Source: an uncultured Lutimaribacter sp. | Lineage (GTDB): Bacteria; Pseudomonadota; Alphaproteobacteria; Rhodobacterales; Rhodobacteraceae | Direction of reading: 5' to 3' | NCBI GenBank assembly: GCA_913061505.1 | Contig: CAJXSO010000001.1 | Location: forward strand, 1 to 64,000 | Length of the DNA: 64,000 nt | Shown here: positions 1 to 64,000 of the stretch, piece after piece | How the letters are laid out: the number at the start of each line of letters is the position of its first letter | Position numbering within the stretch: the first letter of the stretch is position 1 | Notes under the pieces: model-generated | Seen by the model: the letters and a program-made list of their open reading frames with translations, nothing else | Databases searched by the model: none | Told to the model about the DNA's origin: nothing | Made by a program: the position numbers and the translations under genes

Positions 1-237
1 CGGGCGCAAACCGCTAAAGATGGGCACAGCCCCGGCGAAAGGGGCCTGCGTTTTATTTCGCGGGCAGACACAATCTGGCAAGGATCGTGGCCCAAAAAAC
101 CAAAACGCGACGTCGCGGGGCGCTAACGTGACGATTTTGCCCTGTTTCATCGCCGCGCAAGAATATATCAAGCGCGGGAATGCTATTTTGGGGGAGTCGC
201 CCGCGCGGCTGTCCGGAATTTAAGGGAGACCACGCAA

Positions 238-996
238 ATGAAGGTAATCGTGCCTGTGAAACGCGTGATCGACTATAACGTGAAAGTTCGCGTCAAAGCG
301 GATGGCAGCGGCGTCGATCTCGCCAACGTAAAAATGTCGATGAACCCCTTCGACGAGATTGCCGTAGAACAGGCAATCCGCCTGAAAGAAGCGGGCAAAG
401 CCGACGAGGTTGTGGCCGTATCTGTCGGTGTGAAACAGGCGCAAGAAACCCTGCGCACCGCGCTGGCCATGGGTGCCGACCGCGCCATTTTGGTTGTTGC
501 CGCCGATGACGTGCACGAAGATATCGAACCGCTGAGCGTGGCCAAAATTCTGGCCAAGGTCGTGGCAGACGAACAGCCCGGCCTGGTGCTGTGCGGCAAA
601 CAAGCCATCGACAATGATATGAACGCCACCGGCCAGATGCTGTCGGCGCTGCTGGGCTGGAGCCAGGCCACCTTTGCCTCGGAAGTGGATATCGATGGCG
701 ATAGCGCCACCGTGACCCGCGAAGTGGATGGCGGCTTGCAAACCATCAAGGTGAAAATGCCCAGCGTCATCACCGTTGATTTGCGCCTGAACGAGCCGCG
801 CTATGCCTCGCTGCCCAATATCATGAAGGCCAAGAAAAAGCCGCTGGATGAAAAAACCGCGGCGGATTACGGCGTGGATGTCACGCCGCGCCTGAAGGTT
901 GTGAAAACAACCGAACCAGCCGCGCGCGCCGCTGGTATCAAAGTTGGCTCGGTTGACGAGCTTGTGGCGAAACTCAAGGAAGCGGGGGCTGTATAA
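238..996 (+). CDS. etfB: Electron transfer flavoprotein, beta subunit
   Basis: This is the AMP-binding small subunit of the soluble ETF heterodimer, which passes electrons from acyl-CoA dehydrogenases to ETF-ubiquinone oxidoreductase. The 252-residue length is normal, and the sequence has the typical N-terminus [16 protein letters not shown] and a conserved stretch around residues 120-140 ([14 protein letters not shown]). The ATG is preceded by AGGGAG about 9 bases upstream. Its stop codon overlaps the etfA start by one base (TAATG), so the two are translationally coupled. The nearby hydroxybutyryl-CoA dehydrogenase fits a role in acyl-CoA oxidation. Confidence 0.97.
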
Positions 997-1925
997 TGGC
1001 TGTTCTTCTTCTTGCCGAAGTAAACAATGGTGAATTGGCGCTGGACGCCACCGCAAAGGCCGTGACCGCGGCCAAGGCACTGGGCGATGTGCATGTTCTG
1101 TGCGCGGGCGCCTCGGCTGCCGCTGCCGGCGCAGAAGCCGCGAAAATCGATGGCGTGGCCAAGGTGCTGGTTGCCGAAGACGCGGCACTGGGCCATCGTT
1201 TGGCCGAAGCCACCGCAGATCTGATCGTCTCTATGGCCGCCAATTACGAACATATCGTAGCCCCCGCCACCACCGATGCCAAAAACGTGCTGCCGCGCGT
1301 GGCGGCATTGCTGGATGTGATGGTGCTGACCGATGTGACCGCCGTGATCAATGGCTCGACATTCGAGCGCCCGATCTATGCCGGCAACGCCATTCAGACC
1401 GTTGAAAGCGCGGATGCGAAAAAAGTGATCTCGTTCCGCACCTCGACATTCGATGCCGCGGGCATGGGCGGCGCTGCTGCTGTTGAAACCATCGGTGGCG
1501 CGGCGGCCTCGGGCCTGTCGGAATGGGTGGAAGACAAGGTTGCAGCCAGCGACCGCCCCGAACTGACCTCGGCCAAAATCGTGGTATCGGGTGGCCGTGG
1601 TGTTGGCTCGGAAGCCGATTTCGCGATGATCGAAAAACTGGCCGACACGCTGGGCGCCGCCGTTGGCGCCAGCCGCGCTGCGGTGGATTCGGGCTATGCC
1701 CCGAACGACTGGCAAGTGGGCCAAACCGGCAAGGTTGTCGCCCCCGAGCTATACGTGGCGGTGGGCATCTCGGGTGCCATCCAGCACTTGGCCGGCATGA
1801 AAGACAGCAAAATCATCGTGGCCATCAACAAAGACGAAGAAGCCCCGATTTTCCAGGTGGCCGATTACGGCCTGGTGGCAGACCTGTTTGCCGCCGTGCC
1901 CGAGCTGACTGAAAAACTGGGCTAA
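996..1925 (+). CDS. etfA: Electron transfer flavoprotein, alpha subunit
   Basis: This is the FAD-binding large subunit of ETF, 309 residues, which is normal for the family. The C-terminal FAD domain is recognisable from [12 protein letters not shown] (about residues 197-208), through [12 protein letters not shown] (about 257-268), to [16 protein letters not shown] near the end. It begins inside the etfB stop codon and is followed after about 25 bases by an intrinsic terminator, so etfBA looks like a two-gene operon. Confidence 0.97.
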
Positions 1926-1951
1926 GCCCGGCCAGATAGAACGCTTTGAAA

Positions 1952-1976
1952 GGCCCGCAGTTTTGCGGGCCTTTTT
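1952..1976 (+). terminator. Intrinsic terminator of etfBA
   Basis: A 7-bp GC-rich stem (GGCCCGC at 1952-1958 pairing with GCGGGCC at 1965-1971) with a 6-base loop is followed by a run of five T. It overlaps the 3' end of the convergent gene on the minus strand. Confidence 0.85.
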
Positions 1977-2763
1977 ATGTGCCCGCTGCTGGCATGTGGG
2001 GCTGCAGGTTTGGCAAAAGCGCCTCGGCAATCTGGTGATGGGCGCGCTGATCCAGCTGCGCGTGCCCCTCGGGCAGCGCGGGGCTGATACGCACCAACCC
2101 TGCCGCATGGCGCAATACCGGGGCCAGCAGCGTGGGCGTGATGAATAGCGGGTCGTTCCAGCCCTCGCTGGGGCAGGCGCCACCGGGGCGCGGCCGTTCG
2201 ACCCAAAGCAGCACAACAGGGGGGCCCAACACCTCGAGCAGGCGGCGCATACGCGCCTGCCAGGCGGTTTCCAGCTCGGTGCGCAACAGGGCAAAACCTG
2301 CGGGATTATCTTGCGCCAATTGCCCCACCATATGGCCAACAAAGGCAAAATCGGTGAAATCAACACCGGCAAATTGCTGACGCATCTGCGCCGATGCTTT
2401 GACAAAGCGGTCGTTGCGGCGGGGGTGCACGCTGTAAAAGCGGTTCGACAACATATGCGCCCCGCTCAGTTGCACCACCTTCACCCGCGCCCCCGCGGCC
2501 ACCGCCAGCAGCGCAGGATCCCCCATATAGGCATCTGGCCCAGCACAAACGGCCGCCAAATTCACGCAAGTCACGCCCAATTCCCGCTCTAACACCGCGG
2601 GAAAGGGCCGCGCTATTTCCTTGGCAAAGGTTTCCGCCCCCCCAAGGAAGGCCACATAAGGCTGGTCCAGCGCCCGCTTTGGCCCCCGCACCAACAGCCG
2701 CGATGCCCCATACCGGCACAGCACCGTTTCACGCGGCGGCACCCCGATCAGCTGCATAGTCAT
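1975..2763 (-). CDS. DUF6473 family protein
   Basis: 262 residues with the pattern I associate with the Rhodobacterales-restricted DUF6473 family: an N-terminal CRYGASRLLVRGP block (about residues 16-28), then AFLGGAETFAKEIARPFP (about 38-55), CVNLAAVCAGPDAY, and SNRFYSVHPRRNDRF (about 105-119). The molecular role is unknown; the GG-x-ET and N-x-G type motifs suggest an SGNH-hydrolase-like fold, which is inference. There is no signal peptide or membrane segment. It is convergent with etfBA and divergent from hbd, so it is probably transcribed alone. Confidence 0.7.
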   Translation of the reverse strand: MTMQLIGVPPRETVLCRYGASRLLVRGPKRALDQPYVAFLGGAETFAKEIARPFPAVLERELGVTCVNLAAVCAGPDAYMGDPALLAVAAGARVKVVQLSGAHMLSNRFYSVHPRRNDRFVKASAQMRQQFAGVDFTDFAFVGHMVGQLAQDNPAGFALLRTELETAWQARMRRLLEVLGPPVVLLWVERPRPGGACPSEGWNDPLFITPTLLAPVLRHAAGLVRISPALPEGHAQLDQRAHHQIAEALLPNLQPHMPAAGT

Positions 2764-2925
2764 CAGCTCACCCCTAATAATTACTCACCCACGGGCAGCA
2801 TCCAGCAAGAAAATTACCAGCCTGTTAAACTGGGCATTTAAACTAAGTTGAAACGATACCATGCCCTTGCCCTGCCCCCCGGCAGGTGCCTATTGTTGGC
2901 CCAACATGTTGCAGGAGGCACCAAA

Positions 2926-3801
2926 ATGGACATTCAAAGCATCGGTGTTGTGGGCGCGGGGCAAATGGGCAACGGTATTGCCCATGTCATGGCATTGGCG
3001 GGCTTTGACGTGATCATCACCGACATCAGCCAAGATGCGTTGGATGCAGCCATTGCAAATATCTCGAAAAACATCGACCGGCAGGTCAGCCGGGGCAAGA
3101 TCAGCCAAGATGAAAAAGATGCCGCCATGGCGCGCATCCGCACCACGCTGACATTGACAGATATTGGCCCCAGCGACCTGATCATCGAGGCGGCCACCGA
3201 ACGCGAAACCGTCAAACAGGCTATCTTCGAAGACCTGCTGCCGCATTTGCTGCCCCACACGATTCTGACATCGAACACCTCGTCGATTTCCATCACCCGG
3301 CTGGCCAGCCGCACGGACCGCCCCGAGAAATTCATGGGCTTTCATTTCATGAACCCGGTGCCAGTGATGCAGCTGGTCGAATTGATCCGCGGCATTGCCA
3401 CCAATGAAGACACCTATAACGCCTGTCTGAAAGTGGTGGAAAAAATCGGTAAAACCGCCGCCTCGGCCGAAGATTTCCCCGCCTTTATCGTGAACCGCAT
3501 TTTGATGCCGATGATCAACGAGGCGGTCTACACCCTATACGAGGGGGTGGGCAATGTGCGCTCGATCGACGAATCGATGAAACTGGGCGCCAACCACCCG
3601 ATGGGGCCGCTGGAGCTGGCCGATTTTATCGGGCTCGATACCTGCCTTGCGATCATGAACGTGCTGCATGACGGGTTGGCCGATACAAAATACCGCCCCT
3701 GCCCGCTGCTGACGAAATATGTCGAGGCGGGCTGGCTGGGCCGTAAAACCCAGCGTGGGTTTTACGACTATCGCGGCGAGGTGCCCGTGCCCACGCGCTA
3801 G
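2926..3801 (+). CDS. hbd: 3-hydroxybutyryl-CoA dehydrogenase
   Basis: NAD(P)-dependent oxidation of 3-hydroxyacyl-CoA to 3-oxoacyl-CoA, used in polyhydroxybutyrate and butyrate metabolism. The 291-residue length is normal. The Rossmann motif GAGQMGNGIAHV is at residues 9-20, and the family signature GFHFMNPVPVMQLVE starts near residue 138 and contains the catalytic histidine. The C-terminal domain carries NHPMGPLELADFIGLD. I chose the ATG at 2926 because GGAGG lies 7 bases upstream and the protein then starts MDIQSIGVVGAG, as in homologues; the frame stays open 78 bases further upstream. It could feed crotonyl-CoA to Ccr encoded elsewhere in the window. Confidence 0.95.
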   Translation: MDIQSIGVVGAGQMGNGIAHVMALAGFDVIITDISQDALDAAIANISKNIDRQVSRGKISQDEKDAAMARIRTTLTLTDIGPSDLIIEAATERETVKQAIFEDLLPHLLPHTILTSNTSSISITRLASRTDRPEKFMGFHFMNPVPVMQLVELIRGIATNEDTYNACLKVVEKIGKTAASAEDFPAFIVNRILMPMINEAVYTLYEGVGNVRSIDESMKLGANHPMGPLELADFIGLDTCLAIMNVLHDGLADTKYRPCPLLTKYVEAGWLGRKTQRGFYDYRGEVPVPTR

Positions 3802-3816
3802 GGGCGCGCGCCGGGC

Positions 3817-4803
3817 CTATACCAGCCCTTCGGCCTGAAACAGGGCGCGCACATCGCGTTCGGGGCGGGCGCCATAATGGCCTATTACCTCGGCCGCGGC
3901 GATGCAGCCCATGCGCCCTGCAGCCTGCAACGGCGCGCCAGTGGCCAAACCATACAAAAACCCGGCGGCAAATTGATCGCCCGCGCCAGTGGCATCGACA
4001 GGGGTGACCGGGTTTACCGGCACGGTTACGGTTTCCTCGCCCCGCACCAACACCACATCGTGGCTTGAGCGGGTGCACACAACCATGCCCGCCTCGGCCG
4101 CGGCCTGTTCCAGCGCCTGGCCCAGATCTTCGGTTTGGTAGAGCGATTTCCACTCGTGCTCGTTGCCAATGACATAATCCAGCGCCCCGACAAGGCGGCG
4201 GAAATCATCGCGGTGACGATCCACGCAAAACGGATCAGACAGGGCAATGCCCGCCTTGCCACCCGCCGCCCGGCACAGGGCTGCGGCCCGCTCGAACGCG
4301 GCTTTGCCTTTGTCTTTGTCGTATAGATAGCCTTCCAGAAACAAGATATCGGCCTGCCCTGCCACGCTATCGGCCACATCTTCGGGGCCCAGTTCTGATG
4401 AAATACCCAAATAAGTGTTCATCGACCGCTCGCCATCGGGCGAGACAAAGATCATCGAGCGCGAGGTGGGCAATTCGCCGCCCGCCACCGGCGGGTTTAC
4501 AAAATCGGTGCCCATTTGGCGCATCTCTTCGGCGTAAAACTGGCCCAGCTCGTCATCGCGCACGCGCCCGATAAAGCCGGTTTTCAGCCCCAAGGCCCCA
4601 AGCCCCGCAATCGTGTTGGCCACCGAGCCGCCAGCAGCCTGCCGCCGCGTTTGCATGCTGTCATAAAGCAGCTCGCCGCGCGATTGCTCGACCAGTTGCA
4701 TCACCCCTTTCTGAATGCCCATCTGGGCCAGATAGCCATCATCGGCCTGGGTGATCACATCAACGATGGCATTGCCGATGCCGACAATCTGATAGGTTTT
4801 CAT
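3817..4803 (-). CDS. PfkB-family sugar/nucleoside kinase (adenosine kinase-like)
   Basis: 328-residue ribokinase-fold kinase. The N-terminal glycine signature GGSVANTIAGLGALG lies near residues 58-72. The C-terminal DATGAGDQFAAGFLYG contains the anion-hole GAGD at 273-276, with Asp276 as the catalytic base. Similar Rhodobacterales proteins are annotated as adenosine kinase, which fits the presence of a nucleoside ABC transporter and purine nucleoside phosphorylase in the window, but the true substrate cannot be read from sequence. Its start overlaps the stop of nth by four bases (ATGA), so it is the second gene of a two-gene unit. Confidence 0.88.
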   Translation of the reverse strand: MKTYQIVGIGNAIVDVITQADDGYLAQMGIQKGVMQLVEQSRGELLYDSMQTRRQAAGGSVANTIAGLGALGLKTGFIGRVRDDELGQFYAEEMRQMGTDFVNPPVAGGELPTSRSMIFVSPDGERSMNTYLGISSELGPEDVADSVAGQADILFLEGYLYDKDKGKAAFERAAALCRAAGGKAGIALSDPFCVDRHRDDFRRLVGALDYVIGNEHEWKSLYQTEDLGQALEQAAAEAGMVVCTRSSHDVVLVRGEETVTVPVNPVTPVDATGAGDQFAAGFLYGLATGAPLQAAGRMGCIAAAEVIGHYGARPERDVRALFQAEGLV

Positions 4804-5444
4804 TGGGTCTTATCCTCGAATTGGCACAAATCACGGATCAGGCAGGCGCCGCATTTAGGCTTGCGCGCCACACAGGTGTAGCGGCCATGCAAGATCAGCC
4901 AGTGGTGTGCATGCTGTTGAAAATCAACGGGAATATTATCTTCGATGGCGCGCTCTACCGCCACCACGTCTTTGCCGGGGCAAATGCCAGTGCGATTGCC
5001 CACACGGAAAATATGGGTATCCACCGCCTGCGCGGGATAGTGCCACCACATATTCAGCACCACATTCGCGGTTTTGCGCCCCACCCCCGGCAGGGCCTGC
5101 AGCGCCGCACGGGAATTGGGCACTTGGCCGCCATAGTCATCAACCAAGATCTGCGACAGCTTGATCACATTCTTGGCCTTTTGGCGAAACAGGCCAATGG
5201 TTTTGATATGCTCGGTCACGCCCTCTAGCCCCAAGGCCAGCATCTTTTCGGGCGTGTCTGCCACCTGAAACAGGCCGCGTGTGGCCTTGTTCACGCCGGC
5301 ATCTGTGGCCTGCGCCGAAAGCGCCACTGCCACCACCAGCGTATAGGCATTGACATGCTCTAGCTCGCCCTTGGGGGCGGCATCAGCGGCCTGAAACCGG
5401 GTGAAAATCTCGCGGATCGTATGATAATCAAGCTGTTTTGCCAT
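4800..5444 (-). CDS. nth: Endonuclease III (DNA glycosylase/AP lyase)
   Basis: Base-excision repair enzyme removing oxidised pyrimidines. It is 214 residues from the ATG at 5444. The helix-hairpin-helix LPGVGRKTANVV starts at residue 118, with catalytic Lys124, and Asp142 in VDTHIFRV is the catalytic aspartate. The [4Fe-4S] ligands are Cys191, Cys198, Cys201 and Cys207 (C-x6-C-x2-C-x5-C). A GTG start eight codons upstream is possible, but MAKQLDYHTI is the usual family N-terminus. Confidence 0.96.
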   Translation of the reverse strand: MAKQLDYHTIREIFTRFQAADAAPKGELEHVNAYTLVVAVALSAQATDAGVNKATRGLFQVADTPEKMLALGLEGVTEHIKTIGLFRQKAKNVIKLSQILVDDYGGQVPNSRAALQALPGVGRKTANVVLNMWWHYPAQAVDTHIFRVGNRTGICPGKDVVAVERAIEDNIPVDFQQHAHHWLILHGRYTCVARKPKCGACLIRDLCQFEDKTQ

Positions 5445-5602
5445 GGGCCTGCTATGCCCCGTTTTCACCCCACCGGCAAGGGCCGGGGCCAGGTGGCGCG
5501 CGCGATGGCGGGCAAATCAGCGATGTTGTTGCAAATGCGCAAGTTTCGGGTCGCGCCGGCACCGGGGTTTTTCTACTGTGGCCCAAAGCAGCAGGACCAC
5601 CG

Positions 5603-6481
5603 ATGCACAGCACACCGCCCCACACCACGCCCGCGCCCCCGCCCATGCCCGCGCCCGACACACCCAGCTACCACTATCACGTGATCCGCCGGGCCATTGC
5701 GCTGATCGATGCCGCCCCCGGGCCCCTGGCCTTGGCTGAATTGGCCGCGCAGATGGGCATGAGCGCGGCACATTTCCAGCGCATATTCTCGCAATGGGTG
5801 GGGGTGTCGCCCAAGCGATACCAGCAATATCTGGCCATGTCGCATGCCCGCACCCTGCTGGCCCAGCGCCACAGCCTGCTGCAGGTGGCCGGCGATATCG
5901 GCCTGTCGGGCAGCGGGCGGTTGCATGATCTGTTCCTGACATGGGAGGCGATGACACCCGGTGACTACGCCCAAGGGGGCGCGGGCCTTGATATTGCCTA
6001 TGGCTGGTTTTCCGGCCCCTTTGGCGAAACACTGGCCATGGGCACGGCACGGGGCCTGTGCGGGCTGGCACTGGCCGATGAAATGGGGCGCGAGATTGCT
6101 TTTGATGATCTGTGCCGCCGCTGGCCAAAGGCGCGTTTTCGGCAAGATCGCGATGCGCTGGCGCCATGGGTGCAGGCCGCCTTTGCCGCCAAGGGCCAAG
6201 CGCCGCTGCACCTGATTGGCGCGCCCTTTCAGATAAAGGTCTGGGAGGCGCTTTTGCGCGTGCCCACAGGCCATGTAACCACCTATGGCGATATCGCGCA
6301 GGCCATTGGCAACCCGCGCGCCGTGCGCGCGGTGGGCACGGCGGTGGGGCGCAACCCGATCAGCCTGCTGATCCCCTGCCACAGGGCCTTGCGCAAATCG
6401 GGCGCCTTGGGGGGCTATCACTGGGGCCTGCCGGTCAAGCGCGCCATCCTGGCATGGGAAAGCGCATTAACCGGCGCCTAG
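5603..6481 (+). CDS. AraC-type HTH / methylated-DNA-cysteine methyltransferase (Ada C-half-like)
   Basis: 292-residue two-domain protein. Residues about 20-110 form an AraC-type helix-turn-helix (LAELAAQMGMSAAHFQRIFS then VGVSPKRYQQYL). The C-terminal half is an O6-alkylguanine-DNA alkyltransferase with the PCHR active site (Cys259) after GRNPISLLI. The N-terminal Cys4 phosphotriester-sensing domain of full Ada is absent, so it probably repairs O6-alkylguanine and may bind DNA without Ada's methylation switch. The ATG at 5603 was chosen because the sequence before it looks non-coding; an internal ATG 12 codons later is also possible. Confidence 0.9.
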   Translation: MHSTPPHTTPAPPPMPAPDTPSYHYHVIRRAIALIDAAPGPLALAELAAQMGMSAAHFQRIFSQWVGVSPKRYQQYLAMSHARTLLAQRHSLLQVAGDIGLSGSGRLHDLFLTWEAMTPGDYAQGGAGLDIAYGWFSGPFGETLAMGTARGLCGLALADEMGREIAFDDLCRRWPKARFRQDRDALAPWVQAAFAAKGQAPLHLIGAPFQIKVWEALLRVPTGHVTTYGDIAQAIGNPRAVRAVGTAVGRNPISLLIPCHRALRKSGALGGYHWGLPVKRAILAWESALTGA

Positions 6482-6624
6482 GGCAGCAGCCGCCCAGAAA
6501 TTGCGCGGAATGCCGCCCAAGGCCGGCTGGCTGCGGTATCTGCCCTTTGGCACGCTGCATGTGCCAGCTATACTGTGGCACGCCCCACCAGAGGGCGGCA
6601 GTATCGCAGATCGAGGCACGAAAG

Positions 6625-7263
6625 ATGAGCAAACGAAACAAACTGGTGCTGGCCCTGGCTGGCATGTCGCTGATGGCCACCACCGCCTGCACCGTAGAGC
6701 CGGGCGAAAACACCCAGCGCGGGGCGCTGACGGGGGCTGTTATCGGTGGCATCACGGGCATTTTGACCAATGACAACAAAATGCGCGGCGCCATCACAGG
6801 GGCGGCTATTGGCGCCACGGCCGGTGGCGCGATTGGCTATAGCCTAGACAAACAGGCCGCTGAATTGCAAAGCAGCCTGGGCAATGCGGCCACAGTCACC
6901 AACACCGGCGACCGGCTGATCGTGTCGATGTCGCAAGATATCTTATTCGCAACCGACAGCGCCAGCTTGCAGCCCTCGATCCGCGATGAATTGCGCAGCG
7001 TGGCGGCCAGCCTATACGACTACCCCGCCTCGACCGTGCAGGTGATTGGGCATACCGATAACGTGGGCGATGCCAGCTATAACTACGATCTGTCGCAGCG
7101 CCGCGCCAATGCGGTGACTGAAGCGCTGATCAGCAATGGCGTGGCAGCCACCCGCCTGCAAAGCCTTGGCCGCGGCGAAGACCAACCCGTTGCCTCGAAC
7201 CTGACAGCCGAGGGGCGCGCCCAAAACCGCCGGGTGGAAATTGTGATTTTGCCCGACGCCTGA
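6625..7263 (+). CDS. OmpA-family outer-membrane lipoprotein (YiaD-like)
   Basis: 212 residues. The N-terminal signal sequence ends in MATTAC, a weak lipobox. A glycine-zipper region (about residues 33-75, repeated G-A-x-x-G) matches the YiaD / Rick_17kDa type. The C-terminal OmpA peptidoglycan-binding domain (about 100-210) contains VIGHTDNVGDASYNYDLSQR and NRRVEIVI. It probably tethers the outer membrane to peptidoglycan. The ATG at 6625 gives the signal peptide; the frame is open far upstream but overlaps the previous gene. Confidence 0.9.
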   Translation: MSKRNKLVLALAGMSLMATTACTVEPGENTQRGALTGAVIGGITGILTNDNKMRGAITGAAIGATAGGAIGYSLDKQAAELQSSLGNAATVTNTGDRLIVSMSQDILFATDSASLQPSIRDELRSVAASLYDYPASTVQVIGHTDNVGDASYNYDLSQRRANAVTEALISNGVAATRLQSLGRGEDQPVASNLTAEGRAQNRRVEIVILPDA

Positions 7264-7275
7264 TGGCCAAACCCG

Positions 7276-7301
7276 GCCCCTGTTCGAGCACGAACAGGGG
7301 C
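7276..7301. other. Stable hairpin after the OmpA-like gene
   Basis: A perfect 11-bp inverted repeat (GCCCCTGTTCG and CGAACAGGGGC) has a 4-base loop AGCA and starts 12 bases after the stop codon. No T-run follows on either strand, so it is more likely a 3'-stabilising hairpin or Rho-associated end than an intrinsic terminator. Confidence 0.6.
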
Positions 7302-7375
7302 TGTGCGGCCTTGGCACTGGTCGGGCGCTGAAATGGGCATAGGTTTGGCGGGTAACTGCAACAATAGGACCACCC

Positions 7376-7936
7376 ATGACACAAATACACCTGCTGGGCC
7401 TGTGCGGGGCGCTGCGCAGCGGCTCCACCAACCGGCTGCTTTTGCAAGAGGCCGCGCGCCTGTTTGGGCCCGCCACCTATGCCGAGGCCAGCCTGCGCTT
7501 GCCGCTTTATGATGGCGATATCGAGGCCCAGCACGGCATTCCCCAAGAGGTGCAGCAGCTGGCCCAGCAAATCATCGCAGCCGATGCGGTGCTGATTGCG
7601 GGGCCGGAATATAACAAGGGCATTTCCGGCGTCTTGAAAAACGCGCTCGATTGGCTCAGCCGCGGCCCGCAGCGGCCATGGGCGGGCAAGCCTGTGGCCA
7701 TCATGTCGGCCGCAGCCGGGCGCGCGGGGGGCGAGCGTATGCAAGTGATGCTGCGCAGCTGCCTGAACCCGTTTCAGCCGCGCGTCATCCCCGGGCCCGA
7801 GGTGATGATTGCCGCATCAGATCAGGCGTTTAACGATCAGGGCCAGCTGACAGACCCCCGCAGCATAGAGACGCTTTCGGCGCTGATGGCCCGGCTGAAA
7901 GACGAAATCGCCCTGGTTAAAGCGGCCCAATCTTAA
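7376..7936 (+). CDS. NADPH-dependent FMN reductase family protein
   Basis: 186-residue flavodoxin-fold reductase. The FMN phosphate-binding loop is GALRSGSTNRLL (about residues 11-22), and the second signature GPEYNKGISGVLKNALDW is at about 80-97. Relatives reduce FMN or quinones, or act as chromate/azo reductases; the substrate cannot be assigned here. It is probably a single gene, convergent with the VOC gene downstream. Confidence 0.9.
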   Translation: MTQIHLLGLCGALRSGSTNRLLLQEAARLFGPATYAEASLRLPLYDGDIEAQHGIPQEVQQLAQQIIAADAVLIAGPEYNKGISGVLKNALDWLSRGPQRPWAGKPVAIMSAAAGRAGGERMQVMLRSCLNPFQPRVIPGPEVMIAASDQAFNDQGQLTDPRSIETLSALMARLKDEIALVKAAQS

Positions 7937-7954
7937 AGCAGCCTTAAAGCCGTC

Positions 7955-8350
7955 TTAGAGCTGTTGGGAAATCTCGATCAGGTTTTGATCGGGATCACGC
8001 AGATAGACCGACAAGATCGGCCCGGTGGCGCCAGTGCGCTGCACCGGGCCCTCTATCACCTCTTGGCCCAGGCGCTGCAGATGCTGCTGCCAATCGGCAA
8101 TCGGTGTGGCGCTGAGAAAGCACAGATCAGCGCTGCCCGGCTGCGGCACATGGGCCTTTGGCAAAAATTCCTGCCCGGCCTGATGCAGGTTGATTTTTTG
8201 CTGCCCAAACTTCAGCGCCCACCGGGTGCTGCCATCTTTGGGGTGAAATTCTTCGGCCTGCATCCCCAAGATATCGCAATAAAACGCCAATGTTTTCGGT
8301 ATGTTGCTGACAGTCAGCACCAAGTGATCCAAACTATCCACCTTTGCCAT
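7955..8350 (-). CDS. VOC-family (glyoxalase-like) protein
   Basis: 131 residues with two beta-alpha-beta-beta-beta modules. The first opens with LDHLVLTVSNIPKTLAFYCD, carrying the metal-ligand His. The second ends YLRDPDQNLIEI, with the glyoxalase/bleomycin signature Asp-Pro-x-x-N and the C-terminal metal Glu. The ATG at 8350 gives the compact single-domain length; the long open frame upstream runs antisense to the next gene and is not real. Substrate unknown. Confidence 0.88.
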   Translation of the reverse strand: MAKVDSLDHLVLTVSNIPKTLAFYCDILGMQAEEFHPKDGSTRWALKFGQQKINLHQAGQEFLPKAHVPQPGSADLCFLSATPIADWQQHLQRLGQEVIEGPVQRTGATGPILSVYLRDPDQNLIEISQQL

Positions 8351-8401
8351 ATTGCCCCCCCGGCCTGTGCTGGTAACTTGGGCACAAACCATGAGGCGAA
8401 G

Positions 8402-9202
8402 ATGAGCAACAGTCAAACCGATCCGCTGTGTGATATGATGGACCCGGCACGCGCCTGCGCCATGCAGGCGATGCTGGGCCAGCCCCCCAACATCGGCGCC
8501 GGCCAGCCCCTGCCGCCATTTTTTCACCAGCTCTATTTTTGGGCCCCCGAACCGCCCGCCAATCTGGGCCGCGATGGCCACCCCAAAACCGGCATCGGGC
8601 TGATCCCTGATATGGGTCTGCCGCGCCGCATGTGGGCCGGCGGGCGGCTGCGCTTTCACGCGCCCTTGCTGGCGGGGGTGGCTGCGCAAAAGCGCTCGGT
8701 CATCGAAAGCACAGCCCAAAAAGACGGGCGCAGCGGGCCTTTGGCCTTTGTCACCCTGCGCCATGAAATTACGCAAAATGGCCAAATCTGCGTCAGCGAA
8801 TGGCAAGATCTGGTCTATCGCCAAGATCCAAGCCCCGGCACGCCACAGCCCACGCCGCCCATGGCCCCCACCGATGAAGAGGCCTGCGAAGACATGGGGT
8901 TTGATAGCACGCTGCTGTTTCGCTATTCGGCCCTTACGTTCAACGGCCATCGCATTCATTACGACATCGACTATGCCCGCCAAATCGAGGGCTATGCCGG
9001 TTTGGTCACCCATGGGCCGCTGCTGGCGCAGATGCTGATGCTGATGGCCGAACGCAAACTGGGGCGCTTGCAGGGCTTTTCCTTTCGTGCCACCTCGCCC
9101 TTGATGCATACAGAACGGGCACAGTTTTGCTGGGCCAAGGATGGGCGCATGTGGGTGCGTGGCCCCGATGGGCGCCAATGCATGACGGCACAGGCCGAAT
9201 GA
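8402..9202 (+). CDS. Hotdog-fold dehydratase/hydratase (HTD2 / mesaconyl-C4-CoA hydratase-like)
   Basis: 266 residues. The N-terminal half contains LPRRMWAGGRLRFHAPLL, a FAS1-like dehydratase pattern. The C-terminal half has the MaoC hydratase motif FRYSALTFNGHRIHYDIDYA followed by GLVTHGPLLAQML, with the usual Asn-His-x-x-His/Asp arrangement. Proteins of this build hydrate enoyl-type thioesters, for example mesaconyl-C4-CoA or itaconyl-CoA. The true mesaconyl-CoA hydratase gene of the ethylmalonyl-CoA pathway lies at 56.1-57.1 kb, so this one probably has another substrate. A thioesterase gene starts 40 bases downstream, suggesting a shared transcript. Confidence 0.8.
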   Translation: MSNSQTDPLCDMMDPARACAMQAMLGQPPNIGAGQPLPPFFHQLYFWAPEPPANLGRDGHPKTGIGLIPDMGLPRRMWAGGRLRFHAPLLAGVAAQKRSVIESTAQKDGRSGPLAFVTLRHEITQNGQICVSEWQDLVYRQDPSPGTPQPTPPMAPTDEEACEDMGFDSTLLFRYSALTFNGHRIHYDIDYARQIEGYAGLVTHGPLLAQMLMLMAERKLGRLQGFSFRATSPLMHTERAQFCWAKDGRMWVRGPDGRQCMTAQAE

Positions 9203-9242
9203 GCCCGCCAAAGACGCTGCAACAAAACAAGGCCAAACCCCG

Positions 9243-10136
9243 ATGACCACCCCCACCCAACCCACCGACGCGCAGCTGATGGCCGCTTTCGTCAATGTTT
9301 TGACGGTTGAAAAAATCGAGCAAGATTTCTTTCGCGGCATCGCCACACCACAGGGGCGCGGGCGCAGTTTTGGCGGGCAGGTGATTGCCCAAGCGGTCAG
9401 CGCCGCCACCATGACCGTGCCCGAAGACCGGCCTGTGCATTCGCTGCATGCCTATTTCATGCGCCCCGGCGATGCCACCCAGCCGGTTCTCTATCAGGTC
9501 GAACGCGACCGCGACGGCGGCAGCTTTACCACACGCCGGGTGGTGGCCATTCAGCATGGGCAACCCATCTTGAACCTGGCGGCCAGTTTCCATGTGCACG
9601 AACCGGGGCTGTTTCACGCCGATTCCATGCCCGATGTTGCCATGCCCGAAGATCTGCTGACCGAAGAACAGCTGGTGGCGGCCTCGGATGTGCCACTGTC
9701 GGATATGTATCGCAAATGGATCGCCACCCCCCGCCCGATCGAGATGCGCCCCGTCACCCTGCGCCCACCGCTTGATCGCACGCCGCGCCCGCCGGTGCAA
9801 AACATGTGGTTCCGCACCAAAGGCCCCTTGGGCGATAACCGCGCGCTGCAACGCGCAGCGCTGGCTTTCGTATCGGATTTCGGGCTGCTTGGCACCTCGA
9901 TGATGCCCCATGGCCGCGCCTTTGCCGACCCTGACATGCAATTCGCCAGCCTCGATCATGCCCTGTGGATACATGATGATTTCCAGCTGGATGACTGGCT
10001 GCTTTACGCCATGGACAGCCCATGGGCAGGCGGCGCGCGTGGCTTTAACCGCGGCCGCATTTTCACCCGTGACGGGCGGCTGGTGGCCAACACCACGCAA
10101 GAGGGGCTGGTGCGCCAAGTTACCCCGCGCAGCTAA
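9243..10136 (+). CDS. tesB: Acyl-CoA thioesterase II
   Basis: 297-residue double-hotdog thioesterase that hydrolyses medium and long acyl-CoA. Family markers are GQVIAQAVSAA, HSLHAYFMRPGD (about residues 61-72), YQVERDRDGGSFTTRRV, and the C-terminal half with SLDHALWIHDDF and NTTQEGLVR, which carries the Asp and Gln of the known Asp-Thr-Gln catalytic set. Length is typical. It lies in the same orientation just behind the hotdog dehydratase. Confidence 0.95.
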   Translation: MTTPTQPTDAQLMAAFVNVLTVEKIEQDFFRGIATPQGRGRSFGGQVIAQAVSAATMTVPEDRPVHSLHAYFMRPGDATQPVLYQVERDRDGGSFTTRRVVAIQHGQPILNLAASFHVHEPGLFHADSMPDVAMPEDLLTEEQLVAASDVPLSDMYRKWIATPRPIEMRPVTLRPPLDRTPRPPVQNMWFRTKGPLGDNRALQRAALAFVSDFGLLGTSMMPHGRAFADPDMQFASLDHALWIHDDFQLDDWLLYAMDSPWAGGARGFNRGRIFTRDGRLVANTTQEGLVRQVTPRS

Positions 10137-10166
10137 CTGCGCGCGCCCCGATACGCCCCCGATGCC

Positions 10167-10628
10167 CTAGCGCAAAATCGGCTCTAGCGGGTCATAGCCA
10201 ATGCCGCGCCCCCAGGCCACATGGGGCAGGCTATCGGGCTTGAAACAGATCGTGCCGCGCTCTAGCTCGGCGCGCTCGAACCAGCGCCGATGCGTCACCA
10301 CACCGGCCGGATCGCGCCATGTGTCATCCAGCTGGCCTGCCAGCAATTGGCAGCGAAAATATATATCCACCTGGTGAAACGTGCCATCGGGGTCGTGAAA
10401 TTCGTTGACCAAACAGGGCGTGCCCACCTTGATGGTTAATCCGGTTTCCTCGTGCACCTCGCGGCGCAGGTTATCGGGCAGGCTGGCGCCCCGCTCGACC
10501 CCGCCGCCGGGGGCGCACCACAGATCCCGCGCGATGGGGCCGGTGGCCTCGGGGCCATAGGCATTGACCATCAGCAGCCGGTTTTCGTGCAAAATAATCG
10601 CGCGGGCAGCAAGACGTGGGCTGTTCAT
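10167..10628 (-). CDS. Nudix hydrolase
   Basis: 153 residues containing a complete Nudix box (G-x5-E-x7-REVHEETGL) at about residues 40-62, which binds Mg2+ for cleavage of nucleoside-diphosphate-linked compounds. The preceding WCAPGGGVERG is typical. The ATG at 10628 starts MNSPRLAARAIILHENRLLM, the usual first strand of the fold; upstream codons look non-coding. Substrate not predictable. Confidence 0.9.
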   Translation of the reverse strand: MNSPRLAARAIILHENRLLMVNAYGPEATGPIARDLWCAPGGGVERGASLPDNLRREVHEETGLTIKVGTPCLVNEFHDPDGTFHQVDIYFRCQLLAGQLDDTWRDPAGVVTHRRWFERAELERGTICFKPDSLPHVAWGRGIGYDPLEPILR

Positions 10629-10781
10629 AAAAACCCCCAAATGTGATGGCTTTTGTTTATGCCTGCCAAAGCCCGGCGCCAAGCCCTGAAAACCCAAGGC
10701 GCAAAAAATGGCCGATCTGGCATTTGCGGGCAAAATCCGCTAGGCGCAGGCCAACACAGATTGCGGCCAAGGGGGCCAAAC

Positions 10782-11924
10782 ATGCGCTACAGCCTGATCG
10801 ATGCCACCGTGCTGGCCCCCACCGGGCCGGGGCCGGGTGCGGTGCATGTCTGCGACGGCACGATCTGCGCCAGCCCCCCTGCCCAAGCCGCGCGTATCTC
10901 GCTGCCGGGCTGCACGGTTTTGCCTGGCATCATCGATGCCCATGGCGATGGTTTCGAGCGGCACATGGCCCCCCGCCGTGGCGCGATGCGCGATTTGGGC
11001 CAGGGCCTATCAGCCACCGAGGCAGAGCTGGCCGCCAATGGCATCACCACCGCCATGCTGGCCCAGTTCTGGAGCTGGGAGGGCGGCATGCGCGCCCCCG
11101 AATTTGCCCAGCGCCTGCTTGCCGCCCACCAGGCCTATGCCGGCCGCGGCACAGATATGCGTATTCAACTGCGCTTTGAAACCCATTTGCTGGATGATTA
11201 CCCAAGCTTTGCCAATGCTGTGCAGGCCTATGGCGTGGGCCAGGTTGTGTTCAACGATCACCTGCCCCATGCCGCGCTGGCCGCAGGCAAGCGCCCCCCC
11301 CGCCTGACAGGCCAAGCCCTGAAAAGCGGCCGCAGCCCCGAGGCGCATTTGGCCCTGCTGCAGGCGCTTTCTGCCCAATCGGCCCGCGTGCCCGCCCAAT
11401 TGGCCCAGCTGGCCGCGCGCCTGTCAGCGGCTGGGGTGATTTTGGGCAGCCATGATGATGCCAGCCCCCAGCGCAGGGCAGAATGGCGCGCCATGGGCGT
11501 GCACCTGTGCGAGTTTCCCGAAACCCACGCCGCCGCCCTGGCCGCGCGGCAGGGGGGCGATGGCATCGTTTTGGGCGCCCCCAATGTGGTGCGGGGCGGG
11601 TCGCATTCCGGCAATGTGGCGGCACAAGATCTGGCCGAGGCAGGCCTGTGCGATGCGCTGGCATCAGATTACCATTACCCCGCGCCGCGGCAGGCCGCGC
11701 TGCAGCTGGCGCCCAAATTGGGCCTTGCGGCGGCTTGGGGCCTGGTTTCAGCCGGGCCTGCACGGCTGCTGGGGCTGCAGGACCGCGGGCAAATTGCGCC
11801 GGGCTTACGCGCCGATCTGGTGGTGCTGGATGCGCGCGGCGATGTCTGCCTGACCATCGCGGCGGGCCTGCCCACCTATGCCACCGGCCAAGGCGCGGCA
11901 GCCCTTTTGGCGGCGCGGGGTTAA
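10782..11924 (+). CDS. PhnM-like amidohydrolase (alkylphosphonate triphosphate diphosphatase family)
   Basis: 380-residue metal-dependent amidohydrolase. PhnM hallmarks are LPGIIDAHGDGFERHMAPR (about residues 45-63), LGSHDDAS, GAPNVVRGGSHSGN and DALASDYHYPAP. PhnM removes diphosphate from ribose-1-methylphosphonate 5-triphosphate in the C-P lyase pathway. No other phn gene is nearby, and the fold closely resembles adenine and cytosine deaminases, so the true substrate is uncertain. Its stop overlaps that of the convergent nitroreductase gene. Confidence 0.85.
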   Translation: MRYSLIDATVLAPTGPGPGAVHVCDGTICASPPAQAARISLPGCTVLPGIIDAHGDGFERHMAPRRGAMRDLGQGLSATEAELAANGITTAMLAQFWSWEGGMRAPEFAQRLLAAHQAYAGRGTDMRIQLRFETHLLDDYPSFANAVQAYGVGQVVFNDHLPHAALAAGKRPPRLTGQALKSGRSPEAHLALLQALSAQSARVPAQLAQLAARLSAAGVILGSHDDASPQRRAEWRAMGVHLCEFPETHAAALAARQGGDGIVLGAPNVVRGGSHSGNVAAQDLAEAGLCDALASDYHYPAPRQAALQLAPKLGLAAAWGLVSAGPARLLGLQDRGQIAPGLRADLVVLDARGDVCLTIAAGLPTYATGQGAAALLAARG

Positions 11925-12634
11925 ACCCAGCGCAACACCTCGTCCAGCCCTGCGCGCGCGGTGCGAAACCCGTTGATTGGGTGGCTTTCATCGGCATAGC
12001 CAAAGGAAATGGCGCAAAGCACCAGCCGCGTGTCGGGCAGGTTGAAATGTGCCCGCACCGCCGGGGCATAGGCGGCAATGGCGGCTTGCGGCACGCAGGC
12101 AACGCCTGCGGCCTGTGCGGCCAGGGTGAAGGCTGCCACAAAGCCGCCGGTATCCATGGCGCCATAGCCGCCCAGATCTGCCTCAGAGGTTATCAGCGCC
12201 ACATGGGGCGCGCCGAAAAAGCGATAATTTTCCAGCATCTGTGCCGCCCGCGCGGCCTTGTCTTCGCGTGCGATGCCCACCGCCTCGTATAATTGAAAGC
12301 CGCAGTCACGGCGGCGCTGTTGGTATGCGCCAGTATAGGCGGCAGGCCATGCGATATCGGGCTGGGGTGGTTTTGTGCCCACTTGCGCCAATAACATCTG
12401 CGAAAACGCCTGGGTTTGGGCAGGCCGTGTCACATGCACCTGCCATGGCTGGGCATTGCACCAGCTGGGCACGCGCCCCGCCACCCGCACGATTTCGGCC
12501 ACCACCTGATCGGGCACCGCATCGGGCAGAAAGGCGCGCGCGCTGTAGCGGCTGTGCAAGATGCGCGACAGGGCGGCGAAATCATCGCCCAAATCCAGGG
12601 TTTCGGTTGGGGTTTGGGTGGCGTTTTCGGTCAT
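11921..12634 (-). CDS. Nitroreductase-family FMN oxidoreductase
   Basis: 237 residues. The N-terminal FMN-binding SRYSARAFLPDAVP (about residues 28-41), the PSWCNAQPWQVHV block and GYGAMDTGGFVAAFTLAAQA place it in the nitroreductase superfamily. It probably reduces nitroaromatics or quinones with NAD(P)H; BluB-type 5,6-dimethylbenzimidazole synthesis is less likely as I do not see the BluB-specific residues. It is convergent with the PhnM-like gene. Confidence 0.9.
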   Translation of the reverse strand: MTENATQTPTETLDLGDDFAALSRILHSRYSARAFLPDAVPDQVVAEIVRVAGRVPSWCNAQPWQVHVTRPAQTQAFSQMLLAQVGTKPPQPDIAWPAAYTGAYQQRRRDCGFQLYEAVGIAREDKAARAAQMLENYRFFGAPHVALITSEADLGGYGAMDTGGFVAAFTLAAQAAGVACVPQAAIAAYAPAVRAHFNLPDTRLVLCAISFGYADESHPINGFRTARAGLDEVLRWV

Positions 12635-12709
12635 CTAAGGTGCTTTCACTCAGGGCGTATTGGGCCCAAGGTATCAAGCCCTGCCCAAAGGTCCAGATGG
12701 CCACTGCCC

Positions 12710-13828
12710 CTAGCCGCCCTGCGCCACGCCATAGCCAACCACCGCCGCCGCAACAGCCCCAAGGCACAGCGCAAAGGCCAGTTTCCAGATCGACCAAGGG
12801 CGCTGCCCCTGCACCCTGCCACTGTGGCCATTGACCACGAATTGATAGGTTTTTCCGCGATATTGATAGGCCGCCACCCAAACCGGCAGCAAAATATGCT
12901 TGAACGTCACATCCGACAGGCGGGTATCGACGTGATCGATCTGTTGGCGGTCGCCGCCAATATCAAAGCGGATGTCACGGGCAATAACAGCCGCCATGTC
13001 TTGGCGCGCCTGCTGAAACGCGGCATCCAGCGGCACCGTATAGGCCTCGGCGCGAAAGCCTGCCAGATAGTGCGGCTGATAGGGCTGCAGGCCCGACAGA
13101 TCCCAGGGCGCCAGCCCTTGCATATGCCCCGCAGGCAAGCCGCCCGAGGCCAGCACCAGCACATCGTCAAAAAACCGCGCCACGCGGCCCGCCACCGGCG
13201 CCCAGCGCACCTTTGGCACCTGGCGCTGCTGGCGCTTGCCATCGATCACCACGCTGCGGGTTTCATAATAAACCGTGCCGCGCTGGCCGCGGTATTGGGT
13301 GTGAGACTGTGCATCAAACGTCCAATATGGCACGTAAAGGCCCTGCATGGCGCGCCCTTTGCGGGCGTAGCGCTGCAGCCCGTTTGGGGCAAACCACAAG
13401 CGCCCCAGCCAGGCAGTCATGGCTGTGCGCGCCGCCTCGTCATCCAGCGCAAAGGGCAACACCGCGCCTGGCTTGATCTGGCGTTTCGTGCCAGTGCCCA
13501 CCACCACGGGCGTGGTGCAAAACGGGCATTCTGCGGCATGGGTGGCGCCGTCAAACACCACATCACCCCCGCAATTGGGGCAATGCGACACGCGCGCCTC
13601 TTGCATGGCATGGCCGGCTAGGTGATCGGGCAGGTGATCGGCCAAGCCGGTTTCAAAGGGTATTTCCGCAACCGCAGCCCCAGCGCCCGCCCGCCCCCAG
13701 GGCCCCGTGCTGGCCAATGGCTGTTGGCTGCCGCAAAACGCGCATAGCAGCGCCCCCGAGGCAGGATCAAAGCGGTAATCGCCCCCACATTGCGCGCAGT
13801 CAAACCGGTGTTCGGCCCCTTGGGGCAT
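12710..13828 (-). CDS. Zinc-ribbon membrane-anchored protein (YdjG-like)
   Basis: 372 residues. The N-terminal zinc ribbon has Cys11, Cys14, Cys29 and Cys32; a second Cys4 ribbon follows (HCPNCGG ... ECPFC). The middle repeats W-x-F/Y-rich strands (LYVPYWTFDAQSHTQY, VWVAAYQYRGKTYQF), and the C-terminal 25 residues form one hydrophobic helix. In Bacillus, YdjG-type zinc-ribbon membrane proteins work with the SPFH protein YdjI and PspA in membrane stress; the neighbouring SPFH gene supports the same pairing here by inference. The ATG at 13828 follows the SPFH stop by one base; a TTG 18 bases upstream is less likely. Confidence 0.75.
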   Translation of the reverse strand: MPQGAEHRFDCAQCGGDYRFDPASGALLCAFCGSQQPLASTGPWGRAGAGAAVAEIPFETGLADHLPDHLAGHAMQEARVSHCPNCGGDVVFDGATHAAECPFCTTPVVVGTGTKRQIKPGAVLPFALDDEAARTAMTAWLGRLWFAPNGLQRYARKGRAMQGLYVPYWTFDAQSHTQYRGQRGTVYYETRSVVIDGKRQQRQVPKVRWAPVAGRVARFFDDVLVLASGGLPAGHMQGLAPWDLSGLQPYQPHYLAGFRAEAYTVPLDAAFQQARQDMAAVIARDIRFDIGGDRQQIDHVDTRLSDVTFKHILLPVWVAAYQYRGKTYQFVVNGHSGRVQGQRPWSIWKLAFALCLGAVAAAVVGYGVAQGG

Positions 13829-13829
13829 G

Positions 13830-14957
13830 TTATGGCGCGTCCCCAATGGGCGGCGGTGGTGGCGGCATCACGGTGAAAAGCTGCGCCAGTTCGGCCACAT
13901 CGCCCGCATGCATCCAGCCATCCTGGCCGGCAGTCCAGACATAGGTTTGCCGGGTCAATCGGCCATCTGTGGCCATGCGCCCCAGCGCCGCTTTGGAAAA
14001 GGGCCCGCTGGTTTGGCCGGCCTCGGCAATGTGCCAGACATGTTCTGATGGCGGCGGGGGCGGTGGGGTGGGGGCGGCTGCGGCAGTGCCAGGCGCCTGC
14101 CCCCAGGGCCCGGCTGCCGCCATGGTTTGCGCCATGCCCATGCCCAGCCCTGCCCCAATGCCCGCGCCCATGGCCGAATTTTGCGCCATAGCAGCCTTGG
14201 TCATGGCCTCGGCGGCGGAATATTGGGTAAACCGCCCCAAATCGCCCGCCATGCCCATCGATGTGCGCTTATCCAGCGCCTCTTCCACGGCGGGGGGCAG
14301 GCTGATGTTTTCGATATAAAGTTCCGGCACGCTAAGCCCGTATTCGGCCACTTTGGGGGCAATTTCAGTGGCCACCAAACGGCCCAGATCGCCGGTATTC
14401 GCGGCCATATCCAAAACCGGTATCCCCGAAGACGCCACAACCCGCGAGAATTCTTGCACCAAGATATTGCGGATCTGAAAGCTGATCTCGTCCATGGTGA
14501 ATTCGCCATCGGTGCCCACGATTTCCGTCAGAAACAGGGCCGGGTTGGTGATGCGCACCCCATAGCTGCCAAAGGCGCGCAGGCGCACCGGCCCAAATTC
14601 GGGATCGCGGCAAATGACCGGGTTTTTCGTGCCCCATTTCAGCCCGGTAAACCGGGTTGTGTTGACAAAATAGATCTCGGATTTGAACGGCGAGCGGAAC
14701 CCGTGATCCCAATGGTTCAAGCTGGTCAAGACCGGCATATTGTTGGTTTCCAGCAGGTAAAGGCCGGGGGTGAAAACATCGGCCAGCTGCCCTTCGTGCA
14801 CAAATAGCGCCGCCTGCCCCTCGCGCACGGTCAGCTTGGCGCCGTATTTTATTTCATGCCCTTCGCGCTGAAACCGCCACACCATCGTATCGCGGCTGTC
14901 ATCCACCCAGTGGATCACATCAATGAACTGGCCCGATAAAAAATCAAAAATCCCCAT
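13830..14957 (-). CDS. SPFH-domain protein with C-terminal GYF_2 domain (YdjI/virion-core-like)
   Basis: 375 residues. The N-terminus MGIFDFLSGQFIDVIHWVDD and the following SPFH region (to about residue 230, including FGSYGVRITNPALF) match the YdjI / 'virion core protein' branch of SPFH proteins. A low-complexity Met/Gly/Ala linker and a proline run lead to a GYF_2-like domain at about 308-357 (WHIAEAGQTSGPFSKAALGR). The protein ends in another proline run. SPFH proteins form membrane-associated scaffolds; GYF_2 domains bind peptides or membrane partners. It is followed after one base by the zinc-ribbon gene. Confidence 0.82.
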   Translation of the reverse strand: MGIFDFLSGQFIDVIHWVDDSRDTMVWRFQREGHEIKYGAKLTVREGQAALFVHEGQLADVFTPGLYLLETNNMPVLTSLNHWDHGFRSPFKSEIYFVNTTRFTGLKWGTKNPVICRDPEFGPVRLRAFGSYGVRITNPALFLTEIVGTDGEFTMDEISFQIRNILVQEFSRVVASSGIPVLDMAANTGDLGRLVATEIAPKVAEYGLSVPELYIENISLPPAVEEALDKRTSMGMAGDLGRFTQYSAAEAMTKAAMAQNSAMGAGIGAGLGMGMAQTMAAAGPWGQAPGTAAAAPTPPPPPPSEHVWHIAEAGQTSGPFSKAALGRMATDGRLTRQTYVWTAGQDGWMHAGDVAELAQLFTVMPPPPPPIGDAP

Positions 14958-15002
14958 AAAACCCCCTGATCTGGCAAACCATGCGCACCAAGCTGGCCGC
15001 GC

Positions 15003-15935
15003 TTACCCCAAACTGCCCACCTTTTCGCGCGCGATGCGCCCCACAATGGGCAAGGCCTGATCGCGCGTGATGCCCGGGCGCAAGCGCGGGTCGTATAACA
15101 TGGCCAACAGCATTTCATCTTGCGTTGTCAGCAATGCAAATTCGTCATCATCATTGAAAATCGAGGGCCGCGCCCGCGGGCTGTCGTTGGCCAGGCCCAA
15201 ACCCTGGGCCAATTCCTCGTGCACGCAGGATTTGCGCATCAAATCGGGGTGCTCGGCGCGAATGATGGCAATGGCACGGGTATAGACGGCATCGTTTTTC
15301 GGGTCGGAAAAGGCCAGCACAAGGCAATGAATGGCGCGCGGCAAGCTGCGCAGCATCGACAGGGTGGCCGGGTTGATATTTGGCTCTAGCTGGCGCACGC
15401 GGGCAATCGTGGCCAGGCGGTCGTCTTCGCTGGCCACCAGCACGTGAAAATTACCCCGCGCGCCGGCGCTAATCGGGTGGCCCGTTACCCGCGCCAAGCG
15501 TTGGGCATATTCACCCACCAGCTGTGTGTCGGCCCGCTGCTGGGCTGCGGGCACGCTGGCGCCAAATTCCACCGTGATACGCACCGGCGCCACCCAGCGG
15601 CGCAGCACACCCGGCTCGGCCCGCGCGCCGATCAGGCCGCGGCCGCGTTCGTATTCATCAAAAAACGCCAGCTGCTCGAAGTTGCGGGCCAGCATTTCAT
15701 CATCAAAGGGCGTATCGGGCCCGCCACCATCGGTGCGCAGCAACCCCTTTGACAGCTGCGTTTCCTGCAGGCGGGCGTAATAGCGCGCCAGGCCCAGGCT
15801 TTGCGCCGAGGGCTGCAGGCCGGCTGCATCATCGGGCGGGGCGGGGCGCTGGCCCATCATGGGCATGCATGCCGACAGCCCCGCCGCCAGCACCGCCCCC
15901 AAGCCAAATTTGCGCGCCCGCGCCCCCCTTTGCAT
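15003..15935 (-). CDS. DUF2927 lipoprotein
   Basis: 310 residues from the ATG at 15935, giving a signal sequence with a good lipobox (LSAC, Cys near residue 23). The DUF2927 core is seen as SCVHEELAQGLGLANDSP, SIFNDDDEFALLT and MLYDPRLRPGI near the C-terminus. The H-E-E-L motif is reminiscent of metalloproteases but is not a proven zinc site. The start lies four bases after the telA stop, so it is co-transcribed. It is probably anchored in the inner or outer membrane facing the periplasm. Confidence 0.82.
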   Translation of the reverse strand: MQRGARARKFGLGAVLAAGLSACMPMMGQRPAPPDDAAGLQPSAQSLGLARYYARLQETQLSKGLLRTDGGGPDTPFDDEMLARNFEQLAFFDEYERGRGLIGARAEPGVLRRWVAPVRITVEFGASVPAAQQRADTQLVGEYAQRLARVTGHPISAGARGNFHVLVASEDDRLATIARVRQLEPNINPATLSMLRSLPRAIHCLVLAFSDPKNDAVYTRAIAIIRAEHPDLMRKSCVHEELAQGLGLANDSPRARPSIFNDDDEFALLTTQDEMLLAMLYDPRLRPGITRDQALPIVGRIAREKVGSLG

Positions 15936-15939
15936 GGCC

Positions 15940-17139
15940 CTACGCCCCCGGCACTGCGCGGCCCGCAGTATCGCCCACACCATCGCGGCGGGCGCGCGCA
16001 GAGGCCAAAGTGCTGCGCAATTCCGCCTCCATTTTCTTTAACTCGCCCTCGGCTTCGGCGCGGCGGCGCTTGCCCTCGTCAGCGATTTGCAGCGAATCCT
16101 CGATCGTACCGATCAGCGCGGCATTGGCCTGTTTGACCGCCTCGATATCGAAGACACCGCGCTCCATTTCTTCGCGGATCTTGCGGTTGCTGTCGCGCAG
16201 GTTTTGGGCGTTGGCCTGCAGCAATTCGTTGGTCAGGTTATTGGCATCGCGCACGGCTGCCGCGGCCTCGGCGCTGCGCTGAATGGTGACGGCCTGCGCC
16301 AGCTGGGTTTCCCACAAGGGCACGGTGTTCACCAGGGTCGAGTTGATCTTTGTCACCAGGCTTTTGTCGTTTTCCTGCACCAGGCGGATCGATGGCAGCG
16401 ATTGCATCGTGACTTGCCGGGTCAGTTTCAGATCATGCACCCGGCGTTCCAGATCATCGCGGGCGGCGCGCAAATCGCGCAGCTCTTGGGCCACAATCAC
16501 CTGGCCCTCTTCGGGGGTGGCCTGCAATTGCGCCTCTTTGGCGGGAATGTCCGTGCTGTCTAATTCTGCCAGTTTGGCCTGCCCCGCGGCGATGTAAAGC
16601 GCCAGCTCGTCGTAAAAGGCCAAGGTTTTTTCGTAGAGCATATCCAGCGATTTGATGTCTTTGAGCAGCTTATGCTCGTGTTCCAGCAAATCGCTGGTGA
16701 TGCGGTCGATTTGGCCCTGAACCTGTTCAAACCGGGCGGCGAATTTGGCGAAAGGCGCCGCACGGCCGATCAGCTTTTCCCACCACGAGCGTTTGCGCCG
16801 CACGTCCAGTTCGCTGACAGAAAAGCCGCGGATGGTGCTGACCATGGTGCGCAGGCTGTCGCCCGCAGGGCCCACATCTTTGTTGCGCACATCGGCCAGC
16901 ATGGCCTGGCTGATGGTTTGCAATTCCGCCTGCGCGGCCGAGCCGAAAGACACGATCGAGTTGGTATCGCCCATATCGATTTCAGCCATGCGGCGCTGAA
17001 TTTCGGCGCTGGCCTGCGGATCGGCCTGTTCAAGGGGCACGATGGCTGTGGCCTCTGCCGGTTCGGGCAGAATGGCCGCGCTTACCTGTTCGACCTCGGC
17101 CAAAACTTGCTGTGCCTTCATTTGAATTTCAGATGCCAT
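15940..17139 (-). CDS. telA: Toxic anion resistance protein TelA/KlaA family
   Basis: 399 residues, mostly alpha-helical and charged, with the family segments MGDTNSIVSFGSAAQ, LDVRRKRSWWEKLIG (about residues 112-126), EHEHKLLKDIKSLDMLYEKT and LPSIRLVQENDKSLV. TelA proteins are linked to tellurite, bacteriocin and envelope-stress resistance, but their biochemistry is unresolved. A purine-rich AGGGGGT lies just before the ATG. It is preceded by xpaC, the usual partner, and followed by the DUF2927 gene. Confidence 0.9.
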   Translation of the reverse strand: MASEIQMKAQQVLAEVEQVSAAILPEPAEATAIVPLEQADPQASAEIQRRMAEIDMGDTNSIVSFGSAAQAELQTISQAMLADVRNKDVGPAGDSLRTMVSTIRGFSVSELDVRRKRSWWEKLIGRAAPFAKFAARFEQVQGQIDRITSDLLEHEHKLLKDIKSLDMLYEKTLAFYDELALYIAAGQAKLAELDSTDIPAKEAQLQATPEEGQVIVAQELRDLRAARDDLERRVHDLKLTRQVTMQSLPSIRLVQENDKSLVTKINSTLVNTVPLWETQLAQAVTIQRSAEAAAAVRDANNLTNELLQANAQNLRDSNRKIREEMERGVFDIEAVKQANAALIGTIEDSLQIADEGKRRRAEAEGELKKMEAELRSTLASARARRDGVGDTAGRAVPGA

Positions 17140-17155
17140 ATTTACCCCCTGATCC

Positions 17156-18037
17156 TTACTCTAACCGCACGCCTTCACGCTGCAAACGCGCGCGCAAAAC
17201 CTCTATTTCCACTGTCAAATCCGCATGATCGGCCAAAAGCAGCTTTTGGGTTTTGGCGTCGAAACCCGCCTCGAGATCGCTCAAAAGCTGCATGAAATCG
17301 GGCTTGGCCGGGCCATCTGCGTGGCGCTGGTGCAAATCGGCAAATTTTTGCGCCGCATCGCGCGCGCCCATCAGATAAACGCCCAGATATTTCCGCGCCG
17401 CGCTTAAATCGCGGGGGTCGTCCTGCACCGTTTGCAGCATTTGCCCAACCACCGCTTGAAAACTGCGCATCTGCGCCATCACCTGCGGGTCGCCGGCACG
17501 CTGCACCGCCTGGGCCATCTGGCTTAGGTAGGCCTCGGCCTCGGCCACCGCGTGTTCGGCGCGTTGGGCCTGAAAGGCGCCCACCTCGTCAAAGCCTTTG
17601 CTGCGCAGGGGATCGAGCCCAAAAGACAGGCTGTGCAGCACCGCCCCCAAGCCCCCCGACAGCGCAGCACCCATGGCCCCAAAAGCGAAATAGCCCGCCA
17701 GCCCCAGCGCCAGGCCAGTCAGGACGCTGGCAAATATCTTGCGCGGTATGGCCGGGCGGCGCGCCAGTTTGCGCGCCTCATAAGCCGCGTGTGCCCGCAC
17801 GCCTTCGCGCGTCAGCCAAGCCGCCAAAACCAGCAAGAGCGCCGCCACCAACATGCCAAAAAACTGTGCAGGCGGGCCAAAATACCCCTTTGCCAGCAGC
17901 AAAACTGGCCAGAAAAACAGCAGGTTTACCCGCGCCCCCACCGGGCTGCGCTGCAATCTGCCCCGCGGCGCGCCTGCAGCGGCGCTGGCCTGGCCTGCCC
18001 CGCCGGGGCTGAATTGGCCACCAAATCGCTTGGCCAT
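17156..18037 (-). CDS. xpaC: XpaC-like 5-bromo-4-chloroindolyl phosphate hydrolysis family membrane protein
   Basis: 293 residues. A basic N-terminus leads to two hydrophobic segments (about residues 36-55 and 58-76), and a third glycine-rich segment spans about 105-130. The C-terminal cytoplasmic domain has DPLRSKGFDEVGAF and SAARKYLGVYLMGARDAAQKFADL, typical of the XpaC family found next to telA. The family's hydrolase name comes from an indirect phenotype, so a catalytic role should not be assumed. It is probably a membrane partner of TelA. Confidence 0.85.
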   Translation of the reverse strand: MAKRFGGQFSPGGAGQASAAAGAPRGRLQRSPVGARVNLLFFWPVLLLAKGYFGPPAQFFGMLVAALLLVLAAWLTREGVRAHAAYEARKLARRPAIPRKIFASVLTGLALGLAGYFAFGAMGAALSGGLGAVLHSLSFGLDPLRSKGFDEVGAFQAQRAEHAVAEAEAYLSQMAQAVQRAGDPQVMAQMRSFQAVVGQMLQTVQDDPRDLSAARKYLGVYLMGARDAAQKFADLHQRHADGPAKPDFMQLLSDLEAGFDAKTQKLLLADHADLTVEIEVLRARLQREGVRLE

Positions 18038-18038
18038 G

Positions 18039-18122
18039 CTAAAGCCCCCCTGCTGTGACGATATAGAATATCAACAGCACCAGCCCGGCATATGCCCATT
18101 TTTGCAGCCCAGAACCCGACAT
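18039..18122 (-). CDS. 27-residue single-pass membrane peptide
   Basis: A short frame reads MSGSGLQKWAYAGL then VLLIFYIVTAGGL, 27 residues, with one hydrophobic helix from about residue 9 to 25. Its TAG stop is one base from the xpaC ATG, so if translated it would couple to xpaC. A GGGG run about 5 bases upstream is a weak ribosome site. Codon choice is consistent with neighbours. I do not recognise a family; it could be a small regulatory membrane protein of the TelA/XpaC cluster or a leader peptide. Confidence 0.5.
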   Translation of the reverse strand: MSGSGLQKWAYAGLVLLIFYIVTAGGL

Positions 18123-18138
18123 GCGCCCCAACACGTTT

Positions 18139-18159
18139 ACCTACCGGTAAAAGGTAGGT
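18139..18159. promoter_or_regulatory. Inverted repeat upstream of the telA cluster
   Basis: ACCTACC (18139-18145) and GGTAGGT (18153-18159) form a perfect 7-bp inverted repeat with a 7-base centre that itself begins GGT. No T-run follows on either strand, so an operator in the promoter of the minus-strand cluster is more likely than a terminator. Confidence 0.45.
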
Positions 18160-18216
18160 GATTGGCCGCGCTGTTACTAGGGGGAAGCGGCGCAAATCGG
18201 CGTCAAAGCGTGAAAA

Positions 18217-19221
18217 TCAGCGCTTTGGGCGCGGGCCACGGGGCTTGCCCTGTGCAGGCGATGGCCCGGCCTTGCCGGGGCCGGCCGGTTTGGCGCCCGT
18301 GCCCCCCTTGGCGCTGCGCCCCCGTGGCTTTGGGGTGAAACCCGCGGCAAAGCCCGGGTCGCTGCGCGGCGTGCGGGCCGGGCGGCTGATGCTGCGCGGT
18401 TTGGCACCAGGTTTCGCTGCAGGTTTCGCACCAGATTTCACAGCGGGTTTCTTGCCCGCAGGCTTTTCAACCTCATCTGGCTGCGCATCGTTCAGGCCCA
18501 ATTGGTCGCGCAGCACGCGGCGGCGCACCTCTTCTACTTGGCCGGGTTTCAACTGGCCCAGCTGGAACGGCCCGTAAGAGACGCGGATCAGCCTGTTCAC
18601 CGTTAGGCCAACGGCCTCCATCGCGCGGCGAATCTCGCGGTTTTTGCCCTCGCGCAGGCCGATGGTAAGCCAGGCATTGGCGCCTTGCTGGCGATCCAGT
18701 GTTACGCTCATGGGTTGAAATTTCTCGCCCTCAATCTCGATCCCCTGGCGCAGGGGTGCCAGGCGGGCATCATCGGGGCGGCCATTCACGCGCACGCGGT
18801 ATTTGCGCAACCAGCCGGTCGAGGGCAGTTCCAACTGGCGTTTGAGCGCGCCATCATTGGTCAGCAGCAGCAACCCTTCGGAATTCAGATCAAGCCGCCC
18901 CACGCTCATCACCCGCGGCATTTCGGGGGGCAAGGCATCGTAAATTGTGGCGCGGCCCTGCTCGTCGCGGGTGGTTGTGACCAGGCCCGTGGGCTTGTGA
19001 TACAGCCACAGGCGCGCGGGTTCGGGCGCGGACAGGGGTGTGCCATCTACGGTGATGCGGTCCTTTGGGCCCACATTCAGCGCGGCGCGCTCGATCACCT
19101 TGCCATTCACAGCCACGCGGCCAGCGGCAATCAGCGCCTCGGCTTCGCGGCGGCTGGCGCGCCCTGAACGGGCAATAACTTTGGCGATACGCTCGCCTGC
19201 GGGGTGCGACTCTGTGCTCAT
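18217..19221 (-). CDS. rluB: 23S rRNA pseudouridine synthase, RluB-type
   Basis: 334 residues. An S4 RNA-binding domain lies at about residues 9-55 (RIAKVIARSGRASRREAEAL). The catalytic domain follows, with VGRLDLNSEGLLLLTNDG (catalytic Asp in GRLD) and the RluB/RsuA motif REGKNREIRRAM. After about residue 245 comes a long Lys/Pro/Ala-rich disordered tail (repeats of KPAAKPGAKP type), common in alphaproteobacterial RluB. The ATG at 19221 begins MSTESHPAGERIAKV; codons further upstream look non-coding. Confidence 0.93.
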   Translation of the reverse strand: MSTESHPAGERIAKVIARSGRASRREAEALIAAGRVAVNGKVIERAALNVGPKDRITVDGTPLSAPEPARLWLYHKPTGLVTTTRDEQGRATIYDALPPEMPRVMSVGRLDLNSEGLLLLTNDGALKRQLELPSTGWLRKYRVRVNGRPDDARLAPLRQGIEIEGEKFQPMSVTLDRQQGANAWLTIGLREGKNREIRRAMEAVGLTVNRLIRVSYGPFQLGQLKPGQVEEVRRRVLRDQLGLNDAQPDEVEKPAGKKPAVKSGAKPAAKPGAKPRSISRPARTPRSDPGFAAGFTPKPRGRSAKGGTGAKPAGPGKAGPSPAQGKPRGPRPKR

Positions 19222-19283
19222 GGGGCGGGTATGCCTGAAACGCGAGGCTTGCGAAAGCAAAGATCAACGGGCATCACAGCACA

Positions 19284-19745
19284 ATGCACAGCACGCACAG
19301 CACCAGCCCCATGGAACTGGCCCTTGCCGAGGCCCAAGCCGCCGCCACCCGCGGCGAGGTGCCCGTGGGCGCAGTGATCGTTTCGCCCGGGGGGCAGGTT
19401 GTGGCGCAGGCCGGCAACCGCACCCGCGAATTAAACGACCCCACCGCCCATGCCGAGGTGCTGGCCATCCGTGCCGCCTGCGCGCAGCTGGGCCAAGAGC
19501 GGCTGGCAGGGCATGCGCTCTATGTGACGCTAGAGCCCTGCCCAATGTGTGCAGCGGCCATTTCTTTTGCCCGTATCGCCCGGCTGTATTATGGCGCAAG
19601 CGATCCCAAATCGGGTGGGGTGGCGCAAGGCGCGCGGGTGTTTTCGCACCCCCAATGCCACCACCGCCCCGAAATTTACGATGGGCTGGCCGCGCGCGAC
19701 GCCGAGGCGCTGCTGCGCGATTTTTTCGCCGCGCGCCGCTCTTAA
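19284..19745 (+). CDS. tadA: tRNA-specific adenosine deaminase
   Basis: 153 residues; converts A34 to inosine in tRNA-Arg(ACG). The zinc site is His56-Ala-Glu58 in NDPTAHAEVLAIR and Cys86/Cys89 in LEPCPMCAAA. The C-terminal half has ARLYYGASDPKSGGVAQGARVF. The first ATG is at 19284; an ATG nine codons later (MELALAEAQ) also fits. It is divergent from rluB and convergent with the UPF0173 gene four bases away. Confidence 0.96.
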   Translation: MHSTHSTSPMELALAEAQAAATRGEVPVGAVIVSPGGQVVAQAGNRTRELNDPTAHAEVLAIRAACAQLGQERLAGHALYVTLEPCPMCAAAISFARIARLYYGASDPKSGGVAQGARVFSHPQCHHRPEIYDGLAARDAEALLRDFFAARRS

Positions 19746-19749
19746 GCGC

Positions 19750-20442
19750 TTAAAACGCCATCGGCACCAAAACCTCGGGCTCGATCACATCGACATTTGG
19801 CAAGGCGGCTTTCAGCGTATCGGCTGATTGTTCCAGCAGCGGGAAGGTGCGGTAATGGCCGGGAATGACGGTTTTGAAATCGAAAAACCGCTTGGCCGCA
19901 TAAGCCGCGCGATGCATGTCCATGGTAAAATGGCCACCCGCCGCCAACACCCCGATATCGGGGCTGTGCAGATCGGCAAAAACCTGCATATCGGCCATCA
20001 CATCGGTATCGCCCGAATGATAAATCACATGGCCCTCGCCCGCGATCATAAACCCGCATTCTGTGCCCGGCACATTGGGGCCATTGGGTGTGGCAAAGCT
20101 GGTGGAATGCACCGCATGCACCATCGTTACCTTTGGCCCGCCCAGATCAACAGTGCCACCTTTGTTGAAACCGATGGTTTCCACACCTTCTGTTTCCGCC
20201 CAATGGCCCATCAGATCGTATTGGCCCACAACCGGAATATTCAGCGCACGCGCCAGGCCCAACACATCGACCACATGGTCAAAATGGGTATGGGTTAACA
20301 AAATATGCGTGGCCCCTGCCGTGGCTTCGGCATGGCGGTCTTCGGGCATCATCGGGTTGCCATTCAACCACGGATCCACCAACAGCACTTTGCCCTCGAT
20401 TTCATAGCGAAACGAGCCATGGCCCAACCAAACGATCTGCAT
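19750..20442 (-). CDS. UPF0173 metal-dependent hydrolase (metallo-beta-lactamase fold)
   Basis: 230 residues, typical for UPF0173. The metal-binding motif HTHFDH is at residues 51-56; other ligands are expected in VHAVHSTS, HSGDTDV and PGHYRTFP. The start MQIVWLGHGSFRYE is standard for the family. The physiological substrate is unknown. GGGAGAGAGA directly upstream is a good ribosome site. Confidence 0.93.
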   Translation of the reverse strand: MQIVWLGHGSFRYEIEGKVLLVDPWLNGNPMMPEDRHAEATAGATHILLTHTHFDHVVDVLGLARALNIPVVGQYDLMGHWAETEGVETIGFNKGGTVDLGGPKVTMVHAVHSTSFATPNGPNVPGTECGFMIAGEGHVIYHSGDTDVMADMQVFADLHSPDIGVLAAGGHFTMDMHRAAYAAKRFFDFKTVIPGHYRTFPLLEQSADTLKAALPNVDVIEPEVLVPMAF

Positions 20443-20589
20443 TCTCTCTCTCCCGTGCTAAAAATGCGCCTGCCACACAGCCTAGCACGGCCAAGCGCGG
20501 GGAAAAGGCGCAAAAGCCCGCGTCATGTGCTTGCGGGCGGGGGCTGGCGGCGTTAAACGCTGGTGCGTCTGGAAAACGGAGAGTTTTGG

Positions 20590-20877
20590 ATGTCGATTGA
20601 CCTGGAAAAAGCCGCCAAAGTGGCCAAGCTTGCCCGCATCAAGGTAGAGCCCGATGCCCTGCCCGCCTTGGCGCAGGAATTCAACAACATCCTCGGCTTT
20701 ATCGAGCAGCTGAACGAGGTTGATGTCGAAGGGATCGAACCCATGACATCGGTCACGCCCATGCGCCTGAAACGCCGCGAGGACATTGTCAGCGATGGCG
20801 ACCAGCAAGCCAAGGTTTTGGCCAATGCCCCCGATGCCCGCGAAGGGTTCTTCGCCGTTCCCAAGGTTGTAGAGTGA
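20590..20877 (+). CDS. gatC: Glu-tRNA(Gln)/Asp-tRNA(Asn) amidotransferase, subunit C
   Basis: 95-residue subunit that stabilises GatA in the tRNA-dependent amidotransferase. Hallmarks are [20 protein letters not shown], the [20 protein letters not shown] linker, and the C-terminal [16 protein letters not shown]. The ATG at 20590 has CGGAGAG upstream. gatA starts four bases after its stop; gatB is not in the window. Confidence 0.96.
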
Positions 20878-20881
20878 TCCG

Positions 20882-22369
20882 ATGACAGAATTGAACACCC
20901 TCACGCTGGCCGAGGCCCGCGACAAGCTGCGCAGCGGCGATGTAACCAGCGTAGAATTGACCGAAAGCTGCCTGAAACAGGTAGAAAGCGCCGATGCCTT
21001 GGGCGCCTTTGTGCATAAAACCCCGGAATTGGCCCTGGATCAGGCCCGCGCCGCTGATGCGCGCATTCAGGCCGGTGACGCACCCGCCATGTGCGGCCTG
21101 CCCTTGGGCATCAAAGACCTGTTTTGCACAAAAGGCGTGCCCAGCCAGGCCGCCAGCCGCATTTTGCAGGGCTTTCGCCCCGAATATGAATCGACCGTCA
21201 CCCAAAAGCTGTTCGATGCAGGCGCGGTGATGCTGGGCAAGCTGAACATGGACGAATTTGCCATGGGCAGCTCGAACGAAACCTCGTGCTATGGCAATGC
21301 GGTCAACCCCTGGCGCCGTGCGGGCGATGCGGCAGCACTTACGCCCGGCGGCTCGTCTGGGGGCTCGGCTGCGGCTGTGGCGGCTGATTTGTGCCTGGCG
21401 GCCACCGGCACCGATACCGGCGGCTCTATCCGCCAGCCTGCGGCCTTTACCGGCATTGTCGGGATCAAGCCCACCTACGGGCGCTGTTCGCGCTGGGGGA
21501 TTGTGGCCTTTGCCTCGTCTTTGGATCAGGCCGGCCCCATGACCAAAACCGTGCGCGATGCGGCCATCATGCTGGGCGCCATGGCCGGGCACGACCCAAA
21601 GGATTCCACCAGCGCCGATCTGCCTGTGCCCGATTTCGAGGCCATGCTCAGCGGCGATATTCGCGGCAAGGTTATCGGCATTCCCGCTGAATACCGCATG
21701 GATGGCATGCCCGCGGAAATTGAAAAACTATGGGCCGATGGCACAGCCATGCTGAAAGATGCCGGCGCTGAAATTCGTGATATCAGCCTGCCGCATACAA
21801 AATATGCCCTGCCGGCCTATTACGTGATCGCACCGGCCGAGGCCTCGTCTAACCTGGCGCGCTATGACGGGGTGCGCTATGGCCATCGCGCCAGCCTGGG
21901 CCAGGGCGATGGCATCACCGAAATGTATGAAAAAACCCGCGCCGAAGGGTTCGGCCACGAGGTGCAGCGCCGCGTGATGGTGGGCACCTATGTGCTGTCA
22001 GCGGGCTTTTACGATGCCTATTACAACCGCGCCCGCCGCGTGCGCGCGCTGATCAAACGCGATTTTGATCAGGCCTTTGCCGCGGGTGTCGATGCCATTC
22101 TTACCCCCGCCACGCCCAGCGCGGCCTTTGGTTTGGGCGAAATGGCCGAGGCGGACCCGGTGCAAATGTATCTCAACGACGTGTTCACCGTTACCGTCAA
22201 CCTGGCCGGCCTGCCCGGTATCAGCGTGCCCACCGGCACCGATGCCAGCGGCCTGCCCCTGGGGCTGCAGCTGATTGGCCGCCCGTGGGAAGAGGCCGAT
22301 TTGCTGAATACCGCCTATGCGCTGGAACAGGCGGCGGGCTTTGTGGCCAAACCGCAGAAATGGTGGTAA
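20882..22369 (+). CDS. gatA: Glu-tRNA(Gln)/Asp-tRNA(Asn) amidotransferase, subunit A
   Basis: 495-residue amidase subunit that releases ammonia from glutamine for transamidation of misacylated tRNA. The Ser-cisSer-Lys triad is visible: Lys78 in PLGIKDLFC, Ser158 in [10 protein letters not shown], and Ser182 in [12 protein letters not shown]. Length is typical. It forms an operon with gatC, and perhaps with the lipoprotein gene that starts 31 bases later. Confidence 0.97.
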
Positions 22370-22400
22370 ACCCCCTGCAAAGAAACTTGCAGGCGACCCA

Positions 22401-23087
22401 ATGATCAAGCGATTTCTAGTTTCCGGCGCAGCGCTGGCGGCCTTGGCCGCCTGCGTTGCAACTGTTCCCGACAGCGGCGCTGGCCTTAACCAAAGCTATG
22501 CCCAACAGCAAGCCGCGCGCGAGGCTGCGCTGCAAGGCCAATTGCCCGGCACCAACGGTTTGCCTCTCGAGGCGGCATCACCCCAGCAATCCGAGGCCGA
22601 GGCGCTGGCCGCAGCCACGGCGGCCGCGCTAAACTCTGGCGTGCCGCCGGTCGAGGCCAGCCCCGCAAACCCACCGCCGGTGGCAGTGAATGCAGCGGGG
22701 ATTTCGCAGGAAAACGATTTTCAAGATGTCTCCAGCCTGCGCAGCATAGAAACCGACGCCGAACGCCTGGCGCAAAACCGCGCCCAATATCAAGTGATCG
22801 CCCCAACCGAGCTGCCATCGCGCAGCGGTGCAAGCGGGCCGAATATTGTGGATTTCGCGCTGAACACCCAAAATGCCAAGGGCGAGGCGCTGTATACAAG
22901 GGGCGGCATTGCCTCGCAAACCCGCTATGCGCGCAATTGCGGCAAATACCCCTCGCCCGATCTGGCGCAGGCCGATTTTCTGGCCAAAGGCGGCCCCGAG
23001 CGTGACCGCATGGGGCTTGACCCCGATGGCGATGGGTTTGCCTGTGCGTGGGATCCCGCGCCCTTCCGCCTGGCGCGGCAAAACTAA
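22401..23087 (+). CDS. Lipoprotein with C-terminal excalibur-like calcium motif
   Basis: 228 residues. The signal sequence ends in the lipobox LAAC (Cys18). A long Ala/Gln/Pro-rich, probably disordered region follows. The C-terminal 50 residues (ARNCGKYPSPDLAQADFL then GLDPDGDGFACAWDP) match an excalibur-type domain, with the DxDxDG calcium loop and two cysteines that may pair. It is probably attached to the envelope; function unknown. The amidase gene follows closely, hinting at cell-wall work. Confidence 0.8.
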   Translation: MIKRFLVSGAALAALAACVATVPDSGAGLNQSYAQQQAAREAALQGQLPGTNGLPLEAASPQQSEAEALAAATAAALNSGVPPVEASPANPPPVAVNAAGISQENDFQDVSSLRSIETDAERLAQNRAQYQVIAPTELPSRSGASGPNIVDFALNTQNAKGEALYTRGGIASQTRYARNCGKYPSPDLAQADFLAKGGPERDRMGLDPDGDGFACAWDPAPFRLARQN

Positions 23088-23093
23088 ACGCGC

Positions 23094-23789
23094 GTGATCT
23101 GGCAGCCCTCCCCCAATTTCGGGCCGCGCCGCGGCGGCGCGCGCCCCTCTTTGGTGGTTATCCACTACACAGCCATGCAAGGCGCACAGCCCGCGCTAGA
23201 GCGGCTGTGCGACCCCGCGGCCGAGGTTTCAGCCCATTACCTTATCGGCAATAACGGCCAGGTCTGGCAGCTGGTCGACGAGGCGCAGCGTGCATGGCAC
23301 GCAGGCGCAGGCCGCTGGGGGGCGATTTGCGATGTAAACTCGCATTCCGTGGGGATCGAGCTGGATAACACCGGCGCCCACCCCTTTGCCCATGCCCAAA
23401 TGCAGGCGCTGGCGCAGCTATTGGGGGGTATCGTGCAGCGTTGGCAGATACCGGCCCATGGGGTGATTGGCCATTCCGACATGGCCCCAACCCGCAAACA
23501 AGACCCCGGCGCAAAATTTGACTGGCAGGGCTTGGCCCACCTGGGGCTGGCCGTTTGGCCCGGGCCCCTGGCCACGCCAATGCCGCAGCCCGATATGGCG
23601 GCCTTTCGCGCCGATTGCGCGCGCTTTGGCTATGACGATAGCCCAGATATACCCGACAGGGCGATTTTGGCCGCGTTTCGCCTGCGCTTTCGCCCTTGGG
23701 CCGCGGGGCCCCTGGCCGCGATCGATTGCGCGCAAGCCGCCGATCTGGCGCAACGCTTTGGCGTTGACCACCGCCCCACAAGCGCTTAA
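23094..23789 (+). CDS. N-acetylmuramoyl-L-alanine amidase (AmpD/AmiD type)
   Basis: 231 residues, starting with GTG. The amidase_2 domain has a zinc His in LVVIHYTAMQG (His24), then SAHYLIGNNGQVWQLV, WHAGAGRWG, NSHSVGIELDNTG and the second zinc-ligand segment GHSDMAPTRKQDPG. The C-terminal 70 residues resemble the helical peptidoglycan-binding tail of AmiD. No signal peptide is evident, which favours a cytoplasmic AmpD-like recycling role. rnpB starts eight bases after the stop. Confidence 0.92.
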   Translation: MIWQPSPNFGPRRGGARPSLVVIHYTAMQGAQPALERLCDPAAEVSAHYLIGNNGQVWQLVDEAQRAWHAGAGRWGAICDVNSHSVGIELDNTGAHPFAHAQMQALAQLLGGIVQRWQIPAHGVIGHSDMAPTRKQDPGAKFDWQGLAHLGLAVWPGPLATPMPQPDMAAFRADCARFGYDDSPDIPDRAILAAFRLRFRPWAAGPLAAIDCAQAADLAQRFGVDHRPTSA

Positions 23790-23797
23790 CCCGGGCC

Positions 23798-24195
23798 TGC
23801 GCGGGGGGCTGGGTGGCCGCTGCGGCGGGGTTCCGCCGGAGAGGAAAGTCCGGACTCCACAAGACACAGGTGCCGGGTAACGCCCGGGCGGGGAAACCCG
23901 ACGGAAAGCGCCACAGAAAATAAACCGCCCGCCGTCCGCGGCGGGTAAGGGTGAAACGGTGGGGTAAAAGCCCACCGGGGGGCTGGCAACAGCACCCGCA
24001 TGGCAAGCCCCACCTGGAGCAATGCCGAATAGGGATCCTGCGCGGGTCTGGATCGGGCAACCGATATCGCCGCAGGCCGTCTTGGCCCAGGGATCCGGGT
24101 AGGCAGCTTGACGGTATCGGCAACGATGCCGCTAGATGAATGGCCATCCAAGGGGGCAACCCCTGGACAGAATCCGGCTTATAGGCCCCCCGCGC
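23798..24195 (+). ncRNA. rnpB: RNase P RNA (M1), bacterial type A
   Basis: The conserved 5' block GAGGAAAGTCCGGACTCCA begins near 23839, AGGGTGAAACGGTGGGGTAA near 23948 and ACAGAATCCGGCTTA near 24168. The outer P1 helix pairs GCGCGGGGGGCT at 23798 with the segment ending GCCCCCCGCGC at 24195, which defines the ends to within a few bases. The RNA is the catalytic subunit that matures tRNA 5' ends. A T-run (GGTTTTT) follows at 24201. Confidence 0.95.
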
Positions 24196-24228
24196 ATCTT
24201 GGTTTTTACGCCCCAGGCCCGGCAATAG

Positions 24229-24262
24229 TGGGCCATAGGCAAGGCTATACTGGGCCATAGGC
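24229..24262. repeat. 12-base direct repeat, 22-bp period
   Basis: TGGGCCATAGGC occurs at 24229-24240 and again at 24251-24262, a 22-bp repeat (about two helical turns) about 50-80 bases upstream of the next start codon. It could be a tandem activator or repressor site; it is not explained by the end of rnpB. Confidence 0.5.
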
Positions 24263-24310
24263 CCGGGGCGAAAACCCTGCTATGCTCGCCCAACAGCGGA
24301 GGATAGAAAG

Positions 24311-24994
24311 ATGAGTTTCAAGGCAACATTGGCGGCATTTTCCATGGCGCTTGCAGCGCAGCGCGGCCAGCAGGCCATGGCGCATATGGCAGGCGATACC
24401 AACACCGGGCCTGGCGCCGATATGGCCCAGCACCTGCAGGCCATGGCCGATCAAATGGGGCTGGGCCAAGGCGCACAGCAAATGCGCGCGGCCTTTGCCG
24501 CGATGGGCCAACACATGCAACCAGCGGCAGGCATGGCAGAATTCACCACAGCTTTGGCCAGCATGGGCACAGCCGCTAGCGCCGGCATGCAAACGATGAC
24601 CCAGATGTTCGAGGCGATGACCCAAGGCACGCCCCTGGCGGATGCCAGCGAAGACAGCGCCAAGCTGATGATCCGCGCCATGGCGCAGGCTGCCAATGCC
24701 ACAGCCCCCCTGCCCGCCCAAGCCCAGGCCGAGGTGCTGGCGCAGCTTGAGGGCGCCACCGAGGCCGAGCGCGCCTTTGTCGCCACCGCCCTGCAAGAGC
24801 CCCCCGACCCCGCCGCCCTGGCCGCGGCCACAGGCCAGCAATGGGGTGTGCAAGTCTATAGCGCGGCCCTGATGGCCTGGCCAGACGACACCGGGGCCAG
24901 CGCCCCCTATCTGGCGGCTTTGGCGCAGGCGTTGCAGCTAGATCCAGCCACGGTTTCCGCCCTGCATGCGGCTGCCGGGCGCGCCGCGCCTTAG
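24311..24994 (+). CDS. YebE/DUF533-like protein with Met-rich N-terminus
   Basis: 227 residues. The C-terminal ~90 residues (LEGATEAERAFVATALQEPP, QVYSAALMAWPDDTG, PYLAALAQALQLDP) resemble DUF533/YebE, a TerB-like helical domain linked to membrane and tellurite stress. The first ~105 residues hold about 16 methionines in an Ala/Gln/Met-rich helical context. An AGCGGAGGA ribosome site precedes the ATG. Family assignment is by pattern only and is moderately sure. It may relate functionally to the telA/xpaC cluster 6 kb away, as TerB and TelA proteins share stress pathways. Confidence 0.6.
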   Translation: MSFKATLAAFSMALAAQRGQQAMAHMAGDTNTGPGADMAQHLQAMADQMGLGQGAQQMRAAFAAMGQHMQPAAGMAEFTTALASMGTAASAGMQTMTQMFEAMTQGTPLADASEDSAKLMIRAMAQAANATAPLPAQAQAEVLAQLEGATEAERAFVATALQEPPDPAALAAATGQQWGVQVYSAALMAWPDDTGASAPYLAALAQALQLDPATVSALHAAAGRAAP

Positions 24995-25114
24995 GTTCGG
25001 ATAAATCTTTGCAATTCTGTGCCGATGGCTGTTGACTCTTTGCGCGCCCTCGGTAAAAGGCAGGCTTCATAAGATTTTCACGGGCGCCTTCCCGCCCGGT
25101 GCAGGAGAGCGACC

Positions 25115-25282
25115 ATGGCGAAGCCGACCACAATCAAAATCCGCCTGAACTCGAGCGCGGGCACTGGCCACTTTTATGTGACCAAGAAAAACGCACGCAC
25201 CATGACCGAGAAAATGACCGTACGCAAGTACGACCCGGTCGCGCGCAAGCACGTCGAGTATAAGGAAGGCAAGATCAAGTAA
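25115..25282 (+). CDS. rpmG: 50S ribosomal protein L33
   Basis: 55 residues starting [20 protein letters not shown] and ending [12 protein letters not shown], the zinc-free (C-minus) form of L33, as expected for alphaproteobacteria. A strong GCAGGAGAG ribosome site precedes the ATG. A TTGACT at 25032-25037 upstream is a candidate -35. It is transcribed alone and ended by a clear terminator. Confidence 0.97.
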
Positions 25283-25302
25283 GATCGCCAACCCGGATTA
25301 CA

Positions 25303-25338
25303 AAAAACCGCGCAGCCCCAGGCCTGCGCGGTTTTTTT
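25303..25338 (+). terminator. Intrinsic terminator of rpmG
   Basis: AAAACCGCGCAG pairs with CCTGCGCGGTTTT around a short C/A loop, followed by seven T. It is GC-rich and canonical. Confidence 0.92.
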
Positions 25339-25390
25339 GTTGGGCCTGCTGCTAATGCCGGCCTGCCGCCACAGCCGCAGTTTGCTGCCA

Positions 25391-25420
25391 TAAAAAAGGG
25401 CCGGTCAGCGACCGGCCCTT
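25391..25420 (-). terminator. Intrinsic terminator of the Bax-inhibitor-family gene
   Basis: Read on the minus strand, GGGCCGGTC and GACCGGCCC form a 9-bp stem with a 3-base loop and then a run of six T. It lies 28 bases past the stop of the minus-strand gene. Confidence 0.92.
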
Positions 25421-25447
25421 GCGTTGCATCATGTTGCCCTGGCGCGA

Positions 25448-26185
25448 TTATTCGCGGTTGCCCAGGAACTGCAGCAGGAACATGAACATGTTGATAAAGT
25501 CCATGTAGAGGCTCAGCGCGCCCATGATGGCGGCTTTGCCCAGCCATTCGCTATCGCCCGAATGGGCATGCTGCAGGTAGGTGTTTTTGATGTTCTGCGT
25601 GTCATAGGCGGTCAGGCCAGCAAAGATCAGCAGGCCCAAGATCGACACGGCAAAGTGAATCGCGGGCGAGCCCAGGAAAATGTTGATGATCGATGCCACA
25701 ACCAGGCCGATCACACCCATGATCAGGAACGACCCCCAGCCAGAAATGTCTTTCTTGGTGGTGTAGCCCCACAGGCTAAGGCCAGCAAACGAGATCGAGG
25801 TGACAAGAAACACCTGCGCAATCGAGATGCCGGTGAAGGCCTTGAAGATCCATGCCAGGCTCAGCCCCATGACCGAGGCAAAGGCGTAGAAAAACAACTG
25901 GGCGCCCGCCGCCGACAGGCGGTTGATGGCGGCACCAAAGCCAAACACCATGGCCAAGGGCGCAAACATCACGATCCAGCCCAGGATATTCGGGCTTAGG
26001 GTGATGGGGTCGCGGAACATGCTCAGCAATGCGGGGCTGGTGCCGACGGCCCATGCCACTGCAAATGTCAGCAACATGCCCACAGACATGGTGCCATAGA
26101 CCTTGTTCATATGGGCGCGCAGGCCCTCGTCAATCTGGGCGGCGCGGCTGCCAGCCGCGGTCCGGATCGTTTGATATTCTGCCAT
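25448..26185 (-). CDS. Bax inhibitor-1 / YccA family membrane protein
   Basis: 245 residues with about seven hydrophobic segments after a 30-residue cytoplasmic N-terminus, and the family signature around LTAYDTQNIKNTYL near the C-terminus. BI-1 proteins are calcium-permeable or protease-associated membrane proteins (YccA modulates FtsH). The ATG at 26185 has an excellent GGAGG site; codons further upstream are not supported. It is transcribed alone, with its own terminator. Confidence 0.94.
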   Translation of the reverse strand: MAEYQTIRTAAGSRAAQIDEGLRAHMNKVYGTMSVGMLLTFAVAWAVGTSPALLSMFRDPITLSPNILGWIVMFAPLAMVFGFGAAINRLSAAGAQLFFYAFASVMGLSLAWIFKAFTGISIAQVFLVTSISFAGLSLWGYTTKKDISGWGSFLIMGVIGLVVASIINIFLGSPAIHFAVSILGLLIFAGLTAYDTQNIKNTYLQHAHSGDSEWLGKAAIMGALSLYMDFINMFMFLLQFLGNRE

Positions 26186-26351
26186 CTTTACCTCCGATGC
26201 GAAACGCTGTGGCCCGACGCATGGGCCTTGGCGCAAATATCGGAAAGCGGGGCCCACGTTTCAAGAGGGGTGCACGCGAAAAAGGTATATCTTGGCTGGT
26301 GTATTTTGCCGCAAGCCCGGCCTGCCCGCGCCCGGCATGGCGCGTTGGGCG

Positions 26352-27308
26352 TTAGGGCGTAACCACCACCTTGCCGGTCGATTTGCGCGCGCGCAGCAAT
26401 TCCAGCGCCTCGCGCGCCTGATCCAGCGGCAAAACATGGCTGACATGGGGTTTCAAACGCCCCTGTTCATACCATTGAAACAGCTCTTTCAGGCTGTTTG
26501 TCACTACATCGGGGCGAAACTTTAGATAGCCCCCCCAATAGACACCCAAAACGCTTAAGTTTTTAACCAAAAGGTGGTTGGCCGGTATTTGCGGCACCTC
26601 ACCCGCGGCAAAGCCGATGGGCAGCAATCTGGCCTCGGGGTTGCAGGCGCGAAACGCGGCCTGCCATTGATCGCCGCCCACGGGGTCGTAAACCACATCT
26701 GCCCCGCCAAGCGCCTTTACCTTGGCGCGGATATCGTCGCTGGCATCGATCAGGTGATCGGCGCCAGCCTGGGCGGCAACCTGCAGCTTGTCGGCACCCC
26801 GCGCCACGGCGATCACCCGCGCGCCCATCAGCTTGCCCACCTCAACGGCTGTCAGCCCCACACCGCCCGCAGCCCCCAACACCAACAGGGTTTCCCCCGG
26901 TTGCAACGCGGCGCGATGGGCCAGGGCCACGTGGCTGGTGCCATAGGCAATTTGAAACGCGGCCGCGTCGATCGCGCTCATGGCGTCGGGCAAGGGCACT
27001 GCGCGCGCGGCAGGAAAACAGCCATAATCGGCCAGCCCGCCCTGGCCACCAAACACCGCCACGCGGGTGCCAATGGAGGGGCCTGCCACATCGGGGCCCA
27101 AGGCATCGACCACGCCGGCCACCTCCATGCCCAGCACAAAGGGCGGTTGCGGGGTGTCTTGGTATTTGCCCTGCTCCATCAAAAGATCGGCAAAGTTTAA
27201 CCCGCAGGCCTGAATTTTCAGGCGCAATTGCCCGGGGCCTGGGTCTGGTATATCTGCTGATACCAGATCGGCTGCCTGCCCCACCTGCGACACCTGAAAC
27301 ACGCGCAT
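26352..27308 (-). CDS. Quinone oxidoreductase-like MDR family NAD(P)H oxidoreductase
   Basis: 318 residues of the zinc-independent medium-chain dehydrogenase/reductase type. The GroES-like N-domain includes CGLNFADLLMEQGKYQ and FVLGMEVAGVVDALG (about residues 56-70). The Rossmann domain has VLGAAGGVGLTAVEVGK (about 143-159). No structural-zinc cysteines are seen. It probably reduces quinones or enones with NADPH. A GGAGG site lies just upstream of the ATG. It diverges from the XRE regulator gene across a 259-base region. Confidence 0.92.
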   Translation of the reverse strand: MRVFQVSQVGQAADLVSADIPDPGPGQLRLKIQACGLNFADLLMEQGKYQDTPQPPFVLGMEVAGVVDALGPDVAGPSIGTRVAVFGGQGGLADYGCFPAARAVPLPDAMSAIDAAAFQIAYGTSHVALAHRAALQPGETLLVLGAAGGVGLTAVEVGKLMGARVIAVARGADKLQVAAQAGADHLIDASDDIRAKVKALGGADVVYDPVGGDQWQAAFRACNPEARLLPIGFAAGEVPQIPANHLLVKNLSVLGVYWGGYLKFRPDVVTNSLKELFQWYEQGRLKPHVSHVLPLDQAREALELLRARKSTGKVVVTP

Positions 27309-27472
27309 CTTTGCCTCCTGCTTTGCTGCGGTTGCACAATGGCCAGCCCAACCCGGCCTGTCAACGCAGGGTCAAATGGTCAATTACGGGTCTAATCGCG
27401 TCTAGATTGTGTCTCAAACGTATAGGGTCGCTGAATTGGGGTATGCAACCCGGCCCAACCAGTTCAGATTGC

Positions 27473-27500
27473 CCGAACTTCCCAGGGGATGGGAATTCGG
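27473..27500. promoter_or_regulatory. Imperfect inverted repeat in the leader of the XRE regulator gene
   Basis: CCGAACTTCCC (27473-27483) pairs with GGGAATTCGG (27491-27500) with one bulged base and a 7-base centre, 68 bases before the regulator's ATG. It is a candidate autoregulatory operator or RNA hairpin. Further upstream GTCT recurs at 27390, 27400 and 27411, about one helical turn apart. Confidence 0.35.
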
Positions 27501-27567
27501 CCCCGCGCCGTATAGTCGGGAAAACCTGACTGTTTCACGCAAAGACAGGTGAAAACAGGAGAGACAT

Positions 27568-27933
27568 ATGCCACATCCAGTGGATGTACATGTTGGTAAG
27601 CGTATTCGTCAGCGCCGTTGGTTAATCGGCATGACCCAGCAACAGCTGGCCGAACGAGTGGGTATCAAGTTTCAGCAAATCCAGAAATATGAAACTGGCG
27701 CCAACCGCGTCAGCGCATCTCGGCTATGGGATATTGCCGAGGTTTTGGAAGTGCAGGTAAGTTTTTTCTTCGAAGGTCTCAACAGCGCCACCCCTGAAGG
27801 GGACAGCGCCATGCCAAAAGACCTGATTGGCGACAAAGAAGCCATGGATCTGGTGCGCTCGTATTACGCAATTCCAGAAAACCAGCGCCGTCGCCTGTTT
27901 GATCTGGCACGCGTTCTTTCAGACGTGGCTTGA
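27568..27933 (+). CDS. XRE-family helix-turn-helix regulator (PraR-like)
   Basis: 121 residues. A Cro/CI-type HTH spans about residues 8-66 (GKRIRQRRWLIGMTQQQLAE then GIKFQQIQKYETGANRVSAS). The C-terminal tail of 50 residues ends in PENQRRRLFDLARVLSDVA, as in short alphaproteobacterial regulators such as PraR/PhrR. It has an AGGAGAG ribosome site. Its target is unknown; the inverted repeat in its own leader and the divergent MDR gene are the obvious candidates. Confidence 0.88.
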   Translation: MPHPVDVHVGKRIRQRRWLIGMTQQQLAERVGIKFQQIQKYETGANRVSASRLWDIAEVLEVQVSFFFEGLNSATPEGDSAMPKDLIGDKEAMDLVRSYYAIPENQRRRLFDLARVLSDVA

Positions 27934-27983
27934 GCTAGCGGGGGCGCTGCGCTAGGGCTGGCCCATCAGCCGGAGCGCCCCCA

Positions 27984-28802
27984 ATGCAGCACCCAGACGC
28001 CAAAGACATCATCGCAACCGCCCATGCCATGGCCGATGCCGCGCGCAGCGCCGTCTTGCCCTATTTCCGCAGCCCCGATCTGAGCGCAGACAACAAACAG
28101 CAAGGCGGCTTTGACCCGGTAACAGAGGGCGACCGCGCAGCCGAACGCGCCATGCGCGCGGTCTTGGCCCAGCGCCGGCCCAATGATGGCATCATCGGCG
28201 AAGAATACGGCGCCAGCGCAGGCCAATCCAATATCACTTGGGTGCTAGACCCAATCGATGGCACCCGCGGCTTTTTGGCGGGCACGCCCACATGGGGTGT
28301 GTTGCTGGCCGCAGCCATCGATGGCGTGCCAGCCTTTGGCATGATCGATCAGCCCTATATCGGCGAACGCTTTTGGGGCGGGTTTGGCCAGGCCCAGATG
28401 CAAGGCCCCCATGGCGCCCGCCCGCTGGCCACGCGGGGGGCACGCGGGCTGGATCAGGCGCTGCTTTTCACCACCTTCCCCGAGGTCGGCAGCCCGGCCG
28501 AGGCGGCCGCCTTTCACGCAGTCGCGGCACAGGCGCGGCTGGTGCGCTACGGGATGGATTGCTACGCCTATGCCTTGCTGGCCGCGGGCCATATCGACCT
28601 GGTGATCGAAGCGGGGCTGTCAAACTATGACATTCAAGCGCCCCTCGCGGTTATTCAGGCCGCAGGCGGCATTGTAAGCAACTGGCAGGGCGGGCCCGCG
28701 CATGAGGGTGGGCAGGTGCTGGCCGCGGCCAATGCCCAGCAGCATGCGGCGGCCTTGGCCATTTTGCAGGCCAGCATGGCCAAAACCGGCCCTGACGCTT
28801 GA
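27984..28802 (+). CDS. hisN: Histidinol-phosphatase, inositol-monophosphatase type
   Basis: 272 residues of the IMPase fold; in alphaproteobacteria this type performs the histidinol-phosphate phosphatase step of histidine synthesis. Metal ligands are Glu73/Glu74 in GEEYG and Asp89-Pro-Ile-Asp92 in DPIDGTRGF; the second metal motif is near SNYDIQAPLAVIQAAGG. A GGAG site is eight bases before the ATG. A related inositol or 3'-phosphoadenosine phosphatase cannot be excluded, but the TRGF variant fits HisN. Confidence 0.88.
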   Translation: MQHPDAKDIIATAHAMADAARSAVLPYFRSPDLSADNKQQGGFDPVTEGDRAAERAMRAVLAQRRPNDGIIGEEYGASAGQSNITWVLDPIDGTRGFLAGTPTWGVLLAAAIDGVPAFGMIDQPYIGERFWGGFGQAQMQGPHGARPLATRGARGLDQALLFTTFPEVGSPAEAAAFHAVAAQARLVRYGMDCYAYALLAAGHIDLVIEAGLSNYDIQAPLAVIQAAGGIVSNWQGGPAHEGGQVLAAANAQQHAAALAILQASMAKTGPDA

Positions 28803-28908
28803 TCTGGGGGCGGCTTATCCACTAGGCTATGGCCGTGCACGCATTTCTTGCCCCTTTCCGATGCGCGCGCAGCTTGGACCGAGGGGGCATCTTGGCAACG
28901 AGGTGCCC

Positions 28909-30243
28909 ATGCCCGAAATTCTGCTGAAAAACGCCGACCACATCCTGACGATGGATGATCAACGCCGCGAATTGCGGGGCGCGGATATTTTGCTGCGCGA
29001 TGGGGTGATTGCCGCCATCGGTGAAAACCTGACCAGCCGTGGTGAAACCCTGTCGGCCAAGGGCTGTGTGCTGACCCCGGGCTTGGTAAACACCCACCAT
29101 CACCTGTATCAAACGCTGACGCGCGCAGTGCCCGGCGGGCAAGACGCCTTGCTGTTTGGCTGGCTGCAAACCCTTTATCCCATCTGGTCGCGCTTTACCC
29201 CCGAGGCGTTTTTCATCTCGGCGCAGGTGGGCTTGGCGGAATTGGCGCTGTCGGGCTGCACGCTGACGTCAGATCACCTGTATCTTTACCCCAATGGCGC
29301 AAGGCTGGAAGATACCATTCACGCAGCCCAGGAAATTGGCCTGCGCTTTCACCCCACCCGCGGCGCGATGAGCATTGGCGAATCAGATGGTGGCCTGCCC
29401 CCCGACAGTTTGGTGGAACGCGAGGCGGATATCCTCGATGATTGCATCCGCGTTGTGGATGCCTTTCACAACCCAGCCGAAGGCGCGATGGTGCGCGTGG
29501 GCATTGCCCCCTGCTCGCCCTTTTCCGTCAGCCGCGAGCTGATGCGCGATGCCGCCCTGTTGGCCCGCGACAAAGGCGTGATGCTGCATACCCATCTGGC
29601 AGAAAACGACGAAGATATCCGCTATAGCCTGGCCAATTTTGGCATGCGCCCCGGCCAATATGCCGAAGAGCTGGGCTGGACGGGCCCCGATGTGTGGCAT
29701 GCCCATTGCGTGAAACTGGACAGCGCGGAAATTGGCCTGTTTGCGCGCAGCCGCACGGGGGTGGCCCATTGCCCCTGCTCGAACTGTCGGCTTGGCTCGG
29801 GCATTGCACCGCTGCGCCAGATGCGCGACAGCGGCGTGCCTGTGGGGCTGGGGGTGGATGGCTCGGCCAGCAATGACATGGGCAACCTGATGCTAGAGGC
29901 CCGCCAAGCCATGCTGTTGCAGCGCGTGGCCATTGGTGCCGATGCCATGAGCGCGCGTGAGGCGCTGGAAATTGCCACGCGCGGCGGGGCCGATGTGCTG
30001 GGCCGCCCCGATTGCGGGCGCCTGGCGGTGGGCAAACGCGCCGATATTGCGCTGTGGGATATCACCGGCATCGATAGCGCTGGCAGCTGGGATCCGGCGG
30101 CGCTGGTGCTGGCTGGCCCCACGCGGGTGCGGCATTTGTTTGTCGAAGGCCGCCAAGTGGTGCGCGAGGGCCAGATTGCCACGTTGGATATGCCCCGCGT
30201 GATTGAACGCCAAAACGCCATCGCGCGCAGCTTGGCAGGCTAG
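28909..30243 (+). CDS. 8-oxoguanine deaminase / ATZ-TRZ-type amidohydrolase
   Basis: 444-residue zinc amidohydrolase. The metal motif NTHHHLYQTL (His63 and His65) follows LTPGLV; other parts of the site are HTHLAENDED, WHAHCVKLD and GLGVDGSASNDMG. The pattern, including CPCSNCRLGSG, matches 8-oxoguanine deaminases that turn 8-oxoguanine into urate and ammonia. The start at 28909 has GAGG seven bases upstream; the longer open frame would overlap hisN. Confidence 0.9.
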   Translation: MPEILLKNADHILTMDDQRRELRGADILLRDGVIAAIGENLTSRGETLSAKGCVLTPGLVNTHHHLYQTLTRAVPGGQDALLFGWLQTLYPIWSRFTPEAFFISAQVGLAELALSGCTLTSDHLYLYPNGARLEDTIHAAQEIGLRFHPTRGAMSIGESDGGLPPDSLVEREADILDDCIRVVDAFHNPAEGAMVRVGIAPCSPFSVSRELMRDAALLARDKGVMLHTHLAENDEDIRYSLANFGMRPGQYAEELGWTGPDVWHAHCVKLDSAEIGLFARSRTGVAHCPCSNCRLGSGIAPLRQMRDSGVPVGLGVDGSASNDMGNLMLEARQAMLLQRVAIGADAMSAREALEIATRGGADVLGRPDCGRLAVGKRADIALWDITGIDSAGSWDPAALVLAGPTRVRHLFVEGRQVVREGQIATLDMPRVIERQNAIARSLAG

Positions 30244-30329
30244 ATCCCCCGGCATCGCAGGCTTTTCTTCTGTCACACGGGCAATCGCTGGGCTATCTAG
30301 GGCCAAACACCACAGAGGACAGACGCGCC

Positions 30330-31877
30330 GTGAAACCCATTCGCCTGATCAGCGGTTTTCTGACCGTCGGCTTTTGGACATTGGCCAGCCGGGTTTTGGG
30401 CTTTGTGCGCGAGATCTTGATCTTGGCCTATATCGGCCCCGGCCCGGTGATGGATGCCTTCGTGGCGGCCTTTCGCCTGCCCAATATGTTTCGCCGCTTT
30501 TTTGCCGAGGGCGCGTTTAACGCGGCTTTCGTGCCGATGTTTTCCAAAAAATACGAAGGCGGCGAAGATGCCACCGGCTTTGCCCGCGATGCGCTGAATG
30601 GGCTGGCGCTGGTGGTTTTGGCGCTGACCGCGTTGGCCATGCTGTTTATGCCGGCCTTTGTCTGGGCCACCGCCGAGGGGTTTTCGGGCGATGCGCGCTT
30701 TGATCTGACTGTGGGCTATGGGCGCATCTTGTTTCCCTATATTTTGTTCATGTCGCTGGCGGCGCTGTTTTCGGGCATCTTAAACGCCACAGGCCATTTT
30801 GCCGCCGCCGCGGCGGCGCCGGTTTTGCTGAATATCTTCGTGGTGTTTGCCATGGTGATGGCCAATCTGCTGGGCCAACAGGTGATCGATTGGTTGCTTT
30901 GGTCAATCCCGCTGGCCGGTGTGGCACAGCTGGCGCTGGTTTGGCGCGCCGCCGGGCGGGCTGGCATCCGCCTGCGCCCGGGCCGCCCCCGCTGGACCCC
31001 GGATATGCGCGCCATGCTGGTGATTGCCCTGCCTGCGGCCCTGTCTAGCGGGGTGTTGCAGATTAACCTGTTGGTGGGGCAATTGGTGGCCTCGGGCACA
31101 GAAAACGCGCTGAGCTGGCTTTATGCGGCAGACCGGCTGTATCAGCTGCCCTTGGGCGTGGTGGGCATTGCCATCGGTATCGTGCTGCTGCCCAGCCTGT
31201 CGCGCAGCTTGAAGGCCGGCGATCACAGCGCGGCGCAATCTGCGCTGTCGCGCGCGGGCGAGGCGGCTTTGGCCCTGACACTGCCCGCCGCAGTGGCGCT
31301 GGTGGTGATCCCTGTGCCGCTGGTCATGGTTCTGTTCGAGCGGGGCCAAACCGGCCCGTCAGATACCCAAGCCATCGCACTGGCGGTGATGATCTATGGC
31401 GCAGGCCTGCCCGCCTTTGTGCTGCAAAAAGTGCTGCAGCCGCTTTATTTTGCCCGCGAAGACACCCGCACGCCGCTGCGCTATGCGGTGGTGTCGATGG
31501 TGGTGAATGCCGCGGTGGCCATTGGGCTGGCCTTTTACATCGGGTGGCTGGCCTCGGCCGTGGCCACAACGCTGGCGGCTTGGGTGCAGGTGGCGCTATT
31601 GGCAGCAGGCCGGCGCCCCATGGGCGAAACCGCCCGGTTTGACGCGCGCTTTGGCCAAAAACTGTGGCGTATCATCGCCGCGGCGGGCCTGTCGGGTGGG
31701 GTGATGTGGGCGGCCATGCAGCTGCTGGCGCCGTTTTTGGCCATGCCAACCTGGCGCTATGGGGCGCTGGCTGTGCTGATCACTGTGGGCATCGCAGGCT
31801 ATTTTGCGCTGGCGCAGGCCTTGGGCGCGCTCAGCTTGGGCGATTTGCGCGCCAGCCTGCGGCGCAGGCGCGGTTAA
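30330..31877 (+). CDS. murJ: Lipid II flippase MurJ
   Basis: 515-residue MOP-superfamily membrane protein with about 14 hydrophobic segments; it flips lipid II for peptidoglycan synthesis. Family markers are SRVLGFVREILILAYIGPGP near the N-terminus, FRLPNMFRRFFAEGAFNAAF (about residues 48-67) and YAADRLYQLPLGVVGIA. It starts with GTG behind AGAGGA. Its stop codon overlaps that of the convergent rhomboid-like gene by three bases. Confidence 0.95.
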   Translation: MKPIRLISGFLTVGFWTLASRVLGFVREILILAYIGPGPVMDAFVAAFRLPNMFRRFFAEGAFNAAFVPMFSKKYEGGEDATGFARDALNGLALVVLALTALAMLFMPAFVWATAEGFSGDARFDLTVGYGRILFPYILFMSLAALFSGILNATGHFAAAAAAPVLLNIFVVFAMVMANLLGQQVIDWLLWSIPLAGVAQLALVWRAAGRAGIRLRPGRPRWTPDMRAMLVIALPAALSSGVLQINLLVGQLVASGTENALSWLYAADRLYQLPLGVVGIAIGIVLLPSLSRSLKAGDHSAAQSALSRAGEAALALTLPAAVALVVIPVPLVMVLFERGQTGPSDTQAIALAVMIYGAGLPAFVLQKVLQPLYFAREDTRTPLRYAVVSMVVNAAVAIGLAFYIGWLASAVATTLAAWVQVALLAAGRRPMGETARFDARFGQKLWRIIAAAGLSGGVMWAAMQLLAPFLAMPTWRYGALAVLITVGIAGYFALAQALGALSLGDLRASLRRRRG

Positions 31878-32569
31878 TCGCGGCGCAGGCGCTGGCGCAA
31901 CCGCGCCAAGCCCCCCGGCACCAGCAAAATGCTTAGGCCAAAGCCCACGCCAAACCCCACCAAATCGGCCAGCCAGGTGCCATCACTGCCAAAAAGCAGG
32001 CCAAAGACCAGCCGAATGGCCATAAGCGCACCAATCAGCCCAAAGGCCCGCGCGCCGCTGCTGCCCGTGGCCACCAACCGCACCCAGATCAGATAGGTGA
32101 ACCCACCGATCAAGGCATAAACGCCCGGAAAGCCCCCCACCAGCCAAGGCGTGCCCCAGCCCAGCAGCCCATGCATGGCCCCATGCGCCACAGCCCCCGC
32201 AACAAGCCCGGCCAGAAACAGCACCAAAGTGCCCAGCTGCGATATCACCTGCCCTACAAATTTGCCCATGGCCAGCAGCATCACGCTGACAAACAGCGCA
32301 TGCGTAAAGCTGCCATGCACAAACCCATAGCTGACAAAGCGCAACAGATGTTCAGCCGGCCAGCGGTTATTGGCCCACATCCATTGGAAGATTTCCGCGG
32401 AAAACCCGTAATCTTGCAAGGCGCCAATGCGCCAGCCCAGCGCCTGTGCACCGCCCAGCATGCCCGCGGCCCCCAGGCTAAACAGCGCCTCAACGCCGAT
32501 AATCACAAAAAACAGCGCCACCACCACGGGCGGCATCGGGTTTACGGGGCTGTCACTGGGGTGTTGCAC
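31874..32569 (-). CDS. Rhomboid-like membrane protein, probable pseudoprotease
   Basis: 231 residues with about six hydrophobic helices and the rhomboid-type loop 1 segment (WMWANNRWPAEHLLRFVSYG then FVHGSFTHALF). The position of the catalytic GxSG motif reads GGFPGVYALIGGF, with proline where serine should be. The C-terminal helix that should carry the catalytic histidine reads LADLVGFGVGFGL, with Asp in its place. Both active-site residues are therefore missing and the protein is probably not a protease, but a client-binding membrane protein of iRhom/derlin style. The frame is intact, so this is not decay. Confidence 0.82.
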   Translation of the reverse strand: MQHPSDSPVNPMPPVVVALFFVIIGVEALFSLGAAGMLGGAQALGWRIGALQDYGFSAEIFQWMWANNRWPAEHLLRFVSYGFVHGSFTHALFVSVMLLAMGKFVGQVISQLGTLVLFLAGLVAGAVAHGAMHGLLGWGTPWLVGGFPGVYALIGGFTYLIWVRLVATGSSGARAFGLIGALMAIRLVFGLLFGSDGTWLADLVGFGVGFGLSILLVPGGLARLRQRLRRD

Positions 32570-32646
32570 TTTGGGCCTCGGCTTGACGGGGGTTTACGGC
32601 ATGGGTAAGCCAGCCACACCCATAAATCCAGACGGAGAAATAGGCC

Positions 32647-33687
32647 ATGACGGATGCGGTCCAAACGCAATCCACGCCCACCGAGTTCAAACAGCGGGTG
32701 TTCTCGGGCATCCAGCCCTCGGGGGGGCTGACGCTTGGCAACTACCTGGGCGCGATCAAGCGCTTTGTTGATATGCAGGAAAACGGCATTGAAACGCTTT
32801 ATTGCGTGGTCGATATGCATGCCATCACCGTCTGGCAAGACCCGGCCGCCCTGCGCCGGCAAACGCGCGAATTGGCGGCGGGCTATCTGGCCGCGGGGCT
32901 GGATCCGGCGCGCTCGATCTTGTTTAACCAAAGCCAGGTCAGCCAACATGCCGAATTGGGCTGGATATTCAACTGCGTGGCCCGCATGGGCTGGATGAAC
33001 CGTATGACGCAGTGGAAAGACAAGGCTGGCAAAAATGCCGAAAAAGCCTCGCTGGGGCTGTTTGCCTACCCCTCGCTGATGGCGGCCGATATTTTGATCT
33101 ATCACGCCACGCATGTGCCCGTGGGCGAAGACCAAAAACAGCATGTTGAACTGACCCGCGATATCGCCGCCAAGTTCAACCATGACTATGGCGTCGATTT
33201 TTTCCCGCTGTCCGAACCGGTAATCGAAGGCGCCGCCACCCGGGTGATGAGCCTGCGCGATGGCAGCAAGAAAATGTCGAAATCCGACCCATCGGATGCC
33301 TCGCGCATCAACATGACCGATGATGCCGACACGATTGCCCAAAAGATCCGCAAAGCCAAAACCGACCCCGAGGCCCTGCCCAGCGAGGCCGAAGGGCTGA
33401 AAGACCGCCCCGAGGCGCGCAATTTGGTGAATATTTACGCGGCTCTTTCCGAACAAAGCATCGATCAGGTTCTGGCACAGGTGGGCGGGCAGCAGTTTTC
33501 GCAATTCAAGCCGCTGTTGTCAGATCTGGCGGTGGCAAAACTGGCCCCCATCTCGGGCGAGATGGCGCGGCTGATGCAAGACCCCGCCGAGATCGACCGC
33601 ATTTTGGGCCAAGGCGCCGAACGCGCCCGCGCGATTGCCGCCCCGATCTTGGCGCGCACCTATGAAATTGTGGGCATGATCCGCTAA
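32647..33687 (+). CDS. trpS: Tryptophanyl-tRNA synthetase
   Basis: 346 residues, class I synthetase. The HIGH-region variant is in [19 protein letters not shown] (about residues 21-39) and [10 protein letters not shown] is at 208-217. The middle carries [24 protein letters not shown] site is nine bases before the ATG. Its 3' flank is unusually structured. Confidence 0.97.
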
Positions 33688-33852
33688 GATCGGCGCAGGC
33701 ATTGCCGGCGGTCCCCACCGCCGCCCGCCTGCGCCAGTGCCACGCAGCGGTGTCACGAATCTGTTAGGCCCATGGGCTAGGGTTGCCTTGTGCATTGTTG
33801 CACCCAAGGCGGGGCGCCTGTTCCCCAAAACCCAACCCCCGGCCTTGGAGGG

Positions 33853-33876
33853 TGCTGGCGCAGACCAGCATTTTTT
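33853..33876 (+). terminator. First intrinsic terminator between trpS and ilvE
   Basis: TGCTGG (33853-33858) pairs with CCAGCA (33865-33870) around a 6-base loop, followed by six T. Confidence 0.75.
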
Positions 33877-33895
33877 AATTCAGTTTTTTCAGCTT

Positions 33896-33926
33896 GCCTT
33901 CGGCCTTTGCGGGCCGAAGGCTTTTT
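33896..33926 (+). terminator. Second intrinsic terminator between trpS and ilvE
   Basis: A 10-bp stem (GCCTTCGGCC with GGCCGAAGGC) and a 6-base loop are followed by five T at 33922-33926. It is the stronger of the two tandem terminators. Confidence 0.85.
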
Positions 33927-34018
33927 GCCGCCATACCGCGCCACGTCAGCTGCGGGGGTGCTTTACTCGGGCGGTGGGGTTGTTACAGTTGCGCCAGCAA
34001 GATGGGAAAGGACCACAG

Positions 34019-34882
34019 ATGGCAACCGGCACACATATTCGCACCTATTTCAATGGCCAGTGGCACGAGGGCGATATCGCCGTCATCCGCGCTGCTGATC
34101 ATGGTGCTTGGCTGGGCTCGGGCGTGTTTGATGGCGCGCGCTATGTCAACGGGCTGGCCCCTGATCTTGAGGCGCATTGCGCGCGGGTGAACCGCTCGGC
34201 GCAGGCGCTGATGTTGACGCCCACGATCACGCCCCAAGATATGGTGCAGATCATCTGGCAGGGCTTGCAGGCCTATCCCAAGGATGCCGCCGTTTATATC
34301 CGCCCGATGTATTGGGGTATCGATGGCGATATCACCGCCATCGTGCCCTCGGCTGAAACCACGGGCTTTGCCATTTGCCTCGAGGAAATCCCGATGGCGC
34401 CCGAAACCGCCACCACCACCTTGGGGCTGACACAGTTCCGCCGCCCCGTGCTGGAAAGCTCGGTTGTGAATGCCAAGGCAGGCTGCCTTTACCCCAACAA
34501 CGCCCGCATGTTGCGCGATGTGCGCGCGCGCGGCTTTGGCAATGCGCTGGTGGCTGATGCCATGGGCAATGTGGCCGAAAGCGCCACCGCCAATGTGTTT
34601 ATGGCCAAAGATGGCGAGGTGTTTACCCCCATCGCCAATGGCACGTTTCTGGCGGGCATCACCCGCGCGCGCCACATGGCCAACCTGCGCGCAGATGGGG
34701 TGAAAGTGCATGAAACCGTTCTGTCTTTTGATGATTTCCGCAGCGCCGACGAGGTGTTTTTATCGGGCAATATGAACAAGGTCACGCCGGTGACGGCCTT
34801 TGAGGATGTGCAATATCAGCTAGGCCCCATTACGCGCCGTGCGCGCCAACTCTATTGGGATTGGGCGGCCAGCACCGCCTAA
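34019..34882 (+). CDS. ilvE: Branched-chain amino acid aminotransferase
   Basis: 287-residue fold-type IV PLP enzyme for the last step of Leu/Ile/Val synthesis. The catalytic lysine is Lys153 in SSVVNAKAGCLYPNN. Other markers are GSGVFDGARYVNG near residues 38-50, VAESATANVFMAKDGEV, and NGTFLAGITRARHM. The ATG at 34019 follows GGGAAAGGA. A D-amino-acid or aminodeoxychorismate enzyme of the same fold is less likely from overall pattern. Confidence 0.92.
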   Translation: MATGTHIRTYFNGQWHEGDIAVIRAADHGAWLGSGVFDGARYVNGLAPDLEAHCARVNRSAQALMLTPTITPQDMVQIIWQGLQAYPKDAAVYIRPMYWGIDGDITAIVPSAETTGFAICLEEIPMAPETATTTLGLTQFRRPVLESSVVNAKAGCLYPNNARMLRDVRARGFGNALVADAMGNVAESATANVFMAKDGEVFTPIANGTFLAGITRARHMANLRADGVKVHETVLSFDDFRSADEVFLSGNMNKVTPVTAFEDVQYQLGPITRRARQLYWDWAASTA

Positions 34883-34940
34883 GGCTGTTGCTTGCGGCGC
34901 CCGCTTGCGCCATGATCTGCCCGATCAGGGAGTATGACAC

Positions 34941-35396
34941 ATGCGCAAGTTTATGGTGGTGCTGGATGACAGCCGCGAATGCCTAAACGCCATTCGATTT
35001 GCCGCAATGCGCGCCGCCAAATCCAACGGCGGCGTCGAGGTGCTGGCCATTATCGCCCCCGAAGAATTCAACCACTGGATCGGGGTGGGCGATTTGATGC
35101 GCGAAGAGGCGCGCGAGCGCATTCACGCCCATTTCGAGGTTTTCGCCAAATGGATGCGCGACAGGCAGGGCGTGAACCCCAACCTGGTCATCCGCGAGGG
35201 CGAGGCTGTGACCGAGATTTTGGCGCAAATCAACGAAGATCCGGAAATTGGCGTGCTGGTTTTGGGCGCCGGCACCGACAGCAAGGGCCCCGGCCCCTTG
35301 GTCACCCAACTTAGCCGCAGCGCCGGCAGCTTGCCGGTGCCCATCACCATAGTTCCGGGGGATTTGTCGAAAGAGCGGCTGGATGCCATCACCTAA
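34941..35396 (+). CDS. Universal stress protein family (UspA)
   Basis: 151 residues with a single Usp domain: MRKFMVVLDDSRECLNAIRF at the N-terminus and an ATP-binding-type loop near VLVLGAGTDSKGPGPLVTQ. Usp proteins respond to stasis and energy stress. GGGAG precedes the ATG. It sits between ilvE and the nfuA promoter and appears monocistronic. Confidence 0.9.
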   Translation: MRKFMVVLDDSRECLNAIRFAAMRAAKSNGGVEVLAIIAPEEFNHWIGVGDLMREEARERIHAHFEVFAKWMRDRQGVNPNLVIREGEAVTEILAQINEDPEIGVLVLGAGTDSKGPGPLVTQLSRSAGSLPVPITIVPGDLSKERLDAIT

Positions 35397-35404
35397 GGCC
35401 CGCA

Positions 35405-35421
35405 TTTAGAACCGTTCTAAA
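35405..35421. promoter_or_regulatory. Irr box (iron-responsive operator) upstream of nfuA
   Basis: TTTAGAA-CCG-TTCTAAA is a perfect 7+3+7 palindrome identical in form to the Irr box / ICE consensus described for Rhizobiales and Rhodobacterales (TTTAGAA-N3-TTCTAAA). It lies three bases upstream of a consensus -35 element, 60 bases before nfuA. The haem-dependent regulator Irr would be expected to act here under low iron. Confidence 0.85.
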
Positions 35422-35424
35422 CCT

Positions 35425-35453
35425 TGACAGCGCCCGCCCCCGCACGCATATCT
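35425..35453 (+). promoter_or_regulatory. Putative sigma-70 promoter of nfuA
   Basis: A perfect TTGACA at 35425-35430 has CATATC 17 bases downstream (35448-35453). The ATG of nfuA is 28 bases beyond. The Irr box abuts it upstream. Confidence 0.65.
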
Positions 35454-35480
35454 TGGGTAAGCAGCAAAGGTGCACCTAAG

Positions 35481-36044
35481 ATGTTTATACAAACCGAATC
35501 CACCCCAAACCCCGCCACGCTGAAATTTCTGCCCGGTCAAACCGTGCTCGATGCCGGCACGGCCGATTTCCAAACCGCCGAAGCCGCCGAAGTGTCGCCA
35601 TTGGCGGCGCGCATTTTCGCGGTCGAGGGCGTGGGCGGGGTGTTTTTCGGCACCGATTTTGTGACCGTCACCAAAGATGCCGCCACAGAATGGGATCATA
35701 TCAAACCCGCTATTCTGGGTGCGATCATGGAACATTACCAATCGGGCCAGCCGGTTATGTCGGGCGAGGCCAGCACCGCCTCGGGCCATGCAGCCCATGA
35801 TGGCCCCGATGCCGAAGTGGTGACGCAGATCAAGGAATTGCTCGATACGCGCGTGCGCCCTGCCGTGGCCCAAGATGGGGGCGATATCACCTTTCACGGC
35901 TTTGACCGCGGGGTTGTGTATTTGCACATGCAAGGCGCCTGTGCCGGTTGCCCCTCGTCTACATTGACGCTGAAAATGGGTATCGAAAACCTGCTGCGCC
36001 ACTATATCCCCGAGGTGACCGAGGTGCGCCCTGTTGCCGTCTGA
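35481..36044 (+). CDS. nfuA: NfuA/NifU-like Fe-S cluster scaffold protein
   Basis: 187 residues. The N-terminal Nfu_N domain (MFIQTESTPNPATLKFLPGQ) and the C-terminal NifU-like domain carry the cluster-binding pair Cys154/Cys157 in GACAGCPSS. It delivers [4Fe-4S] clusters to target enzymes. An Irr box and strong -35 upstream point to iron control, expected for an iron consumer. tsaB overlaps its 3' end by 11 bases. Confidence 0.95.
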   Translation: MFIQTESTPNPATLKFLPGQTVLDAGTADFQTAEAAEVSPLAARIFAVEGVGGVFFGTDFVTVTKDAATEWDHIKPAILGAIMEHYQSGQPVMSGEASTASGHAAHDGPDAEVVTQIKELLDTRVRPAVAQDGGDITFHGFDRGVVYLHMQGACAGCPSSTLTLKMGIENLLRHYIPEVTEVRPVAV

Positions 36045-36618
36045 CCCATTGATATTGGCCTTTGATACATCGGCGGCGCATTGCGCCGCCGCTTTGTTAT
36101 TGGGCGACACGGTTTTGGCAGCCCAAGCCGAGGAAATGGGCCGCGGCCAGGCCGAGCGGCTGGTGCCCCTGCTGGCCCAGGTATTGGCCGAGGCCGGGCA
36201 TAGCTGGGGCGATCTGGCCCGCATTGCCGTGGGTGTGGGGCCAGGCAATTTTACCGGTATCCGCATTTCGGTGGCCACTGCCCGTGGGCTTGGCCTGGCT
36301 TTGGGTATCCCGGTTTTGGGCGTCAGCAGCTTTCACGCCATCCGCACCCACAGCCCCGGCGCCCGTGCAGCCGTGCCCGCCCCGCGCGATCAGGTCTATC
36401 TGCAGGCCAGCCCCCAAGACGCGCCGCAATTGCTGCCGATGGGTGCCGCAGGCGCGCCGCTGGCCTTTCCGCCCGCGCCGGCCCAGCTGTGTATCGCCAT
36501 GGCGCAAGCCGCCCTGCAAATGCCCGCAGACAGCCCCGCCCCTGCCCCGCTTTACATTCGCGCAGCCGATGCCGCCCCCGCGCGCGATGTGCCCCCGGTT
36601 ATCCTAGATGACGCCTAA
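36034..36618 (+). CDS. tsaB: tRNA threonylcarbamoyladenosine biosynthesis protein TsaB
   Basis: 194-residue ASKHA-fold partner of TsaD in t6A synthesis. The N-terminal LILAFDTSAAHCAAALLLGD and GVGPGNFTGIRISVATARGL (about residues 68-87) are diagnostic. The likely start is TTG at 36034, with GAGG nine bases upstream; an in-frame TTG five codons later is the alternative. It overlaps nfuA by 11 bases and rimI by 11 bases, so the three genes are tightly coupled. Confidence 0.92.
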   Translation: MPSDPLILAFDTSAAHCAAALLLGDTVLAAQAEEMGRGQAERLVPLLAQVLAEAGHSWGDLARIAVGVGPGNFTGIRISVATARGLGLALGIPVLGVSSFHAIRTHSPGARAAVPAPRDQVYLQASPQDAPQLLPMGAAGAPLAFPPAPAQLCIAMAQAALQMPADSPAPAPLYIRAADAAPARDVPPVILDDA

Positions 36619-37027
36619 GGCCCTAGCCGCGCTGCATGCGCGCTGTTTCACAATGCCCCGGCCATGGCGCATGGCCGAGTTTCAAACGCTTTTGGCCGAC
36701 CCAGCCGTGGTTTTCACCCCGGGCCCCCACGGCTTTGCCATGGCGCGCGTTGTGCTGGACGAGGCCGAGCTGCTGACCATCGCAACCGATCCAGATCATC
36801 AGGCCCAAGGCCATGCCACAACGCTATTGGCCCAGCTGCACCAGGCGCTGCAGGCCCGCACTGTTTCACATATATTCCTAGAGGTCGCCGCCACAAACCT
36901 GCCGGCGCAGGCGCTTTATCGCAAATTGGGCTATCAACAGGCGGGACGGCGGCCAAATTACTATCGCACAAGCACCGGCCAGACGGTGGATGCACTGCTT
37001 TTGCGGGCGGCCTTGACGGCGGGTTAA
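36608..37027 (+). CDS. rimI: Ribosomal-protein-alanine N-acetyltransferase (RimI-type GNAT)
   Basis: 139 residues. The acetyl-CoA-binding motif A is visible as ATDPDHQAQGHATTLLAQL (R/Q-x-x-G-x-A-like), and FLEVAATNLPAQALYRKLGY is the characteristic RimI motif B. Placement directly after tsaB is the common RimI context. Substrate S18 is inferred from this. Confidence 0.85.
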   Translation: MTPKALAALHARCFTMPRPWRMAEFQTLLADPAVVFTPGPHGFAMARVVLDEAELLTIATDPDHQAQGHATTLLAQLHQALQARTVSHIFLEVAATNLPAQALYRKLGYQQAGRRPNYYRTSTGQTVDALLLRAALTAG

Positions 37028-37060
37028 CCACCCAAGCCCCCGCATTTATGTATAAATCTG

Positions 37061-37089
37061 TTGACCTTCACCGCACAGTGGCGACTATT
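37061..37089 (+). promoter_or_regulatory. Putative sigma-70 promoter of the nucleoside ABC operon
   Basis: TTGACC (37061-37066) and ACTATT (37084-37089) are separated by 17 bases, 74 bases before the substrate-binding protein ATG. Confidence 0.55.
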
Positions 37090-37162
37090 ACACCCAGTTT
37101 TCAGCAACGACTGACTGCCGCGCAGGCCCAAGGGCCGTTGCGCCAAACATGGGGGAATACCG

Positions 37163-38161
37163 ATGACCATCACGCAAAAACTGTTGGGCGCTGCCGCAGC
37201 CCTGGCCCTATCCGCCGGCGCCGCGCTGGCAGATCCTGCCCTGATTTTCGATCTGGGCGGCAAATTTGACAAATCTTTCAACGAAGCCGCCTTTAACGGC
37301 GCCAAGCGCTGGGCCGAAGAAACCGGCGGCAGCTTTAACGAGATCGAGCTGTCATCAGAGGCACAGCGCGAACAGGCGCTGCGCCGCTTTGCCGAAGCCG
37401 GTTTTAACCCGGTGATCACCATGGGCTTTGCCATGGCCGACCCGCTGAGCGCCGTGGCGCCCGATTACCCCGATACGAAATTCGCCGCCATCGATGTAAC
37501 ATGGCTGGACCTGCCCAATGTGCGCCAGGTGGGCTTTGCCGAACACGAAGGCTCGTATCTGGTGGGCATGTTGGCCGCGATGGCCAGCAAATCAAACACC
37601 ATCGGCTTTATCGGCGGCATGGATATTCCGTTGATCCGCCATTTCGGCTGCGGCTATGCCCAAGGCGCCAAGGCTGTGAACCCTGACATCACGATCATCG
37701 CCAATATGACCGGCACCACCCCCGCCGCGTGGAACGACCCGGTCAAGGGCTCAGAGCTGACACAGGCGCAGATCAGCCAAGGCGCCGATGTGATCTATGC
37801 CGCGGCCGGTGGCACTGGTGTGGGCGTTTTGCAATCGGCCGCAGATGCAGGGATTTTGTCGATTGGGGTGGATAGCAACCAAAACCACCTGCACCCCGGC
37901 AAGGTGCTGACCTCGATGCTAAAGCGCGTGGATGTGGCCGTGTATGACGCCATGAAAGCGGGCACCGATATGGAAACGGGTGTGTTCATCATGGGCCTGG
38001 CCGATGATGGCGTGGGCTATGCGCTGGATGACAACAACGCCAGCCTGATCTCGGCCGAGATGAAAGCCGCCGTAGATAGCGCGCGCGCCAGCATCATCGC
38101 CGGCGATCTGAAAGTGGCCAGCTATTACGAAAACGACAGCTGCCCTGCGCTGAACTTTTAA
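37163..38161 (+). CDS. BMP-family ABC transporter substrate-binding protein (nucleoside uptake)
   Basis: 332 residues with a signal peptide cleaved after ALSAGAALA (about residue 23). BMP/PnrA markers are DLGGKFDKSFNEAAFNGAKR (about residues 29-48), then GMLAAMASKSNTIGFIGGMD and QGADVIYAAAGGTGVGVLQ. The family binds purine or other nucleosides in the periplasm. No lipobox is seen, as usual for Gram-negative relatives. It is the first gene of the operon and is separated from the ATPase gene by a terminator-like hairpin. Confidence 0.92.
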   Translation: MTITQKLLGAAAALALSAGAALADPALIFDLGGKFDKSFNEAAFNGAKRWAEETGGSFNEIELSSEAQREQALRRFAEAGFNPVITMGFAMADPLSAVAPDYPDTKFAAIDVTWLDLPNVRQVGFAEHEGSYLVGMLAAMASKSNTIGFIGGMDIPLIRHFGCGYAQGAKAVNPDITIIANMTGTTPAAWNDPVKGSELTQAQISQGADVIYAAAGGTGVGVLQSAADAGILSIGVDSNQNHLHPGKVLTSMLKRVDVAVYDAMKAGTDMETGVFIMGLADDGVGYALDDNNASLISAEMKAAVDSARASIIAGDLKVASYYENDSCPALNF

Positions 38162-38186
38162 GCCGGGGCTGCGGCCTATCTGGCAT

Positions 38187-38221
38187 GCGCGCCCGGCACC
38201 ATCACCGGGCGCGCCCTTTTT
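38187..38221 (+). terminator. Intra-operon attenuator after the substrate-binding protein gene
   Basis: A perfect 10-bp GC-only stem (GCGCGCCCGG with CCGGGCGCGC, 8-base loop) is followed by CC and five T, ending just before the next gene's ribosome site. It probably lets most transcripts stop after the binding-protein gene. Confidence 0.82.
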
Positions 38222-38233
38222 CAGGATATGCAC

Positions 38234-39763
38234 ATGACCCCCGCCATTGAATTGCAGGGCATTTCCAAGGCCTTTGGCCCGGTGCAGGCCAATAAAGATA
38301 TTGCGCTAAAGGTGCTGCCCGGCACCATTCACGGCATTATCGGCGAAAATGGCGCCGGCAAATCAACCTTGATGTCTATTCTTTACGGGTTTTACCGCGC
38401 AGATGCGGGGGAAATTCGCATTCATGGCACCCCCGTCACGCTAAACGACAGCCAAGCCGCCATTGCCGCAGGCATTGGCATGGTGTTTCAGCATTTCAAG
38501 CTGGTCGAAAACTTTAGCGTTCTTGAAAACGTCATTTTGGGGGCCGAAGACGGGCGGCTGTTGCGCCCCTCGCTGGCTAAGGCGCGCAAAGAGCTGCGCG
38601 CGCTGGCCCATGATTATGGCCTCAATGTCGATCCCGATGCCTGTATCGAAGATCTGGGCGTGGGGTTTCAGCAGCGCGTGGAAATTCTAAAGGCACTTTA
38701 TCGCAAGGCCGATATCTTGATCCTGGACGAGCCAACCGGCGTGCTGACCCCAGCCGAGGCCGACCAGCTGTTTCGCATCCTGCGCCGCCTGCGCGACGAG
38801 GGCAAAACGATTATCCTGATCACACATAAACTGCGCGAAATCATGGAGATCACCGATACCGTCAGCGTGATGCGCCGCGGCGAGATGACCGCCACCCTGC
38901 CCACAGCCCAAACCAACCCCGAAGATCTGGCCCAGCGTATGGTGGGGCGCAAAGTTTTGCTGCGCGTCGATAAGGCCCCCGCCCAGCCCGGTGCCACGGT
39001 GCTGGAAATCAACGGGCTTTGCCTGCGTGATGCCACAGGCGTGGCGCGGCTGAAATCGGTGTCGCTGACGGTGCGCGCGGGCGAGATTTTGGGCATTGCG
39101 GGCGTGGCAGGCAATGGCCAGTCTGAACTGCTGCAGGTCTTGGGTGGCATGCGCCCCGCGCAGGGGCAGATGCGGCTCAACGGCAAGCCGGTTGATATTG
39201 CCAGCCCCCGCGCCGATGCCCGCACGCGCCGCGCCCTTGGCATTGGCCATGTGCCCGAAGACCGCCAGCGCGAGGGGCTGATCATGCAGTTCAGCGCATG
39301 GGAAAACAGCGTTTTCGGCTATCATCACGACAGCGGCTGGCAGCGCTATGGCCTGATGCAAAACGCAGCCATCCGCGATGCCGCCACCGCGCAAATGCAC
39401 CGCTTTGATGTGCGCCCGCCCAACCCCGCGCTAGAGGCACGGCATTTCTCAGGCGGCAATCAGCAAAAACTGGTCGTGGCCCGCGAAATTGAACGCCGCC
39501 CAGATTTGCTGTTAATCGGCCAGCCCACCCGCGGCGTCGATATTGGGGCGATCGAATTTATTCACCAACAGATCATGGCCCTGCGCGACCAAGGCACCGC
39601 CATTTTGCTGGTATCGGTAGAACTTGACGAAATTCTCAGCCTGTCCGACAGGATCGCCGTGATGTTTGATGGCCAGATCATGGGCGAGCGCCCGGCCACC
39701 GACACAGACGAGCGTGAATTGGGCCTGTTGATGGCTGGCGTGGCGCCGGCGGGGGGGGCGTAA
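38234..39763 (+). CDS. ABC transporter ATP-binding protein, double NBD (nucleoside uptake)
   Basis: 509 residues with two nucleotide-binding domains, as in the RbsA/YufO type. NBD1 has Walker A GENGAGKST, signature LGVGFQQRVEI and Walker B ILILDEPTGVL. NBD2 has a degenerate P-loop (GVAGNGQSELL), signature FSGGNQQKLVVA and Walker B LLLIGQPTRGVD, with Gln in place of the catalytic Glu. So only one composite ATP site should hydrolyse. The ATG at 38234 was chosen over 38228 because AGGA then lies seven bases upstream. Confidence 0.93.
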   Translation: MTPAIELQGISKAFGPVQANKDIALKVLPGTIHGIIGENGAGKSTLMSILYGFYRADAGEIRIHGTPVTLNDSQAAIAAGIGMVFQHFKLVENFSVLENVILGAEDGRLLRPSLAKARKELRALAHDYGLNVDPDACIEDLGVGFQQRVEILKALYRKADILILDEPTGVLTPAEADQLFRILRRLRDEGKTIILITHKLREIMEITDTVSVMRRGEMTATLPTAQTNPEDLAQRMVGRKVLLRVDKAPAQPGATVLEINGLCLRDATGVARLKSVSLTVRAGEILGIAGVAGNGQSELLQVLGGMRPAQGQMRLNGKPVDIASPRADARTRRALGIGHVPEDRQREGLIMQFSAWENSVFGYHHDSGWQRYGLMQNAAIRDAATAQMHRFDVRPPNPALEARHFSGGNQQKLVVAREIERRPDLLLIGQPTRGVDIGAIEFIHQQIMALRDQGTAILLVSVELDEILSLSDRIAVMFDGQIMGERPATDTDERELGLLMAGVAPAGGA

Positions 39764-40863
39764 TGGGCAAGATGCCAAATTGGGCCGATGCGGTTTTGGT
39801 GCCGATCATCTCGTTGCTGCTGGCGGCCCTGCTTTCGGCCTTGGTGATTTTGGCCATTGGCGAAGACCCGCTGGCCGCCTTGCAACTGATGGTCAAAGGC
39901 GCGCTTGGGTCCAGCTATGGCTGGGGCTATACGCTGTATTACACCACCAATTTCATCTTTACCGGCCTGGCTGTGGCGGTGGCCTTTCACGCGCGGCTGT
40001 TCAATATCGGCGGCGAGGGGCAGGCCATGCTGGGGGGGCTAGGTGTGGCCCTGGCCTGCCTTTATATCCCCTGGCCACATTGGGCATTGGCCCTGCTGGG
40101 CGCCACGGCAACGGCGGCGGTGCTGGGGGCCCTTTGGGCCTTGTTGCCCGCCTATCTGCAGGCGCGGCGGGGCAGCCATATTGTGATCACGACGATCATG
40201 TTCAATTTCATCGCCTCGGCGTTGTTGAATTATCTCTTGGTCAATGTGATGCGGCCCAAAGGCTCGATGGATCCGGCCACAGCAAAATTTCCAGAGCCCA
40301 CCCATCTGCCCACCCTGCACGATATGCTGGCCCCGCTTGGCATTGCATTTTCCAAATCTGCCCCTGCCAATATCAGTTTGGTGATTGCGGTGCTGGCCTG
40401 CGCTGCGGTCTGGGTGCTGATCTGGCGCACGCGGCTGGGCTACGAGATTCGCGCTTTTGGGCATTCAGAGCCGGCCGCGCATTACGCCGGCATCAACGCC
40501 ACCCGCATCACCGTGATCACCATGCTGATTTCGGGCGGTCTGGCCGGGATGATGGCCATCAACACCACCATGGGCGAAGCCGAACGGCTGGTGCTAAATT
40601 CGGTCGAGGGGGCGGGCTTTATCGGGATCGCCGTGGCGCTGATGGGGCGCAGCCACCCGGCGGGGGTGTTGCTGGCGGCACTGCTGTTTGGCTTTTTGTA
40701 TCAGGGCGGGGCGGAATTGGCCCTGTGGACGAATATCCCGCGCGAATTGATCGTGGTGATCCAGGCCCTGGTGATCTTGTTCACCGGCGCCTTGGATAAC
40801 ATGGTGCGTATGCCGCTAGAGCGCCTGTTCACCCCCCGCAAACCCGGCATCAAAAAGGGCTAG
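39763..40863 (+). CDS. ABC transporter permease (nucleoside uptake, YufP-like)
   Basis: 366 residues, about 8-10 membrane helices, BPD_transp_2 type. FNIGGEGQAMLGGLGVALAC (about residues 81-100) is the typical motif, and GFIGIAVALMGRSHPAGVLL near residue 290 is the cytoplasmic coupling region. It starts within the stop codon of the ATPase gene (TAATG). With the next gene it forms a heterodimeric channel. Confidence 0.93.
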   Translation: MGKMPNWADAVLVPIISLLLAALLSALVILAIGEDPLAALQLMVKGALGSSYGWGYTLYYTTNFIFTGLAVAVAFHARLFNIGGEGQAMLGGLGVALACLYIPWPHWALALLGATATAAVLGALWALLPAYLQARRGSHIVITTIMFNFIASALLNYLLVNVMRPKGSMDPATAKFPEPTHLPTLHDMLAPLGIAFSKSAPANISLVIAVLACAAVWVLIWRTRLGYEIRAFGHSEPAAHYAGINATRITVITMLISGGLAGMMAINTTMGEAERLVLNSVEGAGFIGIAVALMGRSHPAGVLLAALLFGFLYQGGAELALWTNIPRELIVVIQALVILFTGALDNMVRMPLERLFTPRKPGIKKG

Positions 40864-40866
40864 GCC

Positions 40867-41832
40867 ATGGATTATGCAACGCTTTTACAGGTGCTGGATT
40901 CTACCGTGCGGCTGGCCACCCCGCTGTTGCTGGCCTGTCTGGCCGGGCTTTTTTCTGAACGTGCGGGCATTTTTGACATCGGGCTTGAAGGCAAAATGCT
41001 GATGGCCGCCATGCTATCGGCGGCGGTGGCCTATGTCAGCGGGTCGGTGTGGCTGGGGCTATTGGCGGGGGTTGGCGCCTCGATGTTATTGGCCGCGCTG
41101 CATGGGCTGGCATCGATCACCTTTCGGGGCAATCAGCTGATATCTGGGGTGGCGATCAATTTTTTGGCGGCAGGGCTGAGCGTGCTGATCGCGCAAGATT
41201 GGTTTTCCCAAGGGGGGCGCACCCCCTCGCTGATGGCAGGCGCCCGGTTCGAGCCGATCACCCTGCCCTTTGCCGATGCCATGGCCGGTGTGCCCGTTAT
41301 TGGCCCGGTTTACCAACAGCTGATCAGCGGCCATACGCTGCCCGTCTATCTGGCGTTCTTATGCGTGCCGCTGACGTGGTGGGTGCTCTATCGCACGCGC
41401 TTTGGCCTGCGCCTGCGTGCGGTGGGCGAAAACCCGGCGGCGGTGGATACAGCCGGCATTTCGGTGGTGGGCCTGCGCTATGCGGCGGTGATGATCTGCG
41501 GGCTGCTTTGCGGTATTGCGGGCGCCTATCTGGCCACCGCGCTGCAGGCGGGCTTTATCAAGGATATGACGGCAGGGCGCGGCTATATCGCGCTGGCGGC
41601 GCTGATTTTTGCCAAATGGCGACCGTGGTATGCGCTGGGGGCCTGCCTGCTGTTTGGGTTCTTGCAGGCCATTGCCCTGCGGTTTCAAAGCATCGATCTG
41701 GGCGGTATCACCATTCCCGTGCAGGTGATGGATGCGCTGCCCTATATCCTGACCGTGGTTATTCTGGCCGGTTTTGTGGGCCGCGCCATTCCCCCCCGCG
41801 CCGGGGGCGAGCCCTATGTCAAAGAGCGCTGA
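40867..41832 (+). CDS. ABC transporter permease (nucleoside uptake, YufQ-like)
   Basis: 321 residues, second permease of the same family, with SERAGIFDIGLEGKMLMAAM near residues 29-48 and GRGYIALAALIFAKWRPWYA (about 238-257) as the conserved parts. It starts three bases after the previous stop. A terminator follows, closing the four-gene operon. Confidence 0.93.
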   Translation: MDYATLLQVLDSTVRLATPLLLACLAGLFSERAGIFDIGLEGKMLMAAMLSAAVAYVSGSVWLGLLAGVGASMLLAALHGLASITFRGNQLISGVAINFLAAGLSVLIAQDWFSQGGRTPSLMAGARFEPITLPFADAMAGVPVIGPVYQQLISGHTLPVYLAFLCVPLTWWVLYRTRFGLRLRAVGENPAAVDTAGISVVGLRYAAVMICGLLCGIAGAYLATALQAGFIKDMTAGRGYIALAALIFAKWRPWYALGACLLFGFLQAIALRFQSIDLGGITIPVQVMDALPYILTVVILAGFVGRAIPPRAGGEPYVKER

Positions 41833-41862
41833 TAAGGCCAGTTCCCACCCCAAAATAGGGCC

Positions 41863-41897
41863 AAACACCCCCACGCCCCTGCACAAGGGTGTTTTTT
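41863..41897 (+). terminator. Terminator of the nucleoside ABC operon
   Basis: AAACACCC (41863-41870) pairs with GGGTGTTT (41887-41894) across a 16-base loop, and the T-run extends to 41897. Confidence 0.7.
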
Positions 41898-41944
41898 AAT
41901 ATGCCGCGCTTGCAAAATGAAACGACGTGGCGTTAGGAACAAGC

Positions 41945-42868
41945 ATGCAAATCTACCTGCCCATAGCCGAAGTATCGGTAAACGCGTTCCTGCTGCTGGG
42001 AATAGGCGGGATTGTGGGCATTCTTTCGGGTATGTTTGGTGTAGGCGGCGGGTTCTTGATGACACCGCTGCTTTTTTTCATTGGCATTCCCCCCGCTGTG
42101 GCCGTGGCCACGGGGGCCAACCAAATCGTGGCCTCGTCCGTTTCCGGGCTGATGGCGCATTTGAAACGAAAAACCGTTGATCTGAAAATGGGCACGGTGC
42201 TGCTTTTGGGCGGGCTAGGGGGCGTGGCTGTTGGGGTGTTGGTGTTCAATTTCCTCAAGTCGCTTGGTCAGGTCGATCTGTTTGTCACGCTGTGCTATGT
42301 GGTGTTTTTGGGCATTATCGGCGGGTTGATGTTTGTCGAAAGCTTGCAAGCCATCCGGCGCGCGCGCAACCCCGCCCACACCCCTGCCCCACGCCGCCAT
42401 AACCGCAATTGGGTGCATGCGCTGCCGTTCAAAATGCGCTTTCGCGCCTCGGGGCTTTACATATCGGTCATTCCGCCGGTTTTGGTGGGCTTTTTCGTGG
42501 GCATGCTATCGGCGGTGATGGGCGTGGGCGGCGGGTTTATCATGGTTCCGGCCATGATTTATCTGCTGGGGATGCCAACCAAAGTGGTCATCGGCACATC
42601 GCTGTTTCAGATTATTTTCGTGGCGGGATTTAGCACGCTTTTGCATGCGCAAACCAACTATACCGTTGATTTGCCGCTGGCGTTGCTGCTGCTGATCGGC
42701 GGGGTTGTGGGGGCGCAATATGGCACCCGTATCGGGGTGAAACTGCGCGCCGAGCAGCTGCGCATTTTGCTGGCCATCCTGGTGCTGCTGGTTTGTTTCA
42801 AACTGGCGCTCGATCTGCTGCTAACCCCGGCCGAGCTGTTTTCCATCATGCCGCTTGGGGGGCGTTGA
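41945..42868 (+). CDS. TauE/SafE family sulfite/organosulfur exporter
   Basis: 307 residues with about eight helices and the duplicated family motif: GILSGMFGVGGGFLMTPLLF near residues 24-43 and SAVMGVGGGFIMVPAMIYLL near 190-210. These exporters move sulfite, sulfoacetate or similar anions. The ATG at 41945 has AGGA seven bases upstream; a GTG 18 bases earlier is possible. The TIGR02186 gene starts one base after its stop. Confidence 0.9.
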   Translation: MQIYLPIAEVSVNAFLLLGIGGIVGILSGMFGVGGGFLMTPLLFFIGIPPAVAVATGANQIVASSVSGLMAHLKRKTVDLKMGTVLLLGGLGGVAVGVLVFNFLKSLGQVDLFVTLCYVVFLGIIGGLMFVESLQAIRRARNPAHTPAPRRHNRNWVHALPFKMRFRASGLYISVIPPVLVGFFVGMLSAVMGVGGGFIMVPAMIYLLGMPTKVVIGTSLFQIIFVAGFSTLLHAQTNYTVDLPLALLLLIGGVVGAQYGTRIGVKLRAEQLRILLAILVLLVCFKLALDLLLTPAELFSIMPLGGR

Positions 42869-42869
42869 T

Positions 42870-43637
42870 ATGGTGCGCGCGCTCTTTGCCCTGCTGGTTG
42901 CGCTGGCATTTGGCCCCACCCCCAGCGCCGCAGAAGAGGTGGTGCTGGGCCTGAGCAAAGACCGGGTTGCCATCACCGCGCGCTTTGACGGATCTGACAT
43001 ATTGATCTTTGGCGCGGTCAAGCGCCAAGCCGCCTTGCAAGACGATCCTTTGCAGGTGGTTGTCACCATCGCCGGCCCATCCGAGCCGGTGGTGGTGCGC
43101 CGCAAAGACCGCAAGCTGGGCATTTGGGTGAATGCCGCCGCGGTCGAGGTGGATGCCGCCCCATCCTTTTACGCGGTGGCCACATCGGCGCCCTGGGCCG
43201 ACAGCCTGAGCGAGGTGGAAGACCTGCGCCACAAAGTGTCTATTCCCCGCGCGATCCGCTCGGTTGGGGCGCCGGCCGAGGCGGGCAATTCCCAAGATTT
43301 CACCGATGCGCTTATCCGCATTCGGCAGGCCAATGGCCTGTATCAAGTGGCCGAAAACGCCGTTGATTTCCGCGAACAAACCCTTTTTAGCACCTCGGTC
43401 AGCATGCCCTCGAACCTGACCGAAGGCAGCTATGTCACCCGCATTTTCCTAACCCGTGGCGGCAATGTGGTGTCAGAATACGAAACCACGATCGAGGTGG
43501 ATAAAGTGGGGCTGGAACGGCTGCTGTTCACCATGTCGCGCCAACAGCCGCTGGCCTATGGGCTGATGTCGATTGCCATTGCCGTGCTGGCCGGTTGGGG
43601 CGCCTCTACCGCGTTTCGGCTGATGCGCCAGGGCTAA
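42870..43637 (+). CDS. TIGR02186 family membrane-anchored protein
   Basis: 255 residues. A signal peptide (cleavage near GPTPSAA) is followed by a beta-rich periplasmic domain beginning EEVVLGLSKDRVAITARFDG and containing VVVRRKDRKLGIWVN and YVTRIFLTRGGNVV, then one C-terminal helix (GLMSIAIAVLAGWGASTAF). The family is found next to SafE exporters in alphaproteobacteria, so it is probably a periplasmic partner of the exporter. Role unknown. Confidence 0.85.
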   Translation: MVRALFALLVALAFGPTPSAAEEVVLGLSKDRVAITARFDGSDILIFGAVKRQAALQDDPLQVVVTIAGPSEPVVVRRKDRKLGIWVNAAAVEVDAAPSFYAVATSAPWADSLSEVEDLRHKVSIPRAIRSVGAPAEAGNSQDFTDALIRIRQANGLYQVAENAVDFREQTLFSTSVSMPSNLTEGSYVTRIFLTRGGNVVSEYETTIEVDKVGLERLLFTMSRQQPLAYGLMSIAIAVLAGWGASTAFRLMRQG

Positions 43638-43665
43638 GGGCAAAGGCCAGGCCAGCCCCAGCCCA

Positions 43666-44385
43666 CTAGCCACGCCCGATATAGGGCATTTTGGTGGCCA
43701 TGATCGTCATGAATTGCACATTGGCCTCTGGGCCCAAATCGGCCATCTGCACCACAGCGCGCGCCACATCATCCACATTCATGGTGGGCGGCGGGTTATC
43801 GGGATTGGCGGCAATGATCCCTTCCAACAAATCGGTGCGCGCATTGCCGATATCGATTTGCCCGCAGGCGATATCATAGCTGCGCCCATCCAGCGCCAAT
43901 GATTTTGTCAGGCCGGTAATGGCGTGTTTGGTGGTGGTATAGGCCACCGAGTTTTCCCGCGGGGCATGGGCACTGATCGAGCCGTTGTTGATAATGCGCC
44001 CCCCCATCGGGCTTTGCTGGCGCATCAGCGCGAATGCGGCGCGCGCGCAATAGAACATGCCGTTCAGGTTCACATCGACCACTTGGCGCCATTCCTCTAT
44101 CGCCAGCCCATCGATTGGCGCAGCGCGGCCAAACATGCCCGCGTTGTTAAACAGCACATCCAACCGCCCCACTTTGGCATGAAAGGCGCCAAATGCCGCC
44201 TCTACCGCGGCCGGGTCGGTGACATCGCAGGGCAGACTATGGGCATGCGCATGGCCATCTGCCACCTTGGCCAGCGCCTCGGCGCGGCGCGCCACCAGCC
44301 CCACCTGCCAGCCTGCATGCAAAAACGCCCGGGCGCAGGCGGCGCCAATGCCGGCACTGGCGCCGGTGATCACGATCGATTTCAT
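43666..44385 (-). CDS. Short-chain dehydrogenase/reductase
   Basis: 239 residues, classical SDR. Cofactor motif [15 protein letters not shown] is at residues 7-21, NNAGMFGR near 87, and the catalytic Tyr-x3-Lys in [10 protein letters not shown] near 151. The substrate is unknown; the LVARR segment after the second strand suggests NADP preference. Its start overlaps the helicase stop by four bases, so it is the second gene of that transcript. Confidence 0.92.
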
Positions 44386-45905
44386 TCTTCCCCCTCCAAT
44401 TTCAAAGGCGCAGGTGCTGCGCGCAAATCATCCACGGGCAAAGCACCCGACGGTTTTGACAGGCGGTTACGCACCACCCAAAACAGCCGCTCGGACGCGC
44501 GGGTGATTGCCACATAGGCCAAACGTTTCCACAAGGGTTGGCCCGCCTCGCTGCGCCCCATGCGCGCGGCGGCATATAAATCAGGCGCAAAGACCTGCAC
44601 ATTTTCCCATTGGCTGCCTTGCGCCTTGTGAATGGTCACAGCCGCCCCATGCAAAAATGCCGCGCCCATATTGGCGGCAAAGGGAATAAACGGCTCTTCC
44701 TCGTCGGGTTTTTCGATTTTCACGATACTGGCGGCCGACACTTGCGGATCTTCGGCGCCAATCACATGCAGCCGCGAAAACCCGGGCTTTCGCCCCGGCC
44801 CCAGATAGACAACCTGCGCGCCCTTGATCAATCCACGCGCCTCAAGATCGATGCGTTTCTTGCGGTGTTTCAGCGGCAATTCGATGCCATCGCAGATCAG
44901 CGGCTCGCCCGGCAGCAGCGCATCTTCGGGGGCGCCATGGACATGGCGAAAGGCCTGTATCAGGCGGATACGCGTGGCGTTGCGCCATACCAACACGGGC
45001 GAGCGCGCCATCAAATCCACCTCGACACGTTCGGCCCAGACAACGCGGCTGTCGCGGCGCGCGGTATGCTGCACCATGGTTTCAAACTGCTCGAACGTCA
45101 GCGCCGGGTCGGCCAGCGCATGGGCCAGATCCAGAATTGGGCTATCGGCATCTTGGCGGTGCACGCGCTGCAAGCGCAGCCGCGCGGGGGCGGGCAAGCT
45201 TTCAAACACCATACCCCCGGGCGCGTTTACAGGCGCCAGCTGGGCTGGATCGCCAAACAGCACCAGGGTTGGGAAAATCTCTTTCAGGTCGTCGAACTGA
45301 CGCTCATCCAACATCGAGGATTCGTCGATAAACCCCACATCCAGCGGTTCGTCGCGCCGCTTCCAGCCCGTAATGAAATCCGAGCCGCGCAAGCCCGCCG
45401 CCGCCAGCGCCCCGGGCACCGATTTTTGCGCCTGAAAAAACGCCCAGGCCCTATCCAGCGCCTGTTCGGTCAGCCCCTCGATTTCGGGTTTTTCGCCTTG
45501 GCCTGTCAGCCATTCGGCGATGCGCTCGTATTCGGGGTCGTAGACGGGGGTGTAGAGAATGCGGTGAATAGTGGTGGCCGGCACGCCGCGCATACGCAGC
45601 ACAAACGCCGCCTTGTTGGTGGGGGCCAGCACCGCCAGGCTGCGCTTGTCGCGGCGTTTTTTGCTTTCGTAATCGCCCGAGACCACCTCGACACCGGCGG
45701 CTTGCATGTCTTTGACCAAATGCGACAGCAGCATGGTTTTGCCCGAACCCGCCTTGCCCAGCACCGCCAGCACGCGGGTTTTGCCCTCGGCTGCGGGGGT
45801 TAATGACGATTGCAAAAGATCGATGCCCATACTGCGCATCGTCTCGGCGATACGGTCATAGGCCTCGGCCTGATCATCGGAAAATTGCAAGGCGGTTTCA
45901 GTCAT
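44382..45905 (-). CDS. RecD-like superfamily 1 DNA helicase / AAA ATPase
   Basis: 507 residues. Walker [15 protein letters not shown] is near residue 50, [11 protein letters not shown] is motif Ia, [10 protein letters not shown] is Walker [12 protein letters not shown] motif III, and the UvrD_C_2 end has [16 protein letters not shown] and [13 protein letters not shown]. It resembles RecD/TraA/Dda-type helicases that act 5' to 3', but lacks the RecD N-terminal domain. It probably works in DNA repair; its co-transcription with an SDR gene has no clear meaning. Confidence 0.88.
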
Positions 45906-45969
45906 GGCGCGACACTACCCCGCGCCGGGGCCAAGCGCCAGACAGGGCATGCGCGGGCCACAAAAGATT

Positions 45970-45997
45970 GGGGCCCACACATGGCTGTGCGGGCCCC
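45970..45997 (-). terminator. Hairpin downstream of ccr
   Basis: GGGGCCC-A-CACA (45970-45981) and TGTG-C-GGGCCCC (45986-45997) form an 11-bp stem with one mismatch and a 4-base loop, 22 bases past the ccr stop on the minus strand. Only a short T-rich tract follows. Confidence 0.6.
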
Positions 45998-46018
45998 GAT
46001 AGCAAAGCTCAGCCACGT

Positions 46019-47308
46019 TTACTTGCGGCCTGCTTCCAAAACATCTTCCAAGGTGCGCAGGCCAGTTTTGGGGGCCTGAACCAGCACCGCCATATTGCCG
46101 GGCTTGTGCTGGTTGCGCAGCATCATCGTATGCGCCTGGGGTATTTCGTTCCAGGGAAACACCTCGGACATGCAGGGATCGAGGCGGCGCTCGATCATCA
46201 GGCGGTTGGCGCTGGCGGCTTGCTTGAGGTTGGCAAAATGCGACCCCTGCAAGCGCTTTTGATGCATCCACATGTAGCGCACATCAAAGGTGCAGTTGAA
46301 CCCCGAGGTGCCCGCACAGATCACCACGATACCGCCCTTTTTCACCACCAATGTGGACACGGGGAATGTGGCCTCGCCCGGGTGTTCAAACACCATATCC
46401 ACATTCACACCTTTGCCGGTGATATCCCAAATTGCCTTGCCGAATTTGCGGGCCTCTTTCAGCCATTCGTTATATTCGGGCGTGTTCACCGTGGGCAACT
46501 GCCCCCAGCAATTGAAATCCTTGCGGTTGATCACGCCCTTGGCGCCCTGATCCATCACAAACTGGCGCTTGCTTTCGTCAGAGATCACACCAATCGCATT
46601 GGCCCCTGCGGTATTGGCCAGCTGGATGGCGTAGCTGCCCAAACCGCCCGATGCGCCCCAAACCAGCACGTTCTGGCCCGGCTTCAGCTCGTGCGGGTGA
46701 TGGCCAAACAGCATGCGATATGCGGTGGCCAGGGTCAGCGTGTAGCACGCACTTTCTTCCCAGGTCAGGTGCTTTGGGCGCGGCATCAGCTGCTGGGCCT
46801 GCACGCGGGTAAACTGCGAGAACGAGCCATCGGGGGTTTCATAGCCCCAGATGCGCTGGGTGGGCGAAAACATCGGGTCGCCGCCGTTGCATTCTTCGTC
46901 ATTGCCGTCGTCTTGGTTGCAGTGGATCACAACCTCGTCGCCAACTTTCCAGTTTTTCACCTTGTCACCCACGGCCCACACGATGCCCGAGGCATCTGAA
47001 CCGGCAATATGATAGGCGGCTTTATGGCCATCAAAGGGCGAGATCGGCACGCCAAGCCCGGCCCAAACGCCGTTGTAATTCACCCCGGCCGCCATCACCA
47101 GCACCAGCACTTCGTGGCTGTCGATCTGCCAGGTTGGCACAACCTCTACCTGGAACGATTGTTCAGGCTCGCCATGGCGCTCGCGGCGGATGGCCCAGGC
47201 ATACATATTCTTAGGCACATAGCCCAAGGGGGGCATTTCGCCGATCTCATACAGGTCTTTTTCAGGCGCCTCATAGGGGGCCATACCGGTTGCGGTGTCC
47301 AAAGCCAT
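46019..47308 (-). CDS. ccr: Crotonyl-CoA carboxylase/reductase
   Basis: 429-residue medium-chain reductase that reductively carboxylates crotonyl-CoA to ethylmalonyl-CoA with NADPH, the key step of the ethylmalonyl-CoA pathway. Characteristic sequence includes MPPLGYVPKNMYAWAIRRER near residues 24-43, GDEVVIHCNQDDGND, and VWGASGGLGSYAIQLANTAG as the NADPH-binding loop. GGAGG lies seven bases before the ATG. It diverges from ecm across a 337-base control region. Confidence 0.97.
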   Translation of the reverse strand: MALDTATGMAPYEAPEKDLYEIGEMPPLGYVPKNMYAWAIRRERHGEPEQSFQVEVVPTWQIDSHEVLVLVMAAGVNYNGVWAGLGVPISPFDGHKAAYHIAGSDASGIVWAVGDKVKNWKVGDEVVIHCNQDDGNDEECNGGDPMFSPTQRIWGYETPDGSFSQFTRVQAQQLMPRPKHLTWEESACYTLTLATAYRMLFGHHPHELKPGQNVLVWGASGGLGSYAIQLANTAGANAIGVISDESKRQFVMDQGAKGVINRKDFNCWGQLPTVNTPEYNEWLKEARKFGKAIWDITGKGVNVDMVFEHPGEATFPVSTLVVKKGGIVVICAGTSGFNCTFDVRYMWMHQKRLQGSHFANLKQAASANRLMIERRLDPCMSEVFPWNEIPQAHTMMLRNQHKPGNMAVLVQAPKTGLRTLEDVLEAGRK

Positions 47309-47645
47309 TTTCAGCCTCCACTGTCAAATCTCGCCGCATTGCAGAATCGCGGCTTCTGAAGCCGAGATAAAGACGTCAAAGTAACTTTGCAACAGTATTT
47401 GGGCAATTTTTGTAACTTTATAACCGAGCGGCTGCAGCATCGGCCAAATTTACCACATTTCACCGCCAAACCGCCCCGCTTGCCCCGGCCATGCCCCCTG
47501 GTGCCACGGCCACAGCACCGCCCGGCCCGGCCCAGATAGAGAAATGCCCGATGCCGCGACGCAGCGAATTGACCTTAGCACAAAATTCCGCTCTATTACC
47601 ACGCAACGCAATAAAATTGCCCAATGCTTGATTCCGGAGGCCCCG
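47309..47645. promoter_or_regulatory. Divergent ccr/ecm control region
   Basis: No gene lies here. The stretch is AT-richer than its flanks. GTAACTTTGCAAC (47381-47393) and GTAACTTTATAAC (47412-47424) are tandem 13-base boxes 31 bp apart. The first also forms the palindrome CAAAGT-A-ACTTTG (47377-47389) and contains AACTTTGCAA, like the RamB site core. The boxes lie 73-116 bases upstream of the ccr start. Confidence 0.6.
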
Positions 47646-49613
47646 ATGACCCAGCCGCAAAAAGACAAACCCTGGCTTTTCCGCACCTATGCCGGCCATT
47701 CTACCGCCGCGGCCTCGAATGCGCTTTACCGCAACAACCTGTCCAAGGGCCAAACCGGCCTGTCGGTGGCCTTCGATCTGCCCACGCAAACCGGCTATGA
47801 CAGCGACCATATCCTTGCGCGGGGCGAGGTGGGCAAGGTGGGCGTGCCCATCAGCCATTTGGGCGATATGCGCACCCTGTTCAGCGATATCCCGCTAGAG
47901 CAGATGAACACATCGATGACCATCAACGCCACCGCGCCTTGGCTTTTGGCGCTGTACATCGCCGTGGCCGAGGAACAGGGCGCCGATATCGCGCGCCTGC
48001 AGGGCACGGTGCAAAACGACTTGATGAAAGAATACCTCAGCCGCGGCACCTATATCTGCCCCCCCCAGCCCAGCCTGCGGATGATCGCCGATGTGGCCGA
48101 ATATTGCTACACCAACGTGCCAAAATGGAATCCGATGAACGTGTGTTCCTATCACCTGCAAGAGGCAGGCGCGACACCCGAACAGGAACTGGCCTATGCC
48201 CTGGCCACGGCCATCGCCGTGCTCGACCAGCTAAAACCCCGCGTGCCAGCCGCCGATTTCCCCGCCATGTGCGGGCGCATCTCGTTTTTCGTAAACGCCG
48301 GCATCCGCTTTGTCACCGAAATGTGCAAAATGCGCGCCTTCGTGGATTTGTGGGATGAAATCCTCAGCCAGCGCTATGGCGTCGAAGACCCGAAATTCCG
48401 CCGCTTCCGCTATGGCGTGCAGGTCAACAGCCTGGGGCTGACAGAACAGCAGCCCGAAAATAACGTCTACCGTATCTTGATTGAAATGCTGGCGGTGACC
48501 CTGTCGAAAAACGCCCGCGCCCGTGCTGTGCAGCTGCCCGCCTGGAACGAGGCCCTGGGCCTGCCCCGCCCCTGGGATCAGCAATGGTCGCTGCGCATGC
48601 AGCAAATCATGGCCTATGAAACCGACCTTCTGGAATATGGCGATCTTTTCGATGGCAACCCCGCGGTTGCCGCCAAGGTCGAGGCCCTCAAAGACGGGGC
48701 ACGCCACGAATTGGCCACGCTCGATGCCATGGGCGGCGCGGTGCAGGCGATTGATTATATGAAATCCCGCCTGGTGGATTCCAATGCCGAACGGCTCAAC
48801 CGGATCGAACGCAATGAAACCGTCGTTGTGGGCGTGAACCGCTGGCAACAGGGCGAGGCCAGCCCGCTGACCGCAGGCGACGGCGGCATCATGGTGGTTG
48901 ACCCGGCGGTCGAGGCCGACCAAATCGCGCGCCTGGCCGAATGGCGCAGCACGCGCGACCAAAACGCAGTGGCACAGGCCCTGGCCGCCCTGCGCCAAGC
49001 CGCACAAGAGGGGCGCAATATCATGCCCGCCTCGATCGAGGCCGCGCGCGCCGGCGTGACAACCGGCGAATGGGCCGCTGAAATGCGCGCCGTTCACGGC
49101 GAATACCGCGGCCCCACGGGCGTGTCGAAATCTGTCAGCAACAAAACCGAAGGCCTGGAAGAACTGCGCGCCGCGGTCGATACCGTCAGCGACAAGCTGG
49201 GCCGCCGCCTGAAATTTCTGGTCGGCAAACCGGGCCTCGACGGCCATTCCAATGGCGCCGAGCAAATCGCCTTCCGCGCCCGCGATTGCGGCATGGATAT
49301 CACCTACGAAGGCATCCGCCTGACCCCCGAGGAAATCGTCGCCCGCGCCCAAGCAGAAAACGCGCATGTGGTGGGCCTGTCGATCCTGTCGGGCAGCCAT
49401 ATGCCCTTGATGGAAGATTTGATGCAAAAAATGCAGGCGGCGGGCCTGGCCCATATCCCTGTGGTGGTGGGCGGTATCATCCCCGATGACGATGCCCAGC
49501 GCCTGCAGGCCATCGGTGTGGCCCGCGTCTACACCCCAAAAGACTTTGAATTGAACACCATCATGATGGATATCGTCACCCTGGCCGATCCCAAAGAGAT
49601 CGCCGCAGAATAA
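47646..49613 (+). CDS. ecm: Ethylmalonyl-CoA mutase (coenzyme B12-dependent)
   Basis: 655 residues; converts (2R)-ethylmalonyl-CoA to methylsuccinyl-CoA. The N-terminal substrate barrel starts with [20 protein letters not shown] and includes [15 protein letters not shown]. The C-terminal B12 domain has the base-off motif D-x-H-x-x-G in [11 protein letters not shown], then [14 protein letters not shown] and [13 protein letters not shown]. The start at 47646 has GGAGG five bases upstream. Overall sequence favours Ecm over methylmalonyl-CoA mutase, as does the divergent ccr. Confidence 0.95.
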
Positions 49614-49633
49614 GCCCATCACAGGGGCAGGCC

Positions 49634-49662
49634 AAAAAGGGGGGTGGCATGCCCCCCTTTTT
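49634..49662 (+). terminator. Intrinsic terminator of ecm
   Basis: AAAAAGGGGGG pairs with CCCCCCTTTTT around a 7-base loop; the T-run ends at 49662. Confidence 0.88.
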
Positions 49663-49704
49663 CGTTTCATCTTGCTAAAAATACTCATCACACCAGGGGC
49701 CAAA

Positions 49705-50421
49705 ATGACCATCCACATCGGTGCCGCACCCGGCCAAATCGCCGAAACCGTTTTGATGCCAGGCGATCCCTATCGCGCGCGCTGGGCGGCCGAGACATTT
49801 TTGGAAACCCCGGTTTTGGTGAACGATGTGCGCGGCATGCTGGGCTATACTGGCCTGTGGCAGGGGCAGCGGGTGACGATCCATGGCAGTGGCATGGGCA
49901 TGCCGTCGCTGTCGATCTATGCCAACGAGCTGCTGCGCGATTACGGGGCCAAAACCCTCATTCGCATCGGCTCTTGCGGGGCCATGCAGCCCCATATCGG
50001 GCTGCGCGATATCATTTTGGCGCAAACCGCCAGCAGCCTTTCCACCCCCTCGCGCGGTATTTTCCGCGAGCTGAATTTCGCGCCATGCGCCGATTTTGGG
50101 CTGCTGTCAGCCGCATATCAGGCAGCCGGCGCTTTGGGCATCACCCCGCATGTCGGCGGCATTTATTCGGCCGATGTTTTTTACGACGAACGCCCCGATT
50201 TAAACCAGATCATGGTGCGCCACGGGATCTTGGCGGTCGAGATGGAAGCGGCCGAGCTTTACAATCTGGCCCATCGCCATGGGGCACGGGCCCTGGCGGT
50301 GCTGACCGTGTCAGACCATTTGCAAACCGGCGCAGCCCTGGCCGCGGCCGAGCGCGAGCAAAGCTTTGCCGATATGGTTCAAATCGCGCTACAGGCGGCC
50401 TTTGCCCAGCCTGCCCCCTAG
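49705..50421 (+). CDS. deoD: Purine nucleoside phosphorylase, DeoD type
   Basis: 238 residues, the exact usual length. It phosphorolyses purine (deoxy)nucleosides. Markers are [20 protein letters not shown] at the start, [16 protein letters not shown] (about residues 62-77), RIGSCGAMQ and the nucleoside-binding VEMEAAELY. The ATG at 49705 starts the standard N-terminus; the longer frame upstream is not supported. It fits with the nucleoside transporter and PfkB kinase as a purine salvage set. Confidence 0.95.
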
Positions 50422-50427
50422 CGCCCG

Positions 50428-51303
50428 TTACCGGCCATGGCTGCGGTCATAGCCATTTGGCGGGGGGCTTTGCCAGCCCTCCAGCGCCGCAGCTGGCGTT
50501 TCAAACACCTCAACCAGCAGCGGGTAGCAGGCGGCACTATCTGATGAATGCTCGGCCGAACAATCGCCCCCCGGACAGGCCGATAGCGCGCCCAGCAGGT
50601 CGATTTCGGCAAAGAATTCCAGGTAATCACCGGGGCGCACCGGGCTGGCCTTCATGAAATACTGGCCGGTATCGCGGGTAAAGCCCGTGCACATAAATAC
50701 GTTCAAGACATCATGCACCAGCGGCTCGGCGCTGGCCAAGGGCAGGCCTATTTCATCGGCCACAGCGCGCGTCAGGTTGGAATGGCAGCAATGGTGATAT
50801 TGGCTACCTGCCAGCAGATTGCCGGTATAGGGGTCACAGCGCGTGCCGATCACATCGTGAACCGACCCACCATAGGCATCTTTGCCATACCAGCCCAATG
50901 TATCTGTGGTGATGGTCGCCATCGGGCGCAGCATGGGAAAGCTAGACCACAGGCGCTGCCCCGTGGTGACATGGGTGCCATGCAGCGCGCGGGTTTTGCC
51001 GGAATAAAACCGCTCGGCCAAATCATTGGCATTCCACAGGTTCAAATCCCCCACCTGCGGCCCCTCGATGCTGGTGATGCGAAAAAACCCACCCGCTGGC
51101 ACATGGAATGTGGCCGCCTGGCGCGGCGGCACCTGCACCTCAGCCGTTTTTTGGGCGGCAGCGCGGGCGCGCGAATAAAGCGCCATATCGGGCTTGGGCA
51201 GCGTGTGGTTTGGGTAACAGATCACCGGTGGCACGGCGCGCCGGGCCTCGGCGTCGCTGGGCACAGTGGCAGGGTTTGGGGCAGGGTTTGGGGCGGTTTG
51301 CAT
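50428..51303 (-). CDS. DUF1989 / urea carboxylase-associated family protein
   Basis: 291 residues. After a Pro/Ala-rich leader of about 30 residues the DUF1989 core reads GPQVGDLNLWNANDLAERFY, HDVIGTRCDPYTGNLL, YHHCCHSNLTRAV and VLNVFMCTGFTRDTGQYFMK, with many conserved Cys/His that look like a metal site. Family members accompany urea carboxylase or guanidine metabolism, but no such genes are nearby. The ATG at 51303 was chosen; a repeated PNPA segment near the start is low-complexity. Confidence 0.85.
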   Translation of the reverse strand: MQTAPNPAPNPATVPSDAEARRAVPPVICYPNHTLPKPDMALYSRARAAAQKTAEVQVPPRQAATFHVPAGGFFRITSIEGPQVGDLNLWNANDLAERFYSGKTRALHGTHVTTGQRLWSSFPMLRPMATITTDTLGWYGKDAYGGSVHDVIGTRCDPYTGNLLAGSQYHHCCHSNLTRAVADEIGLPLASAEPLVHDVLNVFMCTGFTRDTGQYFMKASPVRPGDYLEFFAEIDLLGALSACPGGDCSAEHSSDSAACYPLLVEVFETPAAALEGWQSPPPNGYDRSHGR

Positions 51304-51371
51304 GGGGTTCTGGCCTTTGGGTTTTGCAAGCAAACTGGCGCGTTGGCCCGCCCGTGGCAAGCCCCGAATGC

Positions 51372-51397
51372 AAAAGGCCAGCCCAAGCGGGCTGGCC
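51372..51397 (-). terminator. Intrinsic terminator of the sdh operon
   Basis: On the minus strand a perfect 9-bp stem (GGCCAGCCC with GGGCTGGCC) and a 4-base loop lead into TTTT, 24 bases past the sdhB stop. Confidence 0.85.
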
Positions 51398-51421
51398 CTA
51401 TAATGCAGCACAAAGCAAAAA

Positions 51422-52201
51422 TCAGACTGCGCGTTCCAGCATCATTTTCTTGATCGATGCAATGGCCTTGGCCGGGTTCAGCCCCTTGGGGCAGGTTTTG
51501 GTGCAGTTCATGATCGTGTGGCAGCGATACAGTTTGAACGGGTCTTCCAAGGCATCCAGACGCTCGCCCGTGGCCTCGTCGCGGCTGTCGATGATCCAGC
51601 GGTAGGCATGCAGCAGCGCGGCTGGCCCAAGATAGCGATCGCCGTTCCACCAATAGCTGGGGCACGAGGTAGAGCACGAGGCGCACATCACGCATTCATA
51701 CAAACCATCCAGCTTTTTGCGATCTTCGATGGATTGTTTCCACTCTTTCGCGGGGCGGTTGGTTTTGGTTTCCAGCCAGGGCATGATGCTGGCATGCTGG
51801 GCATAAAAATGGGTCAGATCTGGGATCAAATCCCGGACCACCGGCATATGCGGCAGCGGGTAGATTTTCACATCGCCCTTGATCTCGTCTAGGCCATAGA
51901 TACAGGCCAGCGTGTTGATACCATCGATATTCATGGCACACGAGCCGCAAATCCCCTCGCGGCACGAGCGGCGGAAGGTCAACGTGGGGTCAATTTCGTT
52001 TTTGATCTTGATCAGTGCGTCCAGCACCATGGGGCCGCAACGATCCATATCGACGAAATAGGTATCCACCCGCGGGTTTTCGCCATCGTCGGGCGACCAG
52101 CGGTAAATCTGGAATTTACGCAGGTTGGTGGCACCCTCTGGCTTGGGCCATGTCTTGCCCACGCGGATACGGGAATTTTTTGGGAGAGTCAGTTGTACCA
52201 T
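51422..52201 (-). CDS. sdhB: Succinate dehydrogenase, iron-sulfur subunit
   Basis: 259 residues. [2Fe-2S] ligands lie in [13 protein letters not shown] and the later Cys of NTLAC; [4Fe-4S] in [12 protein letters not shown]; [3Fe-4S] in CHTIMNC and [10 protein letters not shown]. It passes electrons from SdhA to ubiquinone at SdhCD. An AGGAG site lies nine bases before the ATG at 52201; another ATG two codons upstream is too close to it. A strong hairpin abuts the ribosome site. Confidence 0.97.
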
Positions 52202-52217
52202 GCCCATTTTCTCCTTG

Positions 52218-52267
52218 CATCTGGGCACGGCATCGGCCGGCCCTGTCGTTGCGTATGTGCCCAGATG
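52218..52267 (-). other. Hairpin abutting the sdhB ribosome-binding site
   Basis: A perfect 11-bp inverted repeat (CATCTGGGCAC at 52218-52228 and GTGCCCAGATG at 52257-52267) encloses 28 bases including GGCCGGCC. On the transcript the stem ends immediately before CAAGGAG of sdhB. It may mark an RNA processing site or tune sdhB translation. Confidence 0.7.
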
Positions 52268-52289
52268 GGCCGTAGCTGCCCGGGCGCGC

Positions 52290-53099
52290 TCATTTAAAAA
52301 GCCCCCGGTTGGCAATGACCACATCGCGGATCACACCGATATCTTTTGGCTTAAGGCCGGTTTTGTTGACCTCGATCATAAAGGCCAGCGCCGCCTCTGG
52401 TAGGGCTTCGTTTTGCGCCCCCGGATCTTGCAGTTGCGCAATAACCCCAGCCTCTAGCCCGGCGGCGGCCAGCAAGGTGGTGCCGGTTAACCGGCCTTGG
52501 GCGCGATCGGCCTGCATATCGTGAAAGGTCACGGGCGCGGGCGTCAGCGCGGCCAGCTGCGCCTGTAGCGCGGCCCAATCCACCACCAGGTGCCGGGCGG
52601 GCCAGCTGTCAAAGCTGTGAGTGCCGCGCAGTTGCTTGACCTCTTGGTTATGGGCGCTGCGCAGCCATGCCTGTGGCTCGCGGATGAAAAAGTGAAATTC
52701 GTTTTGCGCGTCAGATGCCGCCTCGGCCACCAGGGGCACGATGGTGGTGGCATGATCGAAAATCGTGCCGCTGTCATCATGCAGGCGCACCCCCAGCACA
52801 TTTTCATCCGACACAATCGCCACGCTGTGGCCATCGGCGCGCACCTTGGCCACCAGGCGGCGCACCTCGTCTTGAAAACTGGCACGCGCCGCGGCGGTTT
52901 TGCTGCCCAAAAAGGCAGCAGCCGCCCCGCGCAAGGCCGCAGTCCAGCGGCCGCGGGGAAACAGCGCGACCCTATCGCGCAGCAGACGGGCGTTTTTGCG
53001 CATCAGCGCTTGTACGGCGGTTGTGCCGGTTTTTTGGAACCCGAAATGCCAAATCATGCGCGGACCGGGCAGCGCGGGCACGGGGGCAAACGCGCTCAT
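52290..53099 (-). CDS. Sulfotransferase-like protein inside the sdh operon
   Basis: 269 residues. The N-terminal [20 protein letters not shown] (about residues 17-36) looks like the PAPS-binding P-loop of sulfotransferases (GxxKxGTT). [20 protein letters not shown] (about 136-155) matches the second, 3'-phosphate-binding motif (R-x-P-x-x-x-x-x-S). No signal peptide is seen. It lies between sdhA and sdhB in the same direction, 113 bases after sdhA. Its role in a respiratory operon is unclear and no clear ortholog is recognised. Confidence 0.75.
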
Positions 53100-53212
53100 A
53101 CCCGCGCCCCCCCAAACACCACAGCCCCCACCCCTGCGCGCGCCAAAGCGCCGCCGGGGCCGATGCTGTTTTGTGCCATGAAACGCGCCAAACCCGTGGT
53201 CCTTTTTTCGCC

Positions 53213-55018
53213 TTAGAACGTGCGTGCCTTGGGCGCGATTCTTTCCAGCTCAATCCCACCTTCGGCCGGGGTTGTCAGCGGGTCTTTGATAACATCGCGA
53301 TAAGACAGGGCCACTTTGCTGCCATCCACCCGGCTGATCGTGTGCACGCGCCAATTTTCATCATCGCGCGTGGTGTGATCTTCGGATGCATGGGCCCCGC
53401 GCGATTCCTTGCGCGCCTCGGCGCCCACAATCGTGGCCAGTGCGTTGGGCATCAGGTTGGTCAGCTCTAGCGTTTCCATCAGATCGCTGTTCCAGACCAA
53501 GCTGCGATCTGTCACGTTCAGATCGCCCATTTTGCCCGCGATTGCGGTCATTTTCTCAACACCATCGGCCAGGGTTTTATCGGTGCGGAACACCGCCGCA
53601 TCGGCCTGCATGGTGCGCTGCATTTCCAGCCGCAATTCGGCGGTGGGCACAGCACCTTTGGCATGGCGCAAGCCATCGAAACGATCAAACGCCGCGGCAA
53701 CCGAGGCTTTGTTCAGCACCGGGTTGGGCGCGTTGCGATCAACCACCTGGCCTGCACGAATGGCCGCAGCGCGGCCAAACACCACCAGGTCGATCAGGCT
53801 GTTCGACCCAAGGCGGTTTGCGCCATGCACGCTGGCACAGCCTGCCTCGCCCACGGCCATCAGGCCCGGCACCAATGCGTTGGGGTTATCGGCGGTAGGG
53901 TTGATCACCTCGCCCCAATAGTTGGTGGGAATGCCGCCCATGTTGTAATGCACGGTGGGCAACACCGGGATCGGCTCTTTGGTGACGTCAACGCCGGCAA
54001 AGATCTTGGCCGATTCCGAGATGCCAGGCAGGCGTTCGGCCAGGGCCTCGGCGGGCAGGTGGCTGAGGTTTAGGTGAATGTGATCGCCATTTTCACCCAC
54101 GCCGCGGCCCTCGCGGATTTCCATCGTCATGCAGCGCGAAACATAATCGCGCGGCGCCAGGTCTTTGTAATGGGGGGCGTAACGCTCCATAAAGCGTTCG
54201 CCTTCCGAGTTGGTCAGGTAGCCGCCTTCGCCGCGTGCGCCCTCGGTGATCAAACAGCCCGAGCCATAGATGCCGGTGGGGTGGAACTGCACAAATTCCA
54301 TATCTTGCAGCGCCAGGCCCGCGCGCGCCACCATGCCACCGCCATCGCCTGTGCAGGTATGCGCGGATGTGGCGCTGAAATAGGCACGCCCATAGCCGCC
54401 TGTGGCCAGCACCACCATTTTGGCGTTGAACACATGCATGGTGCCATCATCAAGCTTCCAGCAGACCACACCCTGGCATTGGCCATCCTCGGACATGATC
54501 AGATCGATCGCGAAATATTCGATGTAGAATTCCGCGTTGTTTTTCAGCGACTGGCCATAAAGCGTGTGCAAAATGGCATGGCCGGTGCGGTCGGCCGCGG
54601 CGCAGGTGCGCTGCACGGGCGGGCCTTCGCCAAATTCGGTGGTGTGGCCACCAAAGGGGCGCTGGTAAATTTTGCCGGCCTCGGTGCGCGAAAACGGCAC
54701 GCCGTAATGTTCCAGCTCGTACACCGCCTTGGGTGCCTCGCGCGCCAGATATTCCATGGCGTCGGTATCGCCCAGCCAATCGCTGCCCTTAACCGTGTCA
54801 TACATATGCCACTGCCAATGGTCAGGGCCCATGTTCGACAGCGATGCCGCAATGCCACCCTGCGCCGCCACGGTATGCGAGCGCGTTGGGAACACTTTGG
54901 TCACACATGCGGTGCGCAGGCCCTGTTCGGCCATGCCGAGCGTTGCACGCAGCCCGGCGCCACCGGCACCGACGACCACGACGTCATATTCATGCGTCTC
55001 GTATTCGTAAGAAGCCAT
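53213..55018 (-). CDS. sdhA: Succinate dehydrogenase, flavoprotein subunit
   Basis: 601 residues, normal length. FAD-binding [20 protein letters not shown] is at about residues 17-36. [20 protein letters not shown] contains the His that covalently holds FAD in this family. The active-site region includes [20 protein letters not shown]. The C-terminus has [19 protein letters not shown] and [21 protein letters not shown] ribosome site precedes it. Confidence 0.98.
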
Positions 55019-55036
55019 ATCGATCAGTCTCCGGTC

Positions 55037-55408
55037 TTAAAGCGCCAGCTTGGCGATGGAAAACAGGCCAGTGGCCATGGCCGCATAGGACAGGCATGTC
55101 ACCAAGATCAGCGTGATCTTTTGGGTGCCGCCATGCACGTAATCTTCGATCAGCACCTGCGCGCCATCGTTGAAATGCTTAAAGCCCACAATCATGGTCA
55201 GCGCGGCCACAATCGCGGGGAAGGGGCGGGCAAAATAGGCTGTCACCTCGTCATAGCTGCCGCCCAAGGCGGGGCCAAAGGTGAACACAAACAAGGGGAT
55301 CAGCAGCAAAAGCGCCACAGATGATACCTTCATCGCCCAGAAATGATGCACGCCCGATTTGGCCGAGCCAAGGCCCGCTGCGCGTTTGCGATCGGTCAGA
55401 TACCGCAT
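55037..55408 (-). CDS. sdhD: Succinate dehydrogenase, membrane anchor subunit D
   Basis: 123 residues with three hydrophobic helices. HHFWAMKVSSVALLLLIPLF is near residues 21-40, and the conserved GFKHFNDGAQVLIEDYVHG follows helix 2, contributing to the quinone site near haem b. AAGGGGG precedes the ATG. It lies ten bases after sdhC. Confidence 0.93.
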   Translation of the reverse strand: MRYLTDRKRAAGLGSAKSGVHHFWAMKVSSVALLLLIPLFVFTFGPALGGSYDEVTAYFARPFPAIVAALTMIVGFKHFNDGAQVLIEDYVHGGTQKITLILVTCLSYAAMATGLFSIAKLAL

Positions 55409-55418
55409 ATCAGCCCCC

Positions 55419-55802
55419 TTAAACGATTGCGATGGTCAGCACGGTCAGCACGACCGAGCCAATCACACAGGCCCAGCCCAGCTTGGTGGCGGCCTCGATT
55501 TCCAAACCCATGGCATTATCCCAGATCAGGTGGCGAATGCCTGCCAATGTGTGATACCACAGCCCCCAGACAGACAGGCCCAGCACCAGATCGCCAAACC
55601 AGCTTGTCACAAAACCGTTGGCAAAAGCGAAATACTGTTCGCCCGTGGCCGCAGCCAAGAACCACCAGACGATCATCAAGGCCGACACGATCAGCGCGTT
55701 GCCGGTGATGCGCGTCAAGATCGAGGTGATCGAGGTAAGCTGCGGGCGGTAAATTGAAAGATGTGGCGAAAGTGGGCGATTGCCCCGGTTTACATCAGCC
55801 AT
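55419..55802 (-). CDS. sdhC: Succinate dehydrogenase, cytochrome b556 subunit C
   Basis: 127 residues from the ATG at 55802. It has three membrane helices, the N-terminal signature RPLSPHLSIYRPQLTSITSI, and the haem-ligand segment LWYHTLAGIRHLIWDNAM near residues 81-98. Codons upstream of the ATG look non-coding. It is the first gene of the operon; twin TGTGATCACA palindromes lie 137-167 bases upstream. Confidence 0.95.
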   Translation of the reverse strand: MADVNRGNRPLSPHLSIYRPQLTSITSILTRITGNALIVSALMIVWWFLAAATGEQYFAFANGFVTSWFGDLVLGLSVWGLWYHTLAGIRHLIWDNAMGLEIEAATKLGWACVIGSVVLTVLTIAIV

Positions 55803-55938
55803 AGCGACGTCCCTTGGATTGCACACGGCGGTATGCGTGCTGTCTAACGGTGTTTTGCCCCTTTTTTTCGCCACTGTCACGCGGCGAAGGGCGGTTCTTT
55901 GCAAATATACCGCTTAATTCGTTAAAAATTTTAGGCAT

Positions 55939-55969
55939 TGTGATCACAGCTTTTCTGCATGTGATCACA
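55939..55969. promoter_or_regulatory. Twin palindromic operator upstream of sdhC
   Basis: TGTGATCACA occurs perfectly at 55939-55948 and 55960-55969, centre-to-centre 21 bp, with spacer GCTTTTCTGCA. The same pair with the same spacing is found upstream of sucC. It lies in the 258-base gap between the mch stop and sdhC; the rest of that gap holds no gene. Confidence 0.8.
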
Positions 55970-56060
55970 AAACAGCCCTTCGCCGATACCTGCCACGCCT
56001 TGGCCCACCATCGCCCTGCCCCGCTTTGATATGGTGGCAACGGCGAGTCTGCCGGCGATT

Positions 56061-57092
56061 TTAGAGCGGCATCAGCGCCCAGTAATCCAGATCCAAAAGC
56101 ACCTCGGGCAGGTATTTGCCGTCGTCGCCACGCAGCTGGAAGGGCGCACCGCCCTTTGTGGCCACCAGGCGCAACCGGATGGCCCCAACGCCGGGCGCCG
56201 ATGTGGGGGCTTTGTCCAGCACTTCGGACCATGCTTTTACGGTCAAGCCGCTGAAACAGGGGTTGGCGTGGGCACCTGCGTTCAGCCCTACGATCATCTG
56301 CGCATTTGCCAGCCCGTTAAACGACAGCGCCCGCGCCATGGAAATCACGTGACCGCCGTAAATCAGGCGCTGGCCATCGGGGCGGAAAGTGGCGTCGAAA
56401 TGCACTTTGGCTGTGTTTTGCCACAGCCGCGTGGCCATCATATGTTCGGCCTCTTCGATGGTTACACCATCGACATGGTCGATCTGCTCGCCGATCTGGT
56501 AATCGCCCCAGCGATGCGGCTCGCCCGATTGGGCAAAGTTATAGGCGCTGAAATCCAGACCCTGGGGAATGGTTAAATCGGCCACATCCAAAACAGGTTT
56601 CAGCTGTGGCACGACGGGCGCGGGTGCGGGCGCATCGAGATTGTTTTTGCGCACCATCACCCAGCGCACATAATCCATCACCACCGTGCCATGCTGGTTT
56701 GTGCCGCGGGTGCGCACATACACCACCCCGGTTTTGCCGTTCGAGTTTTCTTTCAGCCCGATCACCTCGGAGCTGCTGCTGAGCGTATCGCCGGGGTAAA
56801 CCGGCGCCAGCCAGCGCCCCTCGGCATAGCCCAGATTGGCCACGGCATTCAGCGAGACATCGGGCACCGTTTTGCCAAACACCACATGAAACGCCGCCAA
56901 ATCATCCAGCGGGCTTTGCGGCAGGCCACAGCCCTTGGCAAATTCATCGGAAGAATAAAGCGCATGACGCGCAGGATAAAGCGCATGATACAGCGCCCGC
57001 TCGCCCGCGCCCACGGTGCGGGGCACCGCGTGTTCAATCACTTGGCCCAGCGCATAATCTTCGAAAAACCGGCCCGGGTTGGTTTTGGCCAT
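56061..57092 (-). CDS. mch: Mesaconyl-C1-CoA hydratase
   Basis: 343-residue double-hotdog MaoC protein that interconverts mesaconyl-CoA and beta-methylmalyl-CoA in the ethylmalonyl-CoA pathway. Markers are GRFFEDYALGQVIEHAVPRT at the N-terminus, HALYSSDEFAKGCG, and the C-terminal hydratase segment YGGHVISMARALSFNGLANA. GGGAG lies nine bases before the ATG. It precedes sdhC and follows the DUF1737 gene by two bases. Confidence 0.94.
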   Translation of the reverse strand: MAKTNPGRFFEDYALGQVIEHAVPRTVGAGERALYHALYPARHALYSSDEFAKGCGLPQSPLDDLAAFHVVFGKTVPDVSLNAVANLGYAEGRWLAPVYPGDTLSSSSEVIGLKENSNGKTGVVYVRTRGTNQHGTVVMDYVRWVMVRKNNLDAPAPAPVVPQLKPVLDVADLTIPQGLDFSAYNFAQSGEPHRWGDYQIGEQIDHVDGVTIEEAEHMMATRLWQNTAKVHFDATFRPDGQRLIYGGHVISMARALSFNGLANAQMIVGLNAGAHANPCFSGLTVKAWSEVLDKAPTSAPGVGAIRLRLVATKGGAPFQLRGDDGKYLPEVLLDLDYWALMPL

Positions 57093-57094
57093 TG

Positions 57095-57298
57095 TTACTG
57101 CTCTCCCAGTTTCATGTCGGGGCTATAGGTGCCATCGACCTCTTTGGTCACGGCCTGGCCACAGCGCATCACGCCATTGGCCGCATCAAAGGCATAGGTG
57201 GGGCTGCCATACAGCTCCCACCCCTTGCTCAGCGCATCGCTGACTTTGTGACAAAACGCCGATGTGTCATCAGCGGTTAGCAGACGATAAAGTTTCAT
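57095..57298 (-). CDS. DUF1737 small protein
   Basis: 67 residues, a full-length DUF1737 protein: YRLLTADDTSAFCHKVSDAL, GWELYGSPTYAFD and GQAVTKEVDG. It is soluble and probably a single small alpha/beta domain. Function unknown. It is tightly packed between nnrU and mch, where relatives are also found in Rhodobacter, so it may serve the same pathway. Confidence 0.88.
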   Translation of the reverse strand: MKLYRLLTADDTSAFCHKVSDALSKGWELYGSPTYAFDAANGVMRCGQAVTKEVDGTYSPDMKLGEQ

Positions 57299-57302
57299 GA
57301 TC

Positions 57303-57848
57303 TCATCCCGGAAATGGCGAAACGCCCAGCCATGTGTGAATGCCTGTGATCACCCCAAAAGCCACCAATGTGGCCACAACCAAAATGGCATCGCGTTTGG
57401 GCGCACCGGGGGTGGGCGGCACCCATGGTTCGGCGCGGTTGATCAAGATCACGGAAACCACGGCCCAAGCCAGCATGCCGCCAAACAGCACGATCGAGGC
57501 CAGATCGCCATTCACCAGCAAATGCGCCACCGCCCAGATTTTCACGCTGATCAGCATGGGGTGGCGAAACCGCGCCCGCAGGCGCCCCTTGGAATGGGCA
57601 AGACCCAGAAAGAACACCGCAAAAAGCATCAAAAGGTTATTGAGATGCGTGGCCCAAACCGGCGGCTGCCAGAGCGCGATAAAATCAGCCTGGCGATAGC
57701 CCCAAATCATCAGCCCCAAGCCCGCCAGTGACAAAACCGTCACCAACCCACGCCCGGCATTGCCCATGCTTTGGCGCAAATCAGGCAAAAGGCGTTTAAA
57801 GAAATGGCTGCCAATCCACAGCGCCAAACCCAGAACCAGTAGTGTCAT
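57303..57848 (-). CDS. NnrU family membrane protein
   Basis: 181 residues with five or six hydrophobic helices; the NnrU motifs HLNNLLMLFAVFFLGLAHSK and RFRHPMLISVKIWAVAHLLV are clear. The family is named after a denitrification locus, but here the neighbours are mcl2 and mch, so its role is open; some relatives are isoprenylcysteine-methyltransferase-like membrane enzymes. A GGAGGG site precedes the ATG. Confidence 0.88.
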   Translation of the reverse strand: MTLLVLGLALWIGSHFFKRLLPDLRQSMGNAGRGLVTVLSLAGLGLMIWGYRQADFIALWQPPVWATHLNNLLMLFAVFFLGLAHSKGRLRARFRHPMLISVKIWAVAHLLVNGDLASIVLFGGMLAWAVVSVILINRAEPWVPPTPGAPKRDAILVVATLVAFGVITGIHTWLGVSPFPG

Positions 57849-57860
57849 GTTACCCTCCGC

Positions 57861-58712
57861 TTACAATGCGGCAACGGCATCTGCCATCGCCAGAATCTTT
57901 TTCGCGGTTTCAACATGAAGGTTTTCTACGATTTTGCCATCCACAACTGCCACGCCCTGGCCTGTGCGCTCTACTTCTTCCAGCGCGGCAATCTGGCGGC
58001 GGGCCAGATCAACCTCGGCCTCAGAGGGGGAAAAGCACGCGTTCGTCACATCGACCTGCGCCGGGTGGATCAGGGTTTTGCCATCAAACCCCAGGTCGCG
58101 GCCCTGCTGGCATTCAAGGCGCAGGCCCTCGTCGTCTTTGAACTGGTTATACACACCGTCGATGGCCACAATATCATGCGCCCGCGCCGCCAGCAGCAGC
58201 GTTTGCAGCGCGTGCATCATGGGCAGGCGATCGGCGCGGAAACGGCAATTTAGCTCTTTGGCCAAATCATTGGTGCCCGCCACGAAACCACGCATTTGCG
58301 GGTGCGCGGCAATATCGAGCGCGTTCAAAACCCCCAGCGGCGTTTCAATCATGGCCCAAATCGCGCGATCGGGGCCCACGATATCGGCCAGGGCCTGAAC
58401 ATCGGCGGCGCTGTTCACCTTTGGCAGCAGGAAGGCATCGCAATCGGCGTCTTTCAGCGCCTGCGCATCGGCGGCACCCCAGGCACTGTCTAGCCCGTTG
58501 ATGCGGATAATACGGGCGCGGCTGCCATAGCCCCCCTGCGCCAACGCAGTTTTCAGCGTATCGCGCGCAGCTTCCTTGGCATCGGGGGTTACGGCATCTT
58601 CCAGATCAAAGATAATCGCATCAACCGCCAGATCGCGGGCCTTTTCAAGCGCGCGCTCTTTCGAGCCGGGGATGTAAAGAACCGAACGATAGGGGCGCAC
58701 AACGCTGTCCAT
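57861..58712 (-). CDS. mcl2: (3S)-malyl-CoA thioesterase / CitE-like protein
   Basis: 283-residue CitE-type barrel. RSVLYIPGSKERALEKARDL, the metal-binding DAIIFDLEDAV, MIETPLGVLNALDIAAHP and FVAGTNDLAKEL are typical. In Rhodobacter, Mcl2 hydrolyses (3S)-malyl-CoA to malate after Mcl1 has condensed glyoxylate with acetyl-CoA; length and gene context fit Mcl2 rather than the longer Mcl1 lyase. The ATG at 58712 has GGGAGA upstream. Confidence 0.88.
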   Translation of the reverse strand: MDSVVRPYRSVLYIPGSKERALEKARDLAVDAIIFDLEDAVTPDAKEAARDTLKTALAQGGYGSRARIIRINGLDSAWGAADAQALKDADCDAFLLPKVNSAADVQALADIVGPDRAIWAMIETPLGVLNALDIAAHPQMRGFVAGTNDLAKELNCRFRADRLPMMHALQTLLLAARAHDIVAIDGVYNQFKDDEGLRLECQQGRDLGFDGKTLIHPAQVDVTNACFSPSEAEVDLARRQIAALEEVERTGQGVAVVDGKIVENLHVETAKKILAMADAVAAL

Positions 58713-58830
58713 GAATCTCTCCCGAAATAATCTTGCGCAGGTGATGCCATTTATGTGCACTTCTGTTCAAGCAGATTTTCGCCGCAACGCAGAAACGCCC
58801 CCGGGCCCAGCTCGGGCCCAGGCGCCCCGG

Positions 58831-60708
<1,878 letters not shown>

Positions 60709-60741
60709 GCCGCACATAATTTGGCCCGCCTTGGGCTTAAA

Positions 60742-60770
60742 CGCGCAAGCATTGCTTGCGCGTTTTTTTT
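60742..60770 (+). terminator. Intrinsic terminator of mdh
   Basis: CGCGCAAGC (60742-60750) pairs with GCTTGCGCG (60754-60762) around ATT, followed by eight T. Confidence 0.92.
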
Positions 60771-60846
60771 GACCATAGCACATTTGACGTGGGGGAATTT
60801 GCGCTATTTCCCCGGTATGCCTTAAAATGATTCGTCCTTGGCATTT

Positions 60847-60877
60847 TGTGATCACAGCTTTTTCGCGTGTGATCACA
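60847..60877. promoter_or_regulatory. Twin palindromic operator upstream of sucC
   Basis: TGTGATCACA occurs at 60847-60856 and 60868-60877, again 21 bp centre to centre, with spacer GCTTTTTCGCG. It is the second instance of the arrangement found before sdhC and lies 107-137 bases before the sucC ATG. Confidence 0.8.
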
Positions 60878-60983
60878 AATTTGGGTTATTTGGGCTTTTT
60901 CAACCGTCTTTGTAAGAAAACGTTTAAAAACGTCGTTCAGCTGTGCAAGACCGCCAATGAACATAGCAAGACGGGACAGTTCC

Positions 60984-62177
60984 ATGAACATCCATGAATA
61001 TCAGGCGAAGGCGCTGCTGCGCTCGTACGGGGCCCCGGTCTCGGATGGGCGCGTCGTTCTGAAAGCCGAAGACGCAAAAACCGCCGCAGGCGAGCTTGAT
61101 GGCCCATTGTGGGTGGTCAAGGCACAAATCCACGCAGGCGGGCGCGGCAAGGGCAAATTCAAAGAGGCCGACGCCGGTGACAAAGGCGGGGTTCGTCTTG
61201 CCAAATCGGTGGAAGAAGCCGCCGAAGAAGCCAAGAAAATGCTGGGCCGCACCCTGGTGACGCACCAGACCGGCCCGGCAGGCAAACAGGTAAACCGCAT
61301 CTATATCGAGGCCGGGTCCGGCATCGAGCGCGAATTGTACCTGGCGCTGTTGGTTGATCGCCAAACCAGCCGCATCTCTTTCGTCTGCTCGACCGAGGGC
61401 GGCATGGATATCGAAGAGGTGGCCGCCTCGACCCCGGAAAAGATCTTGTCTTTCTCAGTCGACCCCGCCACCGGCTATCAGCCCTATCATGGCCGCCGGA
61501 TTGCATTCGCGCTGGGCCTGCAGGGCGCACAGGTGAAACAATGCGTGGCGCTGATGGGCACGCTTTACAAAGTGTTCACCGAAAAAGACATGGAAATGCT
61601 CGAGATTAACCCGCTGATCGTGGCCGAAGGCGGCGATCTGAAGGTGCTTGATGCCAAGTTCGGCTTTGATGGTAACGCCATCTATCGCCACCAAGACATT
61701 GCCGCGCTGCGCGACGAAACCGAAGAAGACCCCAAAGAGCTGGCCGCGTCGAAATACGACCTGAACTATATCGCGCTGGATGGCGAAATTGGCTGCATGG
61801 TCAACGGTGCAGGCCTGGCCATGGCCACGATGGATATCATCAAGCTTTATGGCGCAGAACCGGCCAACTTTTTGGATGTCGGCGGCGGCGCCACAAAGGA
61901 AAAAGTAACCGAAGCCTTTAAGATCATCACCTCGGATCCCAACGTAAAGGGCATTTTGGTCAACATCTTTGGCGGCATCATGCGCTGCGATGTGATCGCC
62001 GAGGGCGTTGTGGCCGCGGTGAAAGAAGTGGGCCTGCAAGTGCCGCTGGTCGTGCGCCTTGAGGGCACGAATGTGGAACAGGGCAAGGAAATCATCAACA
62101 CTTCTGGCCTGAACGTGATCGCAGCCGACAACCTGTCGGATGGCGCCGAGAAAATTGTGAAAGCGGTAAAGGGCTAA
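60984..62177 (+). CDS. sucC: Succinyl-CoA synthetase, beta subunit
   Basis: 397 residues, ATP-grasp type; makes succinate and ATP/GTP from succinyl-CoA. [20 protein letters not shown] is the standard N-terminus and fixes the ATG at 60984. [20 protein letters not shown] is the nucleotide-binding region, and [20 protein letters not shown] is near residue 322. sucD starts four bases after its stop. Confidence 0.97.
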
Positions 62178-62181
62178 GACA

Positions 62182-63069
62182 ATGGCAGTTTTGATCGACG
62201 AAAACACCCGCGTTATCTGTCAGGGCTTTACCGGCAGCCAAGGCACCTTTCACTCGGAACAGGCCATCGCCTATGGCACCAAAATGGTGGGCGGCGTCAC
62301 CCCCGGCAAGGGCGGCAGCACCCATCTGGACCTGCCCGTGTTCAACAGCGTGCACGAAGCCCGGGCCAAAACCGAGGCCAATGCCACGGTCATCTACGTG
62401 CCCCCGCCCTTTGCGGCCGATTCCATCCTGGAAGCGATCGACGCCGAAATGGAGCTGATCGTCTGCATCACCGAAGGCATCCCCGTGCTGGACATGATGC
62501 GCGTAAAGCGCGCGCTGATCGATAGCAGCTCGCGCCTGATCGGGCCAAACTGCCCCGGTGTGATTACGCCTGATGCCTGCAAAATCGGCATTATGCCCGG
62601 CCATATCCACAAACGTGGGTCGGTGGGTGTTGTATCGCGCTCGGGCACGCTGACCTATGAGGCCGTGAAACAGACATCAGACATCGGCTTGGGCCAATCC
62701 ACTGCCGTGGGTATTGGTGGCGACCCGATCAAGGGCACCGAACATATCGATGTGCTGGATATGTTCCTGGACGACGATGAAACCCAATCGATCATCATGA
62801 TCGGCGAAATTGGCGGCTCGGCCGAAGAAGAAGCAGCAGAGTTTCTGGCAGAGCAAAAGAAAAAAGGCCGCTGGAAGCCGGTTGCCGGCTTTATCGCCGG
62901 GCGCACCGCCCCTCCGGGCCGCCGCATGGGCCATGCCGGTGCCATCGTGGCCGGCGGCAAGGGCGGCGCCGAAGACAAGATCGAGGCAATGCGCAGCGCC
63001 GGTATCGTAGTGGCAGACAGCCCCGCCACCCTGGGCGAGGCCGTGCTGAAAGCCATCAAAGGCGCCTAA
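62182..63069 (+). CDS. sucD: Succinyl-CoA synthetase, alpha subunit
   Basis: 295 residues. CoA-binding [20 protein letters not shown] is near residues 13-32. The phosphohistidine is His251 in [14 protein letters not shown], and [20 protein letters not shown] is typical. It is four bases behind sucC and forms the alpha2beta2 enzyme with it. Confidence 0.97.
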
Positions 63070-63077
63070 GCATTTCG

Positions 63078-63099
63078 GGGTGGGCGAAAACGCCCACCC
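63078..63099. other. Intercistronic hairpin between sucD and sucA
   Basis: GGGTGGGCG and CGCCCACCC form a perfect 9-bp stem with an AAAA loop, eight bases after the sucD stop, followed by TACCC and no T-run. It may be a dispersed REP-like hairpin or an RNA-stability or processing element that sets sucA levels. Confidence 0.6.
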
Positions 63100-63196
63100 T
63101 ACCCATCCCAGCACGTCGCGCGAGCATCACGAAAGACACCCGGCCAATGGATGCCTTTCCTGCTGCTCAAACGATCGGTCAGAAAGGACGCGCACA

Positions 63197-64000
63197 ATGA
63201 CGGATCAAAGCCCGAACAACCTGCTTCACGCTTCCAGCTTTATGCAGGGGCATAATGCCGAGTATCTGGAACAGATGTATGCCCGCTATGCCAACGATCC
63301 GGCATCGGTGGATGCCTCGTGGGCCCAGTTTTTTGCCTCGCTTGGCGATGCGCAAAGCGATGTCAAACGCGAAGCCGCCGGCGCCAGCTGGGCACGCGCC
63401 GATTGGCCGCCCGCCCCCACCGATGATTTGACATTCGCCCTCACCGGCGAATGGCCCGTGGCCGAGGCCAAGGGCGCAGGCGACAAGATCAAGGCAAAGG
63501 CGCAGGAAAAGGGCGTAGAAGTGTCTGACGAGGCGGTGAAACGCGCCGTTCTAGACAGCATTCGCGCGCTGATGCTGATCCGCGCCTATCGTATCCGTGG
63601 CCACCTGATTGCCGATATCGACCCGCTGGGGATGCGCGACGAAACCATGCACCCCGAACTGGACCCGCGCACATACGGGTTTAGCGACGCCGATATGGAC
63701 CGCCCGATTTTCATCGACAACGTGCTGGGGCTGCAAATTGCCTCGCTGCGCCAGATTATTGATGTGCTCAAGCGCACCTATTGCGGCACATTCGCGCTGC
63801 AATACATGCATATTTCCAACCCCGAAGAGGCCGGTTGGTTGAAAGAGCGCATCGAAGGCTATGGCAAGGAAATCACCTTTACCCGCGAAGGGCGCCGCGC
63901 CATTTTGAACAAGCTGGTCGAGGCCGAAGGCTTTGAGAAATTCCTGCATGTCAAATACATGGGCACCAAGCGTTTCGGCCTTGATGGCGGCGAGGCGCTG
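63197..64000 (+). CDS. sucA: 2-oxoglutarate dehydrogenase E1 component (3'-truncated by window edge)
   Basis: The first 268 residues are present and the frame is open to the window edge; full E1 is about 930-990 residues. NNLLHASSFMQGHNAEYLEQ and WAQFFASLG are the N-terminal E2-interacting region. RAYRIRGHLIADIDPLGM is near residues 131-148 and FLHVKYMGTKRFGLDGGEAL starts the thiamine-diphosphate domain. AAAGGACG precedes the ATG. It follows sucD by 127 bases with a hairpin between. Confidence 0.96.
   Translation, partial: MTDQSPNNLLHASSFMQGHNAEYLEQMYARYANDPASVDASWAQFFASLGDAQSDVKREAAGASWARADWPPAPTDDLTFALTGEWPVAEAKGAGDKIKAKAQEKGVEVSDEAVKRAVLDSIRALMLIRAYRIRGHLIADIDPLGMRDETMHPELDPRTYGFSDADMDRPIFIDNVLGLQIASLRQIIDVLKRTYCGTFALQYMHISNPEEAGWLKERIEGYGKEITFTREGRRAILNKLVEAEGFEKFLHVKYMGTKRFGLDGGEAL

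Follow-up and report, generated by a model that had tools for sequence, protein, structure and literature searches.

TelA and XpaC are named after tellurite and indicator-dye phenotypes, and to our knowledge the field has settled on a mechanism for neither protein. Their genes adjoin, in identical order, in Listeria (lmo1966-lmo1967) and Lactococcus (llmg_1115-1116), and for these Gram-positive copies a link to envelope stress has been published: upon overproduction of a membrane protein in L. lactis, xpaC and telA1 of the CesSR regulon are reported to rise 10.3-fold and 3.44-fold, respectively (PMC3139573), and a Listeria lmo1967 (telA) mutant is described as 4-fold more sensitive to nisin and 2-fold more sensitive to tellurite (Collins 2010, via PMC12791056). 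A second membrane-protection set, the B. subtilis pspA-ydjGHI genes, encodes PspA, the zinc-ribbon protein YdjG, the TPM-domain protein YdjH and the SPFH protein YdjI; membrane localisation of PspA and YdjI is reported to require YdjG and YdjH (PMC8581546).

In an uncultured Lutimaribacter sp., relatives of both sets share one operon. The earlier note had placed five genes and a small membrane ORF head to tail between positions 12710 and 18122 of the window (the whole 64,000-nt stretch of DNA that was analysed), and all six are there, on the minus strand, reading from 18122 down to 12710. Their topology, like the element upstream of them, is predicted:

18151–18186, minus strand: promoter-like bipartite element, TTCCCCCTAGTAAC ... 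CCTANNTT, with its first base 64 nt upstream of the microprotein start codon
18039–18122, minus strand: membrane microprotein, 27 aa, single-pass, first gene of the operon, recognized by conservation among loci
17156–18037, minus strand: XpaC, 293 aa (PF10112, 80.3 bits; cut-off 29.8)
15940–17139, minus strand: TelA, 399 aa (PF05816, 351.3 bits; cut-off 30)
15003–15935, minus strand: DUF2927 lipoprotein, 310 aa, lipobox LSAC (PF11150, 209.5 bits; cut-off 26.2)
13830–14957, minus strand: SPFH protein, 375 aa (PF13421, Band_7_1, 324.3 bits; cut-off 24), with a C-terminal GYF_2 domain (72 bits; cut-off 25.8) and a proline-rich tail
12710–13828, minus strand: double zinc-ribbon protein, 372 aa, recognized by CxxC pairs and a C-terminal hydrophobic segment

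From the microprotein to the zinc-ribbon gene, the intergenic gaps are 1, 16, 4, 45 and 1 nt; XpaC and TelA, both above their cut-offs, are thus direct neighbors as in the Gram-positive pair. A longer DUF2927 ORF starting at 15983 was rejected in favor of the ATG at 15935, and an Rfam search of positions 11500–19500 gave no match above the gathering score. Unlike this operon, the 6.9-kb Listeria stretch around XpaC-TelA has no SPFH, zinc-ribbon or DUF2927 gene among those listed.

The downstream half resembles the B. subtilis partners, as had been claimed from the window alone, and the likeness holds at the level of domains. The SPFH protein belongs to PF13421, a profile that also matches the B. 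subtilis control (the identity of YdjI being taken from the literature), and beside it lies a double-zinc-ribbon membrane protein, likened to YdjG by its architecture rather than by direct comparison. This protein scores below every Pfam cut-off (TFIIB zinc ribbon, 20.7 against 29) and carries four CxxC pairs, at residues 11, 29, 83 and 101, and one hydrophobic segment at 350–368. The differences are several: (i) the operon adds XpaC, TelA, DUF2927 and the microprotein; (ii) the TPM domain of the YdjH partner was not matched among the cluster proteins scanned; and (iii) the SPFH protein ends in GYF, whereas its Bacillus counterpart, there called YdjL, is described with a zinc-ribbon end (PMC11237479). 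Among solved structures, the SPFH protein had one match, which was weak and confined to GYF (E 0.0037).

A further difference is PspA itself. PspA (PF04012) was not found in the genome of this organism, which is 99.46% complete, using a profile that matches 9 of 14 controls; the operon is therefore not simply a Gram-negative PspA system. Has TelA taken the place of PspA? Across the family, PspA scores above cut-off in 35 of 198 genomes, 32 of the 174 with TelA and 3 of the 24 without (p = 0.58). The two are not anti-correlated, so that replacement by mutual exclusion was rejected and these counts lend no support to TelA having replaced PspA.

The earlier note's reading would have fallen if these genes were rarely found together; a survey of telA neighborhoods found the opposite. 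Of 141 distinct related loci, 121 have the five larger genes together, far more often than chance would give, and at least 9 of the 20 incomplete loci stop at a contig edge. Among 24 genomes with TelA (taken from the head of the list, passing over genomes of lower completeness) and 24 without (four of them inferred by elimination), a strong SPFH match is present in 24 and 1, respectively, and XpaC above cut-off in 24 and 0; the SPFH-TelA association has a Fisher p of 1.6e-12 with kinship ignored. Content, order and joint presence or absence are in this sense established, as far as genome sequences go. The genes also persist together when the cluster is split: in one genome (G207) SPFH lies 37 kb from TelA, in another (G193) on a different contig, and in two more (G212 and G292) XpaC is distant from TelA, with the members retained in all four. 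Joint presence is therefore not only a matter of linkage.

The operon nevertheless combines two modules, one of XpaC and TelA and one of SPFH and zinc ribbon, and each is also found alone; because each occurs without the other beside it, neither needs the other in general. Outside the family, the zinc-ribbon profile matches a homolog beside SPFH in 17 of 20 Pseudomonadota loci, 9 at more than 300 bits and 8 weakly, at 16–33, in the same order as here, but neither TelA nor XpaC is present in any of the 20 stretches. The SPFH proteins of these pairs differ at their C-termini, which in four proteins scanned carry GYF_2, HTH_17, SHOCT and a double zinc ribbon. Some of the pairs have spermine-synthase or LPG-synthase-type neighbors.

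Do the two modules work as one? Both have envelope roles elsewhere, in B. subtilis, L. lactis and Listeria, and we therefore favor a reading, to which we give about an even chance, in which the operon would encode a single, PspA-independent membrane-protection system of the cytoplasmic membrane. A scaffold of this kind is suggested by the company the genes keep and by their Gram-positive relatives. Its main competitor, possible though we would not bet on it, is that two independent pairs, one of XpaC and TelA with the microprotein and one of SPFH and zinc ribbon, share a promoter and respond to the same stress without forming a joint complex. The solitary modules of Listeria and the 20 outside stretches fit this arrangement, as do G207 and G193, in which the halves are separated without loss, and the frequent separation of the SPFH and zinc-ribbon genes by other DNA (71 of 130 gaps exceed 300 nt, an approximate count that rests on expected protein lengths); the near-perfect joint presence and absence in 48 genomes, however, exceeds what shared regulation alone would need.

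The DNA inserted between SPFH and zinc-ribbon genes points to another possibility. Here lie 28 related ORFs of one cluster, which includes a cytochrome b561-like gene (PF01292, 36.6 bits against a cut-off of 30.1 in the one copy scanned), and HflKC has been linked to respiration (PMC12005517); instead of countering stress, the operon could then be an organizer of respiration or of membrane proteins, a role proposed for HflKC-type SPFH proteins. This seems improbable: most of the 130 pairs examined, and the window too, lack the b561-type gene, and the relatives for which there are data respond to envelope stress. Least probable of all is an operon for resistance to tellurite or other toxic oxyanions, as the name TelA suggests, with the remaining genes as accessories. 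The Listeria telA mutant is more tellurite-sensitive, and reduced levels of proteins named TelA, TelB, TelC and ORF53 are reported to accompany tellurite sensitivity in L. cremoris (PMC13109727; TelA there by name only). However, the conserved set lacks a reductase or transporter, its presence in 174 of 198 family genomes is easier to square with a general role than with defence against an uncommon poison, and the Listeria effect is reported to be greater for nisin (PMC12791056).

The reading as one membrane-protection system also has a phylogenetic side. In a tree with 12 family rows, the sampled SPFH-linked TelAs form one clade with 100/100 support, so that the joined clusters sampled sit in a well-supported TelA clade; one further TelA (L058) falls inside this clade, yet its 17-kb stretch contains no SPFH. 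Four loci from other alphaproteobacterial families carry the joined set without DUF2927. In a contig scan for distant relatives, the best 80 matches came from Rhodobacteraceae genera or from Rhodobacterales or Alphaproteobacteria bins, save for one Enemella-titled record taken as mislabelled. A search for TelA in viral contigs gave 119 pattern matches, none of which was confirmed. No TelA–SPFH operon is described in open-licence PMC titles and abstract starts, among the matches listed, and searches of the open-licence PMC literature for toxic anion resistance together with SPFH, or together with the XpaC product name, returned nothing.

The upstream half starts with a protein of fewer than 30 residues, which matched no Pfam family and is tied to XpaC by its position and conservation. 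Under a strict rule, applied to 103 loci whose XpaC start matches a strict pattern, the microprotein precedes XpaC in 102, against 199 of 2340 control starts (ATG-started frames of 250–900 codons on either strand, which may include non-genes); a looser rule, omitting 11 of the 141 loci with no placed start or no XpaC, finds it in 129 of 130 against 252 of 2335, although in one of the 129 (L187) it picks the wrong ORF, the correct one being the strict-rule match. Most copies are 27–29 aa long, pN/pS is 0.37 for the 27-mers and 0.48 for the 29-mers, and in the window the stop codon lies 1 nt upstream of the XpaC ATG. The microprotein also precedes XpaC at both remote loci examined, in two genomes in which XpaC is distant from TelA. 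On these comparisons of sequence it is a conserved companion of XpaC, and probably its partner; XpaC itself has two clear hydrophobic segments in its N-terminal half, at residues 57–75 and 101–119, according to hydropathy.

The element upstream of the microprotein is suggestive only. A search for enriched k-mers in 102 upstream regions revealed it, and a matrix trained on the same 102 regions matches 71 of them, 53 at 52–73 nt ahead of the microprotein start codon. In the 3.0-Mb genome the exact pattern has a single match, at the operon; in 24 genomes, partly chosen for operons bearing the motif, it has 11 matches, 7 at the operon, against 12 for the reversed control pattern. An inverted repeat before the operon, ACCTACC-TTTTACC-GGTAGGT, was rejected as a conserved site; a TACC-N-GGTA dyad occurs in 3 of the 102 regions with 0.4 expected.

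What kind of protein is TelA? Hydropathy reveals no hydrophobic segment, and an AlphaFold model, built from 58 of 80 TelA copies plus that of the window, is all-helical with a mean pLDDT of 67 and a pTM of 0.52. The top 16 VIA rows for this model are helical pore-forming toxins, which we take to be ClyA-type, at Z 15.2–10.9, scores to be read against the Z of 14 that unmatched helical models typically reach. The best Foldseek match of this model, at mean pLDDT 67, has an E of 0.013; a search for related solved structures returned only helical chance matches (E 0.05 and worse), and PspA-like or ESCRT-III structures are absent among the rows shown.

The DUF2927 lipoprotein had been counted as a core part of the complex, a role for which the survey offers no support: the four joined clusters from other families lack it, it is multi-copy, and it is also present in 15 of 24 TelA-negative genomes. 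Its predicted model (pLDDT 88.3) has matrix metalloproteinases or karilysin in all 50 listed VIA-align rows (Z 9.8–10.8), with 146 residues of 2y6d aligned at Z 10.8 and an rmsd of 2.8; the Foldseek list mixes matrixins and other metzincins with unrelated folds, none at E ≤ 0.001, and no related solved structure was matched. The canonical zinc-binding motif of matrixins is HExxHxxGxxH. DUF2927 instead has EExxQxxGxxND in 48 of 48 aligned cluster copies (47 plus that of the window, from 48 with a placed start and lipobox among 80 loci), with D replacing N in three, and EExxQxxGxx[N/D] in each of 16 stretches, from 15 genomes, that carry additional copies; the canonical motif occurs in none of these. 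Because the aligned copies were chosen for a placed start and lipobox, their lipobox count is not independent. The protein is thus predicted to fold like a matrixin while carrying other residues in place of the zinc ligands; the search of the open-licence PMC literature found no paper on DUF2927.

How might one membrane-protection system be put together from these parts? The SPFH–GYF and zinc-ribbon membrane proteins would form a recruiting platform, comparable to that of YdjI and YdjG/H for PspA in B. subtilis. XpaC and the microprotein would make up another unit in the membrane and hold or regulate TelA, a soluble protein of long helices that may work on the inner side of a membrane under damage. 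In the periplasm, the DUF2927 lipoprotein would be a family-specific add-on that probably binds rather than cuts. We infer the complex, its order of recruitment and its membrane-stress function from gene content and relatives. A bolder version, which we consider rather unlikely, would have TelA as a long-helix scaffold in the role of PspA, recruited to damaged membrane by SPFH and the zinc-ribbon protein and anchored by XpaC and its near-obligatory microprotein, with the lipoprotein, a pseudo-enzyme derived from a protease, reporting from the periplasm.

Both sets of membrane-protection genes were already known, separately, from other bacteria; the present analysis adds a conserved membrane microprotein as the probable partner of XpaC and a candidate fold for DUF2927. 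In a family where few genomes have PspA, joint inheritance ties TelA and XpaC to a platform already known for membrane recruitment, and thus makes their function directly testable. If TelA does act as a scaffold, it would represent a second, ESCRT-III-independent way to build a bacterial membrane-repair coat.

The five larger genes that the earlier note placed head to tail with a small membrane ORF are all found there, on the minus strand:

18122-18039, minus strand: microprotein, a 27-residue single-pass membrane ORF
18037-17156, minus strand: XpaC, Pfam match well over cut-off
17139-15940, minus strand: TelA, Pfam match well over cut-off
15935-15003, minus strand: DUF2927 lipoprotein, Pfam match well over cut-off
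14957-13830, minus strand: SPFH–GYF protein, Pfam match well over cut-off
13828-12710, minus strand: zinc-ribbon membrane protein, assigned by four CxxC pairs, a hydrophobic segment and homologues, not by a Pfam cut-off

Because the gaps measure 1, 16, 4, 45 and 1 nt from the microprotein to the zinc ribbon, the cluster looks like one transcript. A nitroreductase gene lies 75 nt beyond the zinc-ribbon gene; upstream of the operon are an RluB-type gene and a gene that we take to be tadA-like.

TelA scores over cut-off in 174 of 198 genomes of the window's family, taken here as Rhodobacteraceae after the record titles of its named relatives, versus 17 of 190 in the alphaproteobacterial class sample, three of the 17 being members of the family. 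The 143 loci that we annotated (141 distinct) comprise the window and 80 named loci, two family members of the class sample, and 60 loci from the 174 positives, for the most part high scorers among those listed. All five larger genes occur together in 121 of the 141 distinct loci; the others lack only the zinc-ribbon gene (9), SPFH and the zinc-ribbon gene (5), only DUF2927 (2), DUF2927, SPFH and the zinc-ribbon gene (2), or XpaC (2), and at least nine of these 20 incomplete loci stop at a contig edge. Gaps of 100 nt or less separate XpaC from TelA in 148/151 loci, TelA from DUF2927 in 135/139, DUF2927 from SPFH in 107/134 and SPFH from the zinc ribbon in 47/130 (approximate counts that include some loci of other families). 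The operon is real, its conservation strong, and its coherence greater than the earlier note could show. In 28 of 130 pairs examined, though not in the window, SPFH and the zinc-ribbon gene have a cytochrome b561-like gene between them (L055:11442-11996 and 27 related ORFs; PF01292, 36.6 bits for the single copy scanned), and a divergent second XpaC gene precedes the main one in 16 of the 80 named loci (e.g., L136, L139, L143, L148).

Are these genes inherited together merely because they are neighbors? We compared 24 TelA-positive with 24 TelA-negative family genomes (20 negatives listed directly; G357, G360, G364 and G383 assigned by elimination). A strong SPFH match is present in 24/24 positives versus 1/24 negatives (Fisher p = 1.6e-12, kinship ignored); the sole exception, G307, is 78% complete and has its match close to a contig edge, and two more negatives have weak SPFH matches only. 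XpaC exceeds the cut-off in 24/24 positives versus 0/24 negatives, one of which has a weak match. Linkage inertia is not enough to explain this pattern because the genes are kept when parted: SPFH, DUF2927 and the zinc ribbon lie 37 kb away from TelA in G207, SPFH and the zinc ribbon on another contig in G193, and XpaC far from TelA in G212 and G292. DUF2927 shows no such tie to the system: it is multi-copy, occurs in 15/24 TelA-negative as well as 24/24 TelA-positive genomes, and is absent from four clusters in other families.

In those four (L053, L054, L056 and L064), XpaC, TelA, SPFH and the zinc ribbon stand without DUF2927; in L066, also of another family, TelA and a DUF2927 gene are 5 kb apart on opposite strands, without SPFH. 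The TelAs of the four clusters form one clade (support 100/100) with 12 family TelAs, L008, on a contig too short to show whether SPFH is present, and L058, with no SPFH within 17 kb; the L064 branch is long. The tree fits a model in which XpaC–TelA and SPFH–zinc ribbon were joined once, before the family arose; the alternative is that the joined cluster spread by transfer between families. Of 20 SPFH loci outside the family, 17 have an adjoining zinc-ribbon profile match (nine above 300 bits, eight at only 16-33 bits), and none of the 20 fetched stretches contains TelA or XpaC; one of these genomes, G012, has TelA elsewhere. Unlike the window's joined operon, the Listeria XpaC–TelA pair has no adjoining SPFH gene. 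The C-terminal domains of four SPFH proteins scanned include GYF_2, HTH_17, SHOCT and a double zinc ribbon (varied-tail loci L240, L247, L255, L257 and L258), as if the SPFH platform swapped adaptors. Neighbors of the outside SPFH genes include spermine-synthase (L255, L257) and LPG-synthase-type (L240) genes.

The predicted TelA model consists only of helices, among them very long ones (129-207, 248-307 and 332-385), and has a mean pLDDT of only 67, probably owing to an alignment of close relatives only (76-84% identity). Its first 16 VIA neighbors, which we take to be ClyA-type helical toxins (Z 15.2-10.9), are followed by BAR domains, designed bundles and others, and many of the neighbors act on membranes; Foldseek gave no match below E 0.013. 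Because such scores are also reached by helical models that match nothing clearly, the likeness to membrane-acting folds is a lead only.

Matrixins have three zinc-binding histidines and a Met-turn methionine. The DUF2927 model (48 sequences; pLDDT 88.3, pTM 0.83) resembles them: matrix metalloproteinases or karilysin fill every one of the 50 VIA-align rows shown, at Z 9.8-10.8 over 142-154 residues, and Foldseek places a matrixin first, with no match at E <= 0.001 and some unrelated folds among its own rows. The active-site helix reads C-x-H-E-E-x-A-Q-G-x-G-L-x-N-D, then P-S-I-F-N-D-D; by our reading of the model, E240, Q244 and N250 would occupy the places of the three histidines, and F that of the methionine. 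E240, E241, Q244 and D251 are invariant in 48/48 copies, position 250 has N in 45 copies and D in the other three, and the pattern is kept in 16 further stretches from 15 genomes. Conservation this strict suggests that the site is in use, though not as a classical zinc protease. The EExxQxxGxxND site recurs, with slightly different surroundings, in other DUF2927 copies of the family (L264-L268).

In 102/103 loci, versus 199/2340 control starts (129/130 versus 252/2335 under a looser rule), a hydrophobic ORF, mostly of 27-29 residues, stands immediately before the XpaC start or overlaps it. Its consensus approximates M-S-x-x-G-L-Q-K-x-A-[FY]-x-x-L-...-G-G-x, it matches no Pfam family, and pN/pS is 0.37 in one main length class and 0.48 in the other, pS being near saturation; in L090, L097, L113 and L127 it is longer, with an SC motif. 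The microprotein looks like an XpaC partner rather than an operon leader because it clearly precedes XpaC genes far from TelA (L279 in G292, L280 in G212) and none of its type precedes TelA in two XpaC-less clusters, L123 and a Paracoccus plasmid, the latter having one dissimilar hydrophobic 44-aa frame there. Many loci (e.g., L091, L112, L128) have a second small membrane ORF (core close to PMSKTTFYFSVVVLVAVEIIQSGYSRKL) some 270-400 nt ahead of XpaC; in the window, none is listed there.

K-mer enrichment in 102 upstream regions yielded TTCCCCCTAGCAAG and CCTAxxTT, the latter 23 nt on from the CCTA of TTCCCCCTAGCAAG, a spacing compatible with a -35/-10 pair or with a direct repeat. A matrix for TTCCCCCTAGCAAG, trained on the regions counted, matches 71/102, and in 53 of these it lies 52-73 nt ahead of the microprotein ATG. 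In the window's genome the exact bipartite pattern has a single occurrence, at the operon; over 24 genomes, partly chosen for the motif, it has 11 matches, 7 at the operon, and a reversed control pattern has 12. An inverted repeat, ACCTACC-N7-GGTAGGT (18139-18159), lies between the promoter-like element and the microprotein; it was rejected as a conserved site, the TACC-N-GGTA dyad being present in only 3/102 upstream regions.

PspA was not found in the window's genome, and across the family its presence shows no association with TelA in either direction. In B. subtilis, PspA and YdjI depend on YdjG and YdjH to localise to the membrane (PMC8581546). PspA contexts with band-7 proteins, zinc ribbons and TPM have been described (Ravi et al., PMC11237479), and the text of that paper has no match to "tellur". 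In Lactococcus, the CesSR envelope-stress regulon includes xpaC and telA1, up 10.3-fold and 3.44-fold on membrane protein overproduction (PMC3139573), and PMC7864038 gives further hints; a Listeria telA mutant has raised nisin sensitivity, as told in PMC12791056. Among the open-licence PMC papers listed by the searches, no title or abstract start revealed a joint TelA–SPFH operon. By analogy with the Bacillus, Lactococcus and Listeria precedents, we infer that the products may act as a joint machine, as the proposed envelope-stress complex would have it. The operon, of putative function, is a variant of known membrane-stress modules, and two of its features merit attention: the microprotein and, in DUF2927, the pseudo-active site.
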